In this document: positions 1 to 64,000 of the stretch, one piece after another
Layout: every line of letters starts with the position of its first letter
How positions within the stretch are numbered: position 1 is the stretch's first letter
Source of the DNA: Alphaproteobacteria bacterium
GTDB taxonomy: Bacteria; Pseudomonadota; Alphaproteobacteria; Micavibrionales; UBA2020
DNA length: 64,000 nt
Direction of reading: 5' to 3'
NCBI GenBank assembly: GCA_016794125.1
Contig: JAEUKT010000001.1
Location: forward strand, 248,001 to 312,000
The notes under the pieces: model-generated
What the model was told of the DNA's origin: nothing
The model's database searches: none
Seen by the model: the letters and a program-made list of their open reading frames with translations, nothing else
Made by a program: the position numbers and the translations under genes

Positions 1-947
1 TAAACGGCCTTGAAAGGGTCGCCCGAGAGAGCCTTCAGGTTTTTCTCGATCGTCTCGATGTCGCCGCGGGCAAGCGGGCCCGTCAGCGCGGTTTTGTAGT
101 CCGTCAGTAAATTTTCGGTCTGCTGCTTCAGGTACATATCGGCGATATTCGGCGGAAATCCGAATTCGCCCTGCAGCGTGTCGAACAGTTTCTGCCACAG
201 GATGCAGGAAAAATTACCCGCCATCACGCAGGCCGCATGGTATTTCGCCTTTTGCTGCGCGCTAAGGCGCACATTCTGGTTATGCAGGCCGGGCAGCAGC
301 GCGCGGAACGGCGGTGCTTTTTCATCCACGACAAACGGAATGGCGAGATATTTGTCGAGCGTGTAAAGCTGCTGGCCAAACGTCATCAACGGATGCGCGC
401 CCCATGCCTTCTTGGTCACAAGGCTGCCGGAAAAATGCACCTTGGTCGCCATCGGCAGCGAGGTTTTGAGCGTATGGAGCCCCTGCCCCAATTCCTTGGT
501 GCGTGCGGCCACGGCAACTTCGTCGCCAGCCTTCACGGCGGCACGCAGCGTATCAACGATCTTCAGCAATGCAGCGACCTGGCGGCGGCCGGCGGCGTTC
601 AGCTGCGGATGCGCTTCGTCAAAGGATTTGATCGCGGCCTCGATGCCCTTCACGCTGTCGGCGTTGCGCGATTTTTTGACGGCATCGAAAGCTGTGTTGA
701 GAATGACGATATGGTCGCAAGGCGCGATATCGGCCAGATGCTCGTCGATAAACGGCTCGATCGCGCTGTCCTTGATCGCCAGCAGGATATGCGTGGCGCC
801 GGTCGCAAGCTCATGCAGGCGCGCCAAAGGCTGGGAGCGATCCCATTTCGAATAGTCTTTGATTTTAAGCAGGGAAAAATAATGGCATAAATGCCGCGCA
901 AGGCGGCCATTGCCAATGATCAGGTATTTGTTTGGTACTTGTCTCAT
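1..947 (-). CDS. Rossmann-fold / DUF2520 domain protein, 3' end cut by the window
   Basis: I translated this reading frame on the minus strand; it stays open from the ATG at 945-947 to the window edge, giving 315 codons. The N-terminus has a nucleotide-binding Rossmann signature (YLIIGNGRLARHL, residues 8-20), followed by a ProC-like NAD(P)-binding half and a helical C-terminal half containing an ANFxxxL-like segment (AGNFSCILWQKL). This is the layout of the Rossmann-like plus DUF2520 family, which are relatives of pyrroline-5-carboxylate reductase with no firmly known substrate. At about 315 residues it is near full family length, so only the last few codons are probably missing. It is transcribed away from the tRNA genes. 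Confidence 0.8.
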   Translation of the reverse strand, partial: MRQVPNKYLIIGNGRLARHLCHYFSLLKIKDYSKWDRSQPLARLHELATGATHILLAIKDSAIEPFIDEHLADIAPCDHIVILNTAFDAVKKSRNADSVKGIEAAIKSFDEAHPQLNAAGRRQVAALLKIVDTLRAAVKAGDEVAVAARTKELGQGLHTLKTSLPMATKVHFSGSLVTKKAWGAHPLMTFGQQLYTLDKYLAIPFVVDEKAPPFRALLPGLHNQNVRLSAQQKAKYHAACVMAGNFSCILWQKLFDTLQGEFGFPPNIADMYLKQQTENLLTDYKTALTGPLARGDIETIEKNLKALSGDPFKAV

Positions 948-1104
948 GATCAAGCCCGGTATCCCGATGTTTAAAAAGTCCGTCTCACGTGCCGGTCAAG
1001 CAGTGATCCGGCCTGATTTCATTATATGATATCGTGCTGCAAAGCGTCAAAGCAAGTCTTATGCCCCTGAAATTTCCCCGTATTATGAAAGGGTTAAAAA
1101 ACTC

Positions 1105-1133
1105 TGGACATAAGCCCGCGCCCTGCGATATAA
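1105..1133 (+). promoter_or_regulatory. Candidate sigma-70 promoter for the tRNA pair
   Basis: TGGACA at 1105-1110 and ATATAA at 1128-1133 are separated by 17 bases and lie about 25 bases before the first tRNA base. The match to -35/-10 consensus and the position fit a promoter driving both tRNAs as one transcript; this is pattern-based only. Confidence 0.45.
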
Positions 1134-1157
1134 CCCTTTTTGCTGTAATAACGGCGC

Positions 1158-1233
1158 GCCCGGATAGCTCAGTTGGTAGAGCAGTAGATTGAAAATCTAC
1201 GTGTCGCTGGTTCAAATCCGGCTCCGGGCACCA
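1158..1233 (+). tRNA. tRNA-Phe (GAA)
   Basis: This is a 76-base cloverleaf. The acceptor stem GCCCGGA (1158-1164) pairs with TCCGGGC (1223-1229), followed by discriminator A and an encoded CCA. The D-arm has AGCTCAGTTGGTAGAGC, the anticodon loop TTGAAAA gives anticodon GAA, and the T-loop has the usual TTCAAAT. It decodes phenylalanine codons. A second tRNA follows after 12 bases, so the two are probably co-transcribed. Confidence 0.98.
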
Positions 1234-1245
1234 CTTTCTACCGAT

Positions 1246-1320
1246 GGACGCGTAGCTCAGCGGAAGAGCACACCCTTCACACGGGTGGGGTCATAGGTTC
1301 AATCCCTATCGCGTCCACCA
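1246..1320 (+). tRNA. tRNA-Val (CAC)
   Basis: This is a 75-base cloverleaf. The acceptor stem GGACGCG (1246-1252) pairs with CGCGTCC (1310-1316), then A and an encoded CCA. The anticodon stem CACCC/GGGTG encloses loop TTCACAC, giving anticodon CAC, which reads GUG. The T-arm carries TTCAATC. It lies 12 bases after tRNA-Phe on the same strand. The CAC isoacceptor supplements the UAC valine tRNA, which is not in this window. Confidence 0.97.
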
Positions 1321-1429
1321 TCCCTCTCCCCTTACAGGCCTTTTCTATAACCCATTGAAATCGTAATTCTAAATTCACGACTCTTGTCGTAAGCTTTGCT
1401 CTGTACACTTCTTTGGGCAGAACTTTTTC

Positions 1430-2608
1430 ATGAGCAAGTCCTCTTTCGATGCCGACAAGACAAGCAGCACCTACCAGATGCTAACCATGCTGCTGATCGC
1501 TTTCGCGCTGGGCGCGGCGGCGCTGCATTTTGTCATCGACGGCAAGCAGAAATACCTGCTGCAAACCACATCGATGGCGGAACAGCAATTCGGACTTGCG
1601 CAGACCGTAGCTATGCTGGTCGCGCAGCACCAGCTGGACAACGAAGAATCCACGCTCGACAACCTGAAGGAAAAAGCCGCGCTGCTGTTGCAGCAGAACG
1701 ATACGATCGCGTCGTATTTCCTGCCCGTGATGGGTCAGGCTTCGCTGAAGGATACATCCGCGCTGCAGACGCTGGGATTAAGCTCGATGCGCGGGATCGC
1801 GGGCGCGGCATTCAGCTATACGTCCGCCCCGAATGATGAAAACGCCAAGCAGCGCGTAGCGGAAATTTCGACCATGGCGACAAAGGAACTGCGCGAAAAC
1901 TGGGGCAAGGACGTTGCGACATATACCGCCGCCCTGCAAAAACAGATCGCCATGATGACCTATGGCCTTTACGGGTTGTCCGGCATCGCGGCGCTGCTGG
2001 CGCTTTATTTATCGGCCGGCATGTTCAAGCCTGCCGCGCAGTACATCAAATCCCTGCTGGAACATATCGACCATGTGGCGGCGACCGATACGCTGACGGG
2101 GCTTTATAACCGCGTCATGTTGTTCAAGGTGACGGCGATGCTGATCAGCGGGGCAAAACGCCATAAGCAGGAACTGGCCGTGCTGGCAATCGATATCGAC
2201 GAATTGCAGAAAATCAACGACGCGCATGGCCGCGCGGCGGGCGACGGCGCAATCAAGGCCGTGGCCGCGACGCTGGGGCAGGTCCTTCGCAATTCCGACG
2301 TCATGGGCCGCGTGGCGGGACAGGAATTCGCGATCTTCCTGCCGGCGACCGATGAATACCGCGCATCGCTGGTGGCCGAAAAGCTGCGTGCCGCTGTGGA
2401 AGAAACGCATTTCGCAGTCAAAGAACACATGATCATGCTGCGCGTCAGCGTCGGCGTGGCGGAAATCCAGCCGCATCACAAAAACTCCGACGACATGCTG
2501 CGCGCCGCGGAAACGGCACTGCGCCACGCCAAGGAAAACGGACGCAACAAAGTGATCTGCCTCAGCAAGATCCAATCTATCGCCCCCGCCACAACGATGG
2601 CGGTATAA
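1430..2608 (+). CDS. Membrane-anchored GGDEF-like protein with degenerate AGQEF motif
   Basis: This 392-residue protein has two membrane segments (about residues 16-36 and 175-195) flanking a periplasmic region of roughly 135 residues, then a cytoplasmic GGDEF-type domain starting at the typical DTLTGLYNRVMLF. Family members with an intact GG(D/E)EF loop make cyclic di-GMP. Here the loop reads AGQEF (residues 296-300): the metal-binding acidic residue is Gln and the first Gly is Ala. The rest of the fold, including DIDELQKIND and the C-terminal SVGVAEI strand, is well kept. I infer a sensor, GTP-binding or scaffold role rather than an active cyclase. There is no EAL domain. It is the first gene after the tRNAs; the ribosome site is weak. 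Confidence 0.85.
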   Translation: MSKSSFDADKTSSTYQMLTMLLIAFALGAAALHFVIDGKQKYLLQTTSMAEQQFGLAQTVAMLVAQHQLDNEESTLDNLKEKAALLLQQNDTIASYFLPVMGQASLKDTSALQTLGLSSMRGIAGAAFSYTSAPNDENAKQRVAEISTMATKELRENWGKDVATYTAALQKQIAMMTYGLYGLSGIAALLALYLSAGMFKPAAQYIKSLLEHIDHVAATDTLTGLYNRVMLFKVTAMLISGAKRHKQELAVLAIDIDELQKINDAHGRAAGDGAIKAVAATLGQVLRNSDVMGRVAGQEFAIFLPATDEYRASLVAEKLRAAVEETHFAVKEHMIMLRVSVGVAEIQPHHKNSDDMLRAAETALRHAKENGRNKVICLSKIQSIAPATTMAV

Positions 2609-2732
2609 AAGCCCCCCCTGATCCCGAGTCGTGGAACAGCGGAATGTCCCCGATTGTTAGCGGTACGCGGTTACCGCTTGAAATTTGAAAAGAAATCTCG
2701 CATTTTCAAGGCTCAATCGGCACAAGCTGATA

Positions 2733-2786
2733 TGCCTAAAAACTGCCTAAAATTGATTAGATTATGGATAGCGGGCATGCCTAAAA
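2733..2786 (+). repeat. Three direct copies of TGCCTAAAA upstream of the Sel1 gene
   Basis: TGCCTAAAA occurs at 2733-2741, 2744-2752 and 2778-2786, all on the plus strand. Start-to-start spacings are 11 and 34 bases, close to one and three helical turns. The last copy lies 18 bases before the start codon at 2805. An operator array is one reading. Two further copies lie inside genes at 4767-4775 and 5820-5828, which argues for caution. Confidence 0.4.
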
Positions 2787-2804
2787 TGTAATGGTGTGAG
2801 ATAA

Positions 2805-3515
2805 ATGGGTTGGCAAATGTTTAGACAGATTATGATGGCAATTACGCTCTGCGCGGCTCTGGTCGCTGCACCGGCCTATGCCACCCAGTCTGTCTATGTC
2901 ACCCCTGATCTCGCCGCTCTGCAGGCTTTAGCGACGCAGGGCGATGCTCTTTCCCAAAACCATCTTGCCGTGATGTATGCCGAAGGCCGTGGCGTTGAAC
3001 AAAATTACCGGCACGCCTCCAACTGGTTCCGCCGCGCCGCCGAACAGGGCGATGCCTTTGGCCAGTACAGCCTTGCCACCATGTATTCCCAAGGCCTCGG
3101 CCTTCCGCAAGACCACGCGCAGGCCGCAAAATGGTACGGCAAGGCCGCGCTGCAAGGCGACTCCAAGGCGCAATTCCTGCTGGGCAAAGCCTATTATACC
3201 GGCACCGGTGTCGCCAAAAGCCAGGTCAAAGCGCTTGACTGGTTCCTGGCCGCTTCCAAAGGCGGCGAACGTGAAGCCGACAAATACCTGCAGCTGATCC
3301 AGTATAAAAACCAGATTGCGATGAAACAGATGCAGGACGGCAATTCGGTGAAAGCCGCCCTCTCGCCCTTCGGCCAGCAAAGCGCGACAGAAACCGCTAC
3401 CCACAGCCTTGGCATCGTTTATCTGCAAGGTCTTGGCGCGGCGGTGAGCCTTGAAGCGATCCTGCTCTGGGTCGTGCTGCCTATCCTTTGCATGCTCGGC
3501 CTCTTCGCGATATAA
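2805..3515 (+). CDS. Secreted Sel1-repeat protein with C-terminal membrane segment
   Basis: This 236-residue protein starts with a signal peptide (hydrophobic stretch ending APAYA, about residue 26). It is followed by at least three tandem Sel1/TPR-like repeats: LAVMYAEGRGVEQN, LATMYSQGLGLPQD and LGKAYYTGTGVAKS, each with a WFRRAAEQG-type second helix. A hydrophobic segment of about 22 residues ends the protein, so it is probably held in the inner membrane facing the periplasm. Sel1 repeats mediate protein contacts; no enzymatic domain is present. A start at the internal ATG five codons later is possible. It sits 28 bases before a small Cys-rich secreted protein. Confidence 0.85.
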   Translation: MGWQMFRQIMMAITLCAALVAAPAYATQSVYVTPDLAALQALATQGDALSQNHLAVMYAEGRGVEQNYRHASNWFRRAAEQGDAFGQYSLATMYSQGLGLPQDHAQAAKWYGKAALQGDSKAQFLLGKAYYTGTGVAKSQVKALDWFLAASKGGEREADKYLQLIQYKNQIAMKQMQDGNSVKAALSPFGQQSATETATHSLGIVYLQGLGAAVSLEAILLWVVLPILCMLGLFAI

Positions 3516-3543
3516 TTTCCCCATCATCGTTTGGGAGATTTTG

Positions 3544-3924
3544 ATGACGCGATTCCTTGCCCTTGCCTTTGTCTGCCTTGTATCCACCACCGCCTGCGCC
3601 GACCGCGCGGTATCCCCGGAACCCATGCGCGCTTGCACCAAGGACGCGAAGATGTGCGCCGACGGATCGAGCGTGGGCCGCACAGGTCCCGATTGCGAAT
3701 TCCCCTCCTGCCCCGAAGAAAAAGGCCCGACGACCCCGCCGCCTGAAGGCCGCCAGATGTGCACGATGGACGCTAAAATCTGCCCCGACGGCACCGGCGT
3801 CGGCCGCACCGGCCCCAACTGCACCTTTGCCCCCTGCCCCGGCGAAAAGCCAAACCCCAACCCCGATGCCCCGCCTGCCACGGAAGAACCGGAGGAAGAG
3901 GAAATTCCGGAGTCTTATGAGTAA
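3544..3924 (+). CDS. Small exported protein with two Cys-rich repeats
   Basis: The ATG at 3544 is preceded by TGGGAG and is followed by a hydrophobic export signal ending STTACADR, so the Cys may be lipid-modified although the position -3 residue is not the usual Leu. The mature 126-codon product has two homologous units of about 27 residues, each with the pattern C-T-x-D-A-K-x-C-x-D-G-x-x-V-G-R-T-G-P-x-C-x-F-x-x-C-P, separated by a Pro/Thr linker. The tail is rich in Pro and Glu. I have seen similar units in small secreted proteins of many bacteria, but I know no function. The four conserved cysteines per unit suggest disulfides or metal binding. Confidence 0.75.
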   Translation: MTRFLALAFVCLVSTTACADRAVSPEPMRACTKDAKMCADGSSVGRTGPDCEFPSCPEEKGPTTPPPEGRQMCTMDAKICPDGTGVGRTGPNCTFAPCPGEKPNPNPDAPPATEEPEEEEIPESYE

Positions 3925-3971
3925 AGCAGGCTGATTTGCCAAGCCTTGATATTTGGCTATATGATTGAGGT

Positions 3972-5201
3972 ATGGTGACTGCATCCAAACAGCTTTCCGG
4001 CCGGCGCGTGCTCCTGATTATTTCGGGCGGTATTGCGGCATATAAGGGGCTGGAGCTGATACGACGGCTGCGCGATACGGGGCTGGATGTGCGCTGCATC
4101 CTGACATCTGGCGGCGCGCAGTTTATTACACCTCTATCCGTCGCCGCGTTGTCGGAAAATAAAGTCCATACCGATATCTTCTCCCTCACCGATGAGTCCG
4201 AAATGGGGCATATCCGCTTGGCGCGGGAATGTGACCTTGTGCTGGTCGCGCCCGCTTCGGCGAATATCATTGCGCGTGCGGCGCGCGGCTTGGCGGATGA
4301 TCTGGCATCGACCGTTTTGCTGGCGACCGACAAGCCTGTCATGTTCGCGCCCGCGATGAACCCTGTGATGCTGGCGAATGCCGCCGTGCAGGAGAACCTA
4401 GCGATTTTGCGCCAGCGCGGATATGGCATTATCGAGCCGGGCGTGGGCGGCACCGCCTGCGGCGAAATCGGATCCGGCCGTTTGGCCGAAGTGCCCGATA
4501 TCGTCACCATCGTCAGCGATTTTTTTTTGAAGGGCGCACCGCTCCGCGGGTTTAAGGCGCTTGTCACATCGGGCCCGACATTCGAACCGCTGGATCCCGT
4601 GCGTTTCCTCGGCAACCGTTCATCCGGCAAGCAGGGACATGCGATTGCGGAAGCGCTCGCCTTCGCGGGTGCAGAAGTGACATTGATCAGCGGCCCCGTG
4701 AGCGAGCCCCCGCCCCGATTTGTGCAGACGTTGCAGGTGCAGACCGCACGCGAGATGCTGGAAGCCTGCCTAAAATCCCTGCCCGTGGATATCGCCGTCT
4801 GCGCGGCCGCTGTTGCCGATTTCCGTCCCGAAGATGTATCCGACCGCAAAATCAAAAAATCGGGCAATGATCCTGTATCGCTGAAACTGGTGCAGAATCC
4901 CGATATTCTCGCGACCCTGTCGCATAGCAACCAGCGTCCGAAACTTGTCATCGGCTTCGCGGCAGAGACGAATGACGGGATGGAAAATGCCCAGGCGAAG
5001 CTGACGAAAAAAGGATGCGACTGGCTGGTGCTGAACGATGTCGGCGGCGGCAAGGTGTTCGGGCAGGACAGCAATATCGTGACGCTGCTGCGCAACTCCG
5101 GCAACGGTATTGCATCCGAAACATGGGCCGAGAAATCGAAGAAAGATGTCGCCCGCGACTTGGTCGCGCAGGCCGCCGCTTTCATGCTTAAACCAGCCTA
5201 A
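3972..5201 (+). CDS. coaBC: Bifunctional phosphopantothenoylcysteine decarboxylase / phosphopantothenate-cysteine ligase
   Basis: This 409-residue protein makes 4'-phosphopantetheine from phosphopantothenate, cysteine and CTP in coenzyme A synthesis. The N-terminal flavin-dependent CoaC half shows GGIAAYKGLELIRRL, the active-site His in MGHIRLA, the PAMN motif and the catalytic Cys in GTACGEIGSGR. The PXMNXXMW motif is slightly altered (PAMNPVML). The C-terminal CoaB half begins at VTSGPTFEPLDPVR with NRSSGKQG, then AAAVADFRP and the KIKK lysines. Length is typical of the fused enzyme. It follows a small secreted protein after 47 bases and has no obvious functional partner beside it. Confidence 0.97.
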   Translation: MVTASKQLSGRRVLLIISGGIAAYKGLELIRRLRDTGLDVRCILTSGGAQFITPLSVAALSENKVHTDIFSLTDESEMGHIRLARECDLVLVAPASANIIARAARGLADDLASTVLLATDKPVMFAPAMNPVMLANAAVQENLAILRQRGYGIIEPGVGGTACGEIGSGRLAEVPDIVTIVSDFFLKGAPLRGFKALVTSGPTFEPLDPVRFLGNRSSGKQGHAIAEALAFAGAEVTLISGPVSEPPPRFVQTLQVQTAREMLEACLKSLPVDIAVCAAAVADFRPEDVSDRKIKKSGNDPVSLKLVQNPDILATLSHSNQRPKLVIGFAAETNDGMENAQAKLTKKGCDWLVLNDVGGGKVFGQDSNIVTLLRNSGNGIASETWAEKSKKDVARDLVAQAAAFMLKPA

Positions 5202-5299
5202 CGCATACTTCCTAAAAACAGTTCCTTAAATATCGAACGGAATTAGCGAACACGTGCGCGCGTTTGTACCGCGCATTGCTTTTCCTGTGGAGGAACATC

Positions 5300-5896
5300 A
5301 TGACAGATGCAGCACCGAATGCGCTGAACACCGCCTATATACAGCCGATCCCTATGATCCAGCAGGACGATCCCTACACGATCGGCACTTTTGCCAAGGG
5401 TTTATTCGCATTCGTGCTTGTCATGGCGGTTGCGGGCGAGCTTTCATATGATGGCGATCTTTCCGCAACACACCCAGGCCCACAGGCGGTCATGAAAAGC
5501 TGCGTCAGCGCATTCCGCGCCCATCCGCTGGCGATGTCGTTGGAAACCGATATTTCAAAATCGGCGATTCCGCTGGAGGGGCTAAGCGCTTCCGGCGTGG
5601 CCGCTATGCTTGAGAAAAACCACTTCCACATCGTGGACGACACCCGCCGTTATGCCGACAAGATGGTCTATAATGACCGCGTGCTGAAGGCCACGCGCAG
5701 CGCAAGCCGTTTCTGGCCCGAAATACTGCGCAAAGACAGCTGCGAAATCACGCTGTTCATGAAGGACGGCCATATCTCCGGCGCAGCCGCCGCTGCCATT
5801 CGCACACCCCATATCCCCATGCCTAAAATTAATTCGGGCGGCATTCCGGCCTTCGCGGGATTGAAAAACGCGGTTAGCGCAGCTGTCATCAAATGA
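5300..5896 (+). CDS. Hypothetical single-span membrane protein
   Basis: The ATG at 5300 was chosen because GGAGG lies 6 bases before it; an upstream in-frame start at 5264 lacks such a site. The 198-residue product has a short N-terminal segment, one membrane span (about residues 28-48, TIGTFAKGLFAFVLVMAVAG), and a soluble part of about 150 residues with no domain I recognise. It contains two widely spaced cysteines (KSCVSAF and KDSCEIT), which could pair if this part is periplasmic. It is followed by a good terminator at 5991-6024 and appears monocistronic. Confidence 0.7.
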   Translation: MTDAAPNALNTAYIQPIPMIQQDDPYTIGTFAKGLFAFVLVMAVAGELSYDGDLSATHPGPQAVMKSCVSAFRAHPLAMSLETDISKSAIPLEGLSASGVAAMLEKNHFHIVDDTRRYADKMVYNDRVLKATRSASRFWPEILRKDSCEITLFMKDGHISGAAAAAIRTPHIPMPKINSGGIPAFAGLKNAVSAAVIK

Positions 5897-5990
5897 CACA
5901 AAACCGTTACAAACAGGCTTCCCTGATACGGCCGGTTTACGCAATTAAATGACCGTTTATCACATAAACAAAATAGACTCAGATACTTAC

Positions 5991-6024
5991 GCGGTTCCAA
6001 AGATAAACTTTGGAGCCGCTTTTT
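5991..6024 (+). terminator. Rho-independent terminator
   Basis: The arms GCGGTTCCAAAG (5991-6002) and CTTTGGAGCCGC (6008-6019) form a 12-bp stem with one G-U pair and a 5-base loop, followed by TTTTT. It lies about 95 bases after the hypothetical membrane-protein gene and before the next plus-strand gene. Confidence 0.85.
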
Positions 6025-6101
6025 CATGGCCGTTCGTTGGTTTGGTCAGATGAGACAGACACCTAGGCCCGGCAATACGGGCAGAAAGACCGGAGGTCAT
6101 C

Positions 6102-6398
6102 ATGCAAACCGAATTTGAAGCCATCCAGATTGAAGACGTCGAAACACCGATCGAGAACGCTATTCAGTACCGTGAATTCGGCCAGATCGCTAAACGCGTC
6201 GGCGGGGCGGTCATCGGCTTTGCCATGCTGTTCGCGATTCCTTCTATCGAGAACCACAACGCAATCGCAGACAACGTATCTATCTCCAGCCTCAGCTGTT
6301 CGCCCGCATCATCGATCCTGCGCAAGTCAGGCTGCGAAATGCCCCGACTGGATGCATCGACCAATAGACTAATCGCGGAATTGATAAAGACCCAGTAA
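6102..6398 (+). CDS. Hypothetical small protein, 98 residues
   Basis: CGGAGGTC sits at good distance before the ATG, which supports translation. The product starts with an acidic segment (EAIQIEDVETPIENA), then a hydrophobic stretch around residues 34-47 (GGAVIGFAMLFAIP) that could be a short membrane span or buried helix, and a polar C-terminus with two cysteines. I recognise no family. It converges on the minus-strand TorF-like gene with only 3 bases between stops, so the two transcripts must end within each other's region. Confidence 0.6.
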   Translation: MQTEFEAIQIEDVETPIENAIQYREFGQIAKRVGGAVIGFAMLFAIPSIENHNAIADNVSISSLSCSPASSILRKSGCEMPRLDASTNRLIAELIKTQ

Positions 6399-6401
6399 GG
6401 C

Positions 6402-7172
6402 TTATTCAGCGCCGCCGAATTTATGGCTGACGGTAAACACGGCGGTGGCGGCGCAGCCATCCGGGCATTGTGCTTTACTGAGGTTGCTATCGATATATTC
6501 CAGCTTGAAGTCAATGTCCTGCCACGCATAAGTCGCACCCAGCGACCAGTCGCTGTACGAGCCAACGCCATAACGCGCCTTGTCATCGACATATTGGTGA
6601 CCAAACGATCCCGTCACGCCAAACCCTGTTTCCTTGATCGGCGCATCGGCCTGGAATTTGCCGTACACGCCCGTGCCGCTGTCGCCCGAATTGTCGGGCG
6701 TGTAAATGACGGTTGCCTTGGTATTCACGATGTCAAAGCTGCGGCCGACGGCGGCGCTGAATTCGACAAGGTCGTAATCAAGCGCATCGGACGCGCCGGG
6801 ATAGAAAATCCCGTTTACCATGAAATCCCATTCAAAGCCCGCCCATTCCGTGGCGTAGCCCACATAGGTATCCAGTTCGTATGTCGCCTCATAGCTGTCG
6901 TTGAAATCGACATTCGATGCCCAGACACCGGCATAAATCCCGCTGTCATGTGTCCAGTCGATGCTGCCCTGTATAGCGGGCTTTTCATCGGTCTGCGACA
7001 TGCCGCGATCACGGTAATCGGTGGTGGCCGTCAGGGTAATGGAAAAATTGCCATAGGGACTGGCGGCGGCTTGCTCCGGCTTTGGCTCGCTGCCCGCAGT
7101 TTCTTCCGCAAAAGCGGCATTCGACATGAAGCACAACACCGCTGTAACGGCAACCAAACCCCTGAACGACAT
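6402..7172 (-). CDS. TorF-family putative outer-membrane porin (TIGR02001 type)
   Basis: The start MSFRGLV at 7172 was chosen because GGGGG precedes it and because it begins a clear signal peptide (cleavage after NAAFA, about residue 22). The mature part of about 234 residues shows alternating beta-strand pattern with the family's N-terminal SITLTATTDYRDRGMSQT motif and a C-terminal strand ending in the aromatic-rich TVSHKFGG. This is typical of the TorF/Gcw_chp outer-membrane proteins, whose substrate is generally unknown. It is the last gene of the aroK-aroB-corC-asnB-like run, 11 bases after the AsnB-like gene. Confidence 0.85.
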   Translation of the reverse strand: MSFRGLVAVTAVLCFMSNAAFAEETAGSEPKPEQAAASPYGNFSITLTATTDYRDRGMSQTDEKPAIQGSIDWTHDSGIYAGVWASNVDFNDSYEATYELDTYVGYATEWAGFEWDFMVNGIFYPGASDALDYDLVEFSAAVGRSFDIVNTKATVIYTPDNSGDSGTGVYGKFQADAPIKETGFGVTGSFGHQYVDDKARYGVGSYSDWSLGATYAWQDIDFKLEYIDSNLSKAQCPDGCAATAVFTVSHKFGGAE

Positions 7173-7183
7173 TCCAAGCCCCC

Positions 7184-9112
7184 TTATGATGAAATCCAGC
7201 CTTTTTCGTGATCGATGAATATCCTGAACCATAGTTCGGTCACGAGCAAGGCAAAAACCTGTTTCTGCGACATGCCGCCACCACCCTTCGCATTCGCAAC
7301 CATTTGCCGGATCGCCTGCGGTTCAAACAATCCGCGGCGGCGGATACTTTGTTCAGACAGGCACACTTCGACCATGTCGCGCAGCGGCCCGCGCGCTAGG
7401 CATTGATCCAGAATCCCCGTGCCCGGCTGCATGACCGGCACCTTCAGAGGCGCGCCCACAAAATTCGGCATCACGCGCGCAACATAGTTTCTCAAAAGCA
7501 CCTTGCGGCTGCTATCTGTACGGCGCAGGCGGTCCGGCACGCCCAGCATGAACGCGAATAGCTTGTGATCCATAAAAGGCAGGCGGACACCCAGCGAGTT
7601 GAACCCCGCAAGCTTGTCAACGACCGTCAGCGTACCATCTTGCAGTAAATGGTCGCCCTGCATGCCCATCAGCGCCGCAAGCGGCGTCGGCCACGACTGC
7701 TGCGGCCTTTCGCGGTCGGTGAACGCGCCAACGACCGGTGTCATCGCGCCGCCGTAAATTTCCTGCCGGTCGCGCGCGTTTATGAGCGATGCAACCCCCA
7801 TATATTGCTGCTGAAGTGTGCCGCTATGCATGGCCTCTGCAAAATCGGCGAGCCGCTGCTTGTTGCGAGGGCCGATTTTTCCGCTGAAATGCAGCTTGCG
7901 CGCGATCGTGGCAAGCGGCATGTAATCTTTCGTGTGCGTGAAAAGCTTCCAGAAAAATTTCGGCATGCCATAGGCGGCCAGCAGCGTATCGTGCTGCGGA
8001 TAGTTCATGAACAGGTTGTTTGCGCCGATACCCGACATCGCGACCTTGACCTTTGATGACGCAAGGCGCGCCATAAGGTGCATCGTCAAGATATTTGGAT
8101 CGGCAACTGGCTGGTCAAGCGCCCAGACAAGCTCGGGCAGCCTGTCCATGAATTCTGGTTCGAACTCGATGGCATGATGTACTGCACCGATACGCCCTGC
8201 AATTTCTGCAGGCCCCGGTACCCCGTCGATATCGCGCCCAAGCGACCCGGAAAAAACACTGATCGGCTTGCTGGTGTTTTTGGCCATCGCCCATAGCACG
8301 GCTGCGGATTCCAGACTGCCGGTCGCGAAGGCACCCAGCGACACATCGGGTATCTGGCGCAGCGCGACCGCTTCTTCGAACAGCGTCTCGAACTGCCTCT
8401 GGAAATCCTCGTCGGTTTTATGCGCCGGGTCGGGCTTAGCATTGCTATCCCATTGCCAGTACGGTTCGATCGCCACGTGCAGACCCGGATTCCAGATCAT
8501 GCGGTGGCCGGGCGGCAGCATATGGATCCCCTTGAACAGCCCCGCCTCTCCCGGCGTATATCCCAGCGTCAGGAACGCATCGACGCCCACCAGGTCGGGC
8601 GTCGCGCGGACGGACGGATGTTCCAGCAGCGACTTGATTTCGGAAGCAAAGACGAATGATCCGGATTGCGTAGTAGTGTAATAAAGCGGCTGAACGCCCA
8701 TCGGGTCGCGTGCCAGAAACACCAGACCCTTTTGCATGTCATGTACCGCAAAAGCAAAATGCCCGCGCATATGACTAACGCAGGTGAAACCATAGGTACG
8801 GTACAGGTTCAGCACGACTTCTGTATCGGTCTGTGTGCGAAAGGCGATACCCTTTTTAATCAGCTTCTCGCGTTCTTCCTTGTAGTTGTATAACTCCCCG
8901 GAAAAAGCGATGGCGAATTGCCGGTCTTCGGAATAAAGCGGCTGCCAGTTTTCGTCGGGGTCGATGGTGGCGAGGCGGCTCATGCCCATATACACAGGCG
9001 GCTCGATATGAAACCCTTCCCCATCCGGCCCGCGGTGTTTCAGTTTCCGCACCATAGACTGCAGCACGGCAAGTTCCTGCGGATGGCCCAGATATCCCGC
9101 GATCCCGCTCAT
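7184..9112 (-). CDS. Asparagine synthetase B-like protein with both active sites degenerate
   Basis: This 642-residue protein has the full class II amidotransferase plus ATP-dependent synthetase layout of AsnB. Residues 1-210 are the glutaminase-type domain (MSGIAGYLG, KHRGPDGEG, FSGELYNY) and residues 230-600 the synthetase domain. Known active members begin Met-Cys-Gly, the Cys being the nucleophile; here residue 2 is Ser (codon AGC). The ATP pyrophosphatase loop SGGxDS is TGSLES (264-269), and the later SGDGGDE motif is SGIGANN (360-366). I checked these codons directly. The frame is intact and composition normal, so it looks like a maintained pseudoenzyme rather than decay. Its start overlaps the stop of the CBS-protein gene by 4 bases (ATGA), implying translational coupling. 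An exotic amidotransferase activity cannot be excluded. Confidence 0.85.
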   Translation of the reverse strand: MSGIAGYLGHPQELAVLQSMVRKLKHRGPDGEGFHIEPPVYMGMSRLATIDPDENWQPLYSEDRQFAIAFSGELYNYKEEREKLIKKGIAFRTQTDTEVVLNLYRTYGFTCVSHMRGHFAFAVHDMQKGLVFLARDPMGVQPLYYTTTQSGSFVFASEIKSLLEHPSVRATPDLVGVDAFLTLGYTPGEAGLFKGIHMLPPGHRMIWNPGLHVAIEPYWQWDSNAKPDPAHKTDEDFQRQFETLFEEAVALRQIPDVSLGAFATGSLESAAVLWAMAKNTSKPISVFSGSLGRDIDGVPGPAEIAGRIGAVHHAIEFEPEFMDRLPELVWALDQPVADPNILTMHLMARLASSKVKVAMSGIGANNLFMNYPQHDTLLAAYGMPKFFWKLFTHTKDYMPLATIARKLHFSGKIGPRNKQRLADFAEAMHSGTLQQQYMGVASLINARDRQEIYGGAMTPVVGAFTDRERPQQSWPTPLAALMGMQGDHLLQDGTLTVVDKLAGFNSLGVRLPFMDHKLFAFMLGVPDRLRRTDSSRKVLLRNYVARVMPNFVGAPLKVPVMQPGTGILDQCLARGPLRDMVEVCLSEQSIRRRGLFEPQAIRQMVANAKGGGGMSQKQVFALLVTELWFRIFIDHEKGWISS

Positions 9113-10425
9113 GCGTAACCTTCCTTATGCTGCGTCAGGCCAGGGGCAGTCGTCGTCAGCGGCGTAACCTTGACAAGCATTACCTGGTTGCGCTGCTTCT
9201 TTACAATTTCAAAGCGGCATTCAAAGAAATGAAATACCTGACCAACAGCCGGAATACGCTGCGATTCAAAAAGCACAAGACCAGCAACGGTCGAATAATC
9301 GTCATCCGGCAGCGACCAGCCAAGGTCGCGGTTCAGGTCGCGTATCGTGACCTTGCCGTCGATAATATAACCGCCGTCCGGCTGCGCGCGCACCCCCGAC
9401 ACGGCAACATCGTGTTCATCGTCGATCTGGCCGACGATTTCTTCCAAAATATCTTCCATCGTGATCATGCCGGTGACGACGCCATACTCATCGACCATTA
9501 TTGCAAAATGTTCGCGGCGGCGGCGGAATGCCTGCAGCTGATCAAATACCGTCGTGGATTCCGGGATAAACCACGGCTCCATCATTGCTGCCTGCATGTT
9601 GATTTTCGATACATCTCCGTTGCAATGGCGCAGTTCCTGCAGCAGCAGTTTCGTATGCACGACACCCACGATATTATCGGGGCTGTCGCGCCATGCCGGG
9701 ATGCGGGTATAAGCGCTGTGCAGCACTTCATCGACGATCTGCGCGACCGGCAGGTCGAGGTTGATCATGTTGACGGAGCGGCGGTGGATCATGATTTTCT
9801 CCACCTTCACATCGGCGAGATCCATGATGGAGCGCATCATCGCGCCTTTGCCCTGATCGGACGGCACTTCTTCCTCGGACTCCTTGAACAGCTCGATTGC
9901 GCCGCGCAGTTCTTCTTCGTGGGCCGTCTCCGAATGGCCGTGGGTATCGACACCGAATGCCTTGAACATTGTACCGACAACCTTGCCAACGGTGATGGTA
10001 ACCGGCGAGAACAGGGCGATCACAATGCGCACCGGAACGGCCAGCGCCAGAGCCATGCGGTCGGCATGCATCAGCGCATAGGTTTTCGGCACGACTTCGG
10101 CGAAAATAAACACGATCACGGTCACGCCCATGGTGGCGACTACGACGCCGGTATTGTCGCCCAGCACCTGCACCAGCACGGATGTTGCAAGAGCGGAGGC
10201 AAAGATGTTCATGAAACTGTTGCCGAGCAGCAGCGCGCTGATCAGCTGTTCTTTCTTCTCCCGCAGATGCAGCACAAGGCTCGCCATTTTATTGCCGTCG
10301 GCTTCCAGCGCCACCATGCGCGCACGGGATGCGCCCGTCAGCGCCGTTTCCGCGCCCGCGAAAAAACCTGATGCCAGCAGCATGCAGACAAAACCGACAA
10401 GTTCAAACCAATGGTTGGTATCCAT
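9109..10425 (-). CDS. CorC/HlyC-type membrane protein with CNNM and CBS domains
   Basis: This 438-residue protein has the order of the UPF0053 family. An N-terminal DUF21/CNNM membrane domain with about four spans (residues 1-185) includes GAETALTGASRARM and FAEVVPKTYA. A CBS pair follows (about 210-330), with the MIHRRSVNMINLD and ARIPAW-like RIPAWRDSP segments. A C-terminal CorC_HlyC domain (about 345-430) contains GGYIIDGKVTIRDLN. Relatives are linked to magnesium/cobalt export or resistance. It follows aroB by 14 bases and overlaps the AsnB-like gene. The aroK-aroB-CBS order is common in alphaproteobacteria. Confidence 0.92.
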   Translation of the reverse strand: MDTNHWFELVGFVCMLLASGFFAGAETALTGASRARMVALEADGNKMASLVLHLREKKEQLISALLLGNSFMNIFASALATSVLVQVLGDNTGVVVATMGVTVIVFIFAEVVPKTYALMHADRMALALAVPVRIVIALFSPVTITVGKVVGTMFKAFGVDTHGHSETAHEEELRGAIELFKESEEEVPSDQGKGAMMRSIMDLADVKVEKIMIHRRSVNMINLDLPVAQIVDEVLHSAYTRIPAWRDSPDNIVGVVHTKLLLQELRHCNGDVSKINMQAAMMEPWFIPESTTVFDQLQAFRRRREHFAIMVDEYGVVTGMITMEDILEEIVGQIDDEHDVAVSGVRAQPDGGYIIDGKVTIRDLNRDLGWSLPDDDYSTVAGLVLFESQRIPAVGQVFHFFECRFEIVKKQRNQVMLVKVTPLTTTAPGLTQHKEGYA

Positions 10426-10439
10426 GTTCTTTCCGTCCC

Positions 10440-11552
10440 TTATCCGCCGAAACGGCTGCGTAAAAATTCCGTGACCTTGGCTTCATCGACATCATTCGCC
10501 ACGAACGACTTGCCGATACCGCGGGCGAGGATGAAGGTCATCTTGCCATCCTTTGCCTTCTTGTCGCCCTTCATGCGCGCCAGCACATCTGCTGCCGTTA
10601 CCTTGAACGGCGGCGATTGCAGCAGGCCGGTTTTGTCGAGGTGCTTGCCGAGCGCGTCGCAATCGGCGGCTGGGCACAATCCGGCATCGCGCGAAAAATC
10701 GAAAGCAAGTTTCAGCCCGATACCGACCGCTTCGCCATGCAGCAGCCTGCCGTCATACCCTCCGATTGCCTCGAAGGCATGTCCGAAGGTGTGGCCAAGA
10801 TTGAGCAGCGCGCGGATGTCTTTTTGTTCTTTCTCGTCCGCCTTGACGATAGCGACCTTGGCCTTGCAGCTGTATTCGATGGCATAGGTCAGCGCGGCAG
10901 GATCTCCCGCGAGCAATTTCTGGCCGTTTTGTTCCAGCCATTGAAAAAATTCAGGGCTGTCGATCAGCGCGTATTTCAGAATTTCGGCATAGCCCGATTT
11001 CAATTCTCTCTCTGGCAACGTGCGCAGCGTGCCTGTATCGATCAGTACCGTTTTCGGCTGATAGAATGTACCGACAAGGTTTTTGCCCTGCGGCGAATTG
11101 ATCGCGGTCTTGCCGCCGACGGAGCTATCAACCTGCGCCAATAATGTCGTCGGCACCTGCACGAAATGAATGCCACGCAGGATGATGGAAGCCGCAAAGC
11201 CCGTGATGTCGCCGATCACACCGCCGCCCAGCGCCACCAGCGCCGATTTGCGGTCGAGTTTATAGCCGAGCGACTTTTCAATGATATGCTGCAGCTGCTG
11301 GAAATTTTTCGTTTCTTCGCCCGCCGGCAAAATCACGGGCGGATAAGGCGTAAAGCCCGCGGATTCCAAAGCCTGCATGAAATCTAAGAGGTAAGGTTTC
11401 GCGACATTTTCGTCCGTTACGACGCAGATTTTTTTTGAGGGTAATACGTTTTTCAGCATATCGCCCGCACGCGACAACAGCCCTTCCCCGATATGGATAT
11501 CGTAGGAAGCAGAGGAAACCGCGACATTTACAATGTTATGCGCCACGGTCAC
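10440..11552 (-). CDS. aroB: 3-dehydroquinate synthase
   Basis: This 370-residue enzyme converts DAHP to 3-dehydroquinate, the second step of the shikimate pathway, using NAD and a divalent metal. The NAD-binding GGGVIGDITGFAASI, the QVPTTLLAQVDSSVGGKTAIN segment in two parts, and the metal-binding NLGHTFGHAFE are all present. Its start lies inside the end of aroK (17-base overlap), so translation is probably coupled. Length and motifs are typical, and nothing is missing. Confidence 0.97.
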   Translation of the reverse strand: MTVAHNIVNVAVSSASYDIHIGEGLLSRAGDMLKNVLPSKKICVVTDENVAKPYLLDFMQALESAGFTPYPPVILPAGEETKNFQQLQHIIEKSLGYKLDRKSALVALGGGVIGDITGFAASIILRGIHFVQVPTTLLAQVDSSVGGKTAINSPQGKNLVGTFYQPKTVLIDTGTLRTLPERELKSGYAEILKYALIDSPEFFQWLEQNGQKLLAGDPAALTYAIEYSCKAKVAIVKADEKEQKDIRALLNLGHTFGHAFEAIGGYDGRLLHGEAVGIGLKLAFDFSRDAGLCPAADCDALGKHLDKTGLLQSPPFKVTAADVLARMKGDKKAKDGKMTFILARGIGKSFVANDVDEAKVTEFLRSRFGG

Positions 11553-12072
11553 GTTTCCATTTTTCCAGTTGCTCGATGATGATACGCGCCATGTGTCGGG
11601 GCGACTGGTCGTCCGTCACCACGGTGATATCCGCTTCAGCGTAAACCGGATAACGCACATCTATCAACTGCGAGAGCTTTGCAGCGCGATCAACGCCGCG
11701 CAGCAGCGGACGGTTATCCGTGCGCGATGTGCGCTCCACCAATGTCTCGAGGCTGGCCTTCAACCAGACAGAGACAGCCCTCGCCTTCACGGCGCTGCGG
11801 ATATCGGGCTGGATGAAGGCGCCGCCACCGGAGGCGAGGACTTTGGGGCCGCTTTCCAGCAGGCGCAACATCACCTTTTTTTCACCGATACGGAATTCCG
11901 GCTCGCCCAGCCGTTCGAAGATTTCGGGAATCGACATGCCGGCGGCTTTTTCAATTTCCTTGTCTGCGTCAATAAAAGGCATTTTCAGGATGCGCGAAAG
12001 CTCGATCCCCACGCGGCTCTTACCCGACCCCATCAGGCCAATCAGCACAATGATTTCGTGTGAAAATTCCAT
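11536..12072 (-). CDS. aroK: Shikimate kinase
   Basis: This 178-residue P-loop kinase phosphorylates shikimate with ATP. The Walker A motif is GLMGSGKS (residues 12-19). Shikimate-binding residues lie in FIDADKEIE and the GGGAF loop, and the lid region contains RTDNRPLL. It is the first gene of the minus-strand run aroK-aroB-corC-like-asnB-like-torF-like. The region upstream (12073-12171) is AT-rich and should hold its promoter, but I do not see a clear match. Confidence 0.96.
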   Translation of the reverse strand: MEFSHEIIVLIGLMGSGKSRVGIELSRILKMPFIDADKEIEKAAGMSIPEIFERLGEPEFRIGEKKVMLRLLESGPKVLASGGGAFIQPDIRSAVKARAVSVWLKASLETLVERTSRTDNRPLLRGVDRAAKLSQLIDVRYPVYAEADITVVTDDQSPRHMARIIIEQLEKWKRDRGA

Positions 12073-12171
12073 ATTTTCCCGTAATTACAATGTGTTAGTT
12101 TCGCATTACACCGCGTTGAAATCAAGCATTGTGACCTTATATCTTTCTGTGAGATTTATGAAAAAAGGCTG

Positions 12172-12200
12172 TTGACTTATGCTCAGGCAATATGTAATAA
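12172..12200 (+). promoter_or_regulatory. Strong candidate sigma-70 promoter
   Basis: TTGACT (12172-12177), a 17-base spacer, and TAATAA (12195-12200) form a near-consensus promoter on the plus strand. The predicted start, near 12207, leaves an untranslated leader of about 150 bases before the 51-residue ORF at 12360. The leader is purine-rich and can fold (for example CTGCGCCTGCGCAG). I do not match it to a known riboswitch or RNA family. Confidence 0.6.
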
Positions 12201-12359
12201 GTAAGCAGCTTTATGGTATATATCCATTTCCGGAGTCGCCCTGCGCCTGCGCAGAAAACAACGGAAAAGGGTAGTCAGGAAGCGAAGCAGGAAGTATGCT
12301 AAGGCGCAAACTTCAGGACGGCTGAAGACAAAGGTCCACCCTAACAAGAAAGACTATAT

Positions 12360-12515
12360 ATGTTATCCAAGCTTGCTTTGGTCCTTGTTATGGTGGCGCT
12401 TATTTCTGCAGCGGGTGGCTTCGTGGTACTGGCGGCTTGGGACGTACCAGTGACGCAGACACCCGTGGAGAAGGCGCTCGACAACAGTCGCTTTCTTGAA
12501 AAGAGCTCTTTGTAA
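12360..12515 (+). CDS. Conserved-type small membrane protein, 51 residues
   Basis: ATG at 12360 to TAA at 12513-12515 encodes a 51-residue protein: one membrane helix (about residues 5-27), then AAWDVPVTQTPVEKAL and NSRFLEK. From memory, short proteins of the same design (one helix, then an AxWDIPxPxxxVEKxxPNDRF-like tail) occur in many Rhodospirillales genomes, so I think this is a real conserved gene. It lies behind the promoter at 12172-12200. The ribosome site (AAGAAAG) is weak. Its function is unknown. Its position between aroK and xerD, transcribed with xerD, may be meaningful. Confidence 0.7.
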   Translation: MLSKLALVLVMVALISAAGGFVVLAAWDVPVTQTPVEKALDNSRFLEKSSL

Positions 12516-12909
12516 GACGCTCCTCTCCACAAAATGCCTGTGACGTTCGTCCCCGTACGCGAATCAAGGGTTTAGGGAAGCCCGAGTCGTGTCCGCAGAA
12601 AGGCGATACCAATGCCTTAAGGTACTCAAATATGGGGCTTTTTGGGCATTGTGGACAGGTTATGGAGTTGGCACGAGACGATGTGAAAAAAGATAACGAT
12701 TTTCATAGGTTTAAAGAAGTATCTGAAGTTGTTCTTTAAATCGGTGGAATACCAGAAAACAATTTTCACATATTCCCTCTTGCCTTTTCGTATTGGATAC
12801 GGCTTTATGACCTAAAGTTCACTTGTTACGGAGGAGTATGCCTTTGGTTTAGCCACAAAAATGGCAGGTCAGGGGTGTACACAGAAACTTTAAAAAGGAG
12901 AAAACTACA
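12516..12909. other. 394-base gap between the small membrane gene and xerD
   Basis: I see no gene or clear terminator. There is a possible plus-strand promoter, TTGGCA near 12668 followed 18 bases later by GATAAC, and a later AT-rich stretch. A well-placed GGAGGAG precedes an ATG that opens only a four-codon ORF (near 12838). The xerD ribosome site AAAAAGGAG lies at the end. Confidence 0.5.
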
Positions 12910-13887
12910 ATGGCTCGTCCAGGTCGTCCCAGAATGCCCAAAGCTCCCCTTCCGGGAACTGTTGATGCATTCCTCGATATGCTCATCGCTGAACGCGGTG
13001 CTGCACTCAACACCCGTCATGCTTACGAGCGTGACCTTGCAGATGTCTGCTCTTTCCTGAAAAAACAGACGAAAGAGATCGACAACGCAAGCACCGCTGA
13101 TCTCAAATCCTATCTCGGCGAACTCAGCGCGCGCGAAAATGCAAAGAGCAAAGGCGGCGGCAAAACGGCCGTTCGCACGATCGCTCGCCGCATTTCGGCT
13201 CTGCGCCAGTTCTACGGCTTCCTCGTCTCGGAAGGCAAACGCTCGGATGATCCGACGTCGACCATCGAGAGCCCGAAGCAAACCCGCACCCTGCCCAAGA
13301 TCCTGACTGAAGACGAAGTTACGGTCCTCATCACGACGGCTCAGAAGCAAGGCGGCCCGGAAAGCATCCGCCTCGTGGCGCTGCTCGAAATCCTGTACGC
13401 CACCGGTCTCCGCGTTTCGGAACTGGTCGGCCTGCCCCTCACCGCGATCGGCCCCGACAACCGTTACCTGACGGTTGAAGGCAAAGGCGGCCGCGAGCGC
13501 ATGGCTCCCCTGTCGGAACCCGCTCAGCGCGCGATGAAAGGCTACATGGACATCCGCACCAAGTTCCTGATGCCCGACCGTACCGACAGCCAGAGCAAGT
13601 GGCTCTTCCCGTCGCGTACTTCGGAATCCGGTCACCTGACCCGCCAGCGCTTCGCGCAGCTCCTGAAAGAGCTGTCCCGCAACGCCGGCATCGACCCGGA
13701 ACGCGTCAGCCCGCACGTTCTCCGTCACGCTTTCGCAACCCACCTGCTGAAGCACGGCGCAGACCTCCGTTCGGTCCAGAAAATGCTCGGCCACGCCGAT
13801 ATCGCAACGACCCAGATCTACACGCAAGTGGTCGGCGATCAGGCGAAAGCTGCCACCGATAAACATCCGATGGCAAAAGTCGGCTGA
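12910..13887 (+). CDS. xerD: Tyrosine recombinase XerD
   Basis: This 325-residue site-specific recombinase resolves chromosome dimers at dif with XerC and FtsK. The N-terminal SAM-like core-binding domain (residues 15-115) contains NTRHAYERDL. The catalytic domain has all the family residues: Arg in ATGLRVSELVGL, Lys in GKGGRERMAPL, the HxxR pair in HVLRHAFATHLL, His in LGHADIATTQIY, and the Tyr nucleophile at the end of that motif. The C-terminal HPMA is XerD-like rather than XerC-like. An AAGGAG ribosome site precedes the ATG, and a strong terminator follows at 13933. Confidence 0.95.
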   Translation: MARPGRPRMPKAPLPGTVDAFLDMLIAERGAALNTRHAYERDLADVCSFLKKQTKEIDNASTADLKSYLGELSARENAKSKGGGKTAVRTIARRISALRQFYGFLVSEGKRSDDPTSTIESPKQTRTLPKILTEDEVTVLITTAQKQGGPESIRLVALLEILYATGLRVSELVGLPLTAIGPDNRYLTVEGKGGRERMAPLSEPAQRAMKGYMDIRTKFLMPDRTDSQSKWLFPSRTSESGHLTRQRFAQLLKELSRNAGIDPERVSPHVLRHAFATHLLKHGADLRSVQKMLGHADIATTQIYTQVVGDQAKAATDKHPMAKVG

Positions 13888-13932
13888 TACGGCTAACCCT
13901 CGCGGGTTATCTGTAAAAAATCGATAAGAATC

Positions 13933-13963
13933 AGGGGAGCCCCTTAAAAGGCTCCCCTTTTTC
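13933..13963 (+). terminator. Terminator after xerD
   Basis: AGGGGAGCC (13933-13941) pairs perfectly with GGCTCCCCT (13950-13958) around an 8-base loop and is followed by a T-run. It ends the xerD transcript 45 bases after its stop codon. Confidence 0.9.
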
Positions 13964-14034
13964 ATGTCTGCAGGGGAGCAAAATGCGTTCTGGATGGTTA
14001 GTGCTGCGAGCAAACGATTGAACAGGAGCACATC

Positions 14035-14265
14035 ATGAACACGATTAACGAACCCATCGAACCACAAATGGAAGTCCGCTCGTCGGATGGCCTGCATGTC
14101 GGCACCGTCGACCATCTGGAAGGCACAGATATGATCAAGCTGACCCGCACCGACAAGGCTGCCGGCGGCGAACACCATTACATTCCGCTGGAATGGGTCG
14201 ATCACGTGGATGCCCATGTCCACCTGTCCAAGACCGTGGACGATGTCCGCGCGCAATGGCAGTAG
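14035..14265 (+). CDS. DUF2171 (PRC-barrel-like) protein
   Basis: This 76-residue protein matches the DUF2171 pattern: EVRSSDGLHVGTVDHLEG at the start, a KLTR strand, HYIPLEWVDHVDAHVHL, and a C-terminal VRAQW. The fold resembles a PRC barrel. Such proteins are small, cytoplasmic and often stress-related, but their function is not established. A GGAGC ribosome site precedes the ATG. Terminators on both sides make it a single-gene transcription unit between xerD and accA. Confidence 0.88.
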   Translation: MNTINEPIEPQMEVRSSDGLHVGTVDHLEGTDMIKLTRTDKAAGGEHHYIPLEWVDHVDAHVHLSKTVDDVRAQWQ

Positions 14266-14287
14266 CCTTTAAAGCCTGACGGCTTTG

Positions 14288-14326
14288 AAACGGGGAAGCC
14301 CCATGAAAAAGGGCTTCCCCGTTTTA
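14288..14326 (+). terminator. Terminator after the DUF2171 gene
   Basis: AAACGGGGAAGCCC (14288-14301) pairs perfectly with GGGCTTCCCCGTTT (14311-14324), with a 9-base loop and a T-rich end. It is one of the strongest terminators in the window. Confidence 0.92.
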
Positions 14327-14427
14327 TTTATGGCAAAATAGCCGCCCCAAACCTTTGCAAAAACCCGCCATATTGAATATAAACATGCCTTGGACAAAAG
14401 CGCATGGCGCGCTTATGGAAGGCAAGC

Positions 14428-15375
14428 ATGTACCATCTCGAATTCGAAAAACCTGTCGTCGAACTGGAAGCCAAAATTCTGGAACTCCAGAACATGGACA
14501 AGGCAGGCGGCGTGAACCTGACGGATGAAATCACCCGCATCCAGGAAAAGGCCGAACGCATTCTGGTGCAGACCTATTCCAAGCTGACCGCAGACCAAAA
14601 GGTGCAGGTTGCGCGCCACCCGAACCGCCCCCATTTCGTCGATTACACCCGCCGCCTGATTCAGGATTTCACGCCGCTCGCCGGCGACCGCCTGTTCGGC
14701 GAAGACAACGCGCTGATGGGGGGCCTCGGCCGTTTCCGCGGCCAGTCCTGCGTCGTGATCGGTCAGGAAAAAGGGGCGGACACCACGACCCGCGTGAAGC
14801 ACAATTTCGGGATGTCGCGCCCCGAAGGTTACCGCAAGGCGCAGCGCCTGATGGAACTGGCGACGCAATTCAGTCTGCCCATCGTCACGCTGGTCGATAC
14901 CGCCGGCGCATTTCCGGGCATCGAGGCGGAAGAACGCGGCCAGTCCGAAGCCATCGCGAAATCGATTGAATCCTGCCTGCGCGCGACCGTTCCCATCGTC
15001 TCCGTCATCATCGGCGAAGGCGGATCGGGCGGCGCAATCGCCATCGCCACCGCCGACCGCGTGATGATGCTGGAACATTCCATCTATTCCGTCATTTCAC
15101 CCGAAGGCTGCGCCTCGATCCTCTGGCGCTCCGCCGAATTCGCCAAGGACGCCGCCCGCGCGCTCAAACTGACCGCGCAGGACCTGAAGCAGCTGGGCAT
15201 CATCGACACCATCATCGAAGAACCCATGGGCGGCGCGCACCGCGATGCCGACCGCACGATGGATGTGGTGGGCGATTACATCGAAAACGCGCTGGGCGAG
15301 CTGTCGAAAATGGACGGGGCCACCCTCAAAATCCGCCGCCGCCAGAAATATCTGGAGATGGGGCATACCCTCTAA
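14428..15375 (+). CDS. accA: Acetyl-CoA carboxylase carboxyltransferase subunit alpha
   Basis: With AccD, this subunit transfers the carboxyl group from biotin to acetyl-CoA, the first committed step of fatty acid synthesis. I chose the start MYHLEFEKPV at 14428, which has GGAAGG just before it and matches the family N-terminus; an upstream ATG at 14404 would add eight atypical residues. The 315-residue length is typical. Motifs include RPHFVDYTRRL, LGRFRGQSCVVIGQEKG, TLVDTAGAFPG and IGEGGSGGAIAI. It converges on the next gene with a 4-base overlap of the two 3' ends. Confidence 0.96.
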   Translation: MYHLEFEKPVVELEAKILELQNMDKAGGVNLTDEITRIQEKAERILVQTYSKLTADQKVQVARHPNRPHFVDYTRRLIQDFTPLAGDRLFGEDNALMGGLGRFRGQSCVVIGQEKGADTTTRVKHNFGMSRPEGYRKAQRLMELATQFSLPIVTLVDTAGAFPGIEAEERGQSEAIAKSIESCLRATVPIVSVIIGEGGSGGAIAIATADRVMMLEHSIYSVISPEGCASILWRSAEFAKDAARALKLTAQDLKQLGIIDTIIEEPMGGAHRDADRTMDVVGDYIENALGELSKMDGATLKIRRRQKYLEMGHTL

Positions 15376-17429
15376 TTCTGGATGGTGGTTCCCGTCTTCT
15401 GCGCTGTTTTCTTCGTGCTTAAATCACGAATGGCATTCCCCGCCCTGTAAATCACCGGCTGCACATGCACCGCCCAGTTCATGACACCGGCGATCAGGGA
15501 ATGTTCGCCAGCGGCGGCGGCATAATAGCGTTTATAGGTTGCGCCGCTGGCATAGGGGTTCGGCACGGCCTTGGGCAGCCAGAACAGGAAACCGATAAAC
15601 AAGCCCCCCGCCGCCATACGCAGAATCGTCGGCGAGACGCTGTATTTCATGAGCTTCACGCGCCCCAGCGCCGCCGGTAGCAAAATCACGCCGCGCATAA
15701 TCGTCATCATCACGACGCTCAGCGACACGACCAGAGAAATTGTCGGGATATAGAGCGCCTTCACGTAGTCTTTGCCCGTTTCCATCTCGATCTCGTCATC
15801 GGGATGCAGTTTGCGGTCTTTGCGCAAATCATCCAGCATCGCGGTCACAAGACGCTGGTTCCCGGGCAGCACGTATTTCTTGAAAAACATTTCCTCGGTC
15901 ATCAACATCTGTTCAACGGGCGGCAGCGTAGTATCAACGCCCAGCGTCTTCATGAATTCTTCTTCGCTGAGACCCGGCGGCAGTTTCTTGCCGAATTTGG
16001 CGTTCCATTTCTTTTCCGCCTGCTCCTTGATCAACGCGCTCATCTTGCGTTCGAAATCAGCCGGTTCGTATTCCCATGTCTCGGGCAGCGTGAAATCGGG
16101 CATATCAAATCGCGTACGCACCGCCGCCTGCACCTTTTCGTTCACCAGCTTTTTGGTTTTCGGGTGCTTCAGGAAGTCTTCTTTTTTGTCGATGCTGGGC
16201 GGGTAACCGGCGGCCAGCGTGAAATCGCGGATGGCCTTTTTCTGCGCGGCGCGGATCTGCGGCGTGGCATCGATATCGGGGCAGTCCTGTTCGCGCGCGG
16301 CGCAGATGGCGTTCACCGTGCTGCCGACGGATAAAGCCTCGCGCATCGCCTGCTTGGCGACCACGGATATCGTTTGCTCGAAATCATAGACCGCGCCGCG
16401 GTATTTCTTCCACCCCGCCTCCAGCTCGGCATCGATTTCGGCGCTCGCCTGCTTGGCTTGCTGGTCCAGGGCGGCCGGATCGACCGCGTTCCGGTACATT
16501 TCCGACGCTTTTTTATAGGGGTTGTAATATTTGGCATAGAACTGGTTGCTGATATCTTTTTCGTATTTGTCGCGGGTTTTTTCGACCTTCTTCACATAGC
16601 TTTTGTACTGGTCCTGCGGCGAAAACCACACGCCCCGGATGGCGGCGGATTCAACGATTGAATCGCGGTTCAGTTCAAGGTCGCGCAGGATCGCTTCGGG
16701 CTTCATCATCCAAAGCGCGCTGACGATAATCCGCGTCGCCTTCAGATCGGGCGCGCCCTGGTCGTCCTTGCACAGTTGCAGGTCGCCCAGCGTCAGCACA
16801 CAATCCTCCAGCCCCGCGCGCAGCATCAGCATATACCGCGCATTCTGTCGTTCTTCCCAGTCGGTTGCATCGACAACATAGCTTTCGATCAGCAGTTTTT
16901 GCCCAAGGAACATCGCCGGCCATGCCAGCAGGATCAGGCAGATAATAATCTGCGGCCGCCAGCGCCCCGCGCTTGCCAGCACCATGAACAGGCCCAGCAG
17001 CGGCAGCACGCTGATCATCGTTTCGATGGGTTCCAGCCCCAGCGGCGCGGTATAACCGCTGGGCATCAATTCCGGCACGCTGTGGCGGAACACCATGATG
17101 AAGGGGATGAGGCAGACGGTGGCAACGCCAAAGAACAACCCCCAATCCTTGCGGCGTTTCAGGCGGAAACCGGATGACTGGAACAGGCCCAGCACCAGCA
17201 GCGTGAAGCCATAGGCCGATACCGTGCGCCCGAAATATTGCAGCTTGTCGAGCGCGTCGGGATCGGATTTAACGCTGCCCGCCACCTCCAGCAGCTGCAT
17301 GTTGAACACAGCCTCCGCCACAATATAGACTATGCTGAGGACAAAGAAAAACAGGCCCAGCGGCGTGAAAAACGCGCGGCGTGGCGCGGCGGTTTTCATT
17401 GCTGGCGAGGTTTTCTTTTTGGTCTTCAT
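15372..17429 (-). CDS. Large multi-pass membrane protein of unknown function, 685 residues
   Basis: A Lys-rich N-terminus is followed by about five membrane spans (residues 23-180). A long charged soluble part (about 190-575) comes next, rich in Lys, Glu and Asp with helical stretches such as VKKVEKTRDKYEKDI and a few cysteines (DCVLTLGDLQLC, CAAREQDC). Two or three C-terminal spans follow (about 580-660). I recognise no family or catalytic motif. The soluble part lies between membrane blocks and could be cytoplasmic or periplasmic. It is monocistronic by position, with the RHH_4 gene 33 bases upstream on the same strand. Confidence 0.75.
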   Translation of the reverse strand: MKTKKKTSPAMKTAAPRRAFFTPLGLFFFVLSIVYIVAEAVFNMQLLEVAGSVKSDPDALDKLQYFGRTVSAYGFTLLVLGLFQSSGFRLKRRKDWGLFFGVATVCLIPFIMVFRHSVPELMPSGYTAPLGLEPIETMISVLPLLGLFMVLASAGRWRPQIIICLILLAWPAMFLGQKLLIESYVVDATDWEERQNARYMLMLRAGLEDCVLTLGDLQLCKDDQGAPDLKATRIIVSALWMMKPEAILRDLELNRDSIVESAAIRGVWFSPQDQYKSYVKKVEKTRDKYEKDISNQFYAKYYNPYKKASEMYRNAVDPAALDQQAKQASAEIDAELEAGWKKYRGAVYDFEQTISVVAKQAMREALSVGSTVNAICAAREQDCPDIDATPQIRAAQKKAIRDFTLAAGYPPSIDKKEDFLKHPKTKKLVNEKVQAAVRTRFDMPDFTLPETWEYEPADFERKMSALIKEQAEKKWNAKFGKKLPPGLSEEEFMKTLGVDTTLPPVEQMLMTEEMFFKKYVLPGNQRLVTAMLDDLRKDRKLHPDDEIEMETGKDYVKALYIPTISLVVSLSVVMMTIMRGVILLPAALGRVKLMKYSVSPTILRMAAGGLFIGFLFWLPKAVPNPYASGATYKRYYAAAAGEHSLIAGVMNWAVHVQPVIYRAGNAIRDLSTKKTAQKTGTTIQN

Positions 17430-17462
17430 TCGCCCATTATATCATGGGGATGCAAACCCGCT

Positions 17463-17810
17463 CTAGCCGCTTTTGCTGTCCTTGAGCGCGATGCGTTTCT
17501 GGATAAGGCCGACAGGGCGGTTGGTTTTGGCAGCGGAGCGGAAATACTCCATCACGAAAACGCGCAGCGCGCCGGTAAAGGACGCTGCCGGATGCTTCAA
17601 TTCCGCCACGGCGGAGCACAGGTCGTGGATGGTGCAGCCCTGCGCCGCAGCCACCTCGTCCAGCGCCTCCCACATTTCGGGCTCCAGCCGGACGCTGGTG
17701 CGGCGGCCAGCAATGCGCACGTTCTTGCTGATAAGCTCCCCGCCCAGCAATTGCTGGGCTATGGCCGTGTTTTCCGGTGACTTGGCTTGCAGCGTGTCGT
17801 CCTGTTCCAT
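17463..17810 (-). CDS. Ribbon-helix-helix (RHH_4) domain protein
   Basis: This 115-residue protein has the RHH_4 pattern: SKNVRIAGRRTSVRLEPEMW forms the beta strand and first helix, EALDEVAAAQGCTIHDLCSAV the second helix region, and TGALRVFVMEYFR the conserved end. RHH proteins usually bind DNA as dimers. RHH_4 proteins are common in alphaproteobacteria, but their targets are mostly unknown. The C-terminal 20 residues are basic. It lies just upstream of the 685-residue membrane protein on the same strand and could be co-transcribed with it. Confidence 0.85.
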   Translation of the reverse strand: MEQDDTLQAKSPENTAIAQQLLGGELISKNVRIAGRRTSVRLEPEMWEALDEVAAAQGCTIHDLCSAVAELKHPAASFTGALRVFVMEYFRSAAKTNRPVGLIQKRIALKDSKSG

Positions 17811-17961
17811 GCCCTTGCCTTCACTACTACAGGGATATGCAGCCAGATTGGACTACGCAACTATTAATTGCAATTACAAAAATGAAAACAACATAAAATA
17901 GCATTTCATACGGCGGCAAAGGCAGAATCCGGCCAAAGCGCGCCATGCGGTTGCGCAACCT

Positions 17962-17984
17962 TTTTAAACACATTCGTGTTAAAA
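17962..17984. promoter_or_regulatory. Palindromic operator-like site
   Basis: AACAC-ATTC-GTGTT (17967-17980), with flanking TTT and AAA, forms an imperfect palindrome of about 20 bases within the divergent gap between the RHH_4 gene and the J-domain gene. TAAAAT at its right edge resembles a -10 box. It is a weak, pattern-only call. Confidence 0.25.
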
Positions 17985-18070
17985 TAGATAATCGAGCAAT
18001 ATCAAAGGGAAACACTTAACCGCTTTTCCCGCTACTTGTTTTAGGGGCGGTGGATCGCCATAATTTCACC

Positions 18071-18703
18071 ATGTGGGATTTCAAGATAAAGCCTTTCGTT
18101 CGCGGTCGCGACAAACTGACCGACAACATCCCCGCCATCCGCAAGAATTGCGAGATCGGCGGCTGCGAAAATCTGGGCGAGTTCCGCGCGCCGAAATCCC
18201 GCTATGACCTGCGCGATTATTACTGGTTCTGCCTTGACCATGTGCGCGAATACAACGCGAACTGGGATTTCTTCAAGGGCATGGGCCGCGCGGAAATCGA
18301 ACATCATATGCAAAAGACAAGCGTCTGGGACCGCCCCACCTGGCGCATGACGCAGGCCGGCTTCAACGAAGAAAAAGCCCGCCAGAAAATCTACGAGGCC
18401 TTCACCAATGGCGAAAGCGTGTTCGGCGATTTCAACGCGCGCGGCGAGAATGACGAACAGCAGGAAGCGCATATCGATATCGCCTCCATCCCCCACCCAA
18501 CCGTGGAGGCGCTGGCCGTCATGGGCCTTGCCCCGCCCGTCGGCTGGGAAGAGGTCAAGACGCGTTATAAAACCCTTGCCAAAAAATACCATCCGGATAC
18601 CAATAAGGATGATGCCAAGGCCGAGGAACAGCTCAAGAAAATCAACCTCGCCTATTCGATTTTGAAGATTTCCTACCAACACTACATGAAACTGGACGAA
18701 TAG
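18071..18703 (+). CDS. J-domain (DnaJ-like) protein next to cobS-cobT
   Basis: This 210-residue protein has an N-terminal region with paired cysteines and histidine (KNCEIGGCENLGE, WFCLDHVREYN) that may bind metal. A J-domain occupies the last 65 residues, with the essential HPD at residues 174-176 (YHPDTN). Proteins of this design recur beside cobS in alphaproteobacteria. J-domains stimulate DnaK ATPase, so this one may deliver a specific client. The start is uncertain: ATG at 18071 is used here, and an in-frame GTG at 18050 is possible; neither has a good ribosome site. It ends 3 bases before cobS. Confidence 0.88.
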   Translation: MWDFKIKPFVRGRDKLTDNIPAIRKNCEIGGCENLGEFRAPKSRYDLRDYYWFCLDHVREYNANWDFFKGMGRAEIEHHMQKTSVWDRPTWRMTQAGFNEEKARQKIYEAFTNGESVFGDFNARGENDEQQEAHIDIASIPHPTVEALAVMGLAPPVGWEEVKTRYKTLAKKYHPDTNKDDAKAEEQLKKINLAYSILKISYQHYMKLDE

Positions 18704-18706
18704 ATC

Positions 18707-19684
18707 ATGACTGCCGCCTCCTCTGCCGCCAAGCGCGTTCCCGACATCCAGGTCTCCGTCAAGCAGCTGTTCGGCATCGATGTCGACGACATGCAGGTGC
18801 CCGCGTTTTCGCAAAAGCAGGACAACGTGCCAGATGTGGACGAGGCGTACCGGTTCGATAAAAACACCACGCTCGCTATCCTCGCCGGTTTCGCGCACAA
18901 CAAGCGTGTGATGGTGCAGGGCTATCATGGCACCGGGAAATCGACGCATATCGAACAGGTGGCCGCGCGCCTCAACTGGCCATGCATCCGCATCAACCTC
19001 GACAGCCATGTCAGCCGCATCGACCTGATCGGCAAGGATGCGATCACCCTGCGCGAAGGCAAGCAGGTCACGGAATTCAAGGAAGGTATTCTGCCCTGGG
19101 CGCTGAAAAACCCGGTCGCAATCGTGTTCGACGAATACGACGCAGGCCGCCCCGATGTGATGTTCGTCATCCAGCGCGTGCTGGAGGCGGAGGGCAAGCT
19201 GACTCTGCTCGACCAGAACGAAGTCATCCGCCCGCATTCGGCGTTCCGCATTTTCGCGACCACCAACACCGTCGGCCTTGGCGACACGACCGGCCTCTAT
19301 CACGGCACGCAACAGATCAACCAGGGCCAGATGGACCGCTGGAACATCGTGGCGACGCTGAATTATTTGTCGGCGGAAGCGGAGGTCGAAATTATCCTCG
19401 CCCGTGCGCCCGCCTATAAAACCGACGACGGCCGCAAAAAAGTGGCTGCGATGGTGCGCATGGCGAACCTGACGCGCAAGGGATTCATCGCGGGCGACCT
19501 CTCGACCGTCATGTCGCCCCGTACCGTTATCCATTGGGCGGAAAACGCGCAGATCCTCGGCGACCTCGATTTCGCCTTTACCCTCACCTTCCTCAACAAA
19601 TGCGACGAGCTGGAAAAGACCATCGTGTCCGAATATTACCAGCGCTGCTTTGACCGCGCATTGGTGAAGGTGCGCGAGGACTGA
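18707..19684 (+). CDS. cobS: Cobaltochelatase-type AAA+ ATPase subunit CobS
   Basis: This 325-residue AAA+ protein has Walker [10 protein letters not shown], Walker [11 protein letters not shown], and the sensor segment [22 protein letters not shown] that is characteristic of CobS. In aerobic cobalamin synthesis CobS and CobT form the chaperone-like ring that works with CobN to insert cobalt. CobN and other cob genes are not in this window, so the metal-insertion role is known for the family but not shown here. Its stop overlaps the cobT start by one base (TGATG). Confidence 0.93.
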
Positions 19685-21531
19685 TGTCCGACACCAACGA
19701 TCCCGTTGAAAATTTCAAGCACGCCACGCAATCGACCGCGCGGGCGCTGTCGGGGCGCGAGGATCTGGAGGTGTCGTTCGGCGGGCATCTGGCGGAAATT
19801 TCCGGCCATTCGATACGCCTGCCTTCCCTGCCGAAAATGATCGAGGATGGCGAAGCGGCATTGGTGCGCGGCATGGCCGATACCTTTGCGCTGAAACTGA
19901 ATTACCACGATGCTGCAGTCCACCAGAAGCTTGCCCCCGCCGACCCGCGCGCGCGCCTTGCCTATCAGGCACTGGAAGACGCGCGGATCGAGGCGGTCGG
20001 CACCGAAATTTATCCCGGCGTATCGTCGAATATCGAGGCAGCGCTGCGCCATGAAGCGCGCCGGCAAAAACTGGAATATGTCAGCAACATGGATGATGCG
20101 CCGCTGGCGGAAGCGCTGCGGTATATGGCGCGGGAATCCTTCACCGGCCGCAAGCCGCCCAAGGAAGCGTCGAAAGTCATCAAGGTCTGGCAGAACTGGA
20201 TCACGAAACATCTGGGCGATGACGGGCTGGAAGGCCTGAAAAAATCGCTGCACAGCCAGGAAGACTTCGCCAAGCTGGTGCATCACCTGATCGATAAAAT
20301 GGAGATGCCGTCCACCCCTGCCGAGCAGCCGCCGTCGCCGCAGGAAGACGAAAGTCAGGAAGAAAAGAAAAGCGAAGGCGCGGAAAAAGCGGCGGAGCAG
20401 GACAGCGCGTCCAAATCCACCCCACCGTCCGAAGTCACCGAAGACGCCGACAGCGGCGAGCAGGCCGAAGCCGATGCTGAAAGCATGGCCGGCGAGGAAA
20501 TGGACAGCGAGGATTTCGACGACGGCGACAACGAGGAAGCGCGCAAAAACACCCCGCGCGACGGCAAAAACGCATTGTACGGCGAATACAAAGTCTTCAC
20601 CGCCCAGTTCGACGAAATCGTCGATGCCCGCGACCTGTGCGAGCCGGAGGAGCTGCAGAAACTCCGCAAGATGCTCGACAAGCAAATGACGCATTTGCAG
20701 GGCGTGATTACGCGCCTTGCGAACAAGCTTCAGCGTAAATTATTGGCGCAGCAGACGCGGTCGTGGCAATTCGACCTTGAAGAAGGCATCCTCGACAGCG
20801 CGCGCCTGTCACGCGCCATTGCCAACCCCTATTGGCCGGTCAGTTACAAGCAGGAAAGCGAAACCGATTTCCGCGACACCGTTGTGTCGCTGCTGATCGA
20901 CAATTCCGGCTCCATGCGCGGCCGCCCCATCACGATTGCGGCGATGAGCACCGACATTCTGGCGCGCACGCTGGAGCGTTGCGGGGTGAAGGTTGAAATT
21001 CTCGGCTTCACGACGCGGGCATGGAAAGGCGGCCTCTCCCGCGAACGCTGGCTGTCGGAAGGCAAGCCGCATTCCCCCGGCCGGTTGAACGACCTGCGTC
21101 ATATTGTCTACAAACCCGCCGACAGCCCGTGGCGGCATGTGCGCGCGAATCTGGGCCTGATGCTGCGCGAAGGCTTGCTGAAGGAAAACATAGACGGCGA
21201 GGCATTGCTCTGGGCTTACCAGCGCCTGATGCATCGCCCCGAACAGCGCAAGATTTTGATGGTCATTTCCGACGGCGCGCCGGTGGATGATTCCACCCTT
21301 TCCGCCAATCAGGGCAATTACCTCGAAGAACACCTGCGCCGCGTGATCCATTTCATCGAGGACAAGACGCAGATCCAGCTGCTGGCGATCGGCATCGGGC
21401 ATGATGTCACCCGCTATTACAAACGCGCCGTGACGTTGGTCGATGCCGAAGAACTGGGCGGCGCGATCACCGAAAAACTGGCCGAACTGTTCGAAGAAAC
21501 ACCCGCCAAGGGCAAGAAACGGGCGCATTAA
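19684..21531 (+). CDS. cobT: Cobaltochelatase-type VWA-domain subunit CobT
   Basis: This 615-residue protein has the CobT N-terminal domain ([16 protein letters not shown]), a long acidic linker rich in Glu, Asp and Ser (about residues 205-300), and a C-terminal von Willebrand A domain with the MIDAS motif DNSGSMRG. It partners with CobS, and translation is coupled through the one-base overlap. The three-gene unit J-domain-cobS-cobT suggests a chaperone-assisted complex. It is followed by hisS after about 70 bases. Confidence 0.93.
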
Positions 21532-21604
21532 GCCCCTACCCTTTTCATGCAAAATCCGATAATTTACAGTCATCGCGTCACAGCGCATGACAAGGGTCAA
21601 AATT

Positions 21605-22915
21605 ATGTCCGAACAGAAAATCCACAAACCGAAAACTATCAGCGGCTTTCCCGAATGGCTGCCGGAATATCGCGCGGTGGAGCTCGAATGGATGGACAAG
21701 ATCCGCAAAGTTTTCGAGAGCTATGGTTTCTGCAACATCGAAACTCCGTCGGCCGAGGAAATCGACGCGCTGCTGGCCAAAGGCGGCGATACTGAGAAAG
21801 AGATTTACACCCTCACCCGCCTGCATGCGGAGGAAAACGACAAGGAAGCACGCCTTGCACTGCATTTCGACCTGACAGTCCCCATGGCGAGGTATGTGGC
21901 GCAGCATTTCGGCAGCCTGACATTCCCGTTCAAGCGTTACCAGATGCAGAAATCATGGCGCGGGGAGCGCCCGCAAAAAGGCCGCTACCGCGAATTTTAC
22001 CAATGCGATATCGATGTGGTGAACATCGACGACCTGCCGCTGCATTTCGACGCGGAGCTGCCCGCAGTGCTGTTCGAGGCGTATCAGGCACTCGACATTC
22101 CGCCCGTCGAACTGCGCATCAGCAACCGCAAGATCATCATGGGATTCCTGAATGGCCTTGGCATCAACGAGCCCGGCGTGATTACGCGCACACTCGACAA
22201 GCTGGATAAAATCGGCGCGGAGGGCGTGCTGAAAATGCTCGCAGCCGCAGGCGTGCCCGACTCTGTCGCACAAAAGGCGCTGGCCTTTGTGAACATCAAG
22301 ACACCTGATTCAACCTTTGCCGAACAGGTGAAGTCGCTGGGTGTCACGTCTGACCTTTTGACCGAAGGCTTGAACGAACTCACCTTTGTCACCGACAACC
22401 TGAAACACCTGCCCAAGGGCGGCGTGATTGCCGATCTGGGCATTATCCGCGGGCTTGATTACTACACGGGCACAGTCGTGGAGGCACGCTTCCGCGAAGG
22501 CAACCCGATGGCGATCGGCGGCGGCGGGCGGTATGACGACCTTGCCAGTTCCTTCATCAACCAGAAACTGCCGGGCATCGGCGTTTCCATCGGCCTCACC
22601 CGCCTGTTCGGCCTGCTGATGGATCAGGGCGCGATCAAGCCGGGCCAGAAAGCACCGACGCAGGTGTTGGTCGTGCTGCCAGATGAAACGCGCCGCGCGG
22701 AAGTTTCCGCCACCACACACACCCTGCGCGCCAAGGGGCTGAACGTGGAGATGTATCACCGCGATGCCAAAATCAAAACCCAGCTGGCCTATGCCGAGAA
22801 AAAGGGCATTCCTTATGTCTGGTTCCCCCCCTTCAAGGACGGGCAGCCGCACGAAGTAAAGAATATGTTAAACGGAGAACAGACGCAGGAGGATCCTGCA
22901 AGCTGGAAACCTTAA
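21605..22915 (+). CDS. hisS: Histidine-tRNA ligase
   Basis: This 436-residue class II synthetase was started at MSEQKIHK (21605), which has AAGGG upstream. Motif 2 is in KSWRGERPQKGRYREFYQ, the histidine-binding signature is RGLDYYTGTVVEARF, and motif 3 includes GIGVSIGLTRLFGLL. The RYREFYQCDIDVV segment resembles the alphaproteobacterial/eukaryotic-like branch rather than the common bacterial HisRS (which reads RYRQFHQ). Some alphaproteobacteria have HisRS and tRNA-His that do not use the G-1 identity base, so this type is worth noting. The C-terminal anticodon-binding domain is complete. Confidence 0.94.
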   Translation: MSEQKIHKPKTISGFPEWLPEYRAVELEWMDKIRKVFESYGFCNIETPSAEEIDALLAKGGDTEKEIYTLTRLHAEENDKEARLALHFDLTVPMARYVAQHFGSLTFPFKRYQMQKSWRGERPQKGRYREFYQCDIDVVNIDDLPLHFDAELPAVLFEAYQALDIPPVELRISNRKIIMGFLNGLGINEPGVITRTLDKLDKIGAEGVLKMLAAAGVPDSVAQKALAFVNIKTPDSTFAEQVKSLGVTSDLLTEGLNELTFVTDNLKHLPKGGVIADLGIIRGLDYYTGTVVEARFREGNPMAIGGGGRYDDLASSFINQKLPGIGVSIGLTRLFGLLMDQGAIKPGQKAPTQVLVVLPDETRRAEVSATTHTLRAKGLNVEMYHRDAKIKTQLAYAEKKGIPYVWFPPFKDGQPHEVKNMLNGEQTQEDPASWKP

Positions 22916-22981
22916 AGCAGACACTCCTCTTTTACTTTCGCTATGCTAGAATAACAGATATCGCTGTGGGGGAATTTCACC

Positions 22982-23596
22982 ATGAACCGTTTTGCCAAGC
23001 TGTCCTTTTACGCTGCATTTTTCGCCGCATGCCTTTACGGTTTGATGGCAGGCCGTAGCGAGGCTTTCATCGACAAAGGCACATATACCTACATCCACAA
23101 CGAAGCGGAATACAGCGTTGACCTGCCCGACGCGCCAGTTGGCGTCACGATCTGGGCCGACCAGAAAGACCCGATACCCTATGTTGAAAACCCGCCCAAA
23201 TTCGGCGCAATCGGTGAAATCGCCCGCGTGCGCCGCGTCGATATCGACACCGGCGACACCTATGAAACCGAAATCACCTTCTTGAAGGCGGAGCGCGACT
23301 TCCTGCTGTCGATGACCGAAGAGCGCATGAAGGATGAACTGGAAAAAATCTACAAAGACATCAGCCTGGACAACAAGCAGGAGACGTTTTCGGCGGGTTC
23401 CGACACGCTGAAATGGGCGACGCTCACCGGTTTCACGGTAGATGAAAGCAACAACCTGATGTTCAATTCATCGCATTACATCATGGGCCTGCAAAGCATC
23501 ATGATCATTAAAACGCGCTATAACGTCGAAAACAAGAAATTCCAGTCCTACTACGACAACATGGCGAAATCGATCAAGTACGAAGGCCTGAAGTAA
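22982..23596 (+). CDS. Hypothetical exported protein
   Basis: A GGGGGAA ribosome site precedes the ATG. The 204-residue product starts with a signal peptide or anchor (KLSFYAAFFAACLYGLMAG, likely cleavage near residue 28), and the rest is a soluble, strand-rich domain with no motif I know. It ends with a helical KFQSYYDNMAKSIKYEG segment, as in small periplasmic proteins of the PsbP/DUF1795-like fold, but this resemblance is weak. The 3' end overlaps the 3' end of the convergent sufE gene by 23 bases. Confidence 0.7.
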   Translation: MNRFAKLSFYAAFFAACLYGLMAGRSEAFIDKGTYTYIHNEAEYSVDLPDAPVGVTIWADQKDPIPYVENPPKFGAIGEIARVRRVDIDTGDTYETEITFLKAERDFLLSMTEERMKDELEKIYKDISLDNKQETFSAGSDTLKWATLTGFTVDESNNLMFNSSHYIMGLQSIMIIKTRYNVENKKFQSYYDNMAKSIKYEGLK

Positions 23597-23981
23597 ACGC
23601 CTTCACCGTTTCTACCATCGAAAAGAAACCGTTACGGCGGTTCGGGCTGAGGTGCTGATCGAGCCCCAGCTGCGCAAAGGTCGCATCCACATCCAGCGCC
23701 TGAATTTCTGCTTTTGTACGCCCGCCAAAAATAGCGACCAGCACGGCGATCAGCCCCTTGACGATCTGCGCGTCGCTGTCGGCCAGCAGGGTCAGCCGCC
23801 CCTGGCCATCCCAGCCCATCACCAGCCAGACCTGGCTCATGCAGCCGCGGACCTTGGAATGCTCGGTTTTCAGGGAATCGTCCATCGGCGGCAGTTCGTT
23901 GCCAAGGCCGATCAGGTATTTGTACCTGTCCTCCCAGTCGTCCAGCGCGTCAAAGTTATCCACAAGGTCTTCTATAGACAT
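23574..23981 (-). CDS. sufE: Cysteine desulfuration protein SufE
   Basis: This 135-residue SufE accepts sulfur from a cysteine desulfurase (SufS) for Fe-S cluster assembly. The active-site Cys is C47 in VRGCMSQVW, preceded by LPPMDDSLK; AIFGGRTKAEI and LSPNRRNGF are the other family motifs. It stands apart from any suf operon here and faces clpX across a divergent gap. It overlaps its convergent neighbour by 23 bases. Confidence 0.95.
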   Translation of the reverse strand: MSIEDLVDNFDALDDWEDRYKYLIGLGNELPPMDDSLKTEHSKVRGCMSQVWLVMGWDGQGRLTLLADSDAQIVKGLIAVLVAIFGGRTKAEIQALDVDATFAQLGLDQHLSPNRRNGFFSMVETVKAFTSGLRT

Positions 23982-24094
23982 ATTCCAGCTAAGCCTTTAT
24001 TAATGCTATCCGGTGCTAAAATAGGGTGAAAACGGGGCAAATGCCATAGTAAAGCGTTTATCCACACTCCCGTTAAATCATTGATCAAACACGG

Positions 24095-24124
24095 TTGGCA
24101 AACACCGAACAGGTGTTCTATCTT
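24095..24124 (+). promoter_or_regulatory. Candidate promoter of clpX with an internal inverted repeat
   Basis: TTGGCA (24095-24100) and TATCTT (24119-24124) are 18 bases apart, 55 bases before clpX. The spacer holds the inverted repeat AACACC-GAACA-GGTGTT (24101-24117), a plausible operator overlapping the promoter. No known regulator is assigned. Confidence 0.35.
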
Positions 24125-24178
24125 AGAGAAATATAAGGGTCGCCAAACGGCCCGTTCAGGTAAAGAAGGGAATATAGG

Positions 24179-25516
<1,338 letters not shown>

Positions 25517-25537
25517 TCGCTTCCCCTTCAAAGGATC

Positions 25538-25568
25538 AAAGGCCGCCCCGCAAGGAGCGGCCTTTTTC
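25538..25568 (+). terminator. Terminator after clpX
   Basis: AAAGGCCGC (25538-25546) pairs with GCGGCCTTT (25557-25565), followed by further T residues. It ends clpX 22 bases after its stop. Confidence 0.88.
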
Positions 25569-25765
25569 TTTGCTGCCCCGCACAAAGTGCCCTGTTTTGC
25601 TGATTTGACATTTATGACAATGGTCGTTATAGTTAGCCATTCGGTGAACGGTAATCCGTCATCAAAATACAATCACCCGACCTGCACAGTACCGCCCTGC
25701 CCGCACCGCTTTGCCGTGCGCGGACAATAAAACGGGCCTGAACGACAGGCATAATGGAGGACATG

Positions 25766-26143
25766 ATGAAACCTGAATTCAAGAAATGCGCCGATCACGA
25801 CACCCCGCTGCTGGTTGCCCTGCGCAAGGGCCATGACGAAGCGGCGATCATCCTGTTGGATGCCGGTGCAAACCCCAATGCCGTGAATGGCAAAGGCCAG
25901 ACGGCCCTGATGCTGGCGGTCGACAACGCCGACCCGATCATGGTCGACAAGCTGCTGCGCGCGGGCGCGTTGATCGACAACCCGCAAGTCGCCAACAGCC
26001 GCCAGAACCTGTTCACGCTGGCCAAAGGCTGGCACAACACCGATGCGGAAACCGAGGAAAAATTCGCGGCGATCCGCGAGCTTCTGGATCGTGCGTCGCC
26101 GGCGCAGGTGACATCATTGCCCGCGCAGCCGCTGAAACTGTAA
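25766..26143 (+). CDS. Small ankyrin-repeat protein, 125 residues
   Basis: ATG at 25766 was chosen because GGAGG (25756-25760) lies 5 bases before it; in-frame ATGs at 25754 and 25763 are less well placed. The protein has about two ankyrin repeats: TPLLVALRKGHDEAAIILLDAGANPN and GQTALMLAVDNADPIMVDKLLRAGA (residues described in two parts), then a capping helix. No signal peptide is seen, so it is probably cytoplasmic. Ankyrin repeats bind other proteins. It is one of five such genes here, and a bidirectional terminator follows. Confidence 0.82.
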   Translation: MKPEFKKCADHDTPLLVALRKGHDEAAIILLDAGANPNAVNGKGQTALMLAVDNADPIMVDKLLRAGALIDNPQVANSRQNLFTLAKGWHNTDAETEEKFAAIRELLDRASPAQVTSLPAQPLKL

Positions 26144-26166
26144 GCGCAGCACACGATAAAAAGAAA

Positions 26167-26200
26167 AACCCCGCCGCATGAAAATGCCGGCGGGGTTCTT
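26167..26200. terminator. Bidirectional terminator
   Basis: AACCCCGCCG (26167-26176) pairs with the complementary CGGCGGGGTT arm ending at 26196. A T-rich run follows on the plus strand and an A-run precedes it, which becomes a T-run on the minus strand. It lies between the ankyrin gene and the convergent 24-codon ORF and could serve both. Confidence 0.8.
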
Positions 26201-26216
26201 TCTTGCTACGAAGAAC

Positions 26217-26291
26217 TTAGGGCTTCGGCGCTGCGGGCTTCGGCGCTTTGGGCGCTTGTTGCTGCGGCTTTTGTTGGGTAGGACCAGCCAT
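26217..26291 (-). CDS. 24-residue Pro/Gln/Lys/Ala-rich small ORF
   Basis: On the minus strand, ATG at 26289-26291 is preceded by a perfect GGAGG (26298-26302) with 6 bases spacing, and the frame closes at TAA (26217-26219). The peptide begins MAGPTQQKPQQQ and continues with APK and APKP units; it has no hydrophobic segment and is basic. A shared terminator lies just downstream. The ideal initiation site and terminator support a translated gene, but so short a low-complexity frame could still be chance. Function unknown. Confidence 0.5.
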   Translation of the reverse strand: MAGPTQQKPQQQAPKAPKPAAPKP

Positions 26292-26394
26292 TGTATGCCT
26301 CCATGATTTGTTGTTGTTTTGTGTAAGCCTATTCAGGCTACGCCCGCGAGAAAACGCGACCAGAAGAATTTTCGTCGGTACACGAGACCAAAAA

Positions 26395-27120
26395 TTAGCC
26401 GCCTGAAATCTTTGCGACTATTATTGCGACGATTTTTGCATAATCGTTTTTTCGCTGCGCTGAGAACGATTGATCCGAGGTGAGTCGCGCAAAAGCGACT
26501 CCGGCAGCATCGAGTCCCGCCGCGTAAACGACGCGCTGCCCGTTATACGTCGCCACGTATTCCTCGGTCGTGCGGATGCAGGCGGCGGCGAAATCGTAAT
26601 GCCACAAAAACGCCTCGACCGCCTTCACGCGGCCCATCGCGGCAGCGGCGGTCACGGGCGTCCAGCCGCTGGCATTGGCGACATCGGGTTTCATGCCCGC
26701 TTCCACCGCCTGCCGCAACTGTTCCTCGATCTCGTCATCGCGCGACCATTTCGCCATATATTGCGCGAGCGTCGAGCCGTGGGAGCCGGAGCGGTCATTC
26801 AGCCCCTTCCCCCGTTTCATCAACGCCTGTTCCAGCCAATGATTGGTCAACAGCCGCCCCGTGACCGGCGCATTTGCCGCCGCGATATTAAACGGCGTGT
26901 CACCCGCGCCGTTGGTTTGATGCGGATCAGCCCCTGCCTGCAGCAGCATGTTGACGATGTCCTCCACATCTTTCCCCGCACTCTCGGCGGCGGCGGCATA
27001 ATGCAGAACCGTCCAGCCTTTATCATCCACAAGGTTTACATCCTGCGGCGACACGGCGAGCCAGTCGCCGACGGTGTGGAAGTTATGTTTGGCTGCATGT
27101 AGAAAAATATCAGATGTCAT
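26395..27120 (-). CDS. Ankyrin-repeat protein, 241 residues
   Basis: The N-terminal half has ankyrin units with the typical helix pattern: NLVDDKGWTVLHYAAAAESAG, then a unit containing NMLLQAGADPHQTNGAGDTPFNIAA. A central helical region follows, then another unit around GWTPVTAAAAMGRVKAVEAFL. No signal peptide or membrane span is visible. Its start codon overlaps the stop of the upstream AT-rich membrane gene by 4 bases (ATGA), so translation is likely coupled to it. Its binding partner is unknown. Confidence 0.8.
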   Translation of the reverse strand: MTSDIFLHAAKHNFHTVGDWLAVSPQDVNLVDDKGWTVLHYAAAAESAGKDVEDIVNMLLQAGADPHQTNGAGDTPFNIAAANAPVTGRLLTNHWLEQALMKRGKGLNDRSGSHGSTLAQYMAKWSRDDEIEEQLRQAVEAGMKPDVANASGWTPVTAAAAMGRVKAVEAFLWHYDFAAACIRTTEEYVATYNGQRVVYAAGLDAAGVAFARLTSDQSFSAQRKNDYAKIVAIIVAKISGG

Positions 27121-27686
27121 TGCTTAATATTCGATCCGTGATCGATCTTCTTGGTAGGCACGCCAAGTTCATCTCTCGAAATGCTGCTTTGGCTACTGCA
27201 TTGGAAGGAACTAGCTAAAATCCATATCCATAGCGTAATCAAAAATGTAGCCAAAAAGTTAATAATGATAATTTTTTTGGTGTCTTGGTGCTTAGCGCCA
27301 TAAATGAATAATCTCTTTTCCAAGTAGTAGCTCATCGAAAACATGATAGCCACAACAGGAAGCGATAAGACGCTTTTGATTACAAAAGGTGAATATTCGG
27401 CAGGTCCTCTCATATATAAATGATGAAAGCCAGCCGTTAATAAAACTCCAGAGACTAGCGGTAAAAAGCCAGATGCCCATATGCGTCCTGACAGGCTTTT
27501 TTTAGTTAAATAACAGATAAGAAAAATCTTGAGTATAAAAATAAGAATATATGCGGGTGAAAAGGCAATCGCATAAAAATAAAGGTCTATCGCAAACTTT
27601 GATATGGTAGTGCCACCGCAGGCATATGCCTGCGATGGCAAAAATCCGAGAACCATAACAAGTGGTAAAGAAAAGCGCGTGAACAC
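27117..27686 (-). CDS. AT-rich multi-pass membrane protein, 189 residues
   Basis: The product begins with a signal-like hydrophobic stretch (LPLVMVLGFLPSQAYACGG). Three to four further membrane segments follow around residues 35-58, 68-88, 100-120 and 140-162, then a polar Ser/Cys-containing tail. No family is recognised. The gene is visibly AT-richer than its neighbours, with many Ile, Lys, Phe and Tyr codons, suggesting recent acquisition or fast divergence. It overlaps the downstream ankyrin gene by 4 bases and follows the glutamine synthetase homologue by 4 bases on the same strand. Confidence 0.72.
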   Translation of the reverse strand: MFTRFSLPLVMVLGFLPSQAYACGGTTISKFAIDLYFYAIAFSPAYILIFILKIFLICYLTKKSLSGRIWASGFLPLVSGVLLTAGFHHLYMRGPAEYSPFVIKSVLSLPVVAIMFSMSYYLEKRLFIYGAKHQDTKKIIIINFLATFLITLWIWILASSFQCSSQSSISRDELGVPTKKIDHGSNIKQ

Positions 27687-27690
27687 GCCG

Positions 27691-29040
27691 TCACACGTTC
27701 AACAACAAATTCTCCCGCTCCCATGACGAGATCACGGTGTTGTAGGCCTTGTATTCGGCTTCCTTGATCGCGACATAGGTTTTGACGAAGCGTTCGCCGA
27801 GCAGGTTGGAGAGCGGCTTGCAGGCCTTGAATTTTTTCAGCGCGTCGGTGAGCGAGCCCGGGAGCGTGTGGCCTTTTTTATAGGCGCTGCCCTTGATCTG
27901 TTCCGACGGCTCGATCTCCTCGATCATACCCAGCAAACCGCAGGCGAGCGTGGAGGCGATGGTGAGGTACGGGTTGCCATCGGCGCCCGGCAGGCGGTTT
28001 TCGATGCGGCGGTTTTCGGGCTTCGACACCGGAATGCGCAGGCCCGCGGTGCGGTTATCGACGCCCCATTCGACGTTGATCGGGCTGTCGGTTTCCTTGT
28101 GCCCGAAGCGGCGATACGAATTCACGTTCGGCGCGAAGAGCGGAATGGCGTAAGGCAGGTAACGCTGCAAACCGCCGACGTAATGGCGCAGCAGCGCGCT
28201 GTCGTTACCCGCATCGGTTGCGAAGATGTTCTTGCCGGTTTTCTTGCTGACGACCGACTGGTGGATGTGCATGGCCGAACCCGGTTCCGTCTGCATCGGC
28301 TGCGCCATAAAGGTCGCATACACGCCGTGACGGATCGCGACTTCGCGCGAGGTGCGCTTGAACAGGAACGCCTGATCCGCCAGTTCAACGGGGTCGCCGT
28401 GGTTGAAGTTAACCTCGATCTGCGCCGCGCCCGCTTCATGCGACAGCGTGTCGATGTCGATGTTCTGCTTTTCGCAGTAATCATAGACGTCTTCGAACAC
28501 GGGGTCGAATTCGTTGACGGCATCGATGCCGTAGGCCTGACGGCCGATTTCCTGACGGCCCGTGCGGCCAACCGGCGGCTGTAGCGGAATGTCGGGATCG
28601 GTATTGACGGCGACGAGGTAGAATTCAAGCTCCGGCGCAACAACGGGCGTCCAGCCGCGTTTATCGTATTCTTTCACAATCATCTTCAGCAGCTGGCGGG
28701 ACGACAGCGGCACGGGGGTGTCGTCGGAATAGAACGCGTCGCAGATGATCTGCGCGGTCGGTTCCTGATACCACGGCACGAAACGGACGGTCGCCTCGTC
28801 CGGCGTCAGGTAAACGTCGCCATAGGTCGGGCTGATATGCTCGTCCAGCTCGTCGGGGTAGTTGCCGGTGACCGTCTGGGCGAAGACCGATTCCGGCAGC
28901 GGCATGCCGCGTTCGCGCAGGATGCGCAGGAGTTTATCGGCGGGGATAATCTTGCCGCGCGCGATGCCGGCCATGTCGGGGACAAGGCATTCCACCTCGG
29001 TAATCTTGTGTTCCCGGATGAATTCTTCTAGCTTGTCCAT
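27691..29040 (-). CDS. puuA: Glutamine synthetase family protein, probable gamma-glutamylputrescine synthetase
   Basis: This 449-residue protein has the GS beta-grasp N-domain (VECLVPDMAGIARGKIIP) and the catalytic domain with the metal-binding APELEFYL, the HEAGAAQIEVNF segment, GSAMHIHQS and the ATP-binding SYRRFGHK. The substitution pattern and lack of the adenylylation-site end fit the PuuA/GlnT-like group, which joins glutamate to amines such as putrescine, rather than GlnA. An FAD oxidoreductase lies back to back with it, as in polyamine catabolic clusters. An AGGAG ribosome site precedes the ATG. The exact amine is unknown. Confidence 0.85.
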   Translation of the reverse strand: MDKLEEFIREHKITEVECLVPDMAGIARGKIIPADKLLRILRERGMPLPESVFAQTVTGNYPDELDEHISPTYGDVYLTPDEATVRFVPWYQEPTAQIICDAFYSDDTPVPLSSRQLLKMIVKEYDKRGWTPVVAPELEFYLVAVNTDPDIPLQPPVGRTGRQEIGRQAYGIDAVNEFDPVFEDVYDYCEKQNIDIDTLSHEAGAAQIEVNFNHGDPVELADQAFLFKRTSREVAIRHGVYATFMAQPMQTEPGSAMHIHQSVVSKKTGKNIFATDAGNDSALLRHYVGGLQRYLPYAIPLFAPNVNSYRRFGHKETDSPINVEWGVDNRTAGLRIPVSKPENRRIENRLPGADGNPYLTIASTLACGLLGMIEEIEPSEQIKGSAYKKGHTLPGSLTDALKKFKACKPLSNLLGERFVKTYVAIKEAEYKAYNTVISSWERENLLLNV

Positions 29041-29066
29041 GAAAGGCTCCTGTAGGTTACATAATT

Positions 29067-30365
29067 TTGAGCAATATCGCCGATAATTCTACCCGTTTTC
29101 GCTCTGTCTGGTACCAAATCTCGGCAAATGCGCATGCCGAGACTCTAGGTTCTCTGCAAGAGCCCGTCAACTGCGACATTTGTGTAATCGGAGGCGGTTT
29201 TTCCGGACTTTCCGCCGCTTTTGAGCTCAGTTTACGCGGATTTTCCGTTATTATTCTGGAAAGTGATAAAATCGCCCATTCCGCCTCCGGTAAAAACGGC
29301 GGCCAGATGCAGCGCGGCTTCCCGAAATCACCCAAATACCTGATCGACAAATACGGCAAGACCGATGCCAAGCTGATGAGCGATGTGACGGTCGAAGGCA
29401 TCGGGCTGATCAAGCAGCGCATCACGGACTTTAATATAGACTGCGCCTTCAAACCCGGCGTACTGGTCACGGCCTATACCGAGGGACAGCTGGGCGACCT
29501 GAAGGCCGATAGCGACGGCTGGGCGGAACTGGGTTATCCCGAAATGCGCATCCTTGATGCGTCGGAAACCAGAAACATCGTCCATGTGCCTCAATATATA
29601 GGCGGCCAGCTGGACGAGGTCGGCGGCCATTTCCACCCCTATAATTACGCCCAAGGCCTCGCCCGCGCCGCGGTCGCCAAGGGCTGCCGCATATATGAAG
29701 ACAGCCGTGCGATCGAGATTATTCAAGGCGACACGCCACGGGTGCGCACGGCGAAGGGCGAAGTGACCGCGAAATACGTCATCCTTGGCGGCGCGATCAA
29801 GGCGAAAGGCACGGAATCCCTCACGCGCCGTTCCATCACCGCCGCCGCGCATGTGATAGCGACAGAACCACTGACGCAAGAAATGGCCGACAGCATCATG
29901 AGCCGCAAAGTGGCGGTATCCGATGCGCGCTTCATCATGGATTATTACCGCCTGTCGGAAGACAACCGGCTGCTGTTCGGAGGCAACTGCAATTACAGCG
30001 ACATGGATATGCCGGGCGAGGATAAACGCCTGCGCGAGCGCATGCTGAAAATCTTCCCGCAACTGGCGAACACCAAAATCGACCATTGCTGGTACGGGCC
30101 GCTGGAATTCACCATCAACCGGCTGCCCGGTCTCGGGCGCCTGTCCAAGAATGTGTATTATGCACATGGCTTTGGCGGCCAGGGCGTAGTCGCGACCAAT
30201 ATCCTCGGCAAGGTAGTGGCGGAAACTGTGGCGGGTCAGGCAGAGCGTTTCGACGTGTTTGCCCGCGTCAAACATCAGGATTTCCCCGGCGGAAACTGGC
30301 TCAAACGCCCGCTTTTCGTGCTGGGCATGACATGGTTCCGGATGCGCGACGCCCTGTCTGGTTAG
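29067..30365 (+). CDS. FAD-dependent oxidoreductase, PuuB-like
   Basis: This 432-residue DAO-family enzyme has the FAD Rossmann motif CVIGGGFSGLSAAFELSLRG (residues 39-58) with ILESDKI, the family GKNGGQMQRGF loop, and a C-terminal HGFGGQGVVATNILGKVVAE. This arrangement is typical of gamma-glutamylputrescine oxidase and related amine oxidoreductases. Start: no ATG occurs before the FAD motif, so TTG at 29067 is the likely start, only 26 bases from the divergent puuA-like start. Together with that gene it probably oxidises a glutamylated amine. Confidence 0.85.
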   Translation: MSNIADNSTRFRSVWYQISANAHAETLGSLQEPVNCDICVIGGGFSGLSAAFELSLRGFSVIILESDKIAHSASGKNGGQMQRGFPKSPKYLIDKYGKTDAKLMSDVTVEGIGLIKQRITDFNIDCAFKPGVLVTAYTEGQLGDLKADSDGWAELGYPEMRILDASETRNIVHVPQYIGGQLDEVGGHFHPYNYAQGLARAAVAKGCRIYEDSRAIEIIQGDTPRVRTAKGEVTAKYVILGGAIKAKGTESLTRRSITAAAHVIATEPLTQEMADSIMSRKVAVSDARFIMDYYRLSEDNRLLFGGNCNYSDMDMPGEDKRLRERMLKIFPQLANTKIDHCWYGPLEFTINRLPGLGRLSKNVYYAHGFGGQGVVATNILGKVVAETVAGQAERFDVFARVKHQDFPGGNWLKRPLFVLGMTWFRMRDALSG

Positions 30366-30419
30366 GGATTAATTTTCTTTTTACTTTTCAACGGTATGGT
30401 TATTAGACAAGGGAGCCCC

Positions 30420-31352
30420 ATGTCCGATAAATACCGCCTGATCACCCGCGCCGACCTCGATGGCATCGCCTGCGCCGTTCTGTTGAAAGAACTCGGCATG
30501 GTCGAAGAAATAAAATTCGCGCATCCGAAAGACATGCAGCACGGATTGATCACCGTGACGGACAAGGACATCATCGCCAACCTGCCCTATAACGCCGCCG
30601 CGCATTTATGCTTTGACCATCACGCCAGCGAAGGCGAACGCAACAAGGAAAAACCGGCGAACCTGATCCTCGATACCGCAGCGCCCTCGGCTGCGCAAGT
30701 CATCTTCCGTCATTACGGCGGCCGTGAAAAATTCCCGAACGTGTCGCAGGAAATGCTCGACGCGACCGACAAAATTGACTCCGCCGATGTGTCGCAAAGC
30801 GACATCCTCGACCCCAAGGGCTGGGTGCTGCTGGGCTTCATCATGGATAACCGCACCGGCCTTGGGCGTTACAAGGAATTCCGCATCAATAACTTCCAAT
30901 TGATGTATGACCTGATCGAAATTTTGCGCAAGAACAGCGACATCAACGACATCCTGCGCCTGCAGGACGTGGCGGAGCGCGTGCGCATGTATGCCGAACA
31001 CAGCAAGCTTGCCCGCCACCAGATCATGAAATGCGCGCAGGTGGAAAAGAACCTTGTGATCCTCGATTACCGTCACGAGAAAGAGCTTTACACCACCAAC
31101 CGCTTCACCGTCTATGCACTGTTCCCCAAGGCAAATATGTCGATGCATATCCTGCCGGGCGATGACGGCAAGGCGACTGTTTTCGCGGTCGGCAAATCGG
31201 TGCTGAACCGCACGTCCCCGCTCGATGTCGGCGCGCTGATGCTCGAATACGGCGGCGGCGGCCACAAGGCCGTCGGCACCTGCCAGGTCGAAGTCGCGAA
31301 ATCCGAACAGGTACGCAAGGAACTGATCGAGAAGATCACGTCCGCTGGCTGA
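30420..31352 (+). CDS. DHH/DHHA1-family phosphoesterase
   Basis: An AAGGGAG site precedes ATG 30420. The 310-residue protein has the DHH-family motifs: TRADLDGIACAVLL (acidic residues 12 and 14), CFDHHASEGE (D66 H67 H68) and DKIDSADV. A C-terminal DHHA1-like domain ends in YGGGGHKAVGTCQ. Such proteins cleave small phosphodiesters (nanoRNA, pAp or c-di-AMP/pGpG type) or polyphosphate, and the present sequence does not decide which. Metal ligands look intact. It appears monocistronic. Confidence 0.85.
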   Translation: MSDKYRLITRADLDGIACAVLLKELGMVEEIKFAHPKDMQHGLITVTDKDIIANLPYNAAAHLCFDHHASEGERNKEKPANLILDTAAPSAAQVIFRHYGGREKFPNVSQEMLDATDKIDSADVSQSDILDPKGWVLLGFIMDNRTGLGRYKEFRINNFQLMYDLIEILRKNSDINDILRLQDVAERVRMYAEHSKLARHQIMKCAQVEKNLVILDYRHEKELYTTNRFTVYALFPKANMSMHILPGDDGKATVFAVGKSVLNRTSPLDVGALMLEYGGGGHKAVGTCQVEVAKSEQVRKELIEKITSAG

Positions 31353-31434
31353 TATGGGAATTTAAATCCCTATTCCCCTCACCAGCCCCTCCCGCTACAC
31401 TCCGGTTAGTTTCAACGCGAACGGAGCGCGATCG

Positions 31435-31782
31435 ATGAAAGACGTTTTCAACTGGCTGGCCGGCAAACCTTCTCATCAATACACGCTGGGCGGCGACAGC
31501 AATTCGATCAAGTTCAACCGCGCGGCGCGCTTCGTTGAACGCGTGGTCTCGGTGCCGCCGATGGCCGTTGGCGCGGCGCTGATTGCCCTGTCTGTCCCGT
31601 CAGTCCTGATCGCCCCGCCGGCAGCGGCGACGTTCTTTGTAACGGGCGTCGCGATGGCGGCCTTCGGCAAGGCGGCAGGCCTGTTCAAGGGAGGTGTTAC
31701 CCACCTGCTGGCAGCCGGCGCATCCAGCCTTGCAGACCATCTGTCCAAACCCAAGACCCAAACGGCGCCAAAAGCCGGTTAA
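31435..31782 (+). CDS. Hypothetical small membrane-associated protein
   Basis: This 115-residue protein has an N-terminal polar section, two short hydrophobic segments around residues 41-65 and 67-82 (GAALIALSVPSVLIAPPAA, TFFVTGVAMAAFG), and a small-residue-rich helix with SSLADHLSK near the end. GGAGCG precedes the ATG. I recognise no family. It lies between the DHH phosphoesterase and fdxA on the same strand with gaps of 82 and 64 bases. Confidence 0.65.
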   Translation: MKDVFNWLAGKPSHQYTLGGDSNSIKFNRAARFVERVVSVPPMAVGAALIALSVPSVLIAPPAAATFFVTGVAMAAFGKAAGLFKGGVTHLLAAGASSLADHLSKPKTQTAPKAG

Positions 31783-31846
31783 CAGCCGACTTGAACAGCT
31801 GCACAGGAAGGCGTATAAAACCCTGATAAAAGGGTGAGATATCGTC

Positions 31847-32185
31847 ATGACCTATGTCGTCACAGACATCTGTATTAAATGCAAATATACCGACTGCGTG
31901 GAAGTCTGCCCCGTGGACTGCTTCTACGAGGGTGAAAACATGCTTGTGATTAACCCCGACGAATGTATCGACTGCGGTGTCTGCATCCCCGAATGCCCGA
32001 TTGACGCGATTGTTACGGATATTGACCCCCGCGGCGAGCCGTTCCTGGAACTCAACCGCGAGTTTTCGACCGGCCCGTGGCCCAACCTGACAAAGAAAAA
32101 GCCCGCACTGCCCGAGGCGGAGGAGTTCAAGGACACCCCCAACAAGCTGTCCCTGTTCAGCCCCGAACCCGGCGACGGCGACTAA
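31847..32185 (+). CDS. fdxA: 7Fe ferredoxin (FdxA type)
   Basis: This 112-residue ferredoxin has cysteines at 9, 12, 17, 21, 25, 40, 43, 46 and 50, the spacing of Azotobacter FdI-type proteins that carry one [3Fe-4S] and one [4Fe-4S] cluster. The family C-terminal extension ([10 protein letters not shown]) is present. It acts as a low-potential electron carrier in the cytoplasm. In alphaproteobacteria fdxA often lies close to a carD-type gene, as here (33138), although an unknown ORF is interposed. Confidence 0.95.
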
Positions 32186-32246
32186 TATTTGACATAATTA
32201 TGCACATGTGTTAGCCTATCCCAGTTTTTAAAATGGGGAGAGCCAC

Positions 32247-32897
32247 ATGACCAATTTTCCGCAAACCGAACGCGCCGTGAAATATGCCGCTGAGTCCTAC
32301 AGCGATATGGGCGGCTTCCCCAACGGCATCAAACCCATCCTCGCCAACGCGCTGCAGACCATCCAGACGCTAGTGGACCGCCCTGATGACGAGAAAGACG
32401 GGCTGATGGCGGCGACTGCCCTACTCCTCAGCAAAGACATGACGGTTTACAAAGAACCCCCTCAAAACATTGAATCATACTCCTCGCAAGTGCAGCAAAT
32501 TCTTGATGACGCCAATGCCAGCCGCGGATCGTCCAACCCCTATGCCGCATCGCCCGACCTGATGCAGATCGGGCTGGCGATGGCGCTGGCTGCGCGCGAT
32601 ACAGTATTGAGCATGTACAGCGGCTTGAAGGAACAAATTGATTTGATCGCTCAAGAAGACCCGCGCATGCTTAAAACGATGCAGCGCGAGATGGAAAAGG
32701 TATTGGCCGCCCAGCCGAATTACGACAGCTTCTTCACGGGCGCGCAGCCCCGCCTGGAGGGCGCAGCCAAAGAATTCATGAATGAAACCAAGGCGATTAC
32801 CGATGATGTGATCGCCCATTTCGCGACCTATACCAGCCCCGCAGCAGCCGATGCCAAGCCTGCCGCAAAAAAGGGCGGCAAGAGCTTCGACCTGTAA
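32247..32897 (+). CDS. Hypothetical helical protein, 216 residues
   Basis: GGGGAGAG precedes the ATG. The sequence is largely alpha-helical, without a signal peptide or membrane span, and ends in an Ala/Lys-rich tail (PAAADAKPAAKKGGK) resembling the tails of phasins and nucleoid-associated proteins. I do not recognise a domain. It lies between fdxA and the carD-type gene and is followed by a strong 13-bp hairpin. Confidence 0.65.
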   Translation: MTNFPQTERAVKYAAESYSDMGGFPNGIKPILANALQTIQTLVDRPDDEKDGLMAATALLLSKDMTVYKEPPQNIESYSSQVQQILDDANASRGSSNPYAASPDLMQIGLAMALAARDTVLSMYSGLKEQIDLIAQEDPRMLKTMQREMEKVLAAQPNYDSFFTGAQPRLEGAAKEFMNETKAITDDVIAHFATYTSPAAADAKPAAKKGGKSFDL

Positions 32898-32919
32898 CGA
32901 TCTGAACAGCTTAGCTAAA

Positions 32920-32948
32920 CCCGATACCCCGGATTCCGGGGTATCGGG
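32920..32948. terminator. Perfect 13-bp hairpin without a U-tract
   Basis: CCCGATACCCCGG (32920-32932) pairs perfectly with CCGGGGTATCGGG (32936-32948) around a 3-base loop. No T-run follows, so it may be a 3'-end stabiliser or transcriptional barrier rather than a classical intrinsic terminator. It lies 22 bases after the hypothetical gene. Confidence 0.45.
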
Positions 32949-33137
32949 CGTTGTGCAGACGGCCTGTGGATAATAGCGACTAGATAATTGTCATTTAACA
33001 CTTTTTTAAGATTTGTCTTGTCATTTTATGGCATTTCCTGTACAGTCTTTTTAAATGACGTAAGTGCGTCCGCTACTCGAGTATTCTGTTAAATACGTTC
33101 CGTGCATCCCGGGACCTTACTATAGAAAAGAGGCACC

Positions 33138-33875
33138 ATGGCGAAGATCACCAAAGGCAAGGCAAAGACCACCGGCACCACCAAGAAGCCCGCCGCGGCA
33201 AAACCCGCCCCCGCAGTCGCGAAGAAGACTGCCACCGCCGTTAAAGTAACGGTCAAGGGCAAGACGACCATGAAGGTCGCTCCTCCCGTGCAGAAAGCAA
33301 AACCCGCACCTCAAGTTCAAAAAGCTGCCCCGGCTCCGGTCGCCGCAGCCCCTGTGGCCGCTCCGGTCGCCAAGAAGCCCGAAAAGCTCGATTTCACCAC
33401 CGGTGACTTCGTGGTTTATCCCGCCCATGGCGTCGGCTATGTCGAAGGCGTCGAAACGACGACCATCGCCGGCATGGAAATCACCCTTTACACCATCTGC
33501 TTCGAAAAAGACCGCATGCGCCTGAAACTGCCGGTTTCCAAAGTGAAATCGTCCGGCCTGCGCAAACTGTCCTCCAAGGACCGCCTGAAGGATGCGCTCG
33601 CAACCCTGCAGGGCCGCAGCCAGACCCGCCGCGTGATGTGGAGCCGCCGCGCGCAGGAATACGAAGCAAAGATCAACTCGGGCGACCCTGTTGCGATTGC
33701 CGAAGTGCTGCGCGACCTCCGCAAGGACACCGACGAAAGCGAACAGTCCTACAGCGAACGCCAGATCTATCAGGCCGCGCTGGAGCGTCTTGCCCGCGAA
33801 GTCGCCGCGATCGAAAAGATCGACGAAAAGAAAGCCGCCGAGAAACTGGAAGCAGTCCTCTCGAACGTCGCTTAA
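33138..33875 (+). CDS. CarD-family RNA polymerase-binding regulator with basic N-terminal tail
   Basis: This 245-residue protein has a CarD/CdnL core. The RNA-polymerase-interacting domain starts at LDFTTGDFVVYPAHGVG (about residue 80) and is followed by the helical DNA-contacting domain (SKDRLKDALATLQGRSQTRRVMWSRR in parts). CarD proteins bind the RNA polymerase beta subunit and stabilise open promoter complexes. The first 80 residues are almost only Lys, Ala, Pro, Thr and Val, with KKPAAAKP- and KAKPAPQ-type units like histone H1 tails, which is longer than usual for CarD. An AGAGG ribosome site and a strong terminator bracket the gene. Confidence 0.9.
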   Translation: MAKITKGKAKTTGTTKKPAAAKPAPAVAKKTATAVKVTVKGKTTMKVAPPVQKAKPAPQVQKAAPAPVAAAPVAAPVAKKPEKLDFTTGDFVVYPAHGVGYVEGVETTTIAGMEITLYTICFEKDRMRLKLPVSKVKSSGLRKLSSKDRLKDALATLQGRSQTRRVMWSRRAQEYEAKINSGDPVAIAEVLRDLRKDTDESEQSYSERQIYQAALERLAREVAAIEKIDEKKAAEKLEAVLSNVA

Positions 33876-33893
33876 TCCTTTCGCCAAAGATTA

Positions 33894-33927
33894 AAAAAAC
33901 GGCCTCCGGTTTCGGGGGCCGTTTTTT
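33894..33927 (+). terminator. Terminator after the carD-type gene
   Basis: AAAAAACGGCC pairs with GGCCGTTTTTT (ending 33927), with an inner TCCG/CGGG extension, and has a T-run. It lies between convergent genes and can act on both strands because the A-run gives a T-run on the minus strand. Confidence 0.92.
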
Positions 33928-33937
33928 ATGGCTTGCT

Positions 33938-35122
33938 TTAGGGCTGTGAGCGCCTGTGAATATCGGCAACCGCCTTGACCCACAGGTTCTGCTCGTGAAC
34001 AGGCCATTGCGGAACGGTTTTGCCGGCAGCCGCGTCGAACACGGGTTTGATGGGCGCATCGGGCAGCACCGCAGGCGTTTCCGGGGTTGGTGCGGGTGCG
34101 ACATCAATAACGGGTGCATCCATGATGGATTCCGCAGCCTCCGGCGACGGCACAGGCTGGGGCGCGTCGGGAGCTGGGTTTTTCTTTGCAAACCTGTCAC
34201 GCAGGGCGGCAACATTTTCTTTTGCCACGCGGACCGCGTACTTCACCGGCTTTTTGGCGATATGCACGACAGGTTTTGCAATCAGCCCGGTGGTCACGCC
34301 CGCCGCGAAAGAGGCACCGAGTTTGACGAGGCTATGCATATATGGGCTGGAAACAACATTAGAAATCGTTGCGTTGACGAATTCGCCTGCCGCCGGAATC
34401 CCGTGGAACAGCAGACCGCCGCCGACCATGAAGATAGCAAGCCCGCCCGCGACCGAGATGCCGTTCATGACATGCGGCTTGCCGGCAAGTATCGTGCGGC
34501 CCAGCGGACGCGCAGCTTTCGCCGCAAGGCTGTCGCTTTTGCGGGAGGCCAGCCACGCGCCGACATCTTCCATTTTAATGATGGCGGTAATAATGCTGTA
34601 AACGCCGACAGTCGCGCCGAGCGCAACGCCACCCATCACCATCGCCTGCGTCGCAAAGGGCAGCGCCAACGTGGCTGCCATTGTCACGGCGGTGATTTCG
34701 CCCGAGAGAACCATATCCGTCTTGATTGCGCTTTTCACTTTGCGTGCGCGCGCGGCGGCAGGTTCCTCTCCGGGAATATCTTCCGGTGCATGATGATGCG
34801 GGTCGTCCTGCCCCTTCCACAAAGCCTTGGCCTTGCCGATGCCTTCATAGGCAAAATACGCGCCGCCCGCTGCAAGCATGGGCATGACAGCCCACGGCAT
34901 CAACAGCTGGACGCCAAGCGCCGCCGGAACCAGTATGGCCTTGTTCCGCAGTGATCCCTTGGCGACATCGATGAGTATCGACATATCACGGCGTTCGTAA
35001 TAACCGTCCTCGCCCGGTTTCGGGGCGGACTTGTCGGCGACGCTGTCGGTCTTTTCCGCCGCGACCTTTACCATGGTCGCGATTTCATCCAATAGAATTA
35101 CCAATGCGCCGCCGCTCGCCAT
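33938..35122 (-). CDS. DUF808 (YedI-like) membrane protein
   Basis: This 394-residue protein has the DUF808 N-terminus (MASGGALVILLDEIATMVKVAAEKTD) and the following IAKGSL-like segment VAKGSLRNKAILVPAALG. About six to seven membrane spans follow, ending near residue 300. The C-terminal 90 residues are Pro/Ala-rich, ending WVKAVADIHRRSQP, and are longer than in E. coli YedI. Its function is not established in any organism. It converges on the carD-type gene with a terminator between. Confidence 0.85.
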   Translation of the reverse strand: MASGGALVILLDEIATMVKVAAEKTDSVADKSAPKPGEDGYYERRDMSILIDVAKGSLRNKAILVPAALGVQLLMPWAVMPMLAAGGAYFAYEGIGKAKALWKGQDDPHHHAPEDIPGEEPAAARARKVKSAIKTDMVLSGEITAVTMAATLALPFATQAMVMGGVALGATVGVYSIITAIIKMEDVGAWLASRKSDSLAAKAARPLGRTILAGKPHVMNGISVAGGLAIFMVGGGLLFHGIPAAGEFVNATISNVVSSPYMHSLVKLGASFAAGVTTGLIAKPVVHIAKKPVKYAVRVAKENVAALRDRFAKKNPAPDAPQPVPSPEAAESIMDAPVIDVAPAPTPETPAVLPDAPIKPVFDAAAGKTVPQWPVHEQNLWVKAVADIHRRSQP

Positions 35123-35333
35123 CTCCGCTCTTCTTTCATTTTTTTATATGGGATGATCGCGGGCTAGGAGGGGTTTCCAATCGCGGAAAAGCACTATGAG
35201 GCGATCCATATTCTTTGTATCTTATTGCGCCACAGCATTCAATGATTTAAAAATATACTGTTGTTTTTATTGATCTATTTCTTTAACAGCTGCTGCGCCA
35301 GCGTCATTGCTGCCAACGACTCGCAATAATGCG

Positions 35334-35363
35334 TTGACCCACGCGGGTGTATCGCTTTATATT
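35334..35363 (+). promoter_or_regulatory. Candidate promoter of the PIN-domain operon
   Basis: TTGACC (35334-35339) and TATATT (35358-35363) are 18 bases apart, 29 bases before the start at 35392. ACCC-ACGC-GGGT, an inverted repeat, overlaps the -35 box and could be an operator for autoregulation. Confidence 0.5.
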
Positions 35364-35391
35364 TATTATGTCAAAATACACAGGAATAAAG

Positions 35392-35958
35392 ATGTCGAAA
35401 CAGGACTTTTGCGTGGTCGATGCAGGGCCGCTCATTACCCTCGCGCTGGCAGGCGCGCTGGATGTGCTGACGGCAGCAAGCGACCATTTCCAGTTCAAGG
35501 TTCTCGACATCGTCAAAATAGAGGCCGGCCGCCCCGACCGCCCCGGCGGCAAGGAAATCACCGACTGGATCGACAGCATGAAGGCAGCAGGCAAGCTGGA
35601 TGTGATCGACACAGATATCGGGCTTGTCACGATGACCGAGCGGCAGACAGATCCCTATTACCGCATCAAAAACGCCGGCGAGCATGCGATTGCCGAATGG
35701 ATTGAAAACGGCGGGCTGAAGGACGCACATTCCACCATTGTGGTATATGAGGATAACGACACCCGCAAGCTGCTGGAGCGCATGACGCCCGATGCAGATG
35801 TGGTGGCCGTTTCGACGCGCGCTTTCCTGACCGTGGGTGAATCCCTCGGATTTGTGAGTGACGCGGCGGCAACATGGGATAAGATACACGAAGCCGCGCC
35901 CACACGCAGCGACAGGCACATGCAATTCCAGGTCAGCACACGAGCGCCCAGCCCATGA
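35392..35958 (+). CDS. PIN-domain-like protein, possible ribonuclease toxin
   Basis: The start MSKQDF at 35392 is preceded by AGGAA. The 188-residue protein opens with VVDAGPLITLALAGALDVL, the first acidic motif of PIN-like nucleases of the DUF3368/VapC relatives. NAGEHAIAEWI, with the second acidic residue, follows around residues 93-103, and VSTRAFLTVGESLGFV is in the position of the third motif. The fold assignment is by motif only. The downstream gene overlaps by 4 bases (ATGA) and could encode a partner. Other PIN proteins act in RNA processing, so a toxin role is inference. Confidence 0.65.
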   Translation: MSKQDFCVVDAGPLITLALAGALDVLTAASDHFQFKVLDIVKIEAGRPDRPGGKEITDWIDSMKAAGKLDVIDTDIGLVTMTERQTDPYYRIKNAGEHAIAEWIENGGLKDAHSTIVVYEDNDTRKLLERMTPDADVVAVSTRAFLTVGESLGFVSDAAATWDKIHEAAPTRSDRHMQFQVSTRAPSP

Positions 35959-36212
35959 CAATCCCCGTCACACCGCCCGATGCGAAATTCTATCCGCTGC
36001 TGAAAAAATATTCGGAAGGCGGTATTTCAGCGATGGATGCTGCCTACGAAATCCAGCAGCTGAAAATCCCCGGCTTCGAAGACCCCAGCGCGTCAGAGGT
36101 CATCCTCTGGGCCAAGATGGCGGGATACGGCATCCCCTCCCCGTCCAAGGAAGAAGCAGAGGCCGAAGCTGCTGAAATTATTAAAAAATTCGGCAAATCC
36201 GACAAGAAATAA
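35955..36212 (+). CDS. Small partner of the PIN-like protein, 85 residues
   Basis: The ATG overlaps the stop of the PIN-like gene by 4 bases, indicating translational coupling. The product is 85 residues, mostly helical, with a possible helix-turn-helix-like part around EGGISAMDAAYEIQQL and a Glu/Ala/Lys-rich C-terminal helix. Size and arrangement would suit an antitoxin, although in most VapBC pairs the antitoxin gene comes first. No family is recognised. Confidence 0.65.
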   Translation: MTIPVTPPDAKFYPLLKKYSEGGISAMDAAYEIQQLKIPGFEDPSASEVILWAKMAGYGIPSPSKEEAEAEAAEIIKKFGKSDKK

Positions 36213-36265
36213 TTGACTTAATACGGAAAATTCATATACTCGGCCATCTTCCGAGGAGAGTTTTC

Positions 36266-37144
36266 ATGTCCGCCAAAAAGTTCAGCCACATCTTCAATCG
36301 TGTTGCAACGCATGGTGCGACAGCCTTCATGGCGCTGGCGCTTTCGATTGGCGGCGGGGTGTACAGCTATAGCGTTGCCGACAGCCAACATGAAAAGCTC
36401 GCGCCCGTCATCGATGTGCAGCAGTCCAGCACCGCCGAACAGGCTCTGCGCGCGCAGGGCGATGCCCTGATGCGCGAACAGGAGCGGTTGAATTTCACCG
36501 CACAGTCACTGGCAAAAATGCAGGATAACCTCGGCACCAACGGCAGCTCCGTGAAATCCCAGCTGCAGGACCTGGCCGATGCACGCGCGCAATACGACCG
36601 CGACAACGACGCACAAACGAAACGCCTTGCCGATTACCGCCGCACATTATGGCTGAGCCCCGCCTTGTCGGAACAGCAGGCCAACAAGATTTACACCGAC
36701 CTGTTCTATGCCGCGCAGGACAAAGGACTGAACAGCATCAATAACTTCCTTGCGCCCATGACCGACGCGCTGACGCTGCGCAGCGAAACCATGCAGCAAT
36801 TGAACATGCGCTATGACGAAACTGCATACAGCCATGCCGATGTGCAGAAACTGGTCGAGGCCGCGCGCGCGGCGGACGCGGCACATGACAAGGATGAAAT
36901 CCTGACGGGCCTCGGCTTCGGCCTGCTGGATGCCGCGCTGCTGTTCAGCTGGGTCGGCATCGGCTTCGCCGGACGTCGCAAGGAAGAACGCGATGCGGCA
37001 CAGGAAGAAGCCGAGCGCCTTGCGCGCAAGCGCGCCAACGATGATCTCGAAGCAGCGCAGCGCGCGGCTGCCGCGACTGCAAGACATGAAGAAACGCCCG
37101 TACCCGCAAAAAAACCGGCAGCTGGCGGCAAACTCAACGTATAA
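36266..37144 (+). CDS. Hypothetical two-span membrane protein with coiled-coil periplasmic part
   Basis: CGAGGAGAG precedes the ATG. The 292-residue product has an N-terminal span (residues 17-37), then about 160 residues of helical, Gln/Ala-rich sequence likely to form a coiled coil (EQALRAQGDALMREQERLN), and a second span around 216-235 (LGFGLLDAALLFSWVGIGF). A charged cytoplasmic tail with EEAERLARKRAN repeats ends the protein. No family is recognised. It converges on the ankyrin gene at 37146 with one base between the stop codons. Confidence 0.7.
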   Translation: MSAKKFSHIFNRVATHGATAFMALALSIGGGVYSYSVADSQHEKLAPVIDVQQSSTAEQALRAQGDALMREQERLNFTAQSLAKMQDNLGTNGSSVKSQLQDLADARAQYDRDNDAQTKRLADYRRTLWLSPALSEQQANKIYTDLFYAAQDKGLNSINNFLAPMTDALTLRSETMQQLNMRYDETAYSHADVQKLVEAARAADAAHDKDEILTGLGFGLLDAALLFSWVGIGFAGRRKEERDAAQEEAERLARKRANDDLEAAQRAAAATARHEETPVPAKKPAAGGKLNV

Positions 37145-37145
37145 G

Positions 37146-37706
37146 TTACGGCTGGGGCTTGCGGCCACCCGGCTTGAACTTTGCCAGCTGCGCATAAAGC
37201 TTTTGCGGCAGACCTTTTTTCAAGACTTCGCGTGATTTTTCCATCGCTTCGCGGTGCGCGCGGTCGCGCTCGGTGCGGAATTTATTGATTGCTTCGGCCG
37301 TTTCCTTGTGGCCGTGCAGCTCCGCCTTGGCGCTCGCGTTCAATCCGGCGTTATTCGTGCGCATATCGTCCGCTCCGCGCTTGAGCAGCTCCAGCGCCAG
37401 TTCCGTGCGCCCCATCCATGCGGCGATCAGGATTGGCGTGTCGCCATTCATATCGGGACGCTCGAGGCTGGATCCGTTATCAAGCAGATAACTCACGCCC
37501 GCGATGTTCCCCGCCTTGCACGCCCACATCAGCGCGGTATAGCCGATGGGTTCGCCGCGCACGGCATCGAGGTTTTCACGCCCGTGCTTGTCGATGAATT
37601 TCTGTATGCCAGCGATGTCGCCTTCCGAAGCCGCGCTCATCAGGTCGCGTAAATCGGTCAGGTCGAGGCCTTCGGTAACGGCGTTGTTGAATTTATCACT
37701 CAGCAT
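37146..37706 (-). CDS. Ankyrin-repeat protein, 186 residues
   Basis: Three ankyrin repeats cover residues 25-125: LRDLMSAASEGDIAGIQKFID, GYTALMWACKAGNIAGVSYLL and GDTPILIAAWMGRTELALELL, each with the typical two-helix pattern. A charged helical tail (RTERDRAHREAMEKSREVL) and a basic Pro-rich end follow. No export signal is visible. Its partner is unknown. It is transcribed alone. Confidence 0.88.
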   Translation of the reverse strand: MLSDKFNNAVTEGLDLTDLRDLMSAASEGDIAGIQKFIDKHGRENLDAVRGEPIGYTALMWACKAGNIAGVSYLLDNGSSLERPDMNGDTPILIAAWMGRTELALELLKRGADDMRTNNAGLNASAKAELHGHKETAEAINKFRTERDRAHREAMEKSREVLKKGLPQKLYAQLAKFKPGGRKPQP

Positions 37707-37787
37707 CGCAACGGCTCATTCAGGTTGGAACATGGCAAGACTAGCAAGAGGCTTTTCTTATGTCAAATTTTGAAAAGCGTTTGAATA

Positions 37788-38645
37788 TCAGGTATTTGAA
37801 ATCCCTGCCCAGCAGATATTTTCACCTTTCGCCGTTCGCAGATGGTTTCCTGCAGGCATAAACCGCGCCGACAAATCGGCGGCGCGGTGATCGCGGTTGA
37901 GTTTAAATCCGCGCGCGGCCAGAAAGCCTGCGATGTTTTCCGGCTCGATGCCCCACTTCATCGGCTCACCCTGCAATTGCAGCCACAGCCGCGCCAGCCA
38001 TGTCTGGCTATCAAAGCCGATTACGCCCAGCGGAGATCGCGCCATGTAGGTGAAGATCAGGCTGCTGTCCGGATGCTGCGACAATGCCCGTATGCCCGCG
38101 AAGAATTTATCGAGCTGTTTGGCATTCAGATACATCGTGATGCCTTCCGCGATAAAAACCGTCGGTTGGTTTGCATCGAACCATGCAGGCGCAAGCGCAT
38201 CGGTAAGAGCTGTTTTCGTGAGATCGGCGGGGCAGAAAAACAGGTTAGATTCCGCATCTGTCAATGCGTCCATCTTGATAATCTGTGTCGCCGGATGGTC
38301 GAGCTCGTAAAACCGGATTTGCGGATAGGTTTTATGCAGCGCGGCCGCCAGCGGGTCAAAGCCGGCCGCGATCACCACCACCTGCTGCACCGCGCCTTTT
38401 TCAATCTGGCTCTGCACGATGCTTTCAATCAGCTTCTTGCGCAACGCAAAATGTAGGTACAAACCCGGGATGGCGAAGATTTCCGTGAGTTTCAGGAAGG
38501 CGCGCTGAAGCGCATTGTTTTCTGTCACAAAACGCCGGTATTGCGCAAGGTATCCGGCATCGACCGCCCAGCCCTGCGTTTCCGCCAGCAGGATTTGCGA
38601 ACGTGCAATCAATGTCGCGGTCGCGCTCGGCTTGTTCTCTTTCAT
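37788..38645 (-). CDS. Class I SAM-dependent methyltransferase of the LCM/PPM1 type
   Basis: The start MKENKPS at 38645 lies 4 bases after the stop of the upstream ankyrin gene; the frame continues upstream without a better start. The 285-residue protein has the leucine carboxyl methyltransferase-like layout. VVVIAAGFDPLAAAL is the SAM-binding motif, FYELDHPATQIIK the acidic post-I motif, and FIAEGITMYL the conserved motif with Glu-Gly. Relatives methylate carboxyl groups of metabolites such as polyketides. The substrate is unknown. It is probably co-transcribed with the ankyrin gene 38650-39366. Confidence 0.85.
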   Translation of the reverse strand: MKENKPSATATLIARSQILLAETQGWAVDAGYLAQYRRFVTENNALQRAFLKLTEIFAIPGLYLHFALRKKLIESIVQSQIEKGAVQQVVVIAAGFDPLAAALHKTYPQIRFYELDHPATQIIKMDALTDAESNLFFCPADLTKTALTDALAPAWFDANQPTVFIAEGITMYLNAKQLDKFFAGIRALSQHPDSSLIFTYMARSPLGVIGFDSQTWLARLWLQLQGEPMKWGIEPENIAGFLAARGFKLNRDHRAADLSARFMPAGNHLRTAKGENICWAGISNT

Positions 38646-38649
38646 GAAA

Positions 38650-39366
38650 TCAGATCTGCGGCGGGCGCTTGAAGCTGGCCGTGCGCGGCGCGGAAATTGC
38701 ACCCGTCGTGCCGGTGCGCAGAAGTTCAACCGTGTCCCGCATTTCCTTTTGCTGCGCTGCTTTAAGGGCGTCGCGTCGCTTGCGCTCGTCTGTCAGCAGT
38801 CTCAAGGCATCCTTATTACCGCCGCGCTCCGCACGTTCTTCCGCATTGCGCCCCGCGCTGTCTTCGGCATCCAGCGACGCGCCCTGCGACAGCAAATAGG
38901 AAATCGTATCCTGCTTGCGCGTGGACATCATGGGCGTTTCGTTGCGTTTCGCCGAATGATAGGCGGCATGCATCAGGGGCGTCATGCCCGTCTTGTCCTG
39001 TGCCTCGATATTCGCGCCGCGCTCTTTCAGGAACTTCACCATCTTGGTGAAGCCGCGCAGGGATGCCGACATCAGCGGCGTCATGCCGTTATTGTCCGGC
39101 GCATCCACATTCGCGCCGTGCTGCATCAGGATATCGATCACCGCGGTACGGCCCGTTTCGACCGCATGCTGGATCATCGACTTGCCGTCCTTGTCGCGCA
39201 GATGGACGACGGCATCGCCCTTTTCGGCGATGAACGCTTCAACCGCTTCCTTGGTGCGATAACGCACCAGGTCGGTCAAACGCGCGATATCGTCCTGCGT
39301 ATAGGGCGAAGCGGCATTGTTGAATGAAGGCGAAGCAGCCACGATTCCGGTCATCCTGTTATTCAT
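38650..39366 (-). CDS. Ankyrin-repeat protein, 238 residues
   Basis: The start MNNRMTG at 39366 is used; ATG at 39354 is an alternative. Three or four ankyrin repeats span residues 50-175: GKSMIQHAVETGRTAVIDILM, GMTPLMSASLRGFTKMVKFLK and GMTPLMHAAYHSAKRNETPM, followed by a unit ending YLLSQGASLDAEDSAGRN. The C-terminus is a charged helix (LTDERKRRDALKAAQQKEM) and a basic tail. Export signals are absent or unclear. It is divergent from the phosphatase-like gene at 39476 and overlaps in operon style with the methyltransferase. Confidence 0.85.
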   Translation of the reverse strand: MNNRMTGIVAASPSFNNAASPYTQDDIARLTDLVRYRTKEAVEAFIAEKGDAVVHLRDKDGKSMIQHAVETGRTAVIDILMQHGANVDAPDNNGMTPLMSASLRGFTKMVKFLKERGANIEAQDKTGMTPLMHAAYHSAKRNETPMMSTRKQDTISYLLSQGASLDAEDSAGRNAEERAERGGNKDALRLLTDERKRRDALKAAQQKEMRDTVELLRTGTTGAISAPRTASFKRPPQI

Positions 39367-39475
39367 GAACGCCACAAGCGTAGCAGCCGTTAACAATTAT
39401 GTCAAAGGCTTAAACTCCATCTTTCGGAATGTGGAAAAAAGGCGTATATTCAGCGAAATCAACGCAGCGAAGGCC

Positions 39476-40297
39476 ATGTCTTTTAAAAGCAAATTCAGCA
39501 ATTTGGGCCAACCCAAACGCATCTGGACGGTTTCGGCCATCCATGGCGCCGTCAAGCAACTGCAAGCGATACACAAGACGATTTACGAGAAATTCGAGCC
39601 GGGCGACCGCCTTGTCTATACGGGCAATTATCTGGGCGGCGCGGGCGGCGATGCAGTTGCGACCATGAACGACCTGCTTTATTTCCGCCGCAGCCTGATG
39701 GCCAAGGAAGGCGTGCAGGCAGACGACATCGTCTATCTACGCGGACAGCAAGAAGAAGTCTGGAGCAAAATCCTTCAACTGCAATTCGCACCCAACGCAT
39801 CGCAAGTGGTGGAATGGATGGCAGAACACAACGCCGGGCTCGACAGCATGCTGGCGGGATATGGGTCGTCGCTGGAGGAACTGCGCCGCACAGCGCGCGA
39901 AGGCACCATGAGCCTGACGCGCTGGTCGAACAACCTGAAGCAGAAAATACGCGAAATGCCGGGGCACGAGCAGTTTTTCTCCGTCCTGCGCCGCGCGGCG
40001 TTTACCGAGCATAAGCACAGCAACGACAATAATATCCTTTTCGTCCATGCTGGCATCAACCCTGCCCGCCCCTTCACCGACCAGGGCGATGAATTCTGGT
40101 GGGCGAGCAAAAACTTCAACGGCATGGCCCCCTATGCGCCGTTCAAGGCCGTGGTGCGCGGGCATGATCCCGACCATAACGGCGTGCATGTCGGCAAAGC
40201 GTCCATCAGCCTCGACGGTGGCTGCGGGCATGGCGGCAAATTGGTCTGTGCCCAAATGTCATCAGCCGGTGACATTATCGAGATGTTTGCCGCATAA
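39476..40297 (+). CDS. PPP-family metallophosphoesterase-like protein with degenerate metal motifs
   Basis: The start MSFKSKF at 39476 has GAAGG upstream. The 273-residue protein aligns along its length with bacterial PPP-type phosphatases, but the metal-binding motifs are changed. GDxHG is SAIHG (20-24), GDxxDRG is GNYLGG (50-55), and GNHE is GQQE in LRGQQE (90-93). The C-terminal histidines in LFVHAGINP and VRGHDPDH are kept. From memory, alphaproteobacterial relatives share the LGNYLG and LRGxQE forms, so this may be a conserved, catalytically altered family. It precedes rpoH by 368 bases. Confidence 0.8.
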   Translation: MSFKSKFSNLGQPKRIWTVSAIHGAVKQLQAIHKTIYEKFEPGDRLVYTGNYLGGAGGDAVATMNDLLYFRRSLMAKEGVQADDIVYLRGQQEEVWSKILQLQFAPNASQVVEWMAEHNAGLDSMLAGYGSSLEELRRTAREGTMSLTRWSNNLKQKIREMPGHEQFFSVLRRAAFTEHKHSNDNNILFVHAGINPARPFTDQGDEFWWASKNFNGMAPYAPFKAVVRGHDPDHNGVHVGKASISLDGGCGHGGKLVCAQMSSAGDIIEMFAA

Positions 40298-40665
40298 CTC
40301 TGTCAGGGAAATAATTGCCCTGTAGCCGGTAACTTTTTTCGCAGGAAATCCGAATAATTATCGTGGACTCTATTGTCTGCCGGACGTTGGCGGACTAAGT
40401 GCAACCGCGCTGATATGGCAACTTATGGAACGTTATCGGTGCAAAAACGAAACAATGCTGCGCCGCAGCGTATATCCTGTAATTCCTAATAGTTTCAGGG
40501 TATTAATTGGCACAGCGATTGCAAGTTTGTTAACTAAATTCGGATAATATGAGGATGGGTGATCCGGTTGAGGCCGGCCAGCGTACAAGACATACAAAAG
40601 TAACAAATAGTCGCTAACATCACCCAGCCGCCACATAACGGGTACAGACAGAAAGAAGGGCTAAA
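40298..40665. other. 368-base gap upstream of rpoH
   Basis: No gene is seen. The region holds the candidate promoter elements described separately at 40507-40548 and several short imperfect inverted repeats, for example CAGGG...CCCTG shortly after 40298. The last 120 bases would be a long untranslated rpoH leader, in which a GAAAGAAGGG ribosome site precedes the ATG. Confidence 0.5.
40507..40548 (+). promoter_or_regulatory. Overlapping sigma-54-like and sigma-70-like promoter elements before rpoH
   Basis: TTGGCACAGCGATTGCA (40507-40523) matches the sigma-54 -24/-12 consensus, with GG (40509-40510) and GC (40521-40522) exactly 10 bases apart. The same TTGCAA (40519-40524) can be read as a -35 box 18 bases before GATAAT (40543-40548). 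Both would start transcription 110-135 bases before the rpoH ATG. Confidence 0.45.
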
Positions 40666-41565
40666 ATGGCTCACCTTGACGATCCCACGACGCAGCAAGC
40701 GAACCTCCGGTACATCCGTCAGGCGATGGACGAACCGATGCTTGAACGCGAGCACGAGTTGAAGCTTGCGCGCCGGTGGAAAGACAAGAAAGACGAAAAA
40801 GCGCTGCACGAGCTGATCCGCTCCTACACGCGCCTTGTTGTCGCTATCGCGGCCAAGTTCAAGAATTACGGCCTGCCGATGGGCGACCTGATCCAGGAAG
40901 GCAATATCGGCCTGATGGAAGCAGCAGCGCGTTTCGAACCCGCGCTGGAAAACCGCTTTTCGACCTATGCAACGTGGTGGATCCGCGCGCAGATTCAGGA
41001 CTATGTGCTGCGCAACTGGTCGATCGTGCGTACCGGCACGACCGCGTCGCAGAAATCGCTGTTCTTCAACCTGCGCCGTCTGCGCGCAAAGATCCGCGGC
41101 CAGTCGGCGCGTGATTTCCTCGATGACGAAGCCGTGGAGGAAATCGCCAAGGAACTGGGCGTCGAGAAGAAGGAAGTGCTGGAAATGGAAGCCCGCATGA
41201 ACGGCGGCGACCAGTCCCTGAACGCGCCGATCGGCGAGGAAGGCGACAACGAATGGCAGGATTTGCTGGCCGATAAAACCGCAAACCCCGAAGAAGTCGT
41301 GATGGGCATGAAGGACAATTCCACCCGTTCCAACTGGCTGAACCAGGCGCTGGGGGAACTGTCCGACCGTGAACGCACGATTATCGAGGAACGCCGCATG
41401 AACGACGAGGTTGTGACCCTGGAAGACTTAGGGAAACAACTGGGCATTTCCAAGGAGCGCGTCCGCCAGTTGGAGCAGCGCGCCATGGAAAAGCTGAAAT
41501 CCTCAATTCTCATAAAAGTGCAGGGTGCGGGCCTCGATGCCAGCTCCCTGTTTGAAACCGCCTGA
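40666..41565 (+). CDS. rpoH: RNA polymerase heat-shock sigma factor (sigma-32)
   Basis: This 299-residue sigma factor has region 2 with the core-binding GDLIQEGNIGLMEAAARFEP and the -10-recognising FSTYATWWIRAQIQDYVLRNWS (in parts). The RpoH box around QKSLFFNLRRLRAKI distinguishes sigma-32 from housekeeping sigma, and region 4 ends with the helix-turn-helix LEDLGKQLGISKERVRQLEQRAMEKL. It directs heat-shock gene transcription. The stop codon lies inside a tandem duplication at the 3' end. A sigma-54-like element lies upstream. Confidence 0.96.
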   Translation: MAHLDDPTTQQANLRYIRQAMDEPMLEREHELKLARRWKDKKDEKALHELIRSYTRLVVAIAAKFKNYGLPMGDLIQEGNIGLMEAAARFEPALENRFSTYATWWIRAQIQDYVLRNWSIVRTGTTASQKSLFFNLRRLRAKIRGQSARDFLDDEAVEEIAKELGVEKKEVLEMEARMNGGDQSLNAPIGEEGDNEWQDLLADKTANPEEVVMGMKDNSTRSNWLNQALGELSDRERTIIEERRMNDEVVTLEDLGKQLGISKERVRQLEQRAMEKLKSSILIKVQGAGLDASSLFETA

Positions 41566-41593
41566 GGCGGGGGTTTGAAACCGCCTGAGGCGG
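41551..41593 (+). repeat. Tandem duplication across the rpoH stop codon
   Basis: A 20-base unit beginning TTTGAAACC and ending GAGGCGG occurs at 41551-41570 and again at 41574-41593, period 23 bases. The first copy encodes the last residues FETA and the stop codon; the second repeats the same codons untranslated. Each copy contains the palindrome CCGCC-TGA-GGCGG, so the transcript end carries two small hairpins. Confidence 0.85.
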
Positions 41594-41664
41594 AGACCAA
41601 AGCAGCTTAACGAAATACGGCGGCTATATTGTCATTATATGCGTGTTCATGATAAATTCAGGTC

Positions 41665-42588
41665 ATGAAAAACCGCATCTTCTACGGCTTTATGGCCGCC
41701 GTTTTCGCCCTCACTCTCGCCTTCGCCGTGCGCATCGCCGTCGCACAGGACGATATGGAGGTTCCCGACAAAAAAGGCTCGGAAGCCGCAACGGACACCA
41801 ATCCGTTCGTCCGTAAAAAAGTCTATGTGCCTGTGACGACCGGTCCGACGGATCTGAACCTTGTTGCGGTCGGCACGATCAAGGAAATCATCAAGACAAC
41901 CCTGGTCCGCTTCGAAGACGGCAAAGTCTATTCGCTGATCAACGTGCGCATTCCCGTCGTCTATGACGGCAAGGCGCTCGAATACATGAAGGAAACCTTC
42001 ATCGGGAAAAAAGTCGGCGTTTATCAGCGCGATTTCCCGGGCGTGATGCAGAACGACAAATACGGCAATATCGCCGGCCATCTGGTGACCGATGAAAACG
42101 TCTGGATACAGGCCGACCTGGTGTTAAAGGGATTGGCATGGGTCGATAGCACGCCGCGTAACCGCGACCTTGTGCGCAAGATGTACCAGTATGAAACCAT
42201 CGCCCGCAACAGCCGCAAGGGCTTCTGGGCGGCGCCCGCCTTTGCGGTCAAGAACTCGAAAACCGTTCTGGACAAAACAATTAACTCGTTCCAGGTGGTC
42301 GAAGACGTGGTCAAGGGCGCCAAGGTCGTCAAGGACATGTTCTATTTCAACTATGGCGATAACCCCGCGACCGATTTCACGTTCATCATGGAACAGACCC
42401 TCGGCAACTCGTTCCTCGACGACCAGAACTATGCCTTCAGCCCGTGGCGCTGGGCGAACCACCGGTTGCGCGTGCGCGGCTGGGTGAAGGATAACAGCGG
42501 CCCGATGATCGAGATCACGCATCCCGAGCAGATAGAATTCGTGGGCGTTGAAAAAGACATGCACTACACACCGCCGAAGAAAAAATGA
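41665..42588 (+). CDS. Exported staphylococcal-nuclease-like domain protein
   Basis: This 307-residue protein has a signal peptide (cleavage after RIAVA, about residue 27). A thermonuclease-like fold (about 65-210) includes DKYGNIAGHLVTDENVWIQADLVLKGLAWV and the helix with ARNSRKGFWAAPAF, the usual end of SNase domains. An extra C-terminal domain of about 95 residues has no known motif. The classical catalytic Arg/Glu residues are not clear, so nuclease activity is uncertain. It overlaps pip by 4 bases. Confidence 0.78.
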   Translation: MKNRIFYGFMAAVFALTLAFAVRIAVAQDDMEVPDKKGSEAATDTNPFVRKKVYVPVTTGPTDLNLVAVGTIKEIIKTTLVRFEDGKVYSLINVRIPVVYDGKALEYMKETFIGKKVGVYQRDFPGVMQNDKYGNIAGHLVTDENVWIQADLVLKGLAWVDSTPRNRDLVRKMYQYETIARNSRKGFWAAPAFAVKNSKTVLDKTINSFQVVEDVVKGAKVVKDMFYFNYGDNPATDFTFIMEQTLGNSFLDDQNYAFSPWRWANHRLRVRGWVKDNSGPMIEITHPEQIEFVGVEKDMHYTPPKKK

Positions 42589-43550
42589 CCACTTTACCGC
42601 AGGCCGCCCCCTACCCGCCGCTGATGCCTTTCGACGCCGGGTTTATCAAGGTCGATGACATTCATACGATTTATTACGAGCAGTCCGGCAATCCGTCGGG
42701 CGCGCCGGTGGTGTTCCTGCATGGCGGCCCGGGCGCTGGTTCCAGCCCCAAGCACCGCCAGTTCTTCGACCCCGCGCATTACCGCATCATCATTTTCGAC
42801 CAGCGCGGATCGGGGCAATCCACCCCTGCGGGCGAGCTGCGCAATAACACGACACAACTGCTGATCGAAGACATCGAGATGCTGCGCGAAAAATTCGGCT
42901 TCCTGAAATGGCATGTGTTCGGCGGGTCATGGGGTTCCACACTTGCGCTCGCCTATGCCGTGGCGCATCCGAACCGCGTCGCATCCCTCACCCTGCGCGG
43001 CATCTTCCTGATGACGCAGCGTGAAATCGACTGGTTCCTCTACGGCGTGCGCGCCATTTATCCCGACGCATGGCAGCAGTTCATGAAGCCGCTGAAGGAA
43101 GACGAGCGCAAGGATGTGCTGGGCAGTTACTACAAGCTGCTGACGCATGAAAATTACGATGTGCGGCTGAAGGCCGCGCAGCATTGGGCAGCCTTCGAAA
43201 GCTTCTGCTGTATGCTGGTGCCGCGCCCGCAAATGGTGGAGGACGCGCAAGACCCTGCCCATTCCCTGCCCATCAGCCGCATCGAGGCGCATTACTTCCT
43301 CTACAACAAATTCACGCCCGAAGACCACCTGCTGAAAAGCATCGGCAAGATCCGCCATATCCCCGCCGTGATCGTGCAGGGCCGCTATGATGTCGTCTGC
43401 CCGATGGAGACTGCGTGGGACCTGCACAAGGCATGGCCGGAAGCCGAATGGGTATTGGTGCCCGAAGCCGGCCATTCGGCGTTCGAACCGACGATCGCAG
43501 CCGCGCTTGTGACCGCTACCGACAAATTCCGCAACATACCCCTTAAATGA
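42585..43550 (+). CDS. pip: Prolyl iminopeptidase
   Basis: This 321-residue alpha/beta hydrolase removes N-terminal proline. It carries the oxyanion HGGPGAG, the nucleophile Ser115 in GGSWGSTLALAYA, the family-specific FDQRGSGQS, the catalytic Asp in QGRYDVVCPM, and His in GHSAFEP. Length and motifs are typical of peptidase family S33. It is translationally coupled by a 4-base overlap to the SNase-like gene and followed by pgk after 21 bases. Confidence 0.94.
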   Translation: MTTLPQAAPYPPLMPFDAGFIKVDDIHTIYYEQSGNPSGAPVVFLHGGPGAGSSPKHRQFFDPAHYRIIIFDQRGSGQSTPAGELRNNTTQLLIEDIEMLREKFGFLKWHVFGGSWGSTLALAYAVAHPNRVASLTLRGIFLMTQREIDWFLYGVRAIYPDAWQQFMKPLKEDERKDVLGSYYKLLTHENYDVRLKAAQHWAAFESFCCMLVPRPQMVEDAQDPAHSLPISRIEAHYFLYNKFTPEDHLLKSIGKIRHIPAVIVQGRYDVVCPMETAWDLHKAWPEAEWVLVPEAGHSAFEPTIAAALVTATDKFRNIPLK

Positions 43551-43571
43551 CAACCAACGGACCATACTGAA

Positions 43572-44789
43572 ATGAACAAGTTCCTGACCCTCGACGACCT
43601 CAACCCGCTTGGCAAGGTGGTGCTGCTGCGCGCCGACCTGAACGTGCCCATGCAGGACGGCAAGGTAACGGACGACACGCGCCTGACCCGCCTTGTGCCC
43701 ACGCTGGTGGAATTGTCGGCCAAGGGCGCAAAAACGGTCATCCTGTCGCATTTCGGCCGCCCGAAGGGCAAGGATGCCAGCCTGACCCTGCGCCCTGTCG
43801 GCAAGGCGCTGTCGGAGCGCTACGGCAAGCCGCTGCTGTTTGTCGATGACTGCATCGGCGAAGTCGCGCAGGCCGCGATTTCCGACATGAAGAACGGCGA
43901 CGTGATCCTGCTGGAAAACGTGCGTTTTTATCCCGAAGAGGAAAAGAACGACAAGAGTTTTGCGCAAGCCATCGCCATGCTGGGGCAAGCCTATGTGAAC
44001 GACGCGTTTTCCTGCGCGCACCGCGCCCATGCGACCACGCATGGCATCGCAACGCTGCTGCCCGCCTATGCGGGACGCCTGATGGAGGCGGAGCTGAACG
44101 CGCTATCCGCTGCTCTTGAAAAACCGGAGCGTCCGGTCGTTGCCATCGTGGGTGGCGCGAAAATTTCGACCAAGATCGACCTGTTGAATAACCTTGTCAC
44201 CAAGATCGACACGCTGGTGCTGGGCGGCGGCATGGCGAACACATTTTTGGCCGCGCTCGACAACCCGGTCGGCAAATCACTGTGCGAGCGGGAGATGAAA
44301 GATCAGGCGCTAAAAATCATGGCAACGGCGAAGGCCAGCAACTGCCAGATTTTCCTTCCTGTCGATGCCACCGTCGCAACCGAATTCAAGCCGAACCCTC
44401 CCACCCGCAACCTTGCCGTCGATAACGTCAAGGACAACGACATGATGCTGGATATCGGCAAAGAAACCGTGGCCGCGCTCGACAAGGTGCTGCAAACGGC
44501 GAAAACCGTACTGTGGAACGGGCCGATGGGCGCGTTTGAAACGGCACCGTTCGATGCCGGCACGGTGGCTGTTGCGAAAAAAGTCGCTGACCTGACGGAA
44601 GCGAAAAAACTCCTCAGCGTGGCAGGCGGCGGCGACACCGTCGCGGCGCTGGCGCATGCAGGCGTGGAAGAAAAAATGACCTATGTTTCCACCGCTGGCG
44701 GCGCGTTCCTGGAATGGCTTGAAGGCAAGACCCTGCCCGGCGTGAAGGCGCTGGAAGAACAGGCGACCGCGCTTCGCAAGGCAAGCTGA
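43572..44789 (+). CDS. pgk: Phosphoglycerate kinase
   Basis: This 405-residue glycolytic enzyme transfers phosphate from 1,3-bisphosphoglycerate to ADP. The N-domain has VLLRADLNVPMQDG and HFGRPKGK; the phosphate-binding region is ENVRFYPEEE. NDAFSCAHRAHATT, GGAKISTKIDLL and the C-terminal SVAGGGDTVAAL and STAGGAFLEWLEG are all intact. The ribosome site is weak (CGGA). It lies 21 bases after pip and 3 bases before the next gene; the usual gap or fba neighbours are not present. Confidence 0.97.
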   Translation: MNKFLTLDDLNPLGKVVLLRADLNVPMQDGKVTDDTRLTRLVPTLVELSAKGAKTVILSHFGRPKGKDASLTLRPVGKALSERYGKPLLFVDDCIGEVAQAAISDMKNGDVILLENVRFYPEEEKNDKSFAQAIAMLGQAYVNDAFSCAHRAHATTHGIATLLPAYAGRLMEAELNALSAALEKPERPVVAIVGGAKISTKIDLLNNLVTKIDTLVLGGGMANTFLAALDNPVGKSLCEREMKDQALKIMATAKASNCQIFLPVDATVATEFKPNPPTRNLAVDNVKDNDMMLDIGKETVAALDKVLQTAKTVLWNGPMGAFETAPFDAGTVAVAKKVADLTEAKKLLSVAGGGDTVAALAHAGVEEKMTYVSTAGGAFLEWLEGKTLPGVKALEEQATALRKAS

Positions 44790-44792
44790 TCT

Positions 44793-45602
44793 ATGCGCAA
44801 ATCCCTGCTCCTGCCACTCGCGCTTGTTATCCTCGCCGCGGGCATTGCGCAGGCGCGGGTGATGATCCCGCGGCAGGCGCAGCAGGCCCGCCAGTATTTC
44901 GAGATCGTGCGCGAACAAAAGCCCTGCCCCGGTTCCGACTGTTTTGTCGAATACCTCGCGCTTTCGAACGGGCTGATGATGCGCAAGAAAATCGACAGCG
45001 AAAAATACGACGAAGTGCATCCCGGATTTGATCTGCGCCGCGCGGATGCCGCATCGACGCAAACGATGTTCGAAGCTGCGGCGAAGTTTTATGAAGGCAA
45101 CCCGAACACCAGCGGCAAATTCACCGACCCGAACAACCTTTACCTGTTCGACGGCGAAACGCACCGCCTCTGGTCTGCCGAAAAGCCGCCCGCCGCATTC
45201 GAAGGGCTGCTGAACGGCGTTGCCGGCGTGTTCGATGCCGCAGCCCCCGAAGAAGCCTTTTACCTGCACGCCTATTACCAGCCGCTGACGGGCAGCACGC
45301 AGGCGCTGCATGTTTTTTCGGACGGCACGATCATCAAAAGCGCCTTTGACCGCAATTCCTACAGGATGCTGCAAACCTCGCTCGACCGTTTGCCGGCCGA
45401 CACGCTGGAAAAACTACGCGCGATGGTCGTGAAGGCGCGCGGCACGACGCCTGGCGGATACAAGCGCTGTGCCGTGAATACCGGCCTTGAATACGGGGTG
45501 GTAGAATTCACCGACGGCGGCGCGGCGCTGAAATCATACACATGCGGCACAGGCGACGGCGATTTCCCGGCGCTGTTCAATGCTGTGAAAGATCTGCTTT
45601 AA
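44793..45602 (+). CDS. Hypothetical exported protein, 269 residues
   Basis: Only 3 bases separate it from pgk, so it is probably translated from the same transcript. A signal peptide (LLLPLALVILAAGIAQA, cleavage near residue 21) is followed by a soluble periplasmic domain with three or more cysteine pairs (KPCPGSDCF, KRCAV, YTCGTGDGD) that probably form disulfides. No family is recognised. It converges on the DUF2336 gene with a 4-base overlap of stops. Confidence 0.72.
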   Translation: MRKSLLLPLALVILAAGIAQARVMIPRQAQQARQYFEIVREQKPCPGSDCFVEYLALSNGLMMRKKIDSEKYDEVHPGFDLRRADAASTQTMFEAAAKFYEGNPNTSGKFTDPNNLYLFDGETHRLWSAEKPPAAFEGLLNGVAGVFDAAAPEEAFYLHAYYQPLTGSTQALHVFSDGTIIKSAFDRNSYRMLQTSLDRLPADTLEKLRAMVVKARGTTPGGYKRCAVNTGLEYGVVEFTDGGAALKSYTCGTGDGDFPALFNAVKDLL

Positions 45603-46741
45603 ATCAGTTCAGGCGACTTTATCCAGGTTTTCATGATGCGCTGGACGTCGAAATCCTTCAACTGGTCGAAATTCTTGAGCGCCTGCGCCAGTTCGCGCTG
45701 ATCGACAATCTTTTCGCCCGTGCGGATGCCGCGGCTGAGCAGGAACAGCGAGGCGAATTCCGATTTCATCATACCCGTATAGCGACAGGCAACGACAAAG
45801 GGCTTGCCTGAGTCTTTCTGGATCATCTTAATGACATGTTCCGGCAGCAGCCCCACTTTTTCGGAGAACAGCGACAGGAAGAACCCAACCTGCCCGCGCC
45901 GTAGCGTCTTGATCATCAGGTCGGCGGTTACTTCGTTGCGCTCGTTGAAGCGGCGCGCCAGCGCGCCCATCTCCGGCGTGCAATTGCGCAGGCCCTTCGC
46001 CTCGTTGCTCAGCTCGTGGATCAGGTCTTCGATGGCGTGGTCGATGATATGTTCGGGCAGGTCGAACTTGCCCGCGATTTCCTTGCGCAACGCTTCGGAG
46101 ACCACCATGTATAGGTCGATCGCGACTTCCGCATCGACTTCGGGACGGCGCAGCAGCGGCGCCTGCAGCTCTTCCGATTTCAGCGAGAATTTAACAAGCT
46201 TCTTCATCGAACTGCGCTGAAGGTTGACGCGCTGGTTATCGATGAGATTTAAAACCGTGCCGCTATCGCCGGTGTCGATCAAACGGTCTGCCACCACGGG
46301 ACTAACGCTGTCGCGCTGCGCAATCGTGCGCCAATGATCCTGCCCCTTGGACGTAATGATATAGATGAGGTCCACATCGTTCAGCACAGGGCTGTGCATC
46401 AGCACATGGCGCGCGATGTTGATCTGGTCATTGGCAAGGAAAACGATCAGCTCGGGCGGAATATTCGCCTGCACGGCAAGGCGCTCCGACAGCGCTTCGC
46501 GCAAATCCGTTTCGGCCTGGCGAACGAGGTTAAGCAAGATGTCGCCGGCAAGGTCTTTTTCTGTATCATTCAGCGTGCGTTCGTCAAAAAAATTCGCAAC
46601 GGCCTTCGCCAGTTTCTGGCGGCCTGCTTCAGACGTATCTTGAGCACACTCCAAAAGCGCTTGTGGATCCAAGATATTCACCCTCTCCCCGGATGTTGTG
46701 GAAGCCATCCCCACGTAACCCCTCTTATTCTCCTGCAGCAT
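45599..46741 (-). CDS. DUF2336 domain protein
   Basis: The start MLQENKRG at 46741 is preceded by GGGAGG with 7 bases spacing. The 380-residue protein is almost wholly helical and follows the DUF2336 pattern of HEAT-like repeats: KLAKAVANFFDERTLNDTEKDL, LSERLAVQANIPPELIVFLAND, and HSPVLNDVDLIYII. It is widespread in alphaproteobacteria, and the function is not known. It has no membrane span. An inverted repeat (ATGCCTT...AAGGCAT) lies in its upstream region. Confidence 0.88.
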   Translation of the reverse strand: MLQENKRGYVGMASTTSGERVNILDPQALLECAQDTSEAGRQKLAKAVANFFDERTLNDTEKDLAGDILLNLVRQAETDLREALSERLAVQANIPPELIVFLANDQINIARHVLMHSPVLNDVDLIYIITSKGQDHWRTIAQRDSVSPVVADRLIDTGDSGTVLNLIDNQRVNLQRSSMKKLVKFSLKSEELQAPLLRRPEVDAEVAIDLYMVVSEALRKEIAGKFDLPEHIIDHAIEDLIHELSNEAKGLRNCTPEMGALARRFNERNEVTADLMIKTLRRGQVGFFLSLFSEKVGLLPEHVIKMIQKDSGKPFVVACRYTGMMKSEFASLFLLSRGIRTGEKIVDQRELAQALKNFDQLKDFDVQRIMKTWIKSPELI

Positions 46742-46828
46742 CACCGCACCTCCCTCGTACGGGTGTATCACTGGAGAAATTTACACCTTCATCCAGTATA
46801 GCTGCCTTATGTTAAGTACTGGTTAAAA

Positions 46829-46856
46829 ATGCCTTAAATTGATGATATCAAGGCAT
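46829..46856. promoter_or_regulatory. Operator-like inverted repeat
   Basis: ATGCCTT (46829-46835) and AAGGCAT (46850-46856) form a 7-bp inverted repeat with 14 bases between, in the divergent gap between the DUF2336 gene and the Gln-rich ORF. It is a pattern-only call. Confidence 0.25.
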
Positions 46857-46974
46857 TAATTACCTGCTTTAGTCAGACATTATCATGCGCGCTGATTCCC
46901 CGCGCAGCACAAAAAAGTGCAATTAAGAGAAAGTTAAGAACTGGGTGATACTATGGAAGGTAATTTAGAGGAGT

Positions 46975-47262
46975 ATGAATATCGTGGTCGATGCGGTAGG
47001 CACAGGCCCCAGTCCGGCACAAATACAGCAGCAGGCGAATATCGCCCAGCAGCAGCAGGAAGCGCGCGCGCGCAACGAACAGACGCAGCCCCGCGAAGCC
47101 CCCGCCGCCAGCAGCCAGAATTCAAACAACCAGCGCAGCCTGCAGGCGCGCGACGACCAGAAACGCAACCAGGAAGTCGTGTTCGAGCAGAAGGAAGAAG
47201 CGAAAGCTGCCGACAAGCGTAATGACAACCGTCGCGGCCAGTATCTCGACCTTATCGCATAA
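46975..47262 (+). CDS. Gln/Ala/Arg-rich small protein, 95 residues
   Basis: The sequence starts NIVVDAVGTGPSPAQIQQQANIAQ and then is low-complexity, Gln-, Asn-, Glu- and Arg-rich with a Q-rich helix, ending RRGQYLDLIA. It is probably disordered or coiled. GAGGAG lies too close to the ATG (one base); GTG at 46984 would have better spacing, so the start is uncertain. A strong terminator follows at 47291-47318, supporting a real transcript. No family is recognised. Confidence 0.6.
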   Translation: MNIVVDAVGTGPSPAQIQQQANIAQQQQEARARNEQTQPREAPAASSQNSNNQRSLQARDDQKRNQEVVFEQKEEAKAADKRNDNRRGQYLDLIA

Positions 47263-47290
47263 AGTTTTGGGAGAGTGACGCTACGTCAGA

Positions 47291-47318
47291 AAAGCCCCCG
47301 CGCAAGCGGGGGTTTTTT
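47291..47318 (+). terminator. Terminator after the Gln-rich gene
   Basis: CCCCCGC (47295-47301), GCAA loop, GCGGGGG (47306-47312), then TTTTTT. It lies between the convergent Gln-rich and M20-like genes. Confidence 0.95.
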
Positions 47319-47323
47319 GCTGG

Positions 47324-48490
47324 TTATAGTTTCAGCAATGCGCCCAGCGTGCGCTTATAAACCTCATACACCTTCGGCAATTCGCGCAGGTCGGCCTTCT
47401 CATTCGCGGCATGCACGCCGGATGCAGGCACACCATAGCCTGCCGTGACCTCGATGCCCTGCTTCGCCATGAAATTGCCGATATTCGACGGGCCGGAAAC
47501 GGCTTCCTTCACCGGCTGGCCCGTGATTTCGGCGATGGCGTCGCGCAGCGCAACACGCATTTCAGACGATGCCAAAGTCAGGAACGGCGGCTCGGCGGAA
47601 ATTTTCGTGATCTTCGTCGCGCGCGCGTCGGGCACTTTATTTTTCCTGTCGTTCCGCGCGACGATATTGCGGATGTGTTTATCGGCAGCGGCTTCGTTGA
47701 AGGCGGGGGTCAGGCGCATATCGACCTTGATGACCGCTTTTGACGGCACAACCGCGTAACCGTCGCCGCCCGATACTTCGGTCACGGTCAGCTTGGGCTG
47801 CTTTTGGAATTCATCATCCCGCGCATGAGGCTGCTGCTTCGTTAACGCCTGCACGATGGAAGCGAGACGGAACAGCGCATTATCTTCGGCGGCGGCGGAT
47901 GCGCCGCTATGCGCCCCCTTCCCCGTCAGTTCGATCTCATAGCGCGAAAATCCGCGCGATCCGACGATGACCTGATCGTCGCCCGGATAGCCGATCATGA
48001 TGCCGTCGGGTTTATACCCCGCTGCCAGCGCCGCCTTGATACCGCCGAAATTGCCGGTATGTTCATCGGCATCCAGTATCAGCAGCAGGCTGCCATGCAT
48101 ATCCTGCTTCAACGCCTGCATCTCGTTCGCCAGATGCGTGAACATCGCGGCTGCCAATTTGGAATCCGCTGCGCCGCGTCCCAGCAAATGCCCGTCCTTT
48201 ATCTCGCCCGAAAACGGGTCGCTGTTCCATTGCGTCTTGTTGCCGACGGGCGCGGTATCCAGCGTCGCATTCACCGCCCAGGTCTTGCCGGGATGTGCGC
48301 CGTCGATTTTCGCGACCAGCGCGACATCGTTGCCTTTCGCGTCTTTCAGTGTCGTGAATTCAAGCCCGATGCCGCGCGCAAAATCACGCGTCACCTGCAG
48401 CACGCTGTCCGGCGCATCGATGCCGCCCTGGCTTGGCGTTTTCACCAGCGCTTGCGCAAGCGTCGTGATTGAATCAATCGTCGTGGACAT
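47324..48490 (-). CDS. M20-family peptidase-like protein with altered metal site
   Basis: This 388-residue protein has the two-domain M20 layout (ArgE/DapE/CPG2 relatives), with the dimerisation domain in the middle (VGSRGFSRYEIELTGKGAHSG). In active members the metal ligands are HxD, D, the second Glu of DEE, E/D in the GEP strand, and a C-terminal His. Here they are TLD (76-78, His lost), D109 in GRGAADSK (kept), DEH (142-144, the second Glu changed), GYP (Y168 in place of the acidic ligand) and H360 (kept). I checked these codons. Either catalysis is lost or a different metal site is used. The frame is intact and composition normal. Confidence 0.8.
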   Translation of the reverse strand: MSTTIDSITTLAQALVKTPSQGGIDAPDSVLQVTRDFARGIGLEFTTLKDAKGNDVALVAKIDGAHPGKTWAVNATLDTAPVGNKTQWNSDPFSGEIKDGHLLGRGAADSKLAAAMFTHLANEMQALKQDMHGSLLLILDADEHTGNFGGIKAALAAGYKPDGIMIGYPGDDQVIVGSRGFSRYEIELTGKGAHSGASAAAEDNALFRLASIVQALTKQQPHARDDEFQKQPKLTVTEVSGGDGYAVVPSKAVIKVDMRLTPAFNEAAADKHIRNIVARNDRKNKVPDARATKITKISAEPPFLTLASSEMRVALRDAIAEITGQPVKEAVSGPSNIGNFMAKQGIEVTAGYGVPASGVHAANEKADLRELPKVYEVYKRTLGALLKL

Positions 48491-48645
48491 TCCGGTTTTT
48501 TCCTTTTACGCCGCTATCATGCCCAAGCTTTTGGAATATGTCAAATAAATGACATTGCATTGATATACAAAGGAATTATGCCGCTCATTTGACAGGATAT
48601 GGGTACTATAATACCCTTAACATATCAACAACGCAGCAGGTTTGC

Positions 48646-49362
48646 ATGAACCCTTTCAACTGGCTCTCCCACTCCCTCACCCACGCTTTTACGGGCGCAA
48701 CGCACAAGCCCTATCACGCACCGACACGGGAAGAGGAGCAGGAGAAATTTTTCGATGCCATTGAAAAGGAAGACCTGACCGAAATGACCCGCATCGCGGA
48801 AAAATACCCGAAAGATTTCCTGAACTGGAAAAGCAACGACGGCCATTCGCCCATGCGCCATGCGCAGGAATGGAACAGCTTTCAGGCCTTCGTGCAACTG
48901 GCCGGCATGGGCGGCGACCGTCATGAAGACTATGGCAATGGCTGGACACCGCTGACGCTTGCCCTCGCGCGCCGCCACGGCCCGTTCGTCGATTACCTGA
49001 TCGACGGCAATGCCGGCACGCTCAACAAAATCGCAACCGAAGGCGAACATAGCTATACCGCGCTGCATCTTGCGGTGCTGATGGGCGATGAAGACCGCCT
49101 GCTGGCGCTGATTGAGCGCGGCGCGGACACCACGATCAAGGCCAAGCCCGGCCGCGACGAAATCACCGCCGAAGAACTCGCCATACAGCGCCGCGAAAAG
49201 AATTTGACCGAGATGCTGCACCTCGCCCCACAGATCGTCGCAAACCGCGCAGAGGAATTTGCGAAAATGGCCGAATACGGCAAGACGCATGCCTATGTGC
49301 CGAAGCCCGAGGAACCGCCGCAAAGCCCCTATCGCGGCGTGGCCGTTGCCAAGGCCGCATAA
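48646..49362 (+). CDS. Ankyrin-repeat protein, 238 residues
   Basis: The start MNPFNWL at 48646 follows GCAGG; the upstream in-frame part is AT-rich and unlikely to be coding. Ankyrin-like units lie at residues 40-165: FFDAIEKEDLTEMTRIAEKYP, GWTPLTLALARRHGPFVDYLI and SYTALHLAVLMGDEDRLLALI. A charged helical tail and Pro-rich end (KPEEPPQSPYRG) follow. No export signal is seen. It is the fifth ankyrin protein of the window, and its partner is unknown. Confidence 0.82.
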   Translation: MNPFNWLSHSLTHAFTGATHKPYHAPTREEEQEKFFDAIEKEDLTEMTRIAEKYPKDFLNWKSNDGHSPMRHAQEWNSFQAFVQLAGMGGDRHEDYGNGWTPLTLALARRHGPFVDYLIDGNAGTLNKIATEGEHSYTALHLAVLMGDEDRLLALIERGADTTIKAKPGRDEITAEELAIQRREKNLTEMLHLAPQIVANRAEEFAKMAEYGKTHAYVPKPEEPPQSPYRGVAVAKAA

Positions 49363-49432
49363 ATACCCTTTTCGTCCGTGAACAGTCCTGCCATCTTAAG
49401 CGTTAGTGTGACGTGCAAATGGGGAAGACAGC

Positions 49433-49864
49433 ATGGCAGATGAACGCACAACCGTCCGCGTGACCCGCGGTTTTCTATCCAAACCGGAAAAAGTCTATGA
49501 CGCCTGGCTGACCCCCGCTATTGCGACGAAATTCCTGTTTTCAACGCCCGAGGGCGAAATGCAGAAGGTGGAGATCGACGCGAAAGAAGGCGGCAGATTC
49601 ACCGTCATAGAACGCCGCAAGGACGAGGATATCGAACACACGGGCATCTATCAAAAACTCCAGCGCCCCGACCGCATCATCTTTACCTTCGCCGTCCCGA
49701 AATATTCCGCCGAAGAAACACGCGTCACGCTCGACATCACCCCCGACGGCAACGGCAGCCAGATCACGCTTGTGCATGAAGGCTTGCAGCCCGACTATGC
49801 CGAGAAAACCGAAAACGGCTGGACGAAAATGCTGAACGGCCTTGCGGCTGTGGTAATGGATTAA
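49433..49864 (+). CDS. SRPBCC / AHSA1-family protein
   Basis: This 143-residue protein has the START-like fold pattern of the AHSA1 group: a first strand VRVTRGFLSKPEKVYDAWLTP, GGRFTVIE, and ITLVHEGLQPDYAEKTENGWTKMLNGL, the conserved C-terminal helix. Such proteins bind hydrophobic ligands in a cavity or act as Hsp90 co-factors; the ligand here is not predictable. GGGGAAGA precedes the ATG. It appears monocistronic. Confidence 0.87.
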   Translation: MADERTTVRVTRGFLSKPEKVYDAWLTPAIATKFLFSTPEGEMQKVEIDAKEGGRFTVIERRKDEDIEHTGIYQKLQRPDRIIFTFAVPKYSAEETRVTLDITPDGNGSQITLVHEGLQPDYAEKTENGWTKMLNGLAAVVMD

Positions 49865-49870
49865 GACAAT

Positions 49871-50314
49871 TTAGCGGTTTCGATTAATTATTTCGTGGTA
49901 TGAAAAGACATCAGTAACTGCCTTCTTTTCATCTTCTCCCAAAAATACGCGTACTTGGTACCTTGTATCCCATATCTCATATATTGGCGCGGAAGTGCCT
50001 CTGTGGGCTCCTTTCACGATGTAAACGATATCGCCTACTTTGAAATCGCTACCTACGATTAAAAGGCCAATTTGAGCAAGCCATTTCCAAATAAAAAACG
50101 CACCAACTATCCAGCCTAGTACTGACGAACAAAGAATGACGAAAATATACGCAACTAACTCTATAAAATTAAACGTCACTTCAGTTTTAAAAACCCAAGC
50201 TGCTAAAACGGCCCCCGTACAGCTACAAGTTATTGTTGTTAGCATAAAAAGATGCGCAAAAACCCGCCGCACGATTGAAGGCTTAAACGCGGCAATGGGA
50301 TTATTATTGATCAT
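49871..50314 (-). CDS. AT-rich membrane protein, 147 residues
   Basis: Two membrane spans (about 20-42 and 51-80) are followed by a small soluble beta-rich domain (DFKVGDIVYIVKGAHRGTSAPIYEIWD, resembling a KOW/SH3-like barrel) and a short tail. The base composition is clearly AT-richer than the neighbours. I recognise no family, although a NfeD-like or SH3-like C-terminal barrel is possible. It lies 7 bases after the next minus-strand gene (50322), with which it could share a transcript. Confidence 0.65.
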   Translation of the reverse strand: MINNNPIAAFKPSIVRRVFAHLFMLTTITCSCTGAVLAAWVFKTEVTFNFIELVAYIFVILCSSVLGWIVGAFFIWKWLAQIGLLIVGSDFKVGDIVYIVKGAHRGTSAPIYEIWDTRYQVRVFLGEDEKKAVTDVFSYHEIINRNR

Positions 50315-50321
50315 CGACAGA

Positions 50322-50825
50322 TTACGGCGTCTGCGGGCCGGTCACCACATTGCGGATCTTGGTCGTGTCGAGCGCGGGCGCTTGCGGATTTTCATACGAA
50401 AAGCCATTGCCGCGCATCAGGCCGTCGGCGACGGATTGATAGACGCGGATCGCAAGCCCCGCCGCCTGCTTGTGCGACGACAGGCGGAACGCCTTGCGGA
50501 TATCATCAAGGCCTTTTGCGACATATGACGGATACGAAACCTCGACCTCGCCGGTCAGGTAATCGGTGCGGTCTTTTTTGCGTGCAATTTCCTGCCCCAG
50601 TTTCAGGTTCAGGAAATCGTCGGGACCGTGCCATGCGCTGCCCGTCTGTACCACTTCGCCCTGCTTCAGCGGCGCGATCAGCCCTGCGGTGAATTCGACC
50701 GCTTCCTTCAGCACCGCTTTCACCTTGCGGTTCGGGCGCGCGCCGGAGGCCATGTTGAATTTTTCCGCAACTGACAGCGCACGGGCGAAATCGCTTTTGC
50801 GCATTTGAACGTAACCGTTAGACAT
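50322..50825 (-). CDS. Hypothetical protein, 167 residues
   Basis: The start MSNGYVQ at 50825 follows GAAGGTG; a more upstream start at 50864 is less likely. The protein is soluble, with an N-terminal helical and basic region (YVQMRKSDFARALSVAEKF and GARPNRKVKAVLKEAV) and a conserved-looking LSSHKQAAGLAIRVYQSVADGLM helix. I recognise no family. A GC-rich composition, like its housekeeping neighbours, separates it from the AT-rich gene downstream. Confidence 0.65.
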   Translation of the reverse strand: MSNGYVQMRKSDFARALSVAEKFNMASGARPNRKVKAVLKEAVEFTAGLIAPLKQGEVVQTGSAWHGPDDFLNLKLGQEIARKKDRTDYLTGEVEVSYPSYVAKGLDDIRKAFRLSSHKQAAGLAIRVYQSVADGLMRGNGFSYENPQAPALDTTKIRNVVTGPQTP

Positions 50826-50927
50826 CGACACACCTTCATTGTTTGATTTGCCCGCATTCTGCAACGGTTATCGGATTATGTCAATACCCGCTAAACCGCT
50901 GAAAAACAGCAGGATTATCAAACAAAA

Positions 50928-52409
50928 TTAAAGGAACGCGACCTCGGTAAAGCTGCGGAGCTTGCGGCTGTGCAGGCGGCCCGCCCCCATCGCGCGGATT
51001 TTTTCCATCGTCAGCACGCCGATCTTCAAGTGCTGGTCAACGCGTTCGCGATAGAAAGTGTCCGCCATGCCGGGCAGTTTCAGCTGGCCGTGCAGCGGTT
51101 TATCCGACACGCAAAGCAACGTGCCATAGGGTACGCGGAAACGGAAACCGTTCGTGCAGATAGTCGCGGATTCCATGTCGAGCGCGACGGCGCGCGACTG
51201 GCTGAGCTGCTGCACCGGAACCTTTTGTTCCCACAATTCCCAGTTACGGTCGGACACAGTCGCAACCGTGCCGGTGCGCATGATTTTTTTAAGGTCATAG
51301 CCCTTGAAGCCGGTGACATCCGCCACCGCCTGTTCCAGCGCCACCTGCACCTCCGACAGCGCCGGAATGGGAACCCAGGGCGGCACCGCGTTATCAAGGA
51401 CGCCGTCAAAGCGCACATAACCGTGCGACAGCACGTAATCGCCCAGCTTCTGCGAATTGCGCAGGCCCGCGCAATGGCCGAGCATCAGCCATGTATGCGA
51501 CCGCAGCACAGCCACGTGGTCGGTAATCGTTTTCGCGTTCGACGGGCCGACGCCGATGTTAATCAGCGTAATGCCCGTGCCGTCTTTGCGTTTCAAATGA
51601 TATGCGGGCATCTGCGGCAGGCGCGGCGGTTTTTTGCCGTCATCGACTTTTTCGGCGGGCAGGTTGGCGTTCTGCGTGATCATGTTGCCGGGTTCGACGA
51701 AGGCGGTGTATTGGTCCTGCCCCGCCGTTTCGCCGTCTTCGTTCTTCGCCATCAGCGCATGGCAGTCGCGGATGAATTCGTCGACATAGAACTGGTAGTT
51801 GGTAAACAGCACGAATTTCTGGAAGTGTTCCGCCGATGTGCCGGTGTAGTGTTTCAAACGCTGCAGGCTCAGATCGACGCGCGGCGCGGTGAACAGCGCA
51901 AGCGGCCCGGGTTCGCCCGCTTTTACCTCGTGCCTGCCGTTCGGGATTTCGTCATCCATGCTGGCAAGGTCGGGCTGGTCGAACAGCAGCGGCAGATGCG
52001 CGATATGGTCGGGCGTCAGGTCGCGTTCAAGGTGGAATTTGTCGCCCAGCGCGAAATGCAGCGGGATCGGCTGCTCGCTCACGCCGACAATCAATTCCGC
52101 CTGCGGGTGGTTGGTCAGCAGCAGCGTGAATTGCTCAAGGTAGTAATTGCGGTACAAATCGGGCCGCGTCAGCGTCGTGGAATACGTGCCGGGATGCGAG
52201 ATAAAGCCGTAGGACAAACGGTTATCGACCGACGGCCCCTTGGTCGTGCTGATCATCACATAGGGGTAATTCGCGCGGACGCGGCTTTCCATTTCCTGCC
52301 CCTGCGCATACTGGTCGAATGCGTGGCGCAGGTAATTGACGTTGGCCTGGTAGATTTCATTGACCCAGTTCAGCGCCTTTTCAGGATCGCGGAAGCCCTT
52401 GGTCGTCAT
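50928..52409 (-). CDS. amn: AMP nucleosidase
   Basis: The start MTTKGFRD at 52409 is used; the frame extends back to a TTG at 52454 within ftsY. The 493-residue protein has the N-terminal Amn domain (FRDPEKALNWVNEIY, then SYGFISHPGTYSTTLTRPDLY) and a C-terminal phosphorylase-like domain with NIGVGPSNAKTITDH, LMLGHCAGLR, and MESATICTNGFRFRVPYGTLLCVSDKPLHGQ (in parts). It splits AMP to adenine and ribose 5-phosphate, regulating adenylate levels. It is the last gene of the dapF-mtaB-ftsY side. Confidence 0.93.
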   Translation of the reverse strand: MTTKGFRDPEKALNWVNEIYQANVNYLRHAFDQYAQGQEMESRVRANYPYVMISTTKGPSVDNRLSYGFISHPGTYSTTLTRPDLYRNYYLEQFTLLLTNHPQAELIVGVSEQPIPLHFALGDKFHLERDLTPDHIAHLPLLFDQPDLASMDDEIPNGRHEVKAGEPGPLALFTAPRVDLSLQRLKHYTGTSAEHFQKFVLFTNYQFYVDEFIRDCHALMAKNEDGETAGQDQYTAFVEPGNMITQNANLPAEKVDDGKKPPRLPQMPAYHLKRKDGTGITLINIGVGPSNAKTITDHVAVLRSHTWLMLGHCAGLRNSQKLGDYVLSHGYVRFDGVLDNAVPPWVPIPALSEVQVALEQAVADVTGFKGYDLKKIMRTGTVATVSDRNWELWEQKVPVQQLSQSRAVALDMESATICTNGFRFRVPYGTLLCVSDKPLHGQLKLPGMADTFYRERVDQHLKIGVLTMEKIRAMGAGRLHSRKLRSFTEVAFL

Positions 52410-52437
52410 CAGGCCGTCGCGGATGGGAGATGGTCCT

Positions 52438-53433
52438 TTAATTCCGGTGAGCAATTTCGTCTAACCCCGTTAATCCAGCGGCATAGTCTTCGGCCACGAA
52501 CGGCCGCAGATCATCCATGCCCTCCCCTATACCTATAGCATGAACTGGTAAACCAAACCTTTCAACAAGCGACACCAGCACCCCGCCCTTGGCCGTTCCG
52601 TCCAGTTTCGTGACGATCAGCCCAGTTATGTTAACCATCTGCTTGAATTGCTCCAGCTGGCTATGGGCGTTCTGGCCGACAGTCGCGTCCAGCACCAGCA
52701 GCGTCGCATGGGGCGCGTCGGGGTTTTTCTTCTGGATGATGCGCATGATCTTGGCGAGTTCTTCCATCAGGTTGGTCTTGTTCTGCAAGCGGCCTGCGGT
52801 GTCGATCATCAGTACATCGACGTCTTCGGCCATCGCGCGGTCCATCGCTTCGAACACCAGCGCGGCGGCATCCGCGCCCTCTTCCTTCGATACGATGGGC
52901 GCCTTGATACGGTCGGCCCAGACTTTCAGCTGCTCGACAGCGGCGGCGCGGAAGGTGTCGCCCGCCGCCAGCATCACCTTGCGGCCTTCGTTTTTAAACT
53001 GCGCGCCCAGTTTGCCGATGGTGGTCGTCTTGCCCGTGCCGTTCACGCCGACAACGAGGATGACATAGGGTTTTGCGTATTTGTCGAACAGGTTCTTTTC
53101 GGCGGGTGCCAGAATCTTTTCAATCTCCTCGCTCAGCGCCTTGCGGATTTCTTCGGGGCTGACTTCCTTGCCGAAGCGTTCCTTGGAAATGCCCGCCACC
53201 AGTTTCGCGGCAGTCGCGGGGCCAAGATCGGCGGAGATCAGCAATTCCTCCAGCTCCTCCAGCGTCTGCGCATCCAGCTTCTTGGTCGTGAAAATTTCCG
53301 TCACGCCTTTAGTGATTTTTTCCGACGATTGCGACAGCTGTTCCTTCAGCCGCGTGAACCAGCCCTTCTTGGAACGCTCCGCATCCATCGGCTTCGCGAC
53401 GGTCGTGTCTTTTTTCTTGAGGAACCAGATCAT
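52438..53433 (-). CDS. ftsY: Signal recognition particle receptor FtsY
   Basis: The start MIWFLKKK at 53433 matches the family N-terminus. The 331-residue protein is the membrane-associated GTPase that receives SRP-ribosome complexes. It has the helical N domain (SADLGPATAAKLVAGI) and the NG domain with GVNGTGKTT (129-137), the I-box region with AGDTFRAAAVEQLKVW, DTAGRLQNK and GLIVTKLDGTAKGG. There is no long acidic A domain, as is common in alphaproteobacteria. It is downstream of mtaB and dapF, with an extra AT-rich gene inserted between mtaB and ftsY. Confidence 0.95.
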   Translation of the reverse strand: MIWFLKKKDTTVAKPMDAERSKKGWFTRLKEQLSQSSEKITKGVTEIFTTKKLDAQTLEELEELLISADLGPATAAKLVAGISKERFGKEVSPEEIRKALSEEIEKILAPAEKNLFDKYAKPYVILVVGVNGTGKTTTIGKLGAQFKNEGRKVMLAAGDTFRAAAVEQLKVWADRIKAPIVSKEEGADAAALVFEAMDRAMAEDVDVLMIDTAGRLQNKTNLMEELAKIMRIIQKKNPDAPHATLLVLDATVGQNAHSQLEQFKQMVNITGLIVTKLDGTAKGGVLVSLVERFGLPVHAIGIGEGMDDLRPFVAEDYAAGLTGLDEIAHRN

Positions 53434-53507
53434 GCTTTTACTCTTGTCAACAGAAGTGGAGGATAGATTCACTGCAGGACTTTGTCACGCCCTAACACCT
53501 AGGCGCG

Positions 53508-53828
53508 CTATTTCCCGTCTATGAACTTAGGTTCTTCCAGCATTTTAAGGTCTTTGGGATCAATTTTTTGAAGCTTCTTACTGATACCAAAGTCGGGGTC
53601 ACGGGAAGGATACACGCATTGGCAGCTCGTAAAGATTAAAACAAAAATCGCTACAGCGACAAAGATGAACGCCCAGCTCGATGGATTTCTTAAACGAAGC
53701 TTGAATTCTTTTTTGGCCACCTTACAACTAAGACGAACAATACCAACCCAGATTGCAACACCTACAGACGACATGAGGATATTAGAACCCCACCATTCAA
53801 TGAGCGCCCAAAGATATTTGCTATCCAC
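53508..53828 (-). CDS. AT-rich small membrane protein between mtaB and ftsY
   Basis: This 106-residue protein has two spans (about 15-34 and 50-70; SSVGVAIWVGIVRL, SWAFIFVAVAIFVLIFTSC), a Cys-containing loop (TSCQCVYPSRDPDFG) and a charged end. Its composition is AT-rich, unlike mtaB and ftsY on each side, and no family is recognised. Its location interrupts the otherwise conserved dapF-mtaB-ftsY order. Confidence 0.6.
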   Translation of the reverse strand: MDSKYLWALIEWWGSNILMSSVGVAIWVGIVRLSCKVAKKEFKLRLRNPSSWAFIFVAVAIFVLIFTSCQCVYPSRDPDFGISKKLQKIDPKDLKMLEEPKFIDGK

Positions 53829-53852
53829 AGATCATTCTTTCGAGAAAAAATT

Positions 53853-55178
53853 TTATACTACGTCGCCCAGCAGCACGCCATCTTGGATTGAATTCAGCTT
53901 CACCTTCAGCAACGTCCCCGCTTTGACATCGGTGTCAAACGCGACTTCGCTGAAATATTCCGTGCGGCCTTTATTACCCTTTTCGGCCAGCACAGGCAAG
54001 GTTTTGCCGATCAGCGTGGCGAGGTGTTTATCGACCTGCACGGCCCCCGCTTCGCGCAGGATTTTCGCGCGGGCCTTGCGGATATCGCCCGGCACCTGCG
54101 GCATGCGTGCGGCGGGCGTGCCGGGGCGCGGGCTGTAGGGGAAGACGTGCAGGAAGGTCAGGTCGCATTCTGTGACCGCCTTCAGCGTATTGTCAAACAT
54201 CTCGTCCGTTTCGGTCGGGAACCCCGCGATGATATCCGCGCCAAAGACAATGTCAGGACGCAACGAACGCGCCTTGTCGCAAATCTCCATCAAATGATGA
54301 CGCAGGTGGCGGCGCTTCATGCGTTTCAGCACCATGTCGTCGCCCGCCTGCATCGAGATATGCAAGTGCGGCATAAAACGCGGTTCATCGGCGATGATCT
54401 GCCACAGGTCGTCATCAATCTCAACCGGATCAAGCGAGGACAGGCGCAGGCGCGGCAGTTCCGGCACGAGCGCAAGCAAGCGGCGGATCATTTGCCCCAA
54501 ACGCGGCTGGCCGGGCAAGTCGGGGCCGTAGGATGTAATATCAACGCCCGTCAAAACAACTTCATGATATCCGCCCGCGACGAGTTTTTTCACCTGCTCG
54601 ACAATCTCGCCCATCGGCACGGAACGCGAATTGCCGCGACCGAAAGGGATGATGCAGAAAGTGCAGCGGTGGTCGCAGCCATTCTGCACCTGCACGAAGG
54701 CACGCGCATGAGATTCAAAACCCGAAATCATATGGCGCGCGGTTTCCTTGACCGACATGATGTCGTTCACCACCACGCGCTCGGTTGCCGGCTGCGCCCA
54801 GGTTTCGGCTTTCAGCTTCAGGTCGTTGCCGATCACTTGGTTCACTTCCGGCATATCGGCATAGGATTTCGGGTTCACCTGCGCGCCGCAGCCCGTCACG
54901 ATGATTTTCGCATCCGGGTTTTCGCGCCGCGCGCGGCGGATCGCCTGCCGCGCCTGACGTTCGGCTTCGGATGTCACGGCGCAGGTGTTGACGATGATCG
55001 CGTCGTTCAGCCCCGCCTTGGCCGCGTGTTCCTTCATGACTTCGGATTCATATATATTCAGGCGGCAGCCGAATGTGACCACGCGCGGACCATTCCCCGC
55101 CTGACGCGCCAGCTGCGTCTCGGCATCGGGCAGTTCGATCACCTGCTCTTTATGGTCAATACTGTCATGCGGTGTCAT
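53853..55178 (-). CDS. mtaB: tRNA (t6A37) methylthiotransferase MtaB
   Basis: This 441-residue radical-SAM methylthiotransferase converts t6A37 to ms2t6A37 in tRNA decoding ANN codons. The N-terminal UPF0004 cluster cysteines are in TFGCRLN, VNTCAVTSEA and VTGCGAQ. The radical SAM CxxxCxxC is in NGCDHRCTFCIIPFGRG, followed by GGYHEVVLTGVDITSYG, and the TRAM-type tail ends TLLKVKLNSIQDGVLLG. Its start overlaps dapF's stop by 4 bases, so translation is coupled. Confidence 0.95.
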   Translation of the reverse strand: MTPHDSIDHKEQVIELPDAETQLARQAGNGPRVVTFGCRLNIYESEVMKEHAAKAGLNDAIIVNTCAVTSEAERQARQAIRRARRENPDAKIIVTGCGAQVNPKSYADMPEVNQVIGNDLKLKAETWAQPATERVVVNDIMSVKETARHMISGFESHARAFVQVQNGCDHRCTFCIIPFGRGNSRSVPMGEIVEQVKKLVAGGYHEVVLTGVDITSYGPDLPGQPRLGQMIRRLLALVPELPRLRLSSLDPVEIDDDLWQIIADEPRFMPHLHISMQAGDDMVLKRMKRRHLRHHLMEICDKARSLRPDIVFGADIIAGFPTETDEMFDNTLKAVTECDLTFLHVFPYSPRPGTPAARMPQVPGDIRKARAKILREAGAVQVDKHLATLIGKTLPVLAEKGNKGRTEYFSEVAFDTDVKAGTLLKVKLNSIQDGVLLGDVV

Positions 55179-55996
55179 AGCTCGACTTCACCCCGATACA
55201 CTTCCGCAACCGCGCCGGTCATGATGACGTGGTTGTCGCTTTCGCGCCATTCAATATCCAGATTACCGCCGTCCAGCACAACTGTTACCTTGCGATCGGT
55301 CAGGCCTTTGCGGACGCCCGCCACGGCAACCGCGCAGGCACCGGTGCCGCAGGCGCGGGTGATGCCCGCCCCGCGTTCCCAGACGCGCATCCGGATTTTG
55401 GAGCGGCTGAGGACGTTGGCGACCTCGACATTTGTTTTTTCCGGAAAAATCGGATCTTCCTCCACGCGTGGTCCCATTTTCTCCAGCGGGAAATCATCGA
55501 CGTTTTTCTGCATGAAAAACACCGCATGCGGGTTGCCGACATTCACGGCGACCGCGCGATCCAGCAAACTCTCTTCCACCGGCACGGAAATGGTATCTTC
55601 CTCGCGCTTTAGGGGTATCTGCTGCCATCCAAGGTTAACATTGCCCATATCGACCGAGACGGCATCGCCCATCATGACAGCTTCCAGCTTCGCGGCCTTG
55701 GTTTCCAGCGTCACTTTTTGCTTTTTTGTTTCATCAATCAACAGCTTGCCGATGCATCTTGTGGCGTTGCCACAGGCGCCGACTTCCGTGCCGTCGTTGT
55801 TGTAGATACGCAGGAACGCATCCGTGCCGGGGCTGCGCGGCGGGTCGATAATCACCATCTGGTCGAACCCGATTCCGGTGCGGCGGTCGCCGATTTTAAT
55901 GATGGTTTCCGGCAGGATAGACAGCGCAGCCGATCTTCCGTCGAAGATCGCGAAGTCATTGCCGAGGCCGTGCATTTTGACGAATTTATTTTTCAT
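55175..55996 (-). CDS. dapF: Diaminopimelate epimerase
   Basis: This 273-residue enzyme interconverts LL- and meso-diaminopimelate for lysine and peptidoglycan synthesis. The start MKNKFVKMHGLGNDF fits the family; the frame also opens six codons earlier. The two catalytic cysteines are in EVGACGNATRC and TRACGTGACA, and GIGFDQMVIID and MGNVNLGWQQIP are conserved. It is the first gene of the dapF-mtaB-(small ORF)-ftsY-amn run. Confidence 0.96.
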   Translation of the reverse strand: MKNKFVKMHGLGNDFAIFDGRSAALSILPETIIKIGDRRTGIGFDQMVIIDPPRSPGTDAFLRIYNNDGTEVGACGNATRCIGKLLIDETKKQKVTLETKAAKLEAVMMGDAVSVDMGNVNLGWQQIPLKREEDTISVPVEESLLDRAVAVNVGNPHAVFFMQKNVDDFPLEKMGPRVEEDPIFPEKTNVEVANVLSRSKIRMRVWERGAGITRACGTGACAVAVAGVRKGLTDRKVTVVLDGGNLDIEWRESDNHVIMTGAVAEVYRGEVEL

Positions 55997-56187
55997 AGCA
56001 GTGATATATTCCATTTTCGTTTCTTATACAAGATTTTAAGCCTCTTTGCTCACCTAAAACCTTGAAAATAATCCCATTTAACTGCACATAACGCCGGAAG
56101 CAATATTGCATTTCTCTCGATTAAGAGCATATAATCTCCGCAGATTCTTACATATAAAAAGAAACGACCGAATGCGAAGGAACACCT

Positions 56188-57171
56188 ATGTCCAATAAAG
56201 TAATCACTTTTCTGGTGGTGCTGTTTGCCGTTACGGGCCTCATCATCTACGTTGCGAAAACGACATCAGTTGTAAAAACCGACGCCCCGCAGGCGCAAGA
56301 AGCGGCTGTCACCCCCGCACCCGCCAGCGACAAACCCGCAGAAACGCCCGCCGCAAGTGCGGAACCGGCAAAGACCGAAACCGCCAAAACCGAAGAAACC
56401 GAACACAGCGCCGACAACGTCCTGACCGACGACGCCCCGCTGTCGGGCGACCATGAAGCGGTCGAAGCGGCAAAGGCCGAAGATACGGCGGAGAAAAAAG
56501 CTCCCGCATCCCTCACCCCTGAGTCCTTCCCCGCCCTGCCCGCCACCCCCGCGACAGGCGGCAGCACCGTGACCGGTTCGGAAGGCGGCAGCAGCCTGCT
56601 CGCCCCGTCCGCCGCGATGGACATTGATATGGATAACGCCCTCGCCGAACGCTCGCTGGGCGATGTCGATGCACCCGTAACCGTCATTGAATATGCGTCG
56701 ATGACCTGCCCCCATTGCGCGCGTTTCCACAACGATATCCTGCCCGTGGTCAAGCAGCGCCTGATCGACACCGGCAAACTGCGCCTGATCTTCCGCGACT
56801 ACCCGCTCGACACCCATGCGCTGAAGGCGGCGATGATGGCGCGCTGCACCGACCGTTCGCGCTATTTCCAGCTGGTGGAGGTGATCTTCAAGCAGCAAAG
56901 CAACTGGATCAAGGGAACCGACCCGCTGGTCGGCCTGAAACAGCTGGGCGCGCTGGCCGGCATGGAACCCGCCTTTATCGACACTTGCGTTGCCAACCCG
57001 CAGCTGCAGCAGTTCCTGCTGTCCGGCATGCAGGAAGGCCAGCAGAAATACAAGATCAAGGCGACCCCGACTTTCGTCTTCAATAACGGCGCCGAACAGA
57101 TGGAAGGCGACAAAAACCCCGAGGATTTCGATGCGATCGTCGAAAAACTCCTCAAAAAGAAGGGTAACTAA
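56188..57171 (+). CDS. DsbA-like thioredoxin-fold protein with long Ala/Glu-rich linker
   Basis: GAAGGAAC precedes the ATG. The 327-residue protein has an N-terminal membrane anchor (residues 4-24, ITFLVVLFAVTGLIIYV). About 125 residues of Ala-, Glu-, Pro- and Thr-rich linker follow, then a DsbA/thioredoxin_4 domain with active-site CPHC (C174-C177) in SMTCPHCARFHND and cis-Pro in IKATPTFVFNNG. It probably oxidises or handles disulfides in the periplasm. It lies 5 bases before smc, an arrangement common in alphaproteobacteria. Confidence 0.9.
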   Translation: MSNKVITFLVVLFAVTGLIIYVAKTTSVVKTDAPQAQEAAVTPAPASDKPAETPAASAEPAKTETAKTEETEHSADNVLTDDAPLSGDHEAVEAAKAEDTAEKKAPASLTPESFPALPATPATGGSTVTGSEGGSSLLAPSAAMDIDMDNALAERSLGDVDAPVTVIEYASMTCPHCARFHNDILPVVKQRLIDTGKLRLIFRDYPLDTHALKAAMMARCTDRSRYFQLVEVIFKQQSNWIKGTDPLVGLKQLGALAGMEPAFIDTCVANPQLQQFLLSGMQEGQQKYKIKATPTFVFNNGAEQMEGDKNPEDFDAIVEKLLKKKGN

Positions 57172-57176
57172 TCCAG

Positions 57177-60100
57177 ATGGTACAGTTCAAGAAACTCCGC
57201 CTCACCGGCTTTAAATCCTTCGTCGAAACGACCGAATTCGATATCGGCGCAGGCCTGACCGGCATCGTCGGCCCCAACGGCTGCGGCAAGTCGAACATCA
57301 TGGAAGCGCTCCGCTGGGCGATGGGCGAAAACTCGCCCAAACGCATGCGCTCCACCGGCATGGAAGATGTCATCTTCAACGGCACCGAAGGCCGCCCGCC
57401 CCGCAACACAGCGGAAGTGACCCTGTACCTCGACAACCGCGACCGCACCGCGCCCGCGGAAATCAACGACAGCGACGAACTCGAAGTCTCGCGCAAGATC
57501 GAGCGCGATGTGGGTTCCACCTACAAGGTCAACGGCAAGGTCGTGCGCATGCGCGACGTGCAGCTGCTGTTCGCCGACAGCTCCATCGGTTCGCACTCCC
57601 CCGCGCTGGTGTCGCAGGGCCGCGTCGCCGACATGATCAACGCGAAACCCACCCAGCGCCGCATGGTGCTGGAGGAAGCCGCCGGCATTTCCGGGCTGCA
57701 CGCCCGCCGCCACGAAGCGGAACTGAAACTGAAGGCCGCCGAAACCAACCTGCTCCGCGTCGAAGACGTGCTGGGCGCGATGAACGTGCAGCTGGAAGGC
57801 CTGAAGAAACAGGCGCGCCAGGCGTCGCGTTACCGCAACCTGTCCGGACACATCCAGCAGGCCGAAGGCTCGCTGCTGTTCCTGAAATTTAACGAAAGCC
57901 AGACCGCCGTGACGGCCGCGCTGGCCGCGTTCGAGGAAGCGGAAAACCAGGTGCGCGACCGCATGCTGGTCGTGACCGAACTGACCACGAAACAGACCGA
58001 AGCCGCCGCATCCCTGCCGCAACTGCGCCAGAGCGAAGCGGAAGCCGCAGCCGCGCTGCAACGCCTGAAACTCGCTTATGGCGGGCTGGAAAGCGAAGAA
58101 CGCCAGGTGCAGGAAGAACGCACGAAATCGGAAAGCCTGATCGCGCAGTTCAGCGCCGATGTCGCGCATGAAAACCTGCAAAGCGCCGAAGCGACCGAAA
58201 CCGTCGCACGCCTGACCGAAGAAAACGCGAAACTGGAATCCGAAGCGGAAAACCAGTCCGGCCGCGAAGAAACCGCGCGCATCGCGAAGGAAGAAGCGCA
58301 AGCCACGGTCGAAAAGATCGAAAACGAACTGACCGTCCTGACCGAAGAAGTCGCATCGCAAGATGCACAACGTCATTCTGTCGAACGCCAGATCAACGAT
58401 CTGGAACGCCGCCTGACGCAGCTGCAACAGCGCAAAGAGCAGCTGGAAAAGATGCATAACGACCTGATCGCCGCGACCCCTGCGCGCGCCGAAATGGACG
58501 ATATCCAGCTGCAGATCATCACGGCGGAGCAGACCTATGCTTCCGCGACCACCGCGCTCGATACCGCTGAATCCGAACGCGCCGCAGCCGATGCGCGCGC
58601 ACAGGAAACCAACGAAGCCCTGCAAACCGTGCAGCGCCTGTTCTCCCAACTGACGGCGGAGGCCGAAGCCCTGCGCCGCATCCTGCGCAACCAGCAGGAA
58701 GGCTTCCAGCCGGTCATCGACCTGCTGAATGTCGATGCGGGTCTGGAGAAAGCGCTTGCCGTTGCGCTGGGCGACGACCTGCAGGCAGCGCTTGACGGCG
58801 ACGCGCCCATCTTCTGGCGCGAACTGCCCGAATACGCGACCGTTCCCGCACTGCCCGGCACAGCAAAACCGCTGACGCAATATGTGCGCGGCCCGCATGC
58901 GCTGTCGCGCATCCTGTCGCAGATCGGCATCGTCGATACCGCCGAAGAAGCAGAAGGCCTGATGGCCGACCTGCAACCCGGCCAATGCCTTGTCACGCTC
59001 GACGGCGGTGCATGGCGCTGGGACGGCCTGACCGTTTCGGCCGATGCCGAAAACGCGGCCGCTATCCGCCTTGAACAGAAAAACCGCCTTGCCGACCTCG
59101 ATGCGCAAATCCTGACCGTGCAGGTGCAGGTCGATGACGCGCGCGCCGCAGCCGATGCCGCGAAACAGGCACGCCATGCGGCCGCCGATGCCGTTGGTGC
59201 CGCCCGCCAGCATTCGCGCCAGTCGGAAGAACAGCTGAACGGCCTGCGTCGCCGCCACTCTGTGCTGACCAACCAGCTGTCCGAAGTGACGGCGAAACTG
59301 GCCGGCCTTGCAAGCTCCATCGAAAACGCCGCGCAGGAAATCGACGTTGTTTCCACGCAAGCGACGGAAGCACGCGAAGCCCACGCCGCCCTGCCCGACA
59401 CGGCAGAGGCACGCGAACGCGTCGCGTCGCTGAAAGTGACGCTGGGTGAGAACCGCCAGATGCTCGCCGACAGCCAGGCCGCGCATTCGGAAATCCGCCG
59501 CGAAGGTGAAAACCGCAGCCGCCGCATTTCCCAAATTGCGAACGACATCACCAGCTGGAACGGCCGCATCGAACGCGTCGCCCTTCGCCTGCTGGAGCTG
59601 GAAGACCGCATCGCGCAGGCGCAGGAAGTGCTCGACCGCCTGGCCGAACGCCCCGCGCAGATCGAAGCGGAAAAACAGAGCCTGATGTCGCATATCGCTG
59701 AAGCCGAAGCGAAGCGTCAGGAAGCGGCAGACATCCTGATTTCGTCGGAAACCAACGCCAACGACCTCTCCCGCGAACTCCGCGCGGTTGAATCGGCGCT
59801 GTCAGACGCGAAGGAAGCCCGCGCGATGGCGCAGGCGAGCGTCAACACCACCCAGCACACCGCGACCGGCATCGAAGCGACCATCTTCGAAAAATTCAAC
59901 TGCACGCCGGAAGAACTGGTTGCCAAGCTGGAACTCGTCGTCGCCGATCTCGGCGAAATCGGCAGCTGGCAAGGCAAGCTGGAACGCCTGTTGCGCGAAC
60001 GCGACAACATGGGCCCCGTCAACCTGCGCGCCGAAGTGGAATCGCAGGAAATTTCCGACAAGATGGGCGGCATGTCGGCAGAGCGCGACGACCTTGTCGC

Positions 60101-60638
60101 GGCCATCGAAAAGCTGCGCGAAGGCATCAACGGCCTGAACAAGGAGGCGCGCACGCGCCTGCTGGCGGCATTCGATGTCGTCAACGGCCACTTCCAGAAG
60201 CTGTTCACCCGCCTGTTCAACGGCGGCGCGGCTTACCTGAAGCTGGTCGAGGCGGATGACCCCCTTGAATCCGGCCTTGAAATCTATGCGCAGCCCCCGG
60301 GCAAGAAAAACGCGATCCTGTCGCTGCTGTCGGGCGGCGAGCAGACGCTGACATCCATCGCGCTGATCTTCGCGATGTTCCTCACCAACCCCGCACCCAT
60401 CTGCGTGCTGGACGAGGTTGACGCTCCGCTGGACGAAAGCAACGTCGATCGTTACTGCACGCTGCTGGAAGACCTGGTGAAGGAATGCGCGACCCGCTTT
60501 GTCGTCATCACCCACCATCGCATGACCATGGCCCGCATGGACCGCCTCTACGGCGTCACCATGTCGGAACGCGGCGTGTCGCAGCTGGTATCGGTCGACC
60601 TGAAGCAGCACGAACTGGCGCTGGGCGAAGCGGCCTAA
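57177..60638 (+). CDS. smc: Chromosome segregation protein SMC
   Basis: This 1153-residue SMC has the N-terminal Walker A in GIVGPNGCGKSN and RRMVLEEAAGISGLHARR. Two long coiled coils (about 170-500 and 660-990, with heptad-like Glu/Ala/Lys/Gln) are separated by a hinge. The C-terminal signature LSGGEQTLTSIALIFAMF is followed by Walker B ICVLDEVDAPLDESN. It forms a dimeric ring that compacts and segregates the chromosome with ScpA and ScpB, which are not in the window. A strong terminator follows. Confidence 0.97.
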   Translation: MVQFKKLRLTGFKSFVETTEFDIGAGLTGIVGPNGCGKSNIMEALRWAMGENSPKRMRSTGMEDVIFNGTEGRPPRNTAEVTLYLDNRDRTAPAEINDSDELEVSRKIERDVGSTYKVNGKVVRMRDVQLLFADSSIGSHSPALVSQGRVADMINAKPTQRRMVLEEAAGISGLHARRHEAELKLKAAETNLLRVEDVLGAMNVQLEGLKKQARQASRYRNLSGHIQQAEGSLLFLKFNESQTAVTAALAAFEEAENQVRDRMLVVTELTTKQTEAAASLPQLRQSEAEAAAALQRLKLAYGGLESEERQVQEERTKSESLIAQFSADVAHENLQSAEATETVARLTEENAKLESEAENQSGREETARIAKEEAQATVEKIENELTVLTEEVASQDAQRHSVERQINDLERRLTQLQQRKEQLEKMHNDLIAATPARAEMDDIQLQIITAEQTYASATTALDTAESERAAADARAQETNEALQTVQRLFSQLTAEAEALRRILRNQQEGFQPVIDLLNVDAGLEKALAVALGDDLQAALDGDAPIFWRELPEYATVPALPGTAKPLTQYVRGPHALSRILSQIGIVDTAEEAEGLMADLQPGQCLVTLDGGAWRWDGLTVSADAENAAAIRLEQKNRLADLDAQILTVQVQVDDARAAADAAKQARHAAADAVGAARQHSRQSEEQLNGLRRRHSVLTNQLSEVTAKLAGLASSIENAAQEIDVVSTQATEAREAHAALPDTAEARERVASLKVTLGENRQMLADSQAAHSEIRREGENRSRRISQIANDITSWNGRIERVALRLLELEDRIAQAQEVLDRLAERPAQIEAEKQSLMSHIAEAEAKRQEAADILISSETNANDLSRELRAVESALSDAKEARAMAQASVNTTQHTATGIEATIFEKFNCTPEELVAKLELVVADLGEIGSWQGKLERLLRERDNMGPVNLRAEVESQEISDKMGGMSAERDDLVAAIEKLREGINGLNKEARTRLLAAFDVVNGHFQKLFTRLFNGGAAYLKLVEADDPLESGLEIYAQPPGKKNAILSLLSGGEQTLTSIALIFAMFLTNPAPICVLDEVDAPLDESNVDRYCTLLEDLVKECATRFVVITHHRMTMARMDRLYGVTMSERGVSQLVSVDLKQHELALGEAA

Positions 60639-60657
60639 TAAGCCAGCCCGCGAATAT

Positions 60658-60694
60658 AAAAACGCCGCAGGAAAAAAATCCTGCGGCGTTTTTG
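60658..60694 (+). terminator. Terminator after smc
   Basis: AAAAACGCCGCAGGA (60658-60672) pairs perfectly with TCCTGCGGCGTTTTT (60679-60693). It ends the dsbA-like/smc transcript 19 bases after the smc stop codon. Confidence 0.95.
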
Positions 60695-61167
60695 CATCTG
60701 CCGTCTCTCCCGCACACGGAGCAAGATGTTTGATTCTTCACCATTCCTGTGTGAATCCGCGTTTTTGCCTGTCACAAACGTAACATTCGCGTTATCGCGC
60801 CTGCGATTTTGAAAAAATTTTATCGCACGCAAGCGTTTCATTTTACGCGGCAAAAACCTGTCACAAACGCGTTGTAACAATAAATTACGTTGAATCCTGA
60901 GGTCAAAGTTGAGAGAATTTAATCAGGCTCAAGAAGTGCGAGCGGGATGTTCACCCTTCGGAAACGCCGCAAAAAGCTGCCGTGATGGCGGCTTTTTTCA
61001 TGCGCGAAAAACGGGCGGCGGTCTTGCGGGATGCAAAAACGCCGATCCGGTCGATGCCAGATAGTTGTAAAATGCCCTGCATACCATTGTTAAATAAAGG
61101 TTTTTATAAATAATGGAATAGTAATCATTTATCAGTAATATTATTAGTAAGTGCAAAAGGTAAACGG
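60695..61167. other. Gap of about 470 bases with a direct repeat and an orphan terminator
   Basis: No protein gene is convincing here. The 13-base sequence CCTGTCACAAACG occurs at 60768-60780 and 60857-60869. A second terminator (60971-60998) has no ORF in front of it, which leaves room for a small RNA of about 100-130 bases ending there. The last 100 bases are AT-rich and probably hold the promoter of the gene at 61168. Confidence 0.5.
60971..60998 (+). terminator. Orphan Rho-independent terminator
   Basis: AAAAAGCTGCC (60971-60981) pairs with GGCGGCTTTTT (60987-60997) with one G-U wobble pair and a 5-base loop, followed by more T. There is no coding region directly before it, so it may end a small RNA transcribed from near 60870. 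Confidence 0.75.
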
Positions 61168-61632
61168 GTGTCGAAGTTCTATTCCAGTTTTAAGATGCTA
61201 GCTGTCGCGGGATTGCTCTGCGGCGTGCTGAACGCATCCCACGCCGATACGCCGCTGCTGCAACAGGCATCCGCCAGCCGCGACAACAGCTGCGAAATCA
61301 CCGGCACCGTCAATTACCTGAAACTTGTCGAAAAATCACCCTATGCCGACGGCACGCCGACGCAGATGACGGTCAGCGAAACGCATATTTCCGTGACCAT
61401 CGCCGCCCGCCGCCCGCACGCCAAGGACGCGCCCAGCGACAGCCACTGCTACAAATCGGTCGAGGCAAACGAGCGTCAGGTTTACAAGCTGTGCTCCAGC
61501 ACGCGCCCCGAAAAAGGTGATCGCATCATGGCGACCGAAGGTGGATCGCCGGGATCGTCCAATATCACGCGCTGCCTGTTCGACGTGATCGCCCTGCCCG
61601 GCAAAAAAGAAAAATCCAAAGAGCCGTTGTAA
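61168..61632 (+). CDS. Hypothetical exported protein, 154 residues
   Basis: The start is GTG at 61168 with AAAGG upstream, giving a proper signal peptide (MLAVAGLLCGVLNASHA, cleavage near residue 27); ATG at 61195 would shorten it. The mature part is a small domain with four to five cysteines (NSCEITG, DSHCYKS, YKLCSST, TRCLFD), probably disulfide-linked. No family is recognised. It lies 5 bases before trhO and may be co-transcribed. Confidence 0.7.
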   Translation: MSKFYSSFKMLAVAGLLCGVLNASHADTPLLQQASASRDNSCEITGTVNYLKLVEKSPYADGTPTQMTVSETHISVTIAARRPHAKDAPSDSHCYKSVEANERQVYKLCSSTRPEKGDRIMATEGGSPGSSNITRCLFDVIALPGKKEKSKEPL

Positions 61633-61637
61633 TTAAA

Positions 61638-62567
61638 ATGGCCGGATTTCTTGTCGCCGCATTGTATAAATTCGCGCCGCTTTCCGATTTGAAGGCGCTG
61701 AAGGAACACCTGCAAAAAATTTGCGACGACAATAACGTCTGCGGCACGCTGCTGATCGCGCAGGAAGGCATCAACGGCACGATCGCGGGCAGCCGCACCG
61801 GCATCGACAAGGTCCTGCGCGCCATCCGCAAGGTCAAGGGGCTGGCGGACCTGGAGCACAAGGAATCCGGCGCGTCCGAACAGCCGTTCCACCGCATGAA
61901 GGTGCGCATCAAGAAAGAAATCGTGACGATGGGCGTGGCAGGCGTCGATCCCAACAAGGCCGTGGGCGAATACCTGTCGCCCGCCGAATGGGACAAGGTC
62001 ATCAGCGACCCCGATACCGTTGTGATCGACACGCGCAACGATTACGAAGTGCGCATCGGCACGTTTAAAAATGCCATCAATCCCGACACCGAAAGCTTTG
62101 CGGAGTTTCCGGACTATGTGCAAAAAACGCTGGATCCGAAGAAAAACAAGTCAGTCGCCATGTTCTGCACCGGCGGCATCCGCTGTGAAAAGGCATCGTC
62201 CTACATGAAGGCGATGGGGTTTGAAAAAGTCTATCACCTGAAGGGCGGGATATTGAAATACCTCGAGGAAACGCCCGCCGATAAAAGCCTGTGGGAAGGC
62301 GAATGTTTTGTCTTCGACCAGCGCGTATCGGTCAAGCACGGGCTTGAACAGGGCAGCTACGGTTTATGCCCGTCCTGCCGCCATCCGATCGGCGATGCCG
62401 ACCGCAAGAGCAAGAAATACATCGAAGGCGTCGCCTGCCCCAACTGCCACGACAAAACCAGCGACGATAAAAAACAGCGTTCCGCCGAGCGGCACAAGCA
62501 GGTGAAACTGGCGGAGAAAAAAGGCACGCGGCATATCGGCGCGCGCTTTACGCCCGAAGAAAACTAA
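61638..62567 (+). CDS. trhO: tRNA uridine(34) hydroxylase TrhO / rhodanese-like protein
   Basis: This 309-residue protein (YceA family) uses oxygen to make 5-hydroxyuridine at the wobble base of tRNAs. An N-terminal ferredoxin-like domain precedes a rhodanese domain with VIDTRNDYEVRIGTF and the catalytic Cys in FCTGGIRCEKASSYMKAMGF, followed by GGILKYLEE and the conserved FVFDQRVSVKHGL and CPSCRHPI (zinc-like) segment. Length is typical. It converges on the methyltransferase at the right edge. Confidence 0.94.
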   Translation: MAGFLVAALYKFAPLSDLKALKEHLQKICDDNNVCGTLLIAQEGINGTIAGSRTGIDKVLRAIRKVKGLADLEHKESGASEQPFHRMKVRIKKEIVTMGVAGVDPNKAVGEYLSPAEWDKVISDPDTVVIDTRNDYEVRIGTFKNAINPDTESFAEFPDYVQKTLDPKKNKSVAMFCTGGIRCEKASSYMKAMGFEKVYHLKGGILKYLEETPADKSLWEGECFVFDQRVSVKHGLEQGSYGLCPSCRHPIGDADRKSKKYIEGVACPNCHDKTSDDKKQRSAERHKQVKLAEKKGTRHIGARFTPEEN

Positions 62568-62576
62568 CGCCAGCCG

Positions 62577-64000
62577 TCAGGTCTTTTTGCGGCACCAGAA
62601 ATGGTACATATGCGTGAAAGCGTCGGGGTTTTCCTGCTCGAATTTGTGCCAGTTGTCGAGGTTGCGGCCTTCCCTGTCGTTCGGGAATTTGCGGGCGTAG
62701 GCCGCCATCAACCCGTCCGGCACGCCGAACTTGATGAATTCAAGACCAAGCGTATCCAGCGCGGCTTTGATGCCCGGAATATCGAAGCAATGTTCCTGCA
62801 CATGGAACAGCAAATCGCGATACATGGAAAGGTGGTATGAATCGGGGCGGTTGCCGATATCCTGCGCCACCTGACGGTCGAGCAGCTGCGGCGTTGCGCG
62901 GCGGAACTGGCGCATGCCGGCGGCATCGGACGCAAAGCCGCTTTTTTTCACCGCATCCTGCGCGGTTTTCAAATGGCGGCGCGCGGTCTTGCTGTAAAGC
63001 GCAATGCGCATCAAGCCGTCCTGCTTCATCAGGCCGGTCAGCACGCGCCAGCCGTCGATGGGTTTTTCCATGTGGTGCAGCACGCCCGATGACGACACGT
63101 AATCGAACGACCCCTGGCTGGCGTCCAGTTTCAGGATATCGGCCTGCCTGAAGTCGATATTGCCGATGCCTTCTTCCTGTGCGCGTTTTTGAGCATAGGC
63201 CAGGCTCATGCGGCTGAGATCGACGGCAAGGACGGATGAATCGGGCAGCGCGGCCGCCAGCTGGATCGCCTCGCGCCCCGTGCCGCAGCCGGCGACGAGG
63301 ATTTTGGATTTTTTGCCGCGCAAGACACCTTCGACCGATTCATCGACCAAAAGCTTGCTGTAGAATTTCCAGCGCGGATAGGGGAATTCTTCGTACTGGT
63401 CGCGCACCGCGCCCGACACGCCGCCGGAAATATCGGTCAGCGCAGTCACGCCGTCGCGCAGGCGCAGCAGTGCGGATTGTTCGGCGACCTGCAGTTTCAC
63501 GACATCGGCAATCGCGCCGGATTTGTGCAGGTCGTAAATTTTCGCAGCGTTTTTCAGCGTATCGAGCGACGCATAGCAGCCAAACAGCGCGACCACCGCC
63601 GCATCCTTCGCGGCGGCTTCGTCGGTTTCAAGGCGCGCGCGCAGTTTTGCGGCCAGCGCATCTTCATCCGCCGTAGTATCGAAAATATATTCGACGTTGA
63701 AAGCATAAATGGCGAGCGCACCCGCGAGCGCCGTAAATTGCTCATGCGTGAATTTCGGCTTTTGCGAGCCCATATCCTCGGCCAGCCGCTGGCGCAGATG
63801 CGTCAGGAACGCTTCGAACACCGGATGATAGACGGTAATTTTTTTCAGGCCTTCGAGGAAAAACGGCGACAGCAGCGGGCTTAAATCTTCCGCCTTGTCG
63901 AACGGCTTGCGGTTGAAGGTGACATAACTGCCGCTGTTGGAGAATTTATAGATCTGCTTGAATTCCGGATCGCTGGTCAGCAGCGTGTACCACAGAATTT
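62577..64000 (-). CDS. Class I SAM-dependent methyltransferase, 5' end cut by the window
   Basis: The frame on the minus strand stays open from the stop at 62577 to the window edge; I translated 63822-64000 and found continuous coding sequence (SDPEFKQIYKFSNSGSY, PLLSPFFLEGLKKI). The known part is at least 474 residues. An N-terminal helical domain of over 200 residues precedes the methyltransferase domain. The SAM-binding motif is ILVAGCGTGREAIQLAAALP, followed by VLAVDLSRMSLAYAQKRA, the NIDFRQADI loop, and VSSSGVLHHMEKP. The substrate is unknown. The start lies outside the window. Confidence 0.88.
   Translation of the reverse strand, partial: ILWYTLLTSDPEFKQIYKFSNSGSYVTFNRKPFDKAEDLSPLLSPFFLEGLKKITVYHPVFEAFLTHLRQRLAEDMGSQKPKFTHEQFTALAGALAIYAFNVEYIFDTTADEDALAAKLRARLETDEAAAKDAAVVALFGCYASLDTLKNAAKIYDLHKSGAIADVVKLQVAEQSALLRLRDGVTALTDISGGVSGAVRDQYEEFPYPRWKFYSKLLVDESVEGVLRGKKSKILVAGCGTGREAIQLAAALPDSSVLAVDLSRMSLAYAQKRAQEEGIGNIDFRQADILKLDASQGSFDYVSSSGVLHHMEKPIDGWRVLTGLMKQDGLMRIALYSKTARRHLKTAQDAVKKSGFASDAAGMRQFRRATPQLLDRQVAQDIGNRPDSYHLSMYRDLLFHVQEHCFDIPGIKAALDTLGLEFIKFGVPDGLMAAYARKFPNDREGRNLDNWHKFEQENPDAFTHMYHFWCRKKT

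Follow-up and report, generated by a model that had tools for sequence, protein, structure and literature searches.

A probable AsnB-fold pseudoenzyme lineage encoded beside aroK-aroB and a CNNM-family gene in one alphaproteobacterial family

AsnB-type amidotransferases join a class II glutaminase domain and an Asn_synthase domain in one chain, and are further characterized by an N-terminal cysteine, an oxyanion and substrate network, a pyrophosphate loop of consensus SGGxDS and an SGxGxD[ED] loop. In human ASNS, the network that contacts glutamine and serves the oxyanion consists of Arg-48, Asn-74, Gly-75, Glu-76 and Asp-96 (PMC6748925). Solved relatives sharing the AsnB fold include a beta-lactam synthetase (1jgt) and a carbapenam synthetase (1q15). 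These two enzymes have also dispensed with the glutaminase cysteine, but they keep ATP-dependent adenylation (1mb9 was solved with ATP). To our knowledge, no AsnB-fold pseudoenzyme lacking both sites has been described, and a full-text literature search returned no paper joining AsnB and pseudoenzyme, nor anything else of relevance. Pseudoenzymes as such are already known, while an AsnB-fold branch with both active sites lost is, as far as the literature was searched, undescribed. The gene described here has the two-domain architecture in one chain (Pfam, NCBIfam and the match to 1ct9), and lacks the N-terminal cysteine, an intact oxyanion and substrate network, SGGxDS and SGxGxD[ED].

Gene setting and loss of catalytic motifs

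The window, that is, the whole stretch of 64,000 nucleotides analysed, comes from an alphaproteobacterium of the order Micavibrionales. Its first-pass annotation had described an AsnB-like frame of 642 residues, free of frameshifts, with Ser2, TGSLES at 264-269 and SGIGANN at 360-366 in place of catalytic motifs; the window's reading frame and translation bear this out in every particular and place the gene, for which no strand had been given, on the minus strand. The two-domain composition that had been claimed is retained as well (Pfam GATase_7, E 6e-40; Asn_synthase, E 1e-48). The features of the locus are as follows.

7184..9112, minus strand: AsnB-like pseudoenzyme, 642 aa (Ser2, TGSLES 264-269, SGIGANN 360-366)
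9107..9109, minus strand: codon 2, AGC (Ser), replacing the catalytic Cys; orthologues all Ser or Ala
8306..8323, minus strand: degenerate pyrophosphate loop TGSLES (canonical SGGxDS), residues 264-269, placed by codon arithmetic
8015..8035, minus strand: degenerate SGxGxDE loop SGIGANN, residues 360-366, placed by codon arithmetic
8456..8494, minus strand: clade-specific conserved linker motif, residues 207-219, WNPGLHVAIEPYW in the window and WNPGLHVMIEPYW in most members, placed by codon arithmetic
9109..10425, minus strand: CNNM/CorC-HlyC family putative Mg2+ transporter, its stop overlapping the pseudoenzyme start (ATGA)
10440..11552, minus strand: aroB, 3-dehydroquinate synthase
11536..12072, minus strand: aroK, shikimate kinase
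6402..7232, minus strand: TorF-family putative porin, a downstream neighbour only in G000, G002 and G004

The proposed coupling to a CorC-like gene takes the form of a four-base overlap with the upstream CNNM/CorC-like gene, which is itself preceded by aroB and aroK, the setting originally assigned. An outer-membrane protein had been placed downstream; a TorF-type putative porin does stand there in the window, but it is a neighbour in only the three genomes listed. Among carriers, the order is xerD (divergent) followed by aroK-aroB-CNNM-pseudoAsnB, with contig breaks as the sole exceptions (aroK hidden in G014, the pseudoenzyme gene split in G002); the first-pass suggestion to ask whether the gene stays beside aroB and corC is answered by its following aroB-CNNM in all nine carrier genomes. 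The convergent coaBC gene lies downstream in most carriers. The ATGA overlap is found in six of the nine genomes, a gap of 62-63 bases separating the two genes in the three genomes of genus g3. Since the overlap forces codon 2 to start with A, it bars cysteine (TGC, TGT); this constraint fits the AGC codon of the window and fails to account for the alanine of the g3 genomes, in which the genes do not overlap.

Several other features of the window were recorded. A 210-aa frame between coaBC and the TorF-like porin (5264-5896, plus strand) has no Pfam or NCBIfam match. A 685-aa probable membrane protein without a Pfam match (15372-17429, minus strand) is conserved at 36-47% identity in several family genomes, where its gene neighbours accA. 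At 18050-21531 (plus strand), a DnaJ-domain protein gene adjoins CobS-like and CobT-like (cobaltochelatase) genes; at least two relatives also have the DnaJ gene next to the CobS-like one. Positions 56001-60000 have a GC content of 0.614 and an AT skew of 0.255, versus 0.55-0.58 and at most 0.16 elsewhere.

Both chemistries of the parent enzyme appear to have been abandoned by the whole group. Cys2, the oxyanion Asn and SGGxDS are missing in eight of eight full-length clade members, and two fragments from a ninth genome are likewise without catalytic motifs, whereas Cys2 and SGGxDS are kept in all active relatives compared (35/35); the loss is therefore not a chance pattern. The glutaminase oxyanion Asn (Asn-74 of human ASNS) is Ser71 in the window, a loss that the first-pass annotation had not listed, and Ser or Ala across the clade. 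Every member has lost both the second Gly and the Asp of the pyrophosphate loop, with Glu (Glu268) always in place of the Asp. The loop otherwise reads TGSLES, GADLES, RSSLEA, SGDIES, TGDVES, SGVVEE or SGAAEE, a variety between members as expected if catalysis has been released. No clade member retains the whole SGxGxDE motif, while Asp333 is kept in the clade. Judged by these replacements, neither canonical reaction is expected, that is, neither glutamine hydrolysis (Cys, oxyanion Asn) nor ATP-dependent adenylation (SGGxD). The two-domain fold is nevertheless predicted to be intact, since an AlphaFold model built with a deep alignment (pLDDT 89.4, pTM 0.91) matches solved AsnB-type structures over both domains, although having a fold in common is no proof of function. 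The eight pseudoenzyme rows alone gave a pLDDT of 50.6, and the addition of 33 active relatives raised it to 89.4.

Distribution, origin and selection

Orthologues occur in eight further genomes of the family, spread over three genera, at 40-95% identity. Close orthologues with intact Cys2 and SGGxDS had been named as the sign of a decaying copy; none is intact, whether at 93-95%, 60%, 48%, 46%, 45% or 42% identity or among the two at 40-41%. When 142 genomes of the order were searched with a clade model, scores above 1000 bits were confined to members of this family, the ninth genome appearing as a pair of fragments at about 520 bits; below these came enzymes with intact motifs, at about 500 bits in three genomes. 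Across 385 genomes sampled from the class, no further pseudoenzyme was found, only active enzymes below 320 bits, and a scan of contigs returned only two fragments of one MAG that were already among the whole-genome matches. Seven genomes of genus g2, in the same family, retain aroB-CNNM without the pseudoenzyme gene. In a tree of neighbouring housekeeping proteins, a single branch separates carriers from non-carriers, a pattern that, the tree being unrooted, fits one gain and one loss in g2 equally.

In a maximum-likelihood tree, the pseudoenzymes form one clade (support 100/100) nested inside active AsnB-type amidotransferases. Their sister branch (100/98) comprises intact enzymes of three genomes from another family of the same order, the genes of which adjoin UDP-GlcNAc 2-epimerase, glycosyltransferase, methyltransferase, capsule-synthesis and AlgX-like genes. 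Because these intact sisters sit in surface-polysaccharide clusters, an amidotransferase of surface-polysaccharide synthesis is the probable ancestor.

The gene is under strong purifying selection. The two gene parts that can be compared between the window and G002 give dN/dS values of 0.049 and 0.060, next to 0.023 for CNNM and 0.055 for aroB, and between G014 and G015 the value for the gene is 0.026. At larger distances, the pseudoenzyme changes at roughly double the rate of CNNM and in most pairs outpaces aroB, which implies that much of the synthetase domain is loosely constrained; few positions are invariant in the clade between residues 241 and 510. In the clade, conservation has shifted to residues 145-240, a region of hypervariable sequence in active enzymes. 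Residues 181-240 contain 23 clade-invariant positions, as against 3 at 80% conservation or more in the active enzymes. The linker motif running from W207 to W219 spans the region between the two domains, and H124, E164, D178, K194, H197, H212 and E216 have become invariant in the clade. Taken together, the lost catalytic residues and the newly conserved positions point to an altered function rather than relaxation alone.

The first-pass reading of a maintained pseudoenzyme is thereby strengthened, in that orthologues share the losses and dN/dS between close pairs stays within 0.026-0.060. Motif loss affects a whole group nested inside active enzymes, and the group is under purifying selection. 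It is therefore likely that these proteins constitute a single-origin, maintained pseudoenzyme family, derived from an AsnB-type enzyme, with a binding or regulatory role.

Candidate roles of the pseudoenzyme

The fold would have been retained as a binding protein, with an interface that includes the conserved linker, and the partner could, at less than even odds, be the co-translated CNNM, regulated from the cytosol by the pseudoenzyme. In animals, enzyme-derived PRLs and ARL15 bind CNNM CBS-pair domains, and the affinity of ARL15 for GTP is lower by orders of magnitude than that of typical GTPases (PMC10348743). With this regulation of animal CNNMs and the gene order as its grounds, the foremost candidate partner is the coupled homologue of CNNM Mg2+ transporters. 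That the pseudoenzyme is a dedicated cytosolic CNNM Mg2+ regulator, a bacterial parallel to PRL and ARL15, is put forward as a tentative proposal, with prospects well short of even; both animal proteins are cytosolic CNNM binders of enzymatic descent, but their folds are unrelated to AsnB and binding of CNNM by the pseudoenzyme is conjecture by analogy. CNNM does not need the pseudoenzyme, since the seven g2 genomes keep aroB-CNNM without it, and the adjacency may reflect operon capture alone. Fixed differences between carriers and non-carriers number about eight at internal positions of CNNM, some of them within or beside the CBS pair, versus about none at those of aroB; they prove no co-evolution, because carriers and non-carriers are two clades. 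None of the PADLOC defence models matched.

A different binding role, unlikely but the most plausible of the other readings, is that of a residual ligand sensor, one that would have kept its binding of glutamine, an acidic sugar or an amino acid but no longer turn it over, and that would act on a partner not linked to CNNM. The window protein and that of G004 keep R46, G72, E73 and D96, equivalents of glutamine contacts in human ASNS (PMC6748925), and the intact sisters lie in surface-polysaccharide clusters. R46 and D96 are gone in most other members, however, and the oxyanion Asn in all, so that glutamine sensing cannot be the function of the whole clade.

Surviving active-site residues (Asp333; R46 and D96 in the window lineage) leave room for a changed activity, in which a different reaction, independent of an Ntn cysteine or pyrophosphate loop, would be catalyzed either by the remodelled synthetase pocket or by a site newly formed in the linker. 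The constancy of Glu268, the retention of Asp333 and the newly invariant residues listed above would fit such neo-catalysis, for which AMPylation by the pseudoenzyme SelO offers a precedent (PMC10211241). The rest of the synthetase loops and SGxGxDE vary freely, in contrast to a conserved catalytic pocket, and the stretch from 241 to 510 has few invariants, making this a rather improbable account.

In a prozyme-like role, the protein would pair with and activate a competent AsnB paralogue. A PF00733 search of the host genome (3.16 Mb, 99.95% complete) yielded no second AsnB, and no AsnRS scored above the curated cut-off there; one further PF00733 match was rejected as an AsnB, its sequence looking MnmA-like. 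AsnA was found in none of the 17 family genomes searched, and GatB is present in 16 of them, the host included. In the transamidation pathway, asparagine is made on tRNA. Given GatB and the lack of another AsnB, AsnA or AsnRS, the host probably makes its asparagine in this way, and asparagine synthesis would then not need the pseudoenzyme. Intact AsnB-type paralogues do occur elsewhere in the genomes of G001, G003, G015, G016 and G017, and activation of an enzyme by its dead paralogue is known (PMC5201418). A prozyme is contradicted in the host, whose nearly complete genome holds no other AsnB to be regulated, and a search of G004 likewise found only the pseudoenzyme match, which leaves this role very improbable. 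As a separate observation, the intact paralogues (G003, G017 and others; loci L012-L020) read VYYGEGLAINGH where others show a DEPFAD-type motif, and form a long branch of their own.

Least of all can the gene be a former asparagine synthetase decaying towards loss, which the missing catalytic residues and the g2 genomes of the same family without the gene might suggest, but which is refuted by dN/dS values of 0.03-0.06 between close pairs, the absence of stops in nine genomes, conserved synteny and losses shared across the clade.

Significance and comparison with known AsnB-fold enzymes

A maintained pseudoenzyme family of this kind would be a clear-cut natural example of a two-site amidotransferase lineage that lost both chemistries, was long kept and has active sisters for comparison. 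Should binding to CNNM prove true, it would allow the regulation of such transporters to be studied in bacteria. The protein scores 337 bits against the NCBI equivalog TIGR01536 (asparagine synthase; cut-off 267), so that automatic annotation would name it an active asparagine synthase; correcting this matters because the host would otherwise be credited with an asparagine synthetase that is apparently absent.

The closest active relatives, at 34% identity, are the XrtA/PEP-CTERM amidotransferases (TIGR03108) and the AsnB-like enzymes of polysaccharide clusters (G122-G124), with which the C-terminal residues Q618, F620, E626, R630, D634 and W639 are shared. With 330 bits against a curated cut-off of 816.9, the pseudoenzyme is not a member of TIGR03108. 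Enzymes of the G122-G124 type have intact motifs and lie beside UDP-GlcNAc 2-epimerase, glycosyltransferase and AlgX-like genes, whereas the pseudoenzyme lies beside aroK-aroB-CNNM. The best match among solved structures is the TsnB9 hydroxyamidotransferase (7ylz; Z 37.5, 545 residues aligned, 26% identity), which keeps MCG and a recognisable SGGLDS loop, neither of which the pseudoenzyme has. Escherichia coli AsnB (AS-B, 1ct9; VIA Z 33.5) and human ASNS (6gq3; VIA Z 31.1) are matched over the full length of both domains. In contrast to these enzymes, the pseudoenzyme lacks Cys-1, the oxyanion Asn, the SGGxDS pyrophosphate loop and an intact SGxGxDE, and asparagine synthesis is not expected of it. 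It likewise departs from the beta-lactam and carbapenam synthetases in that its pyrophosphate loop is gone too.
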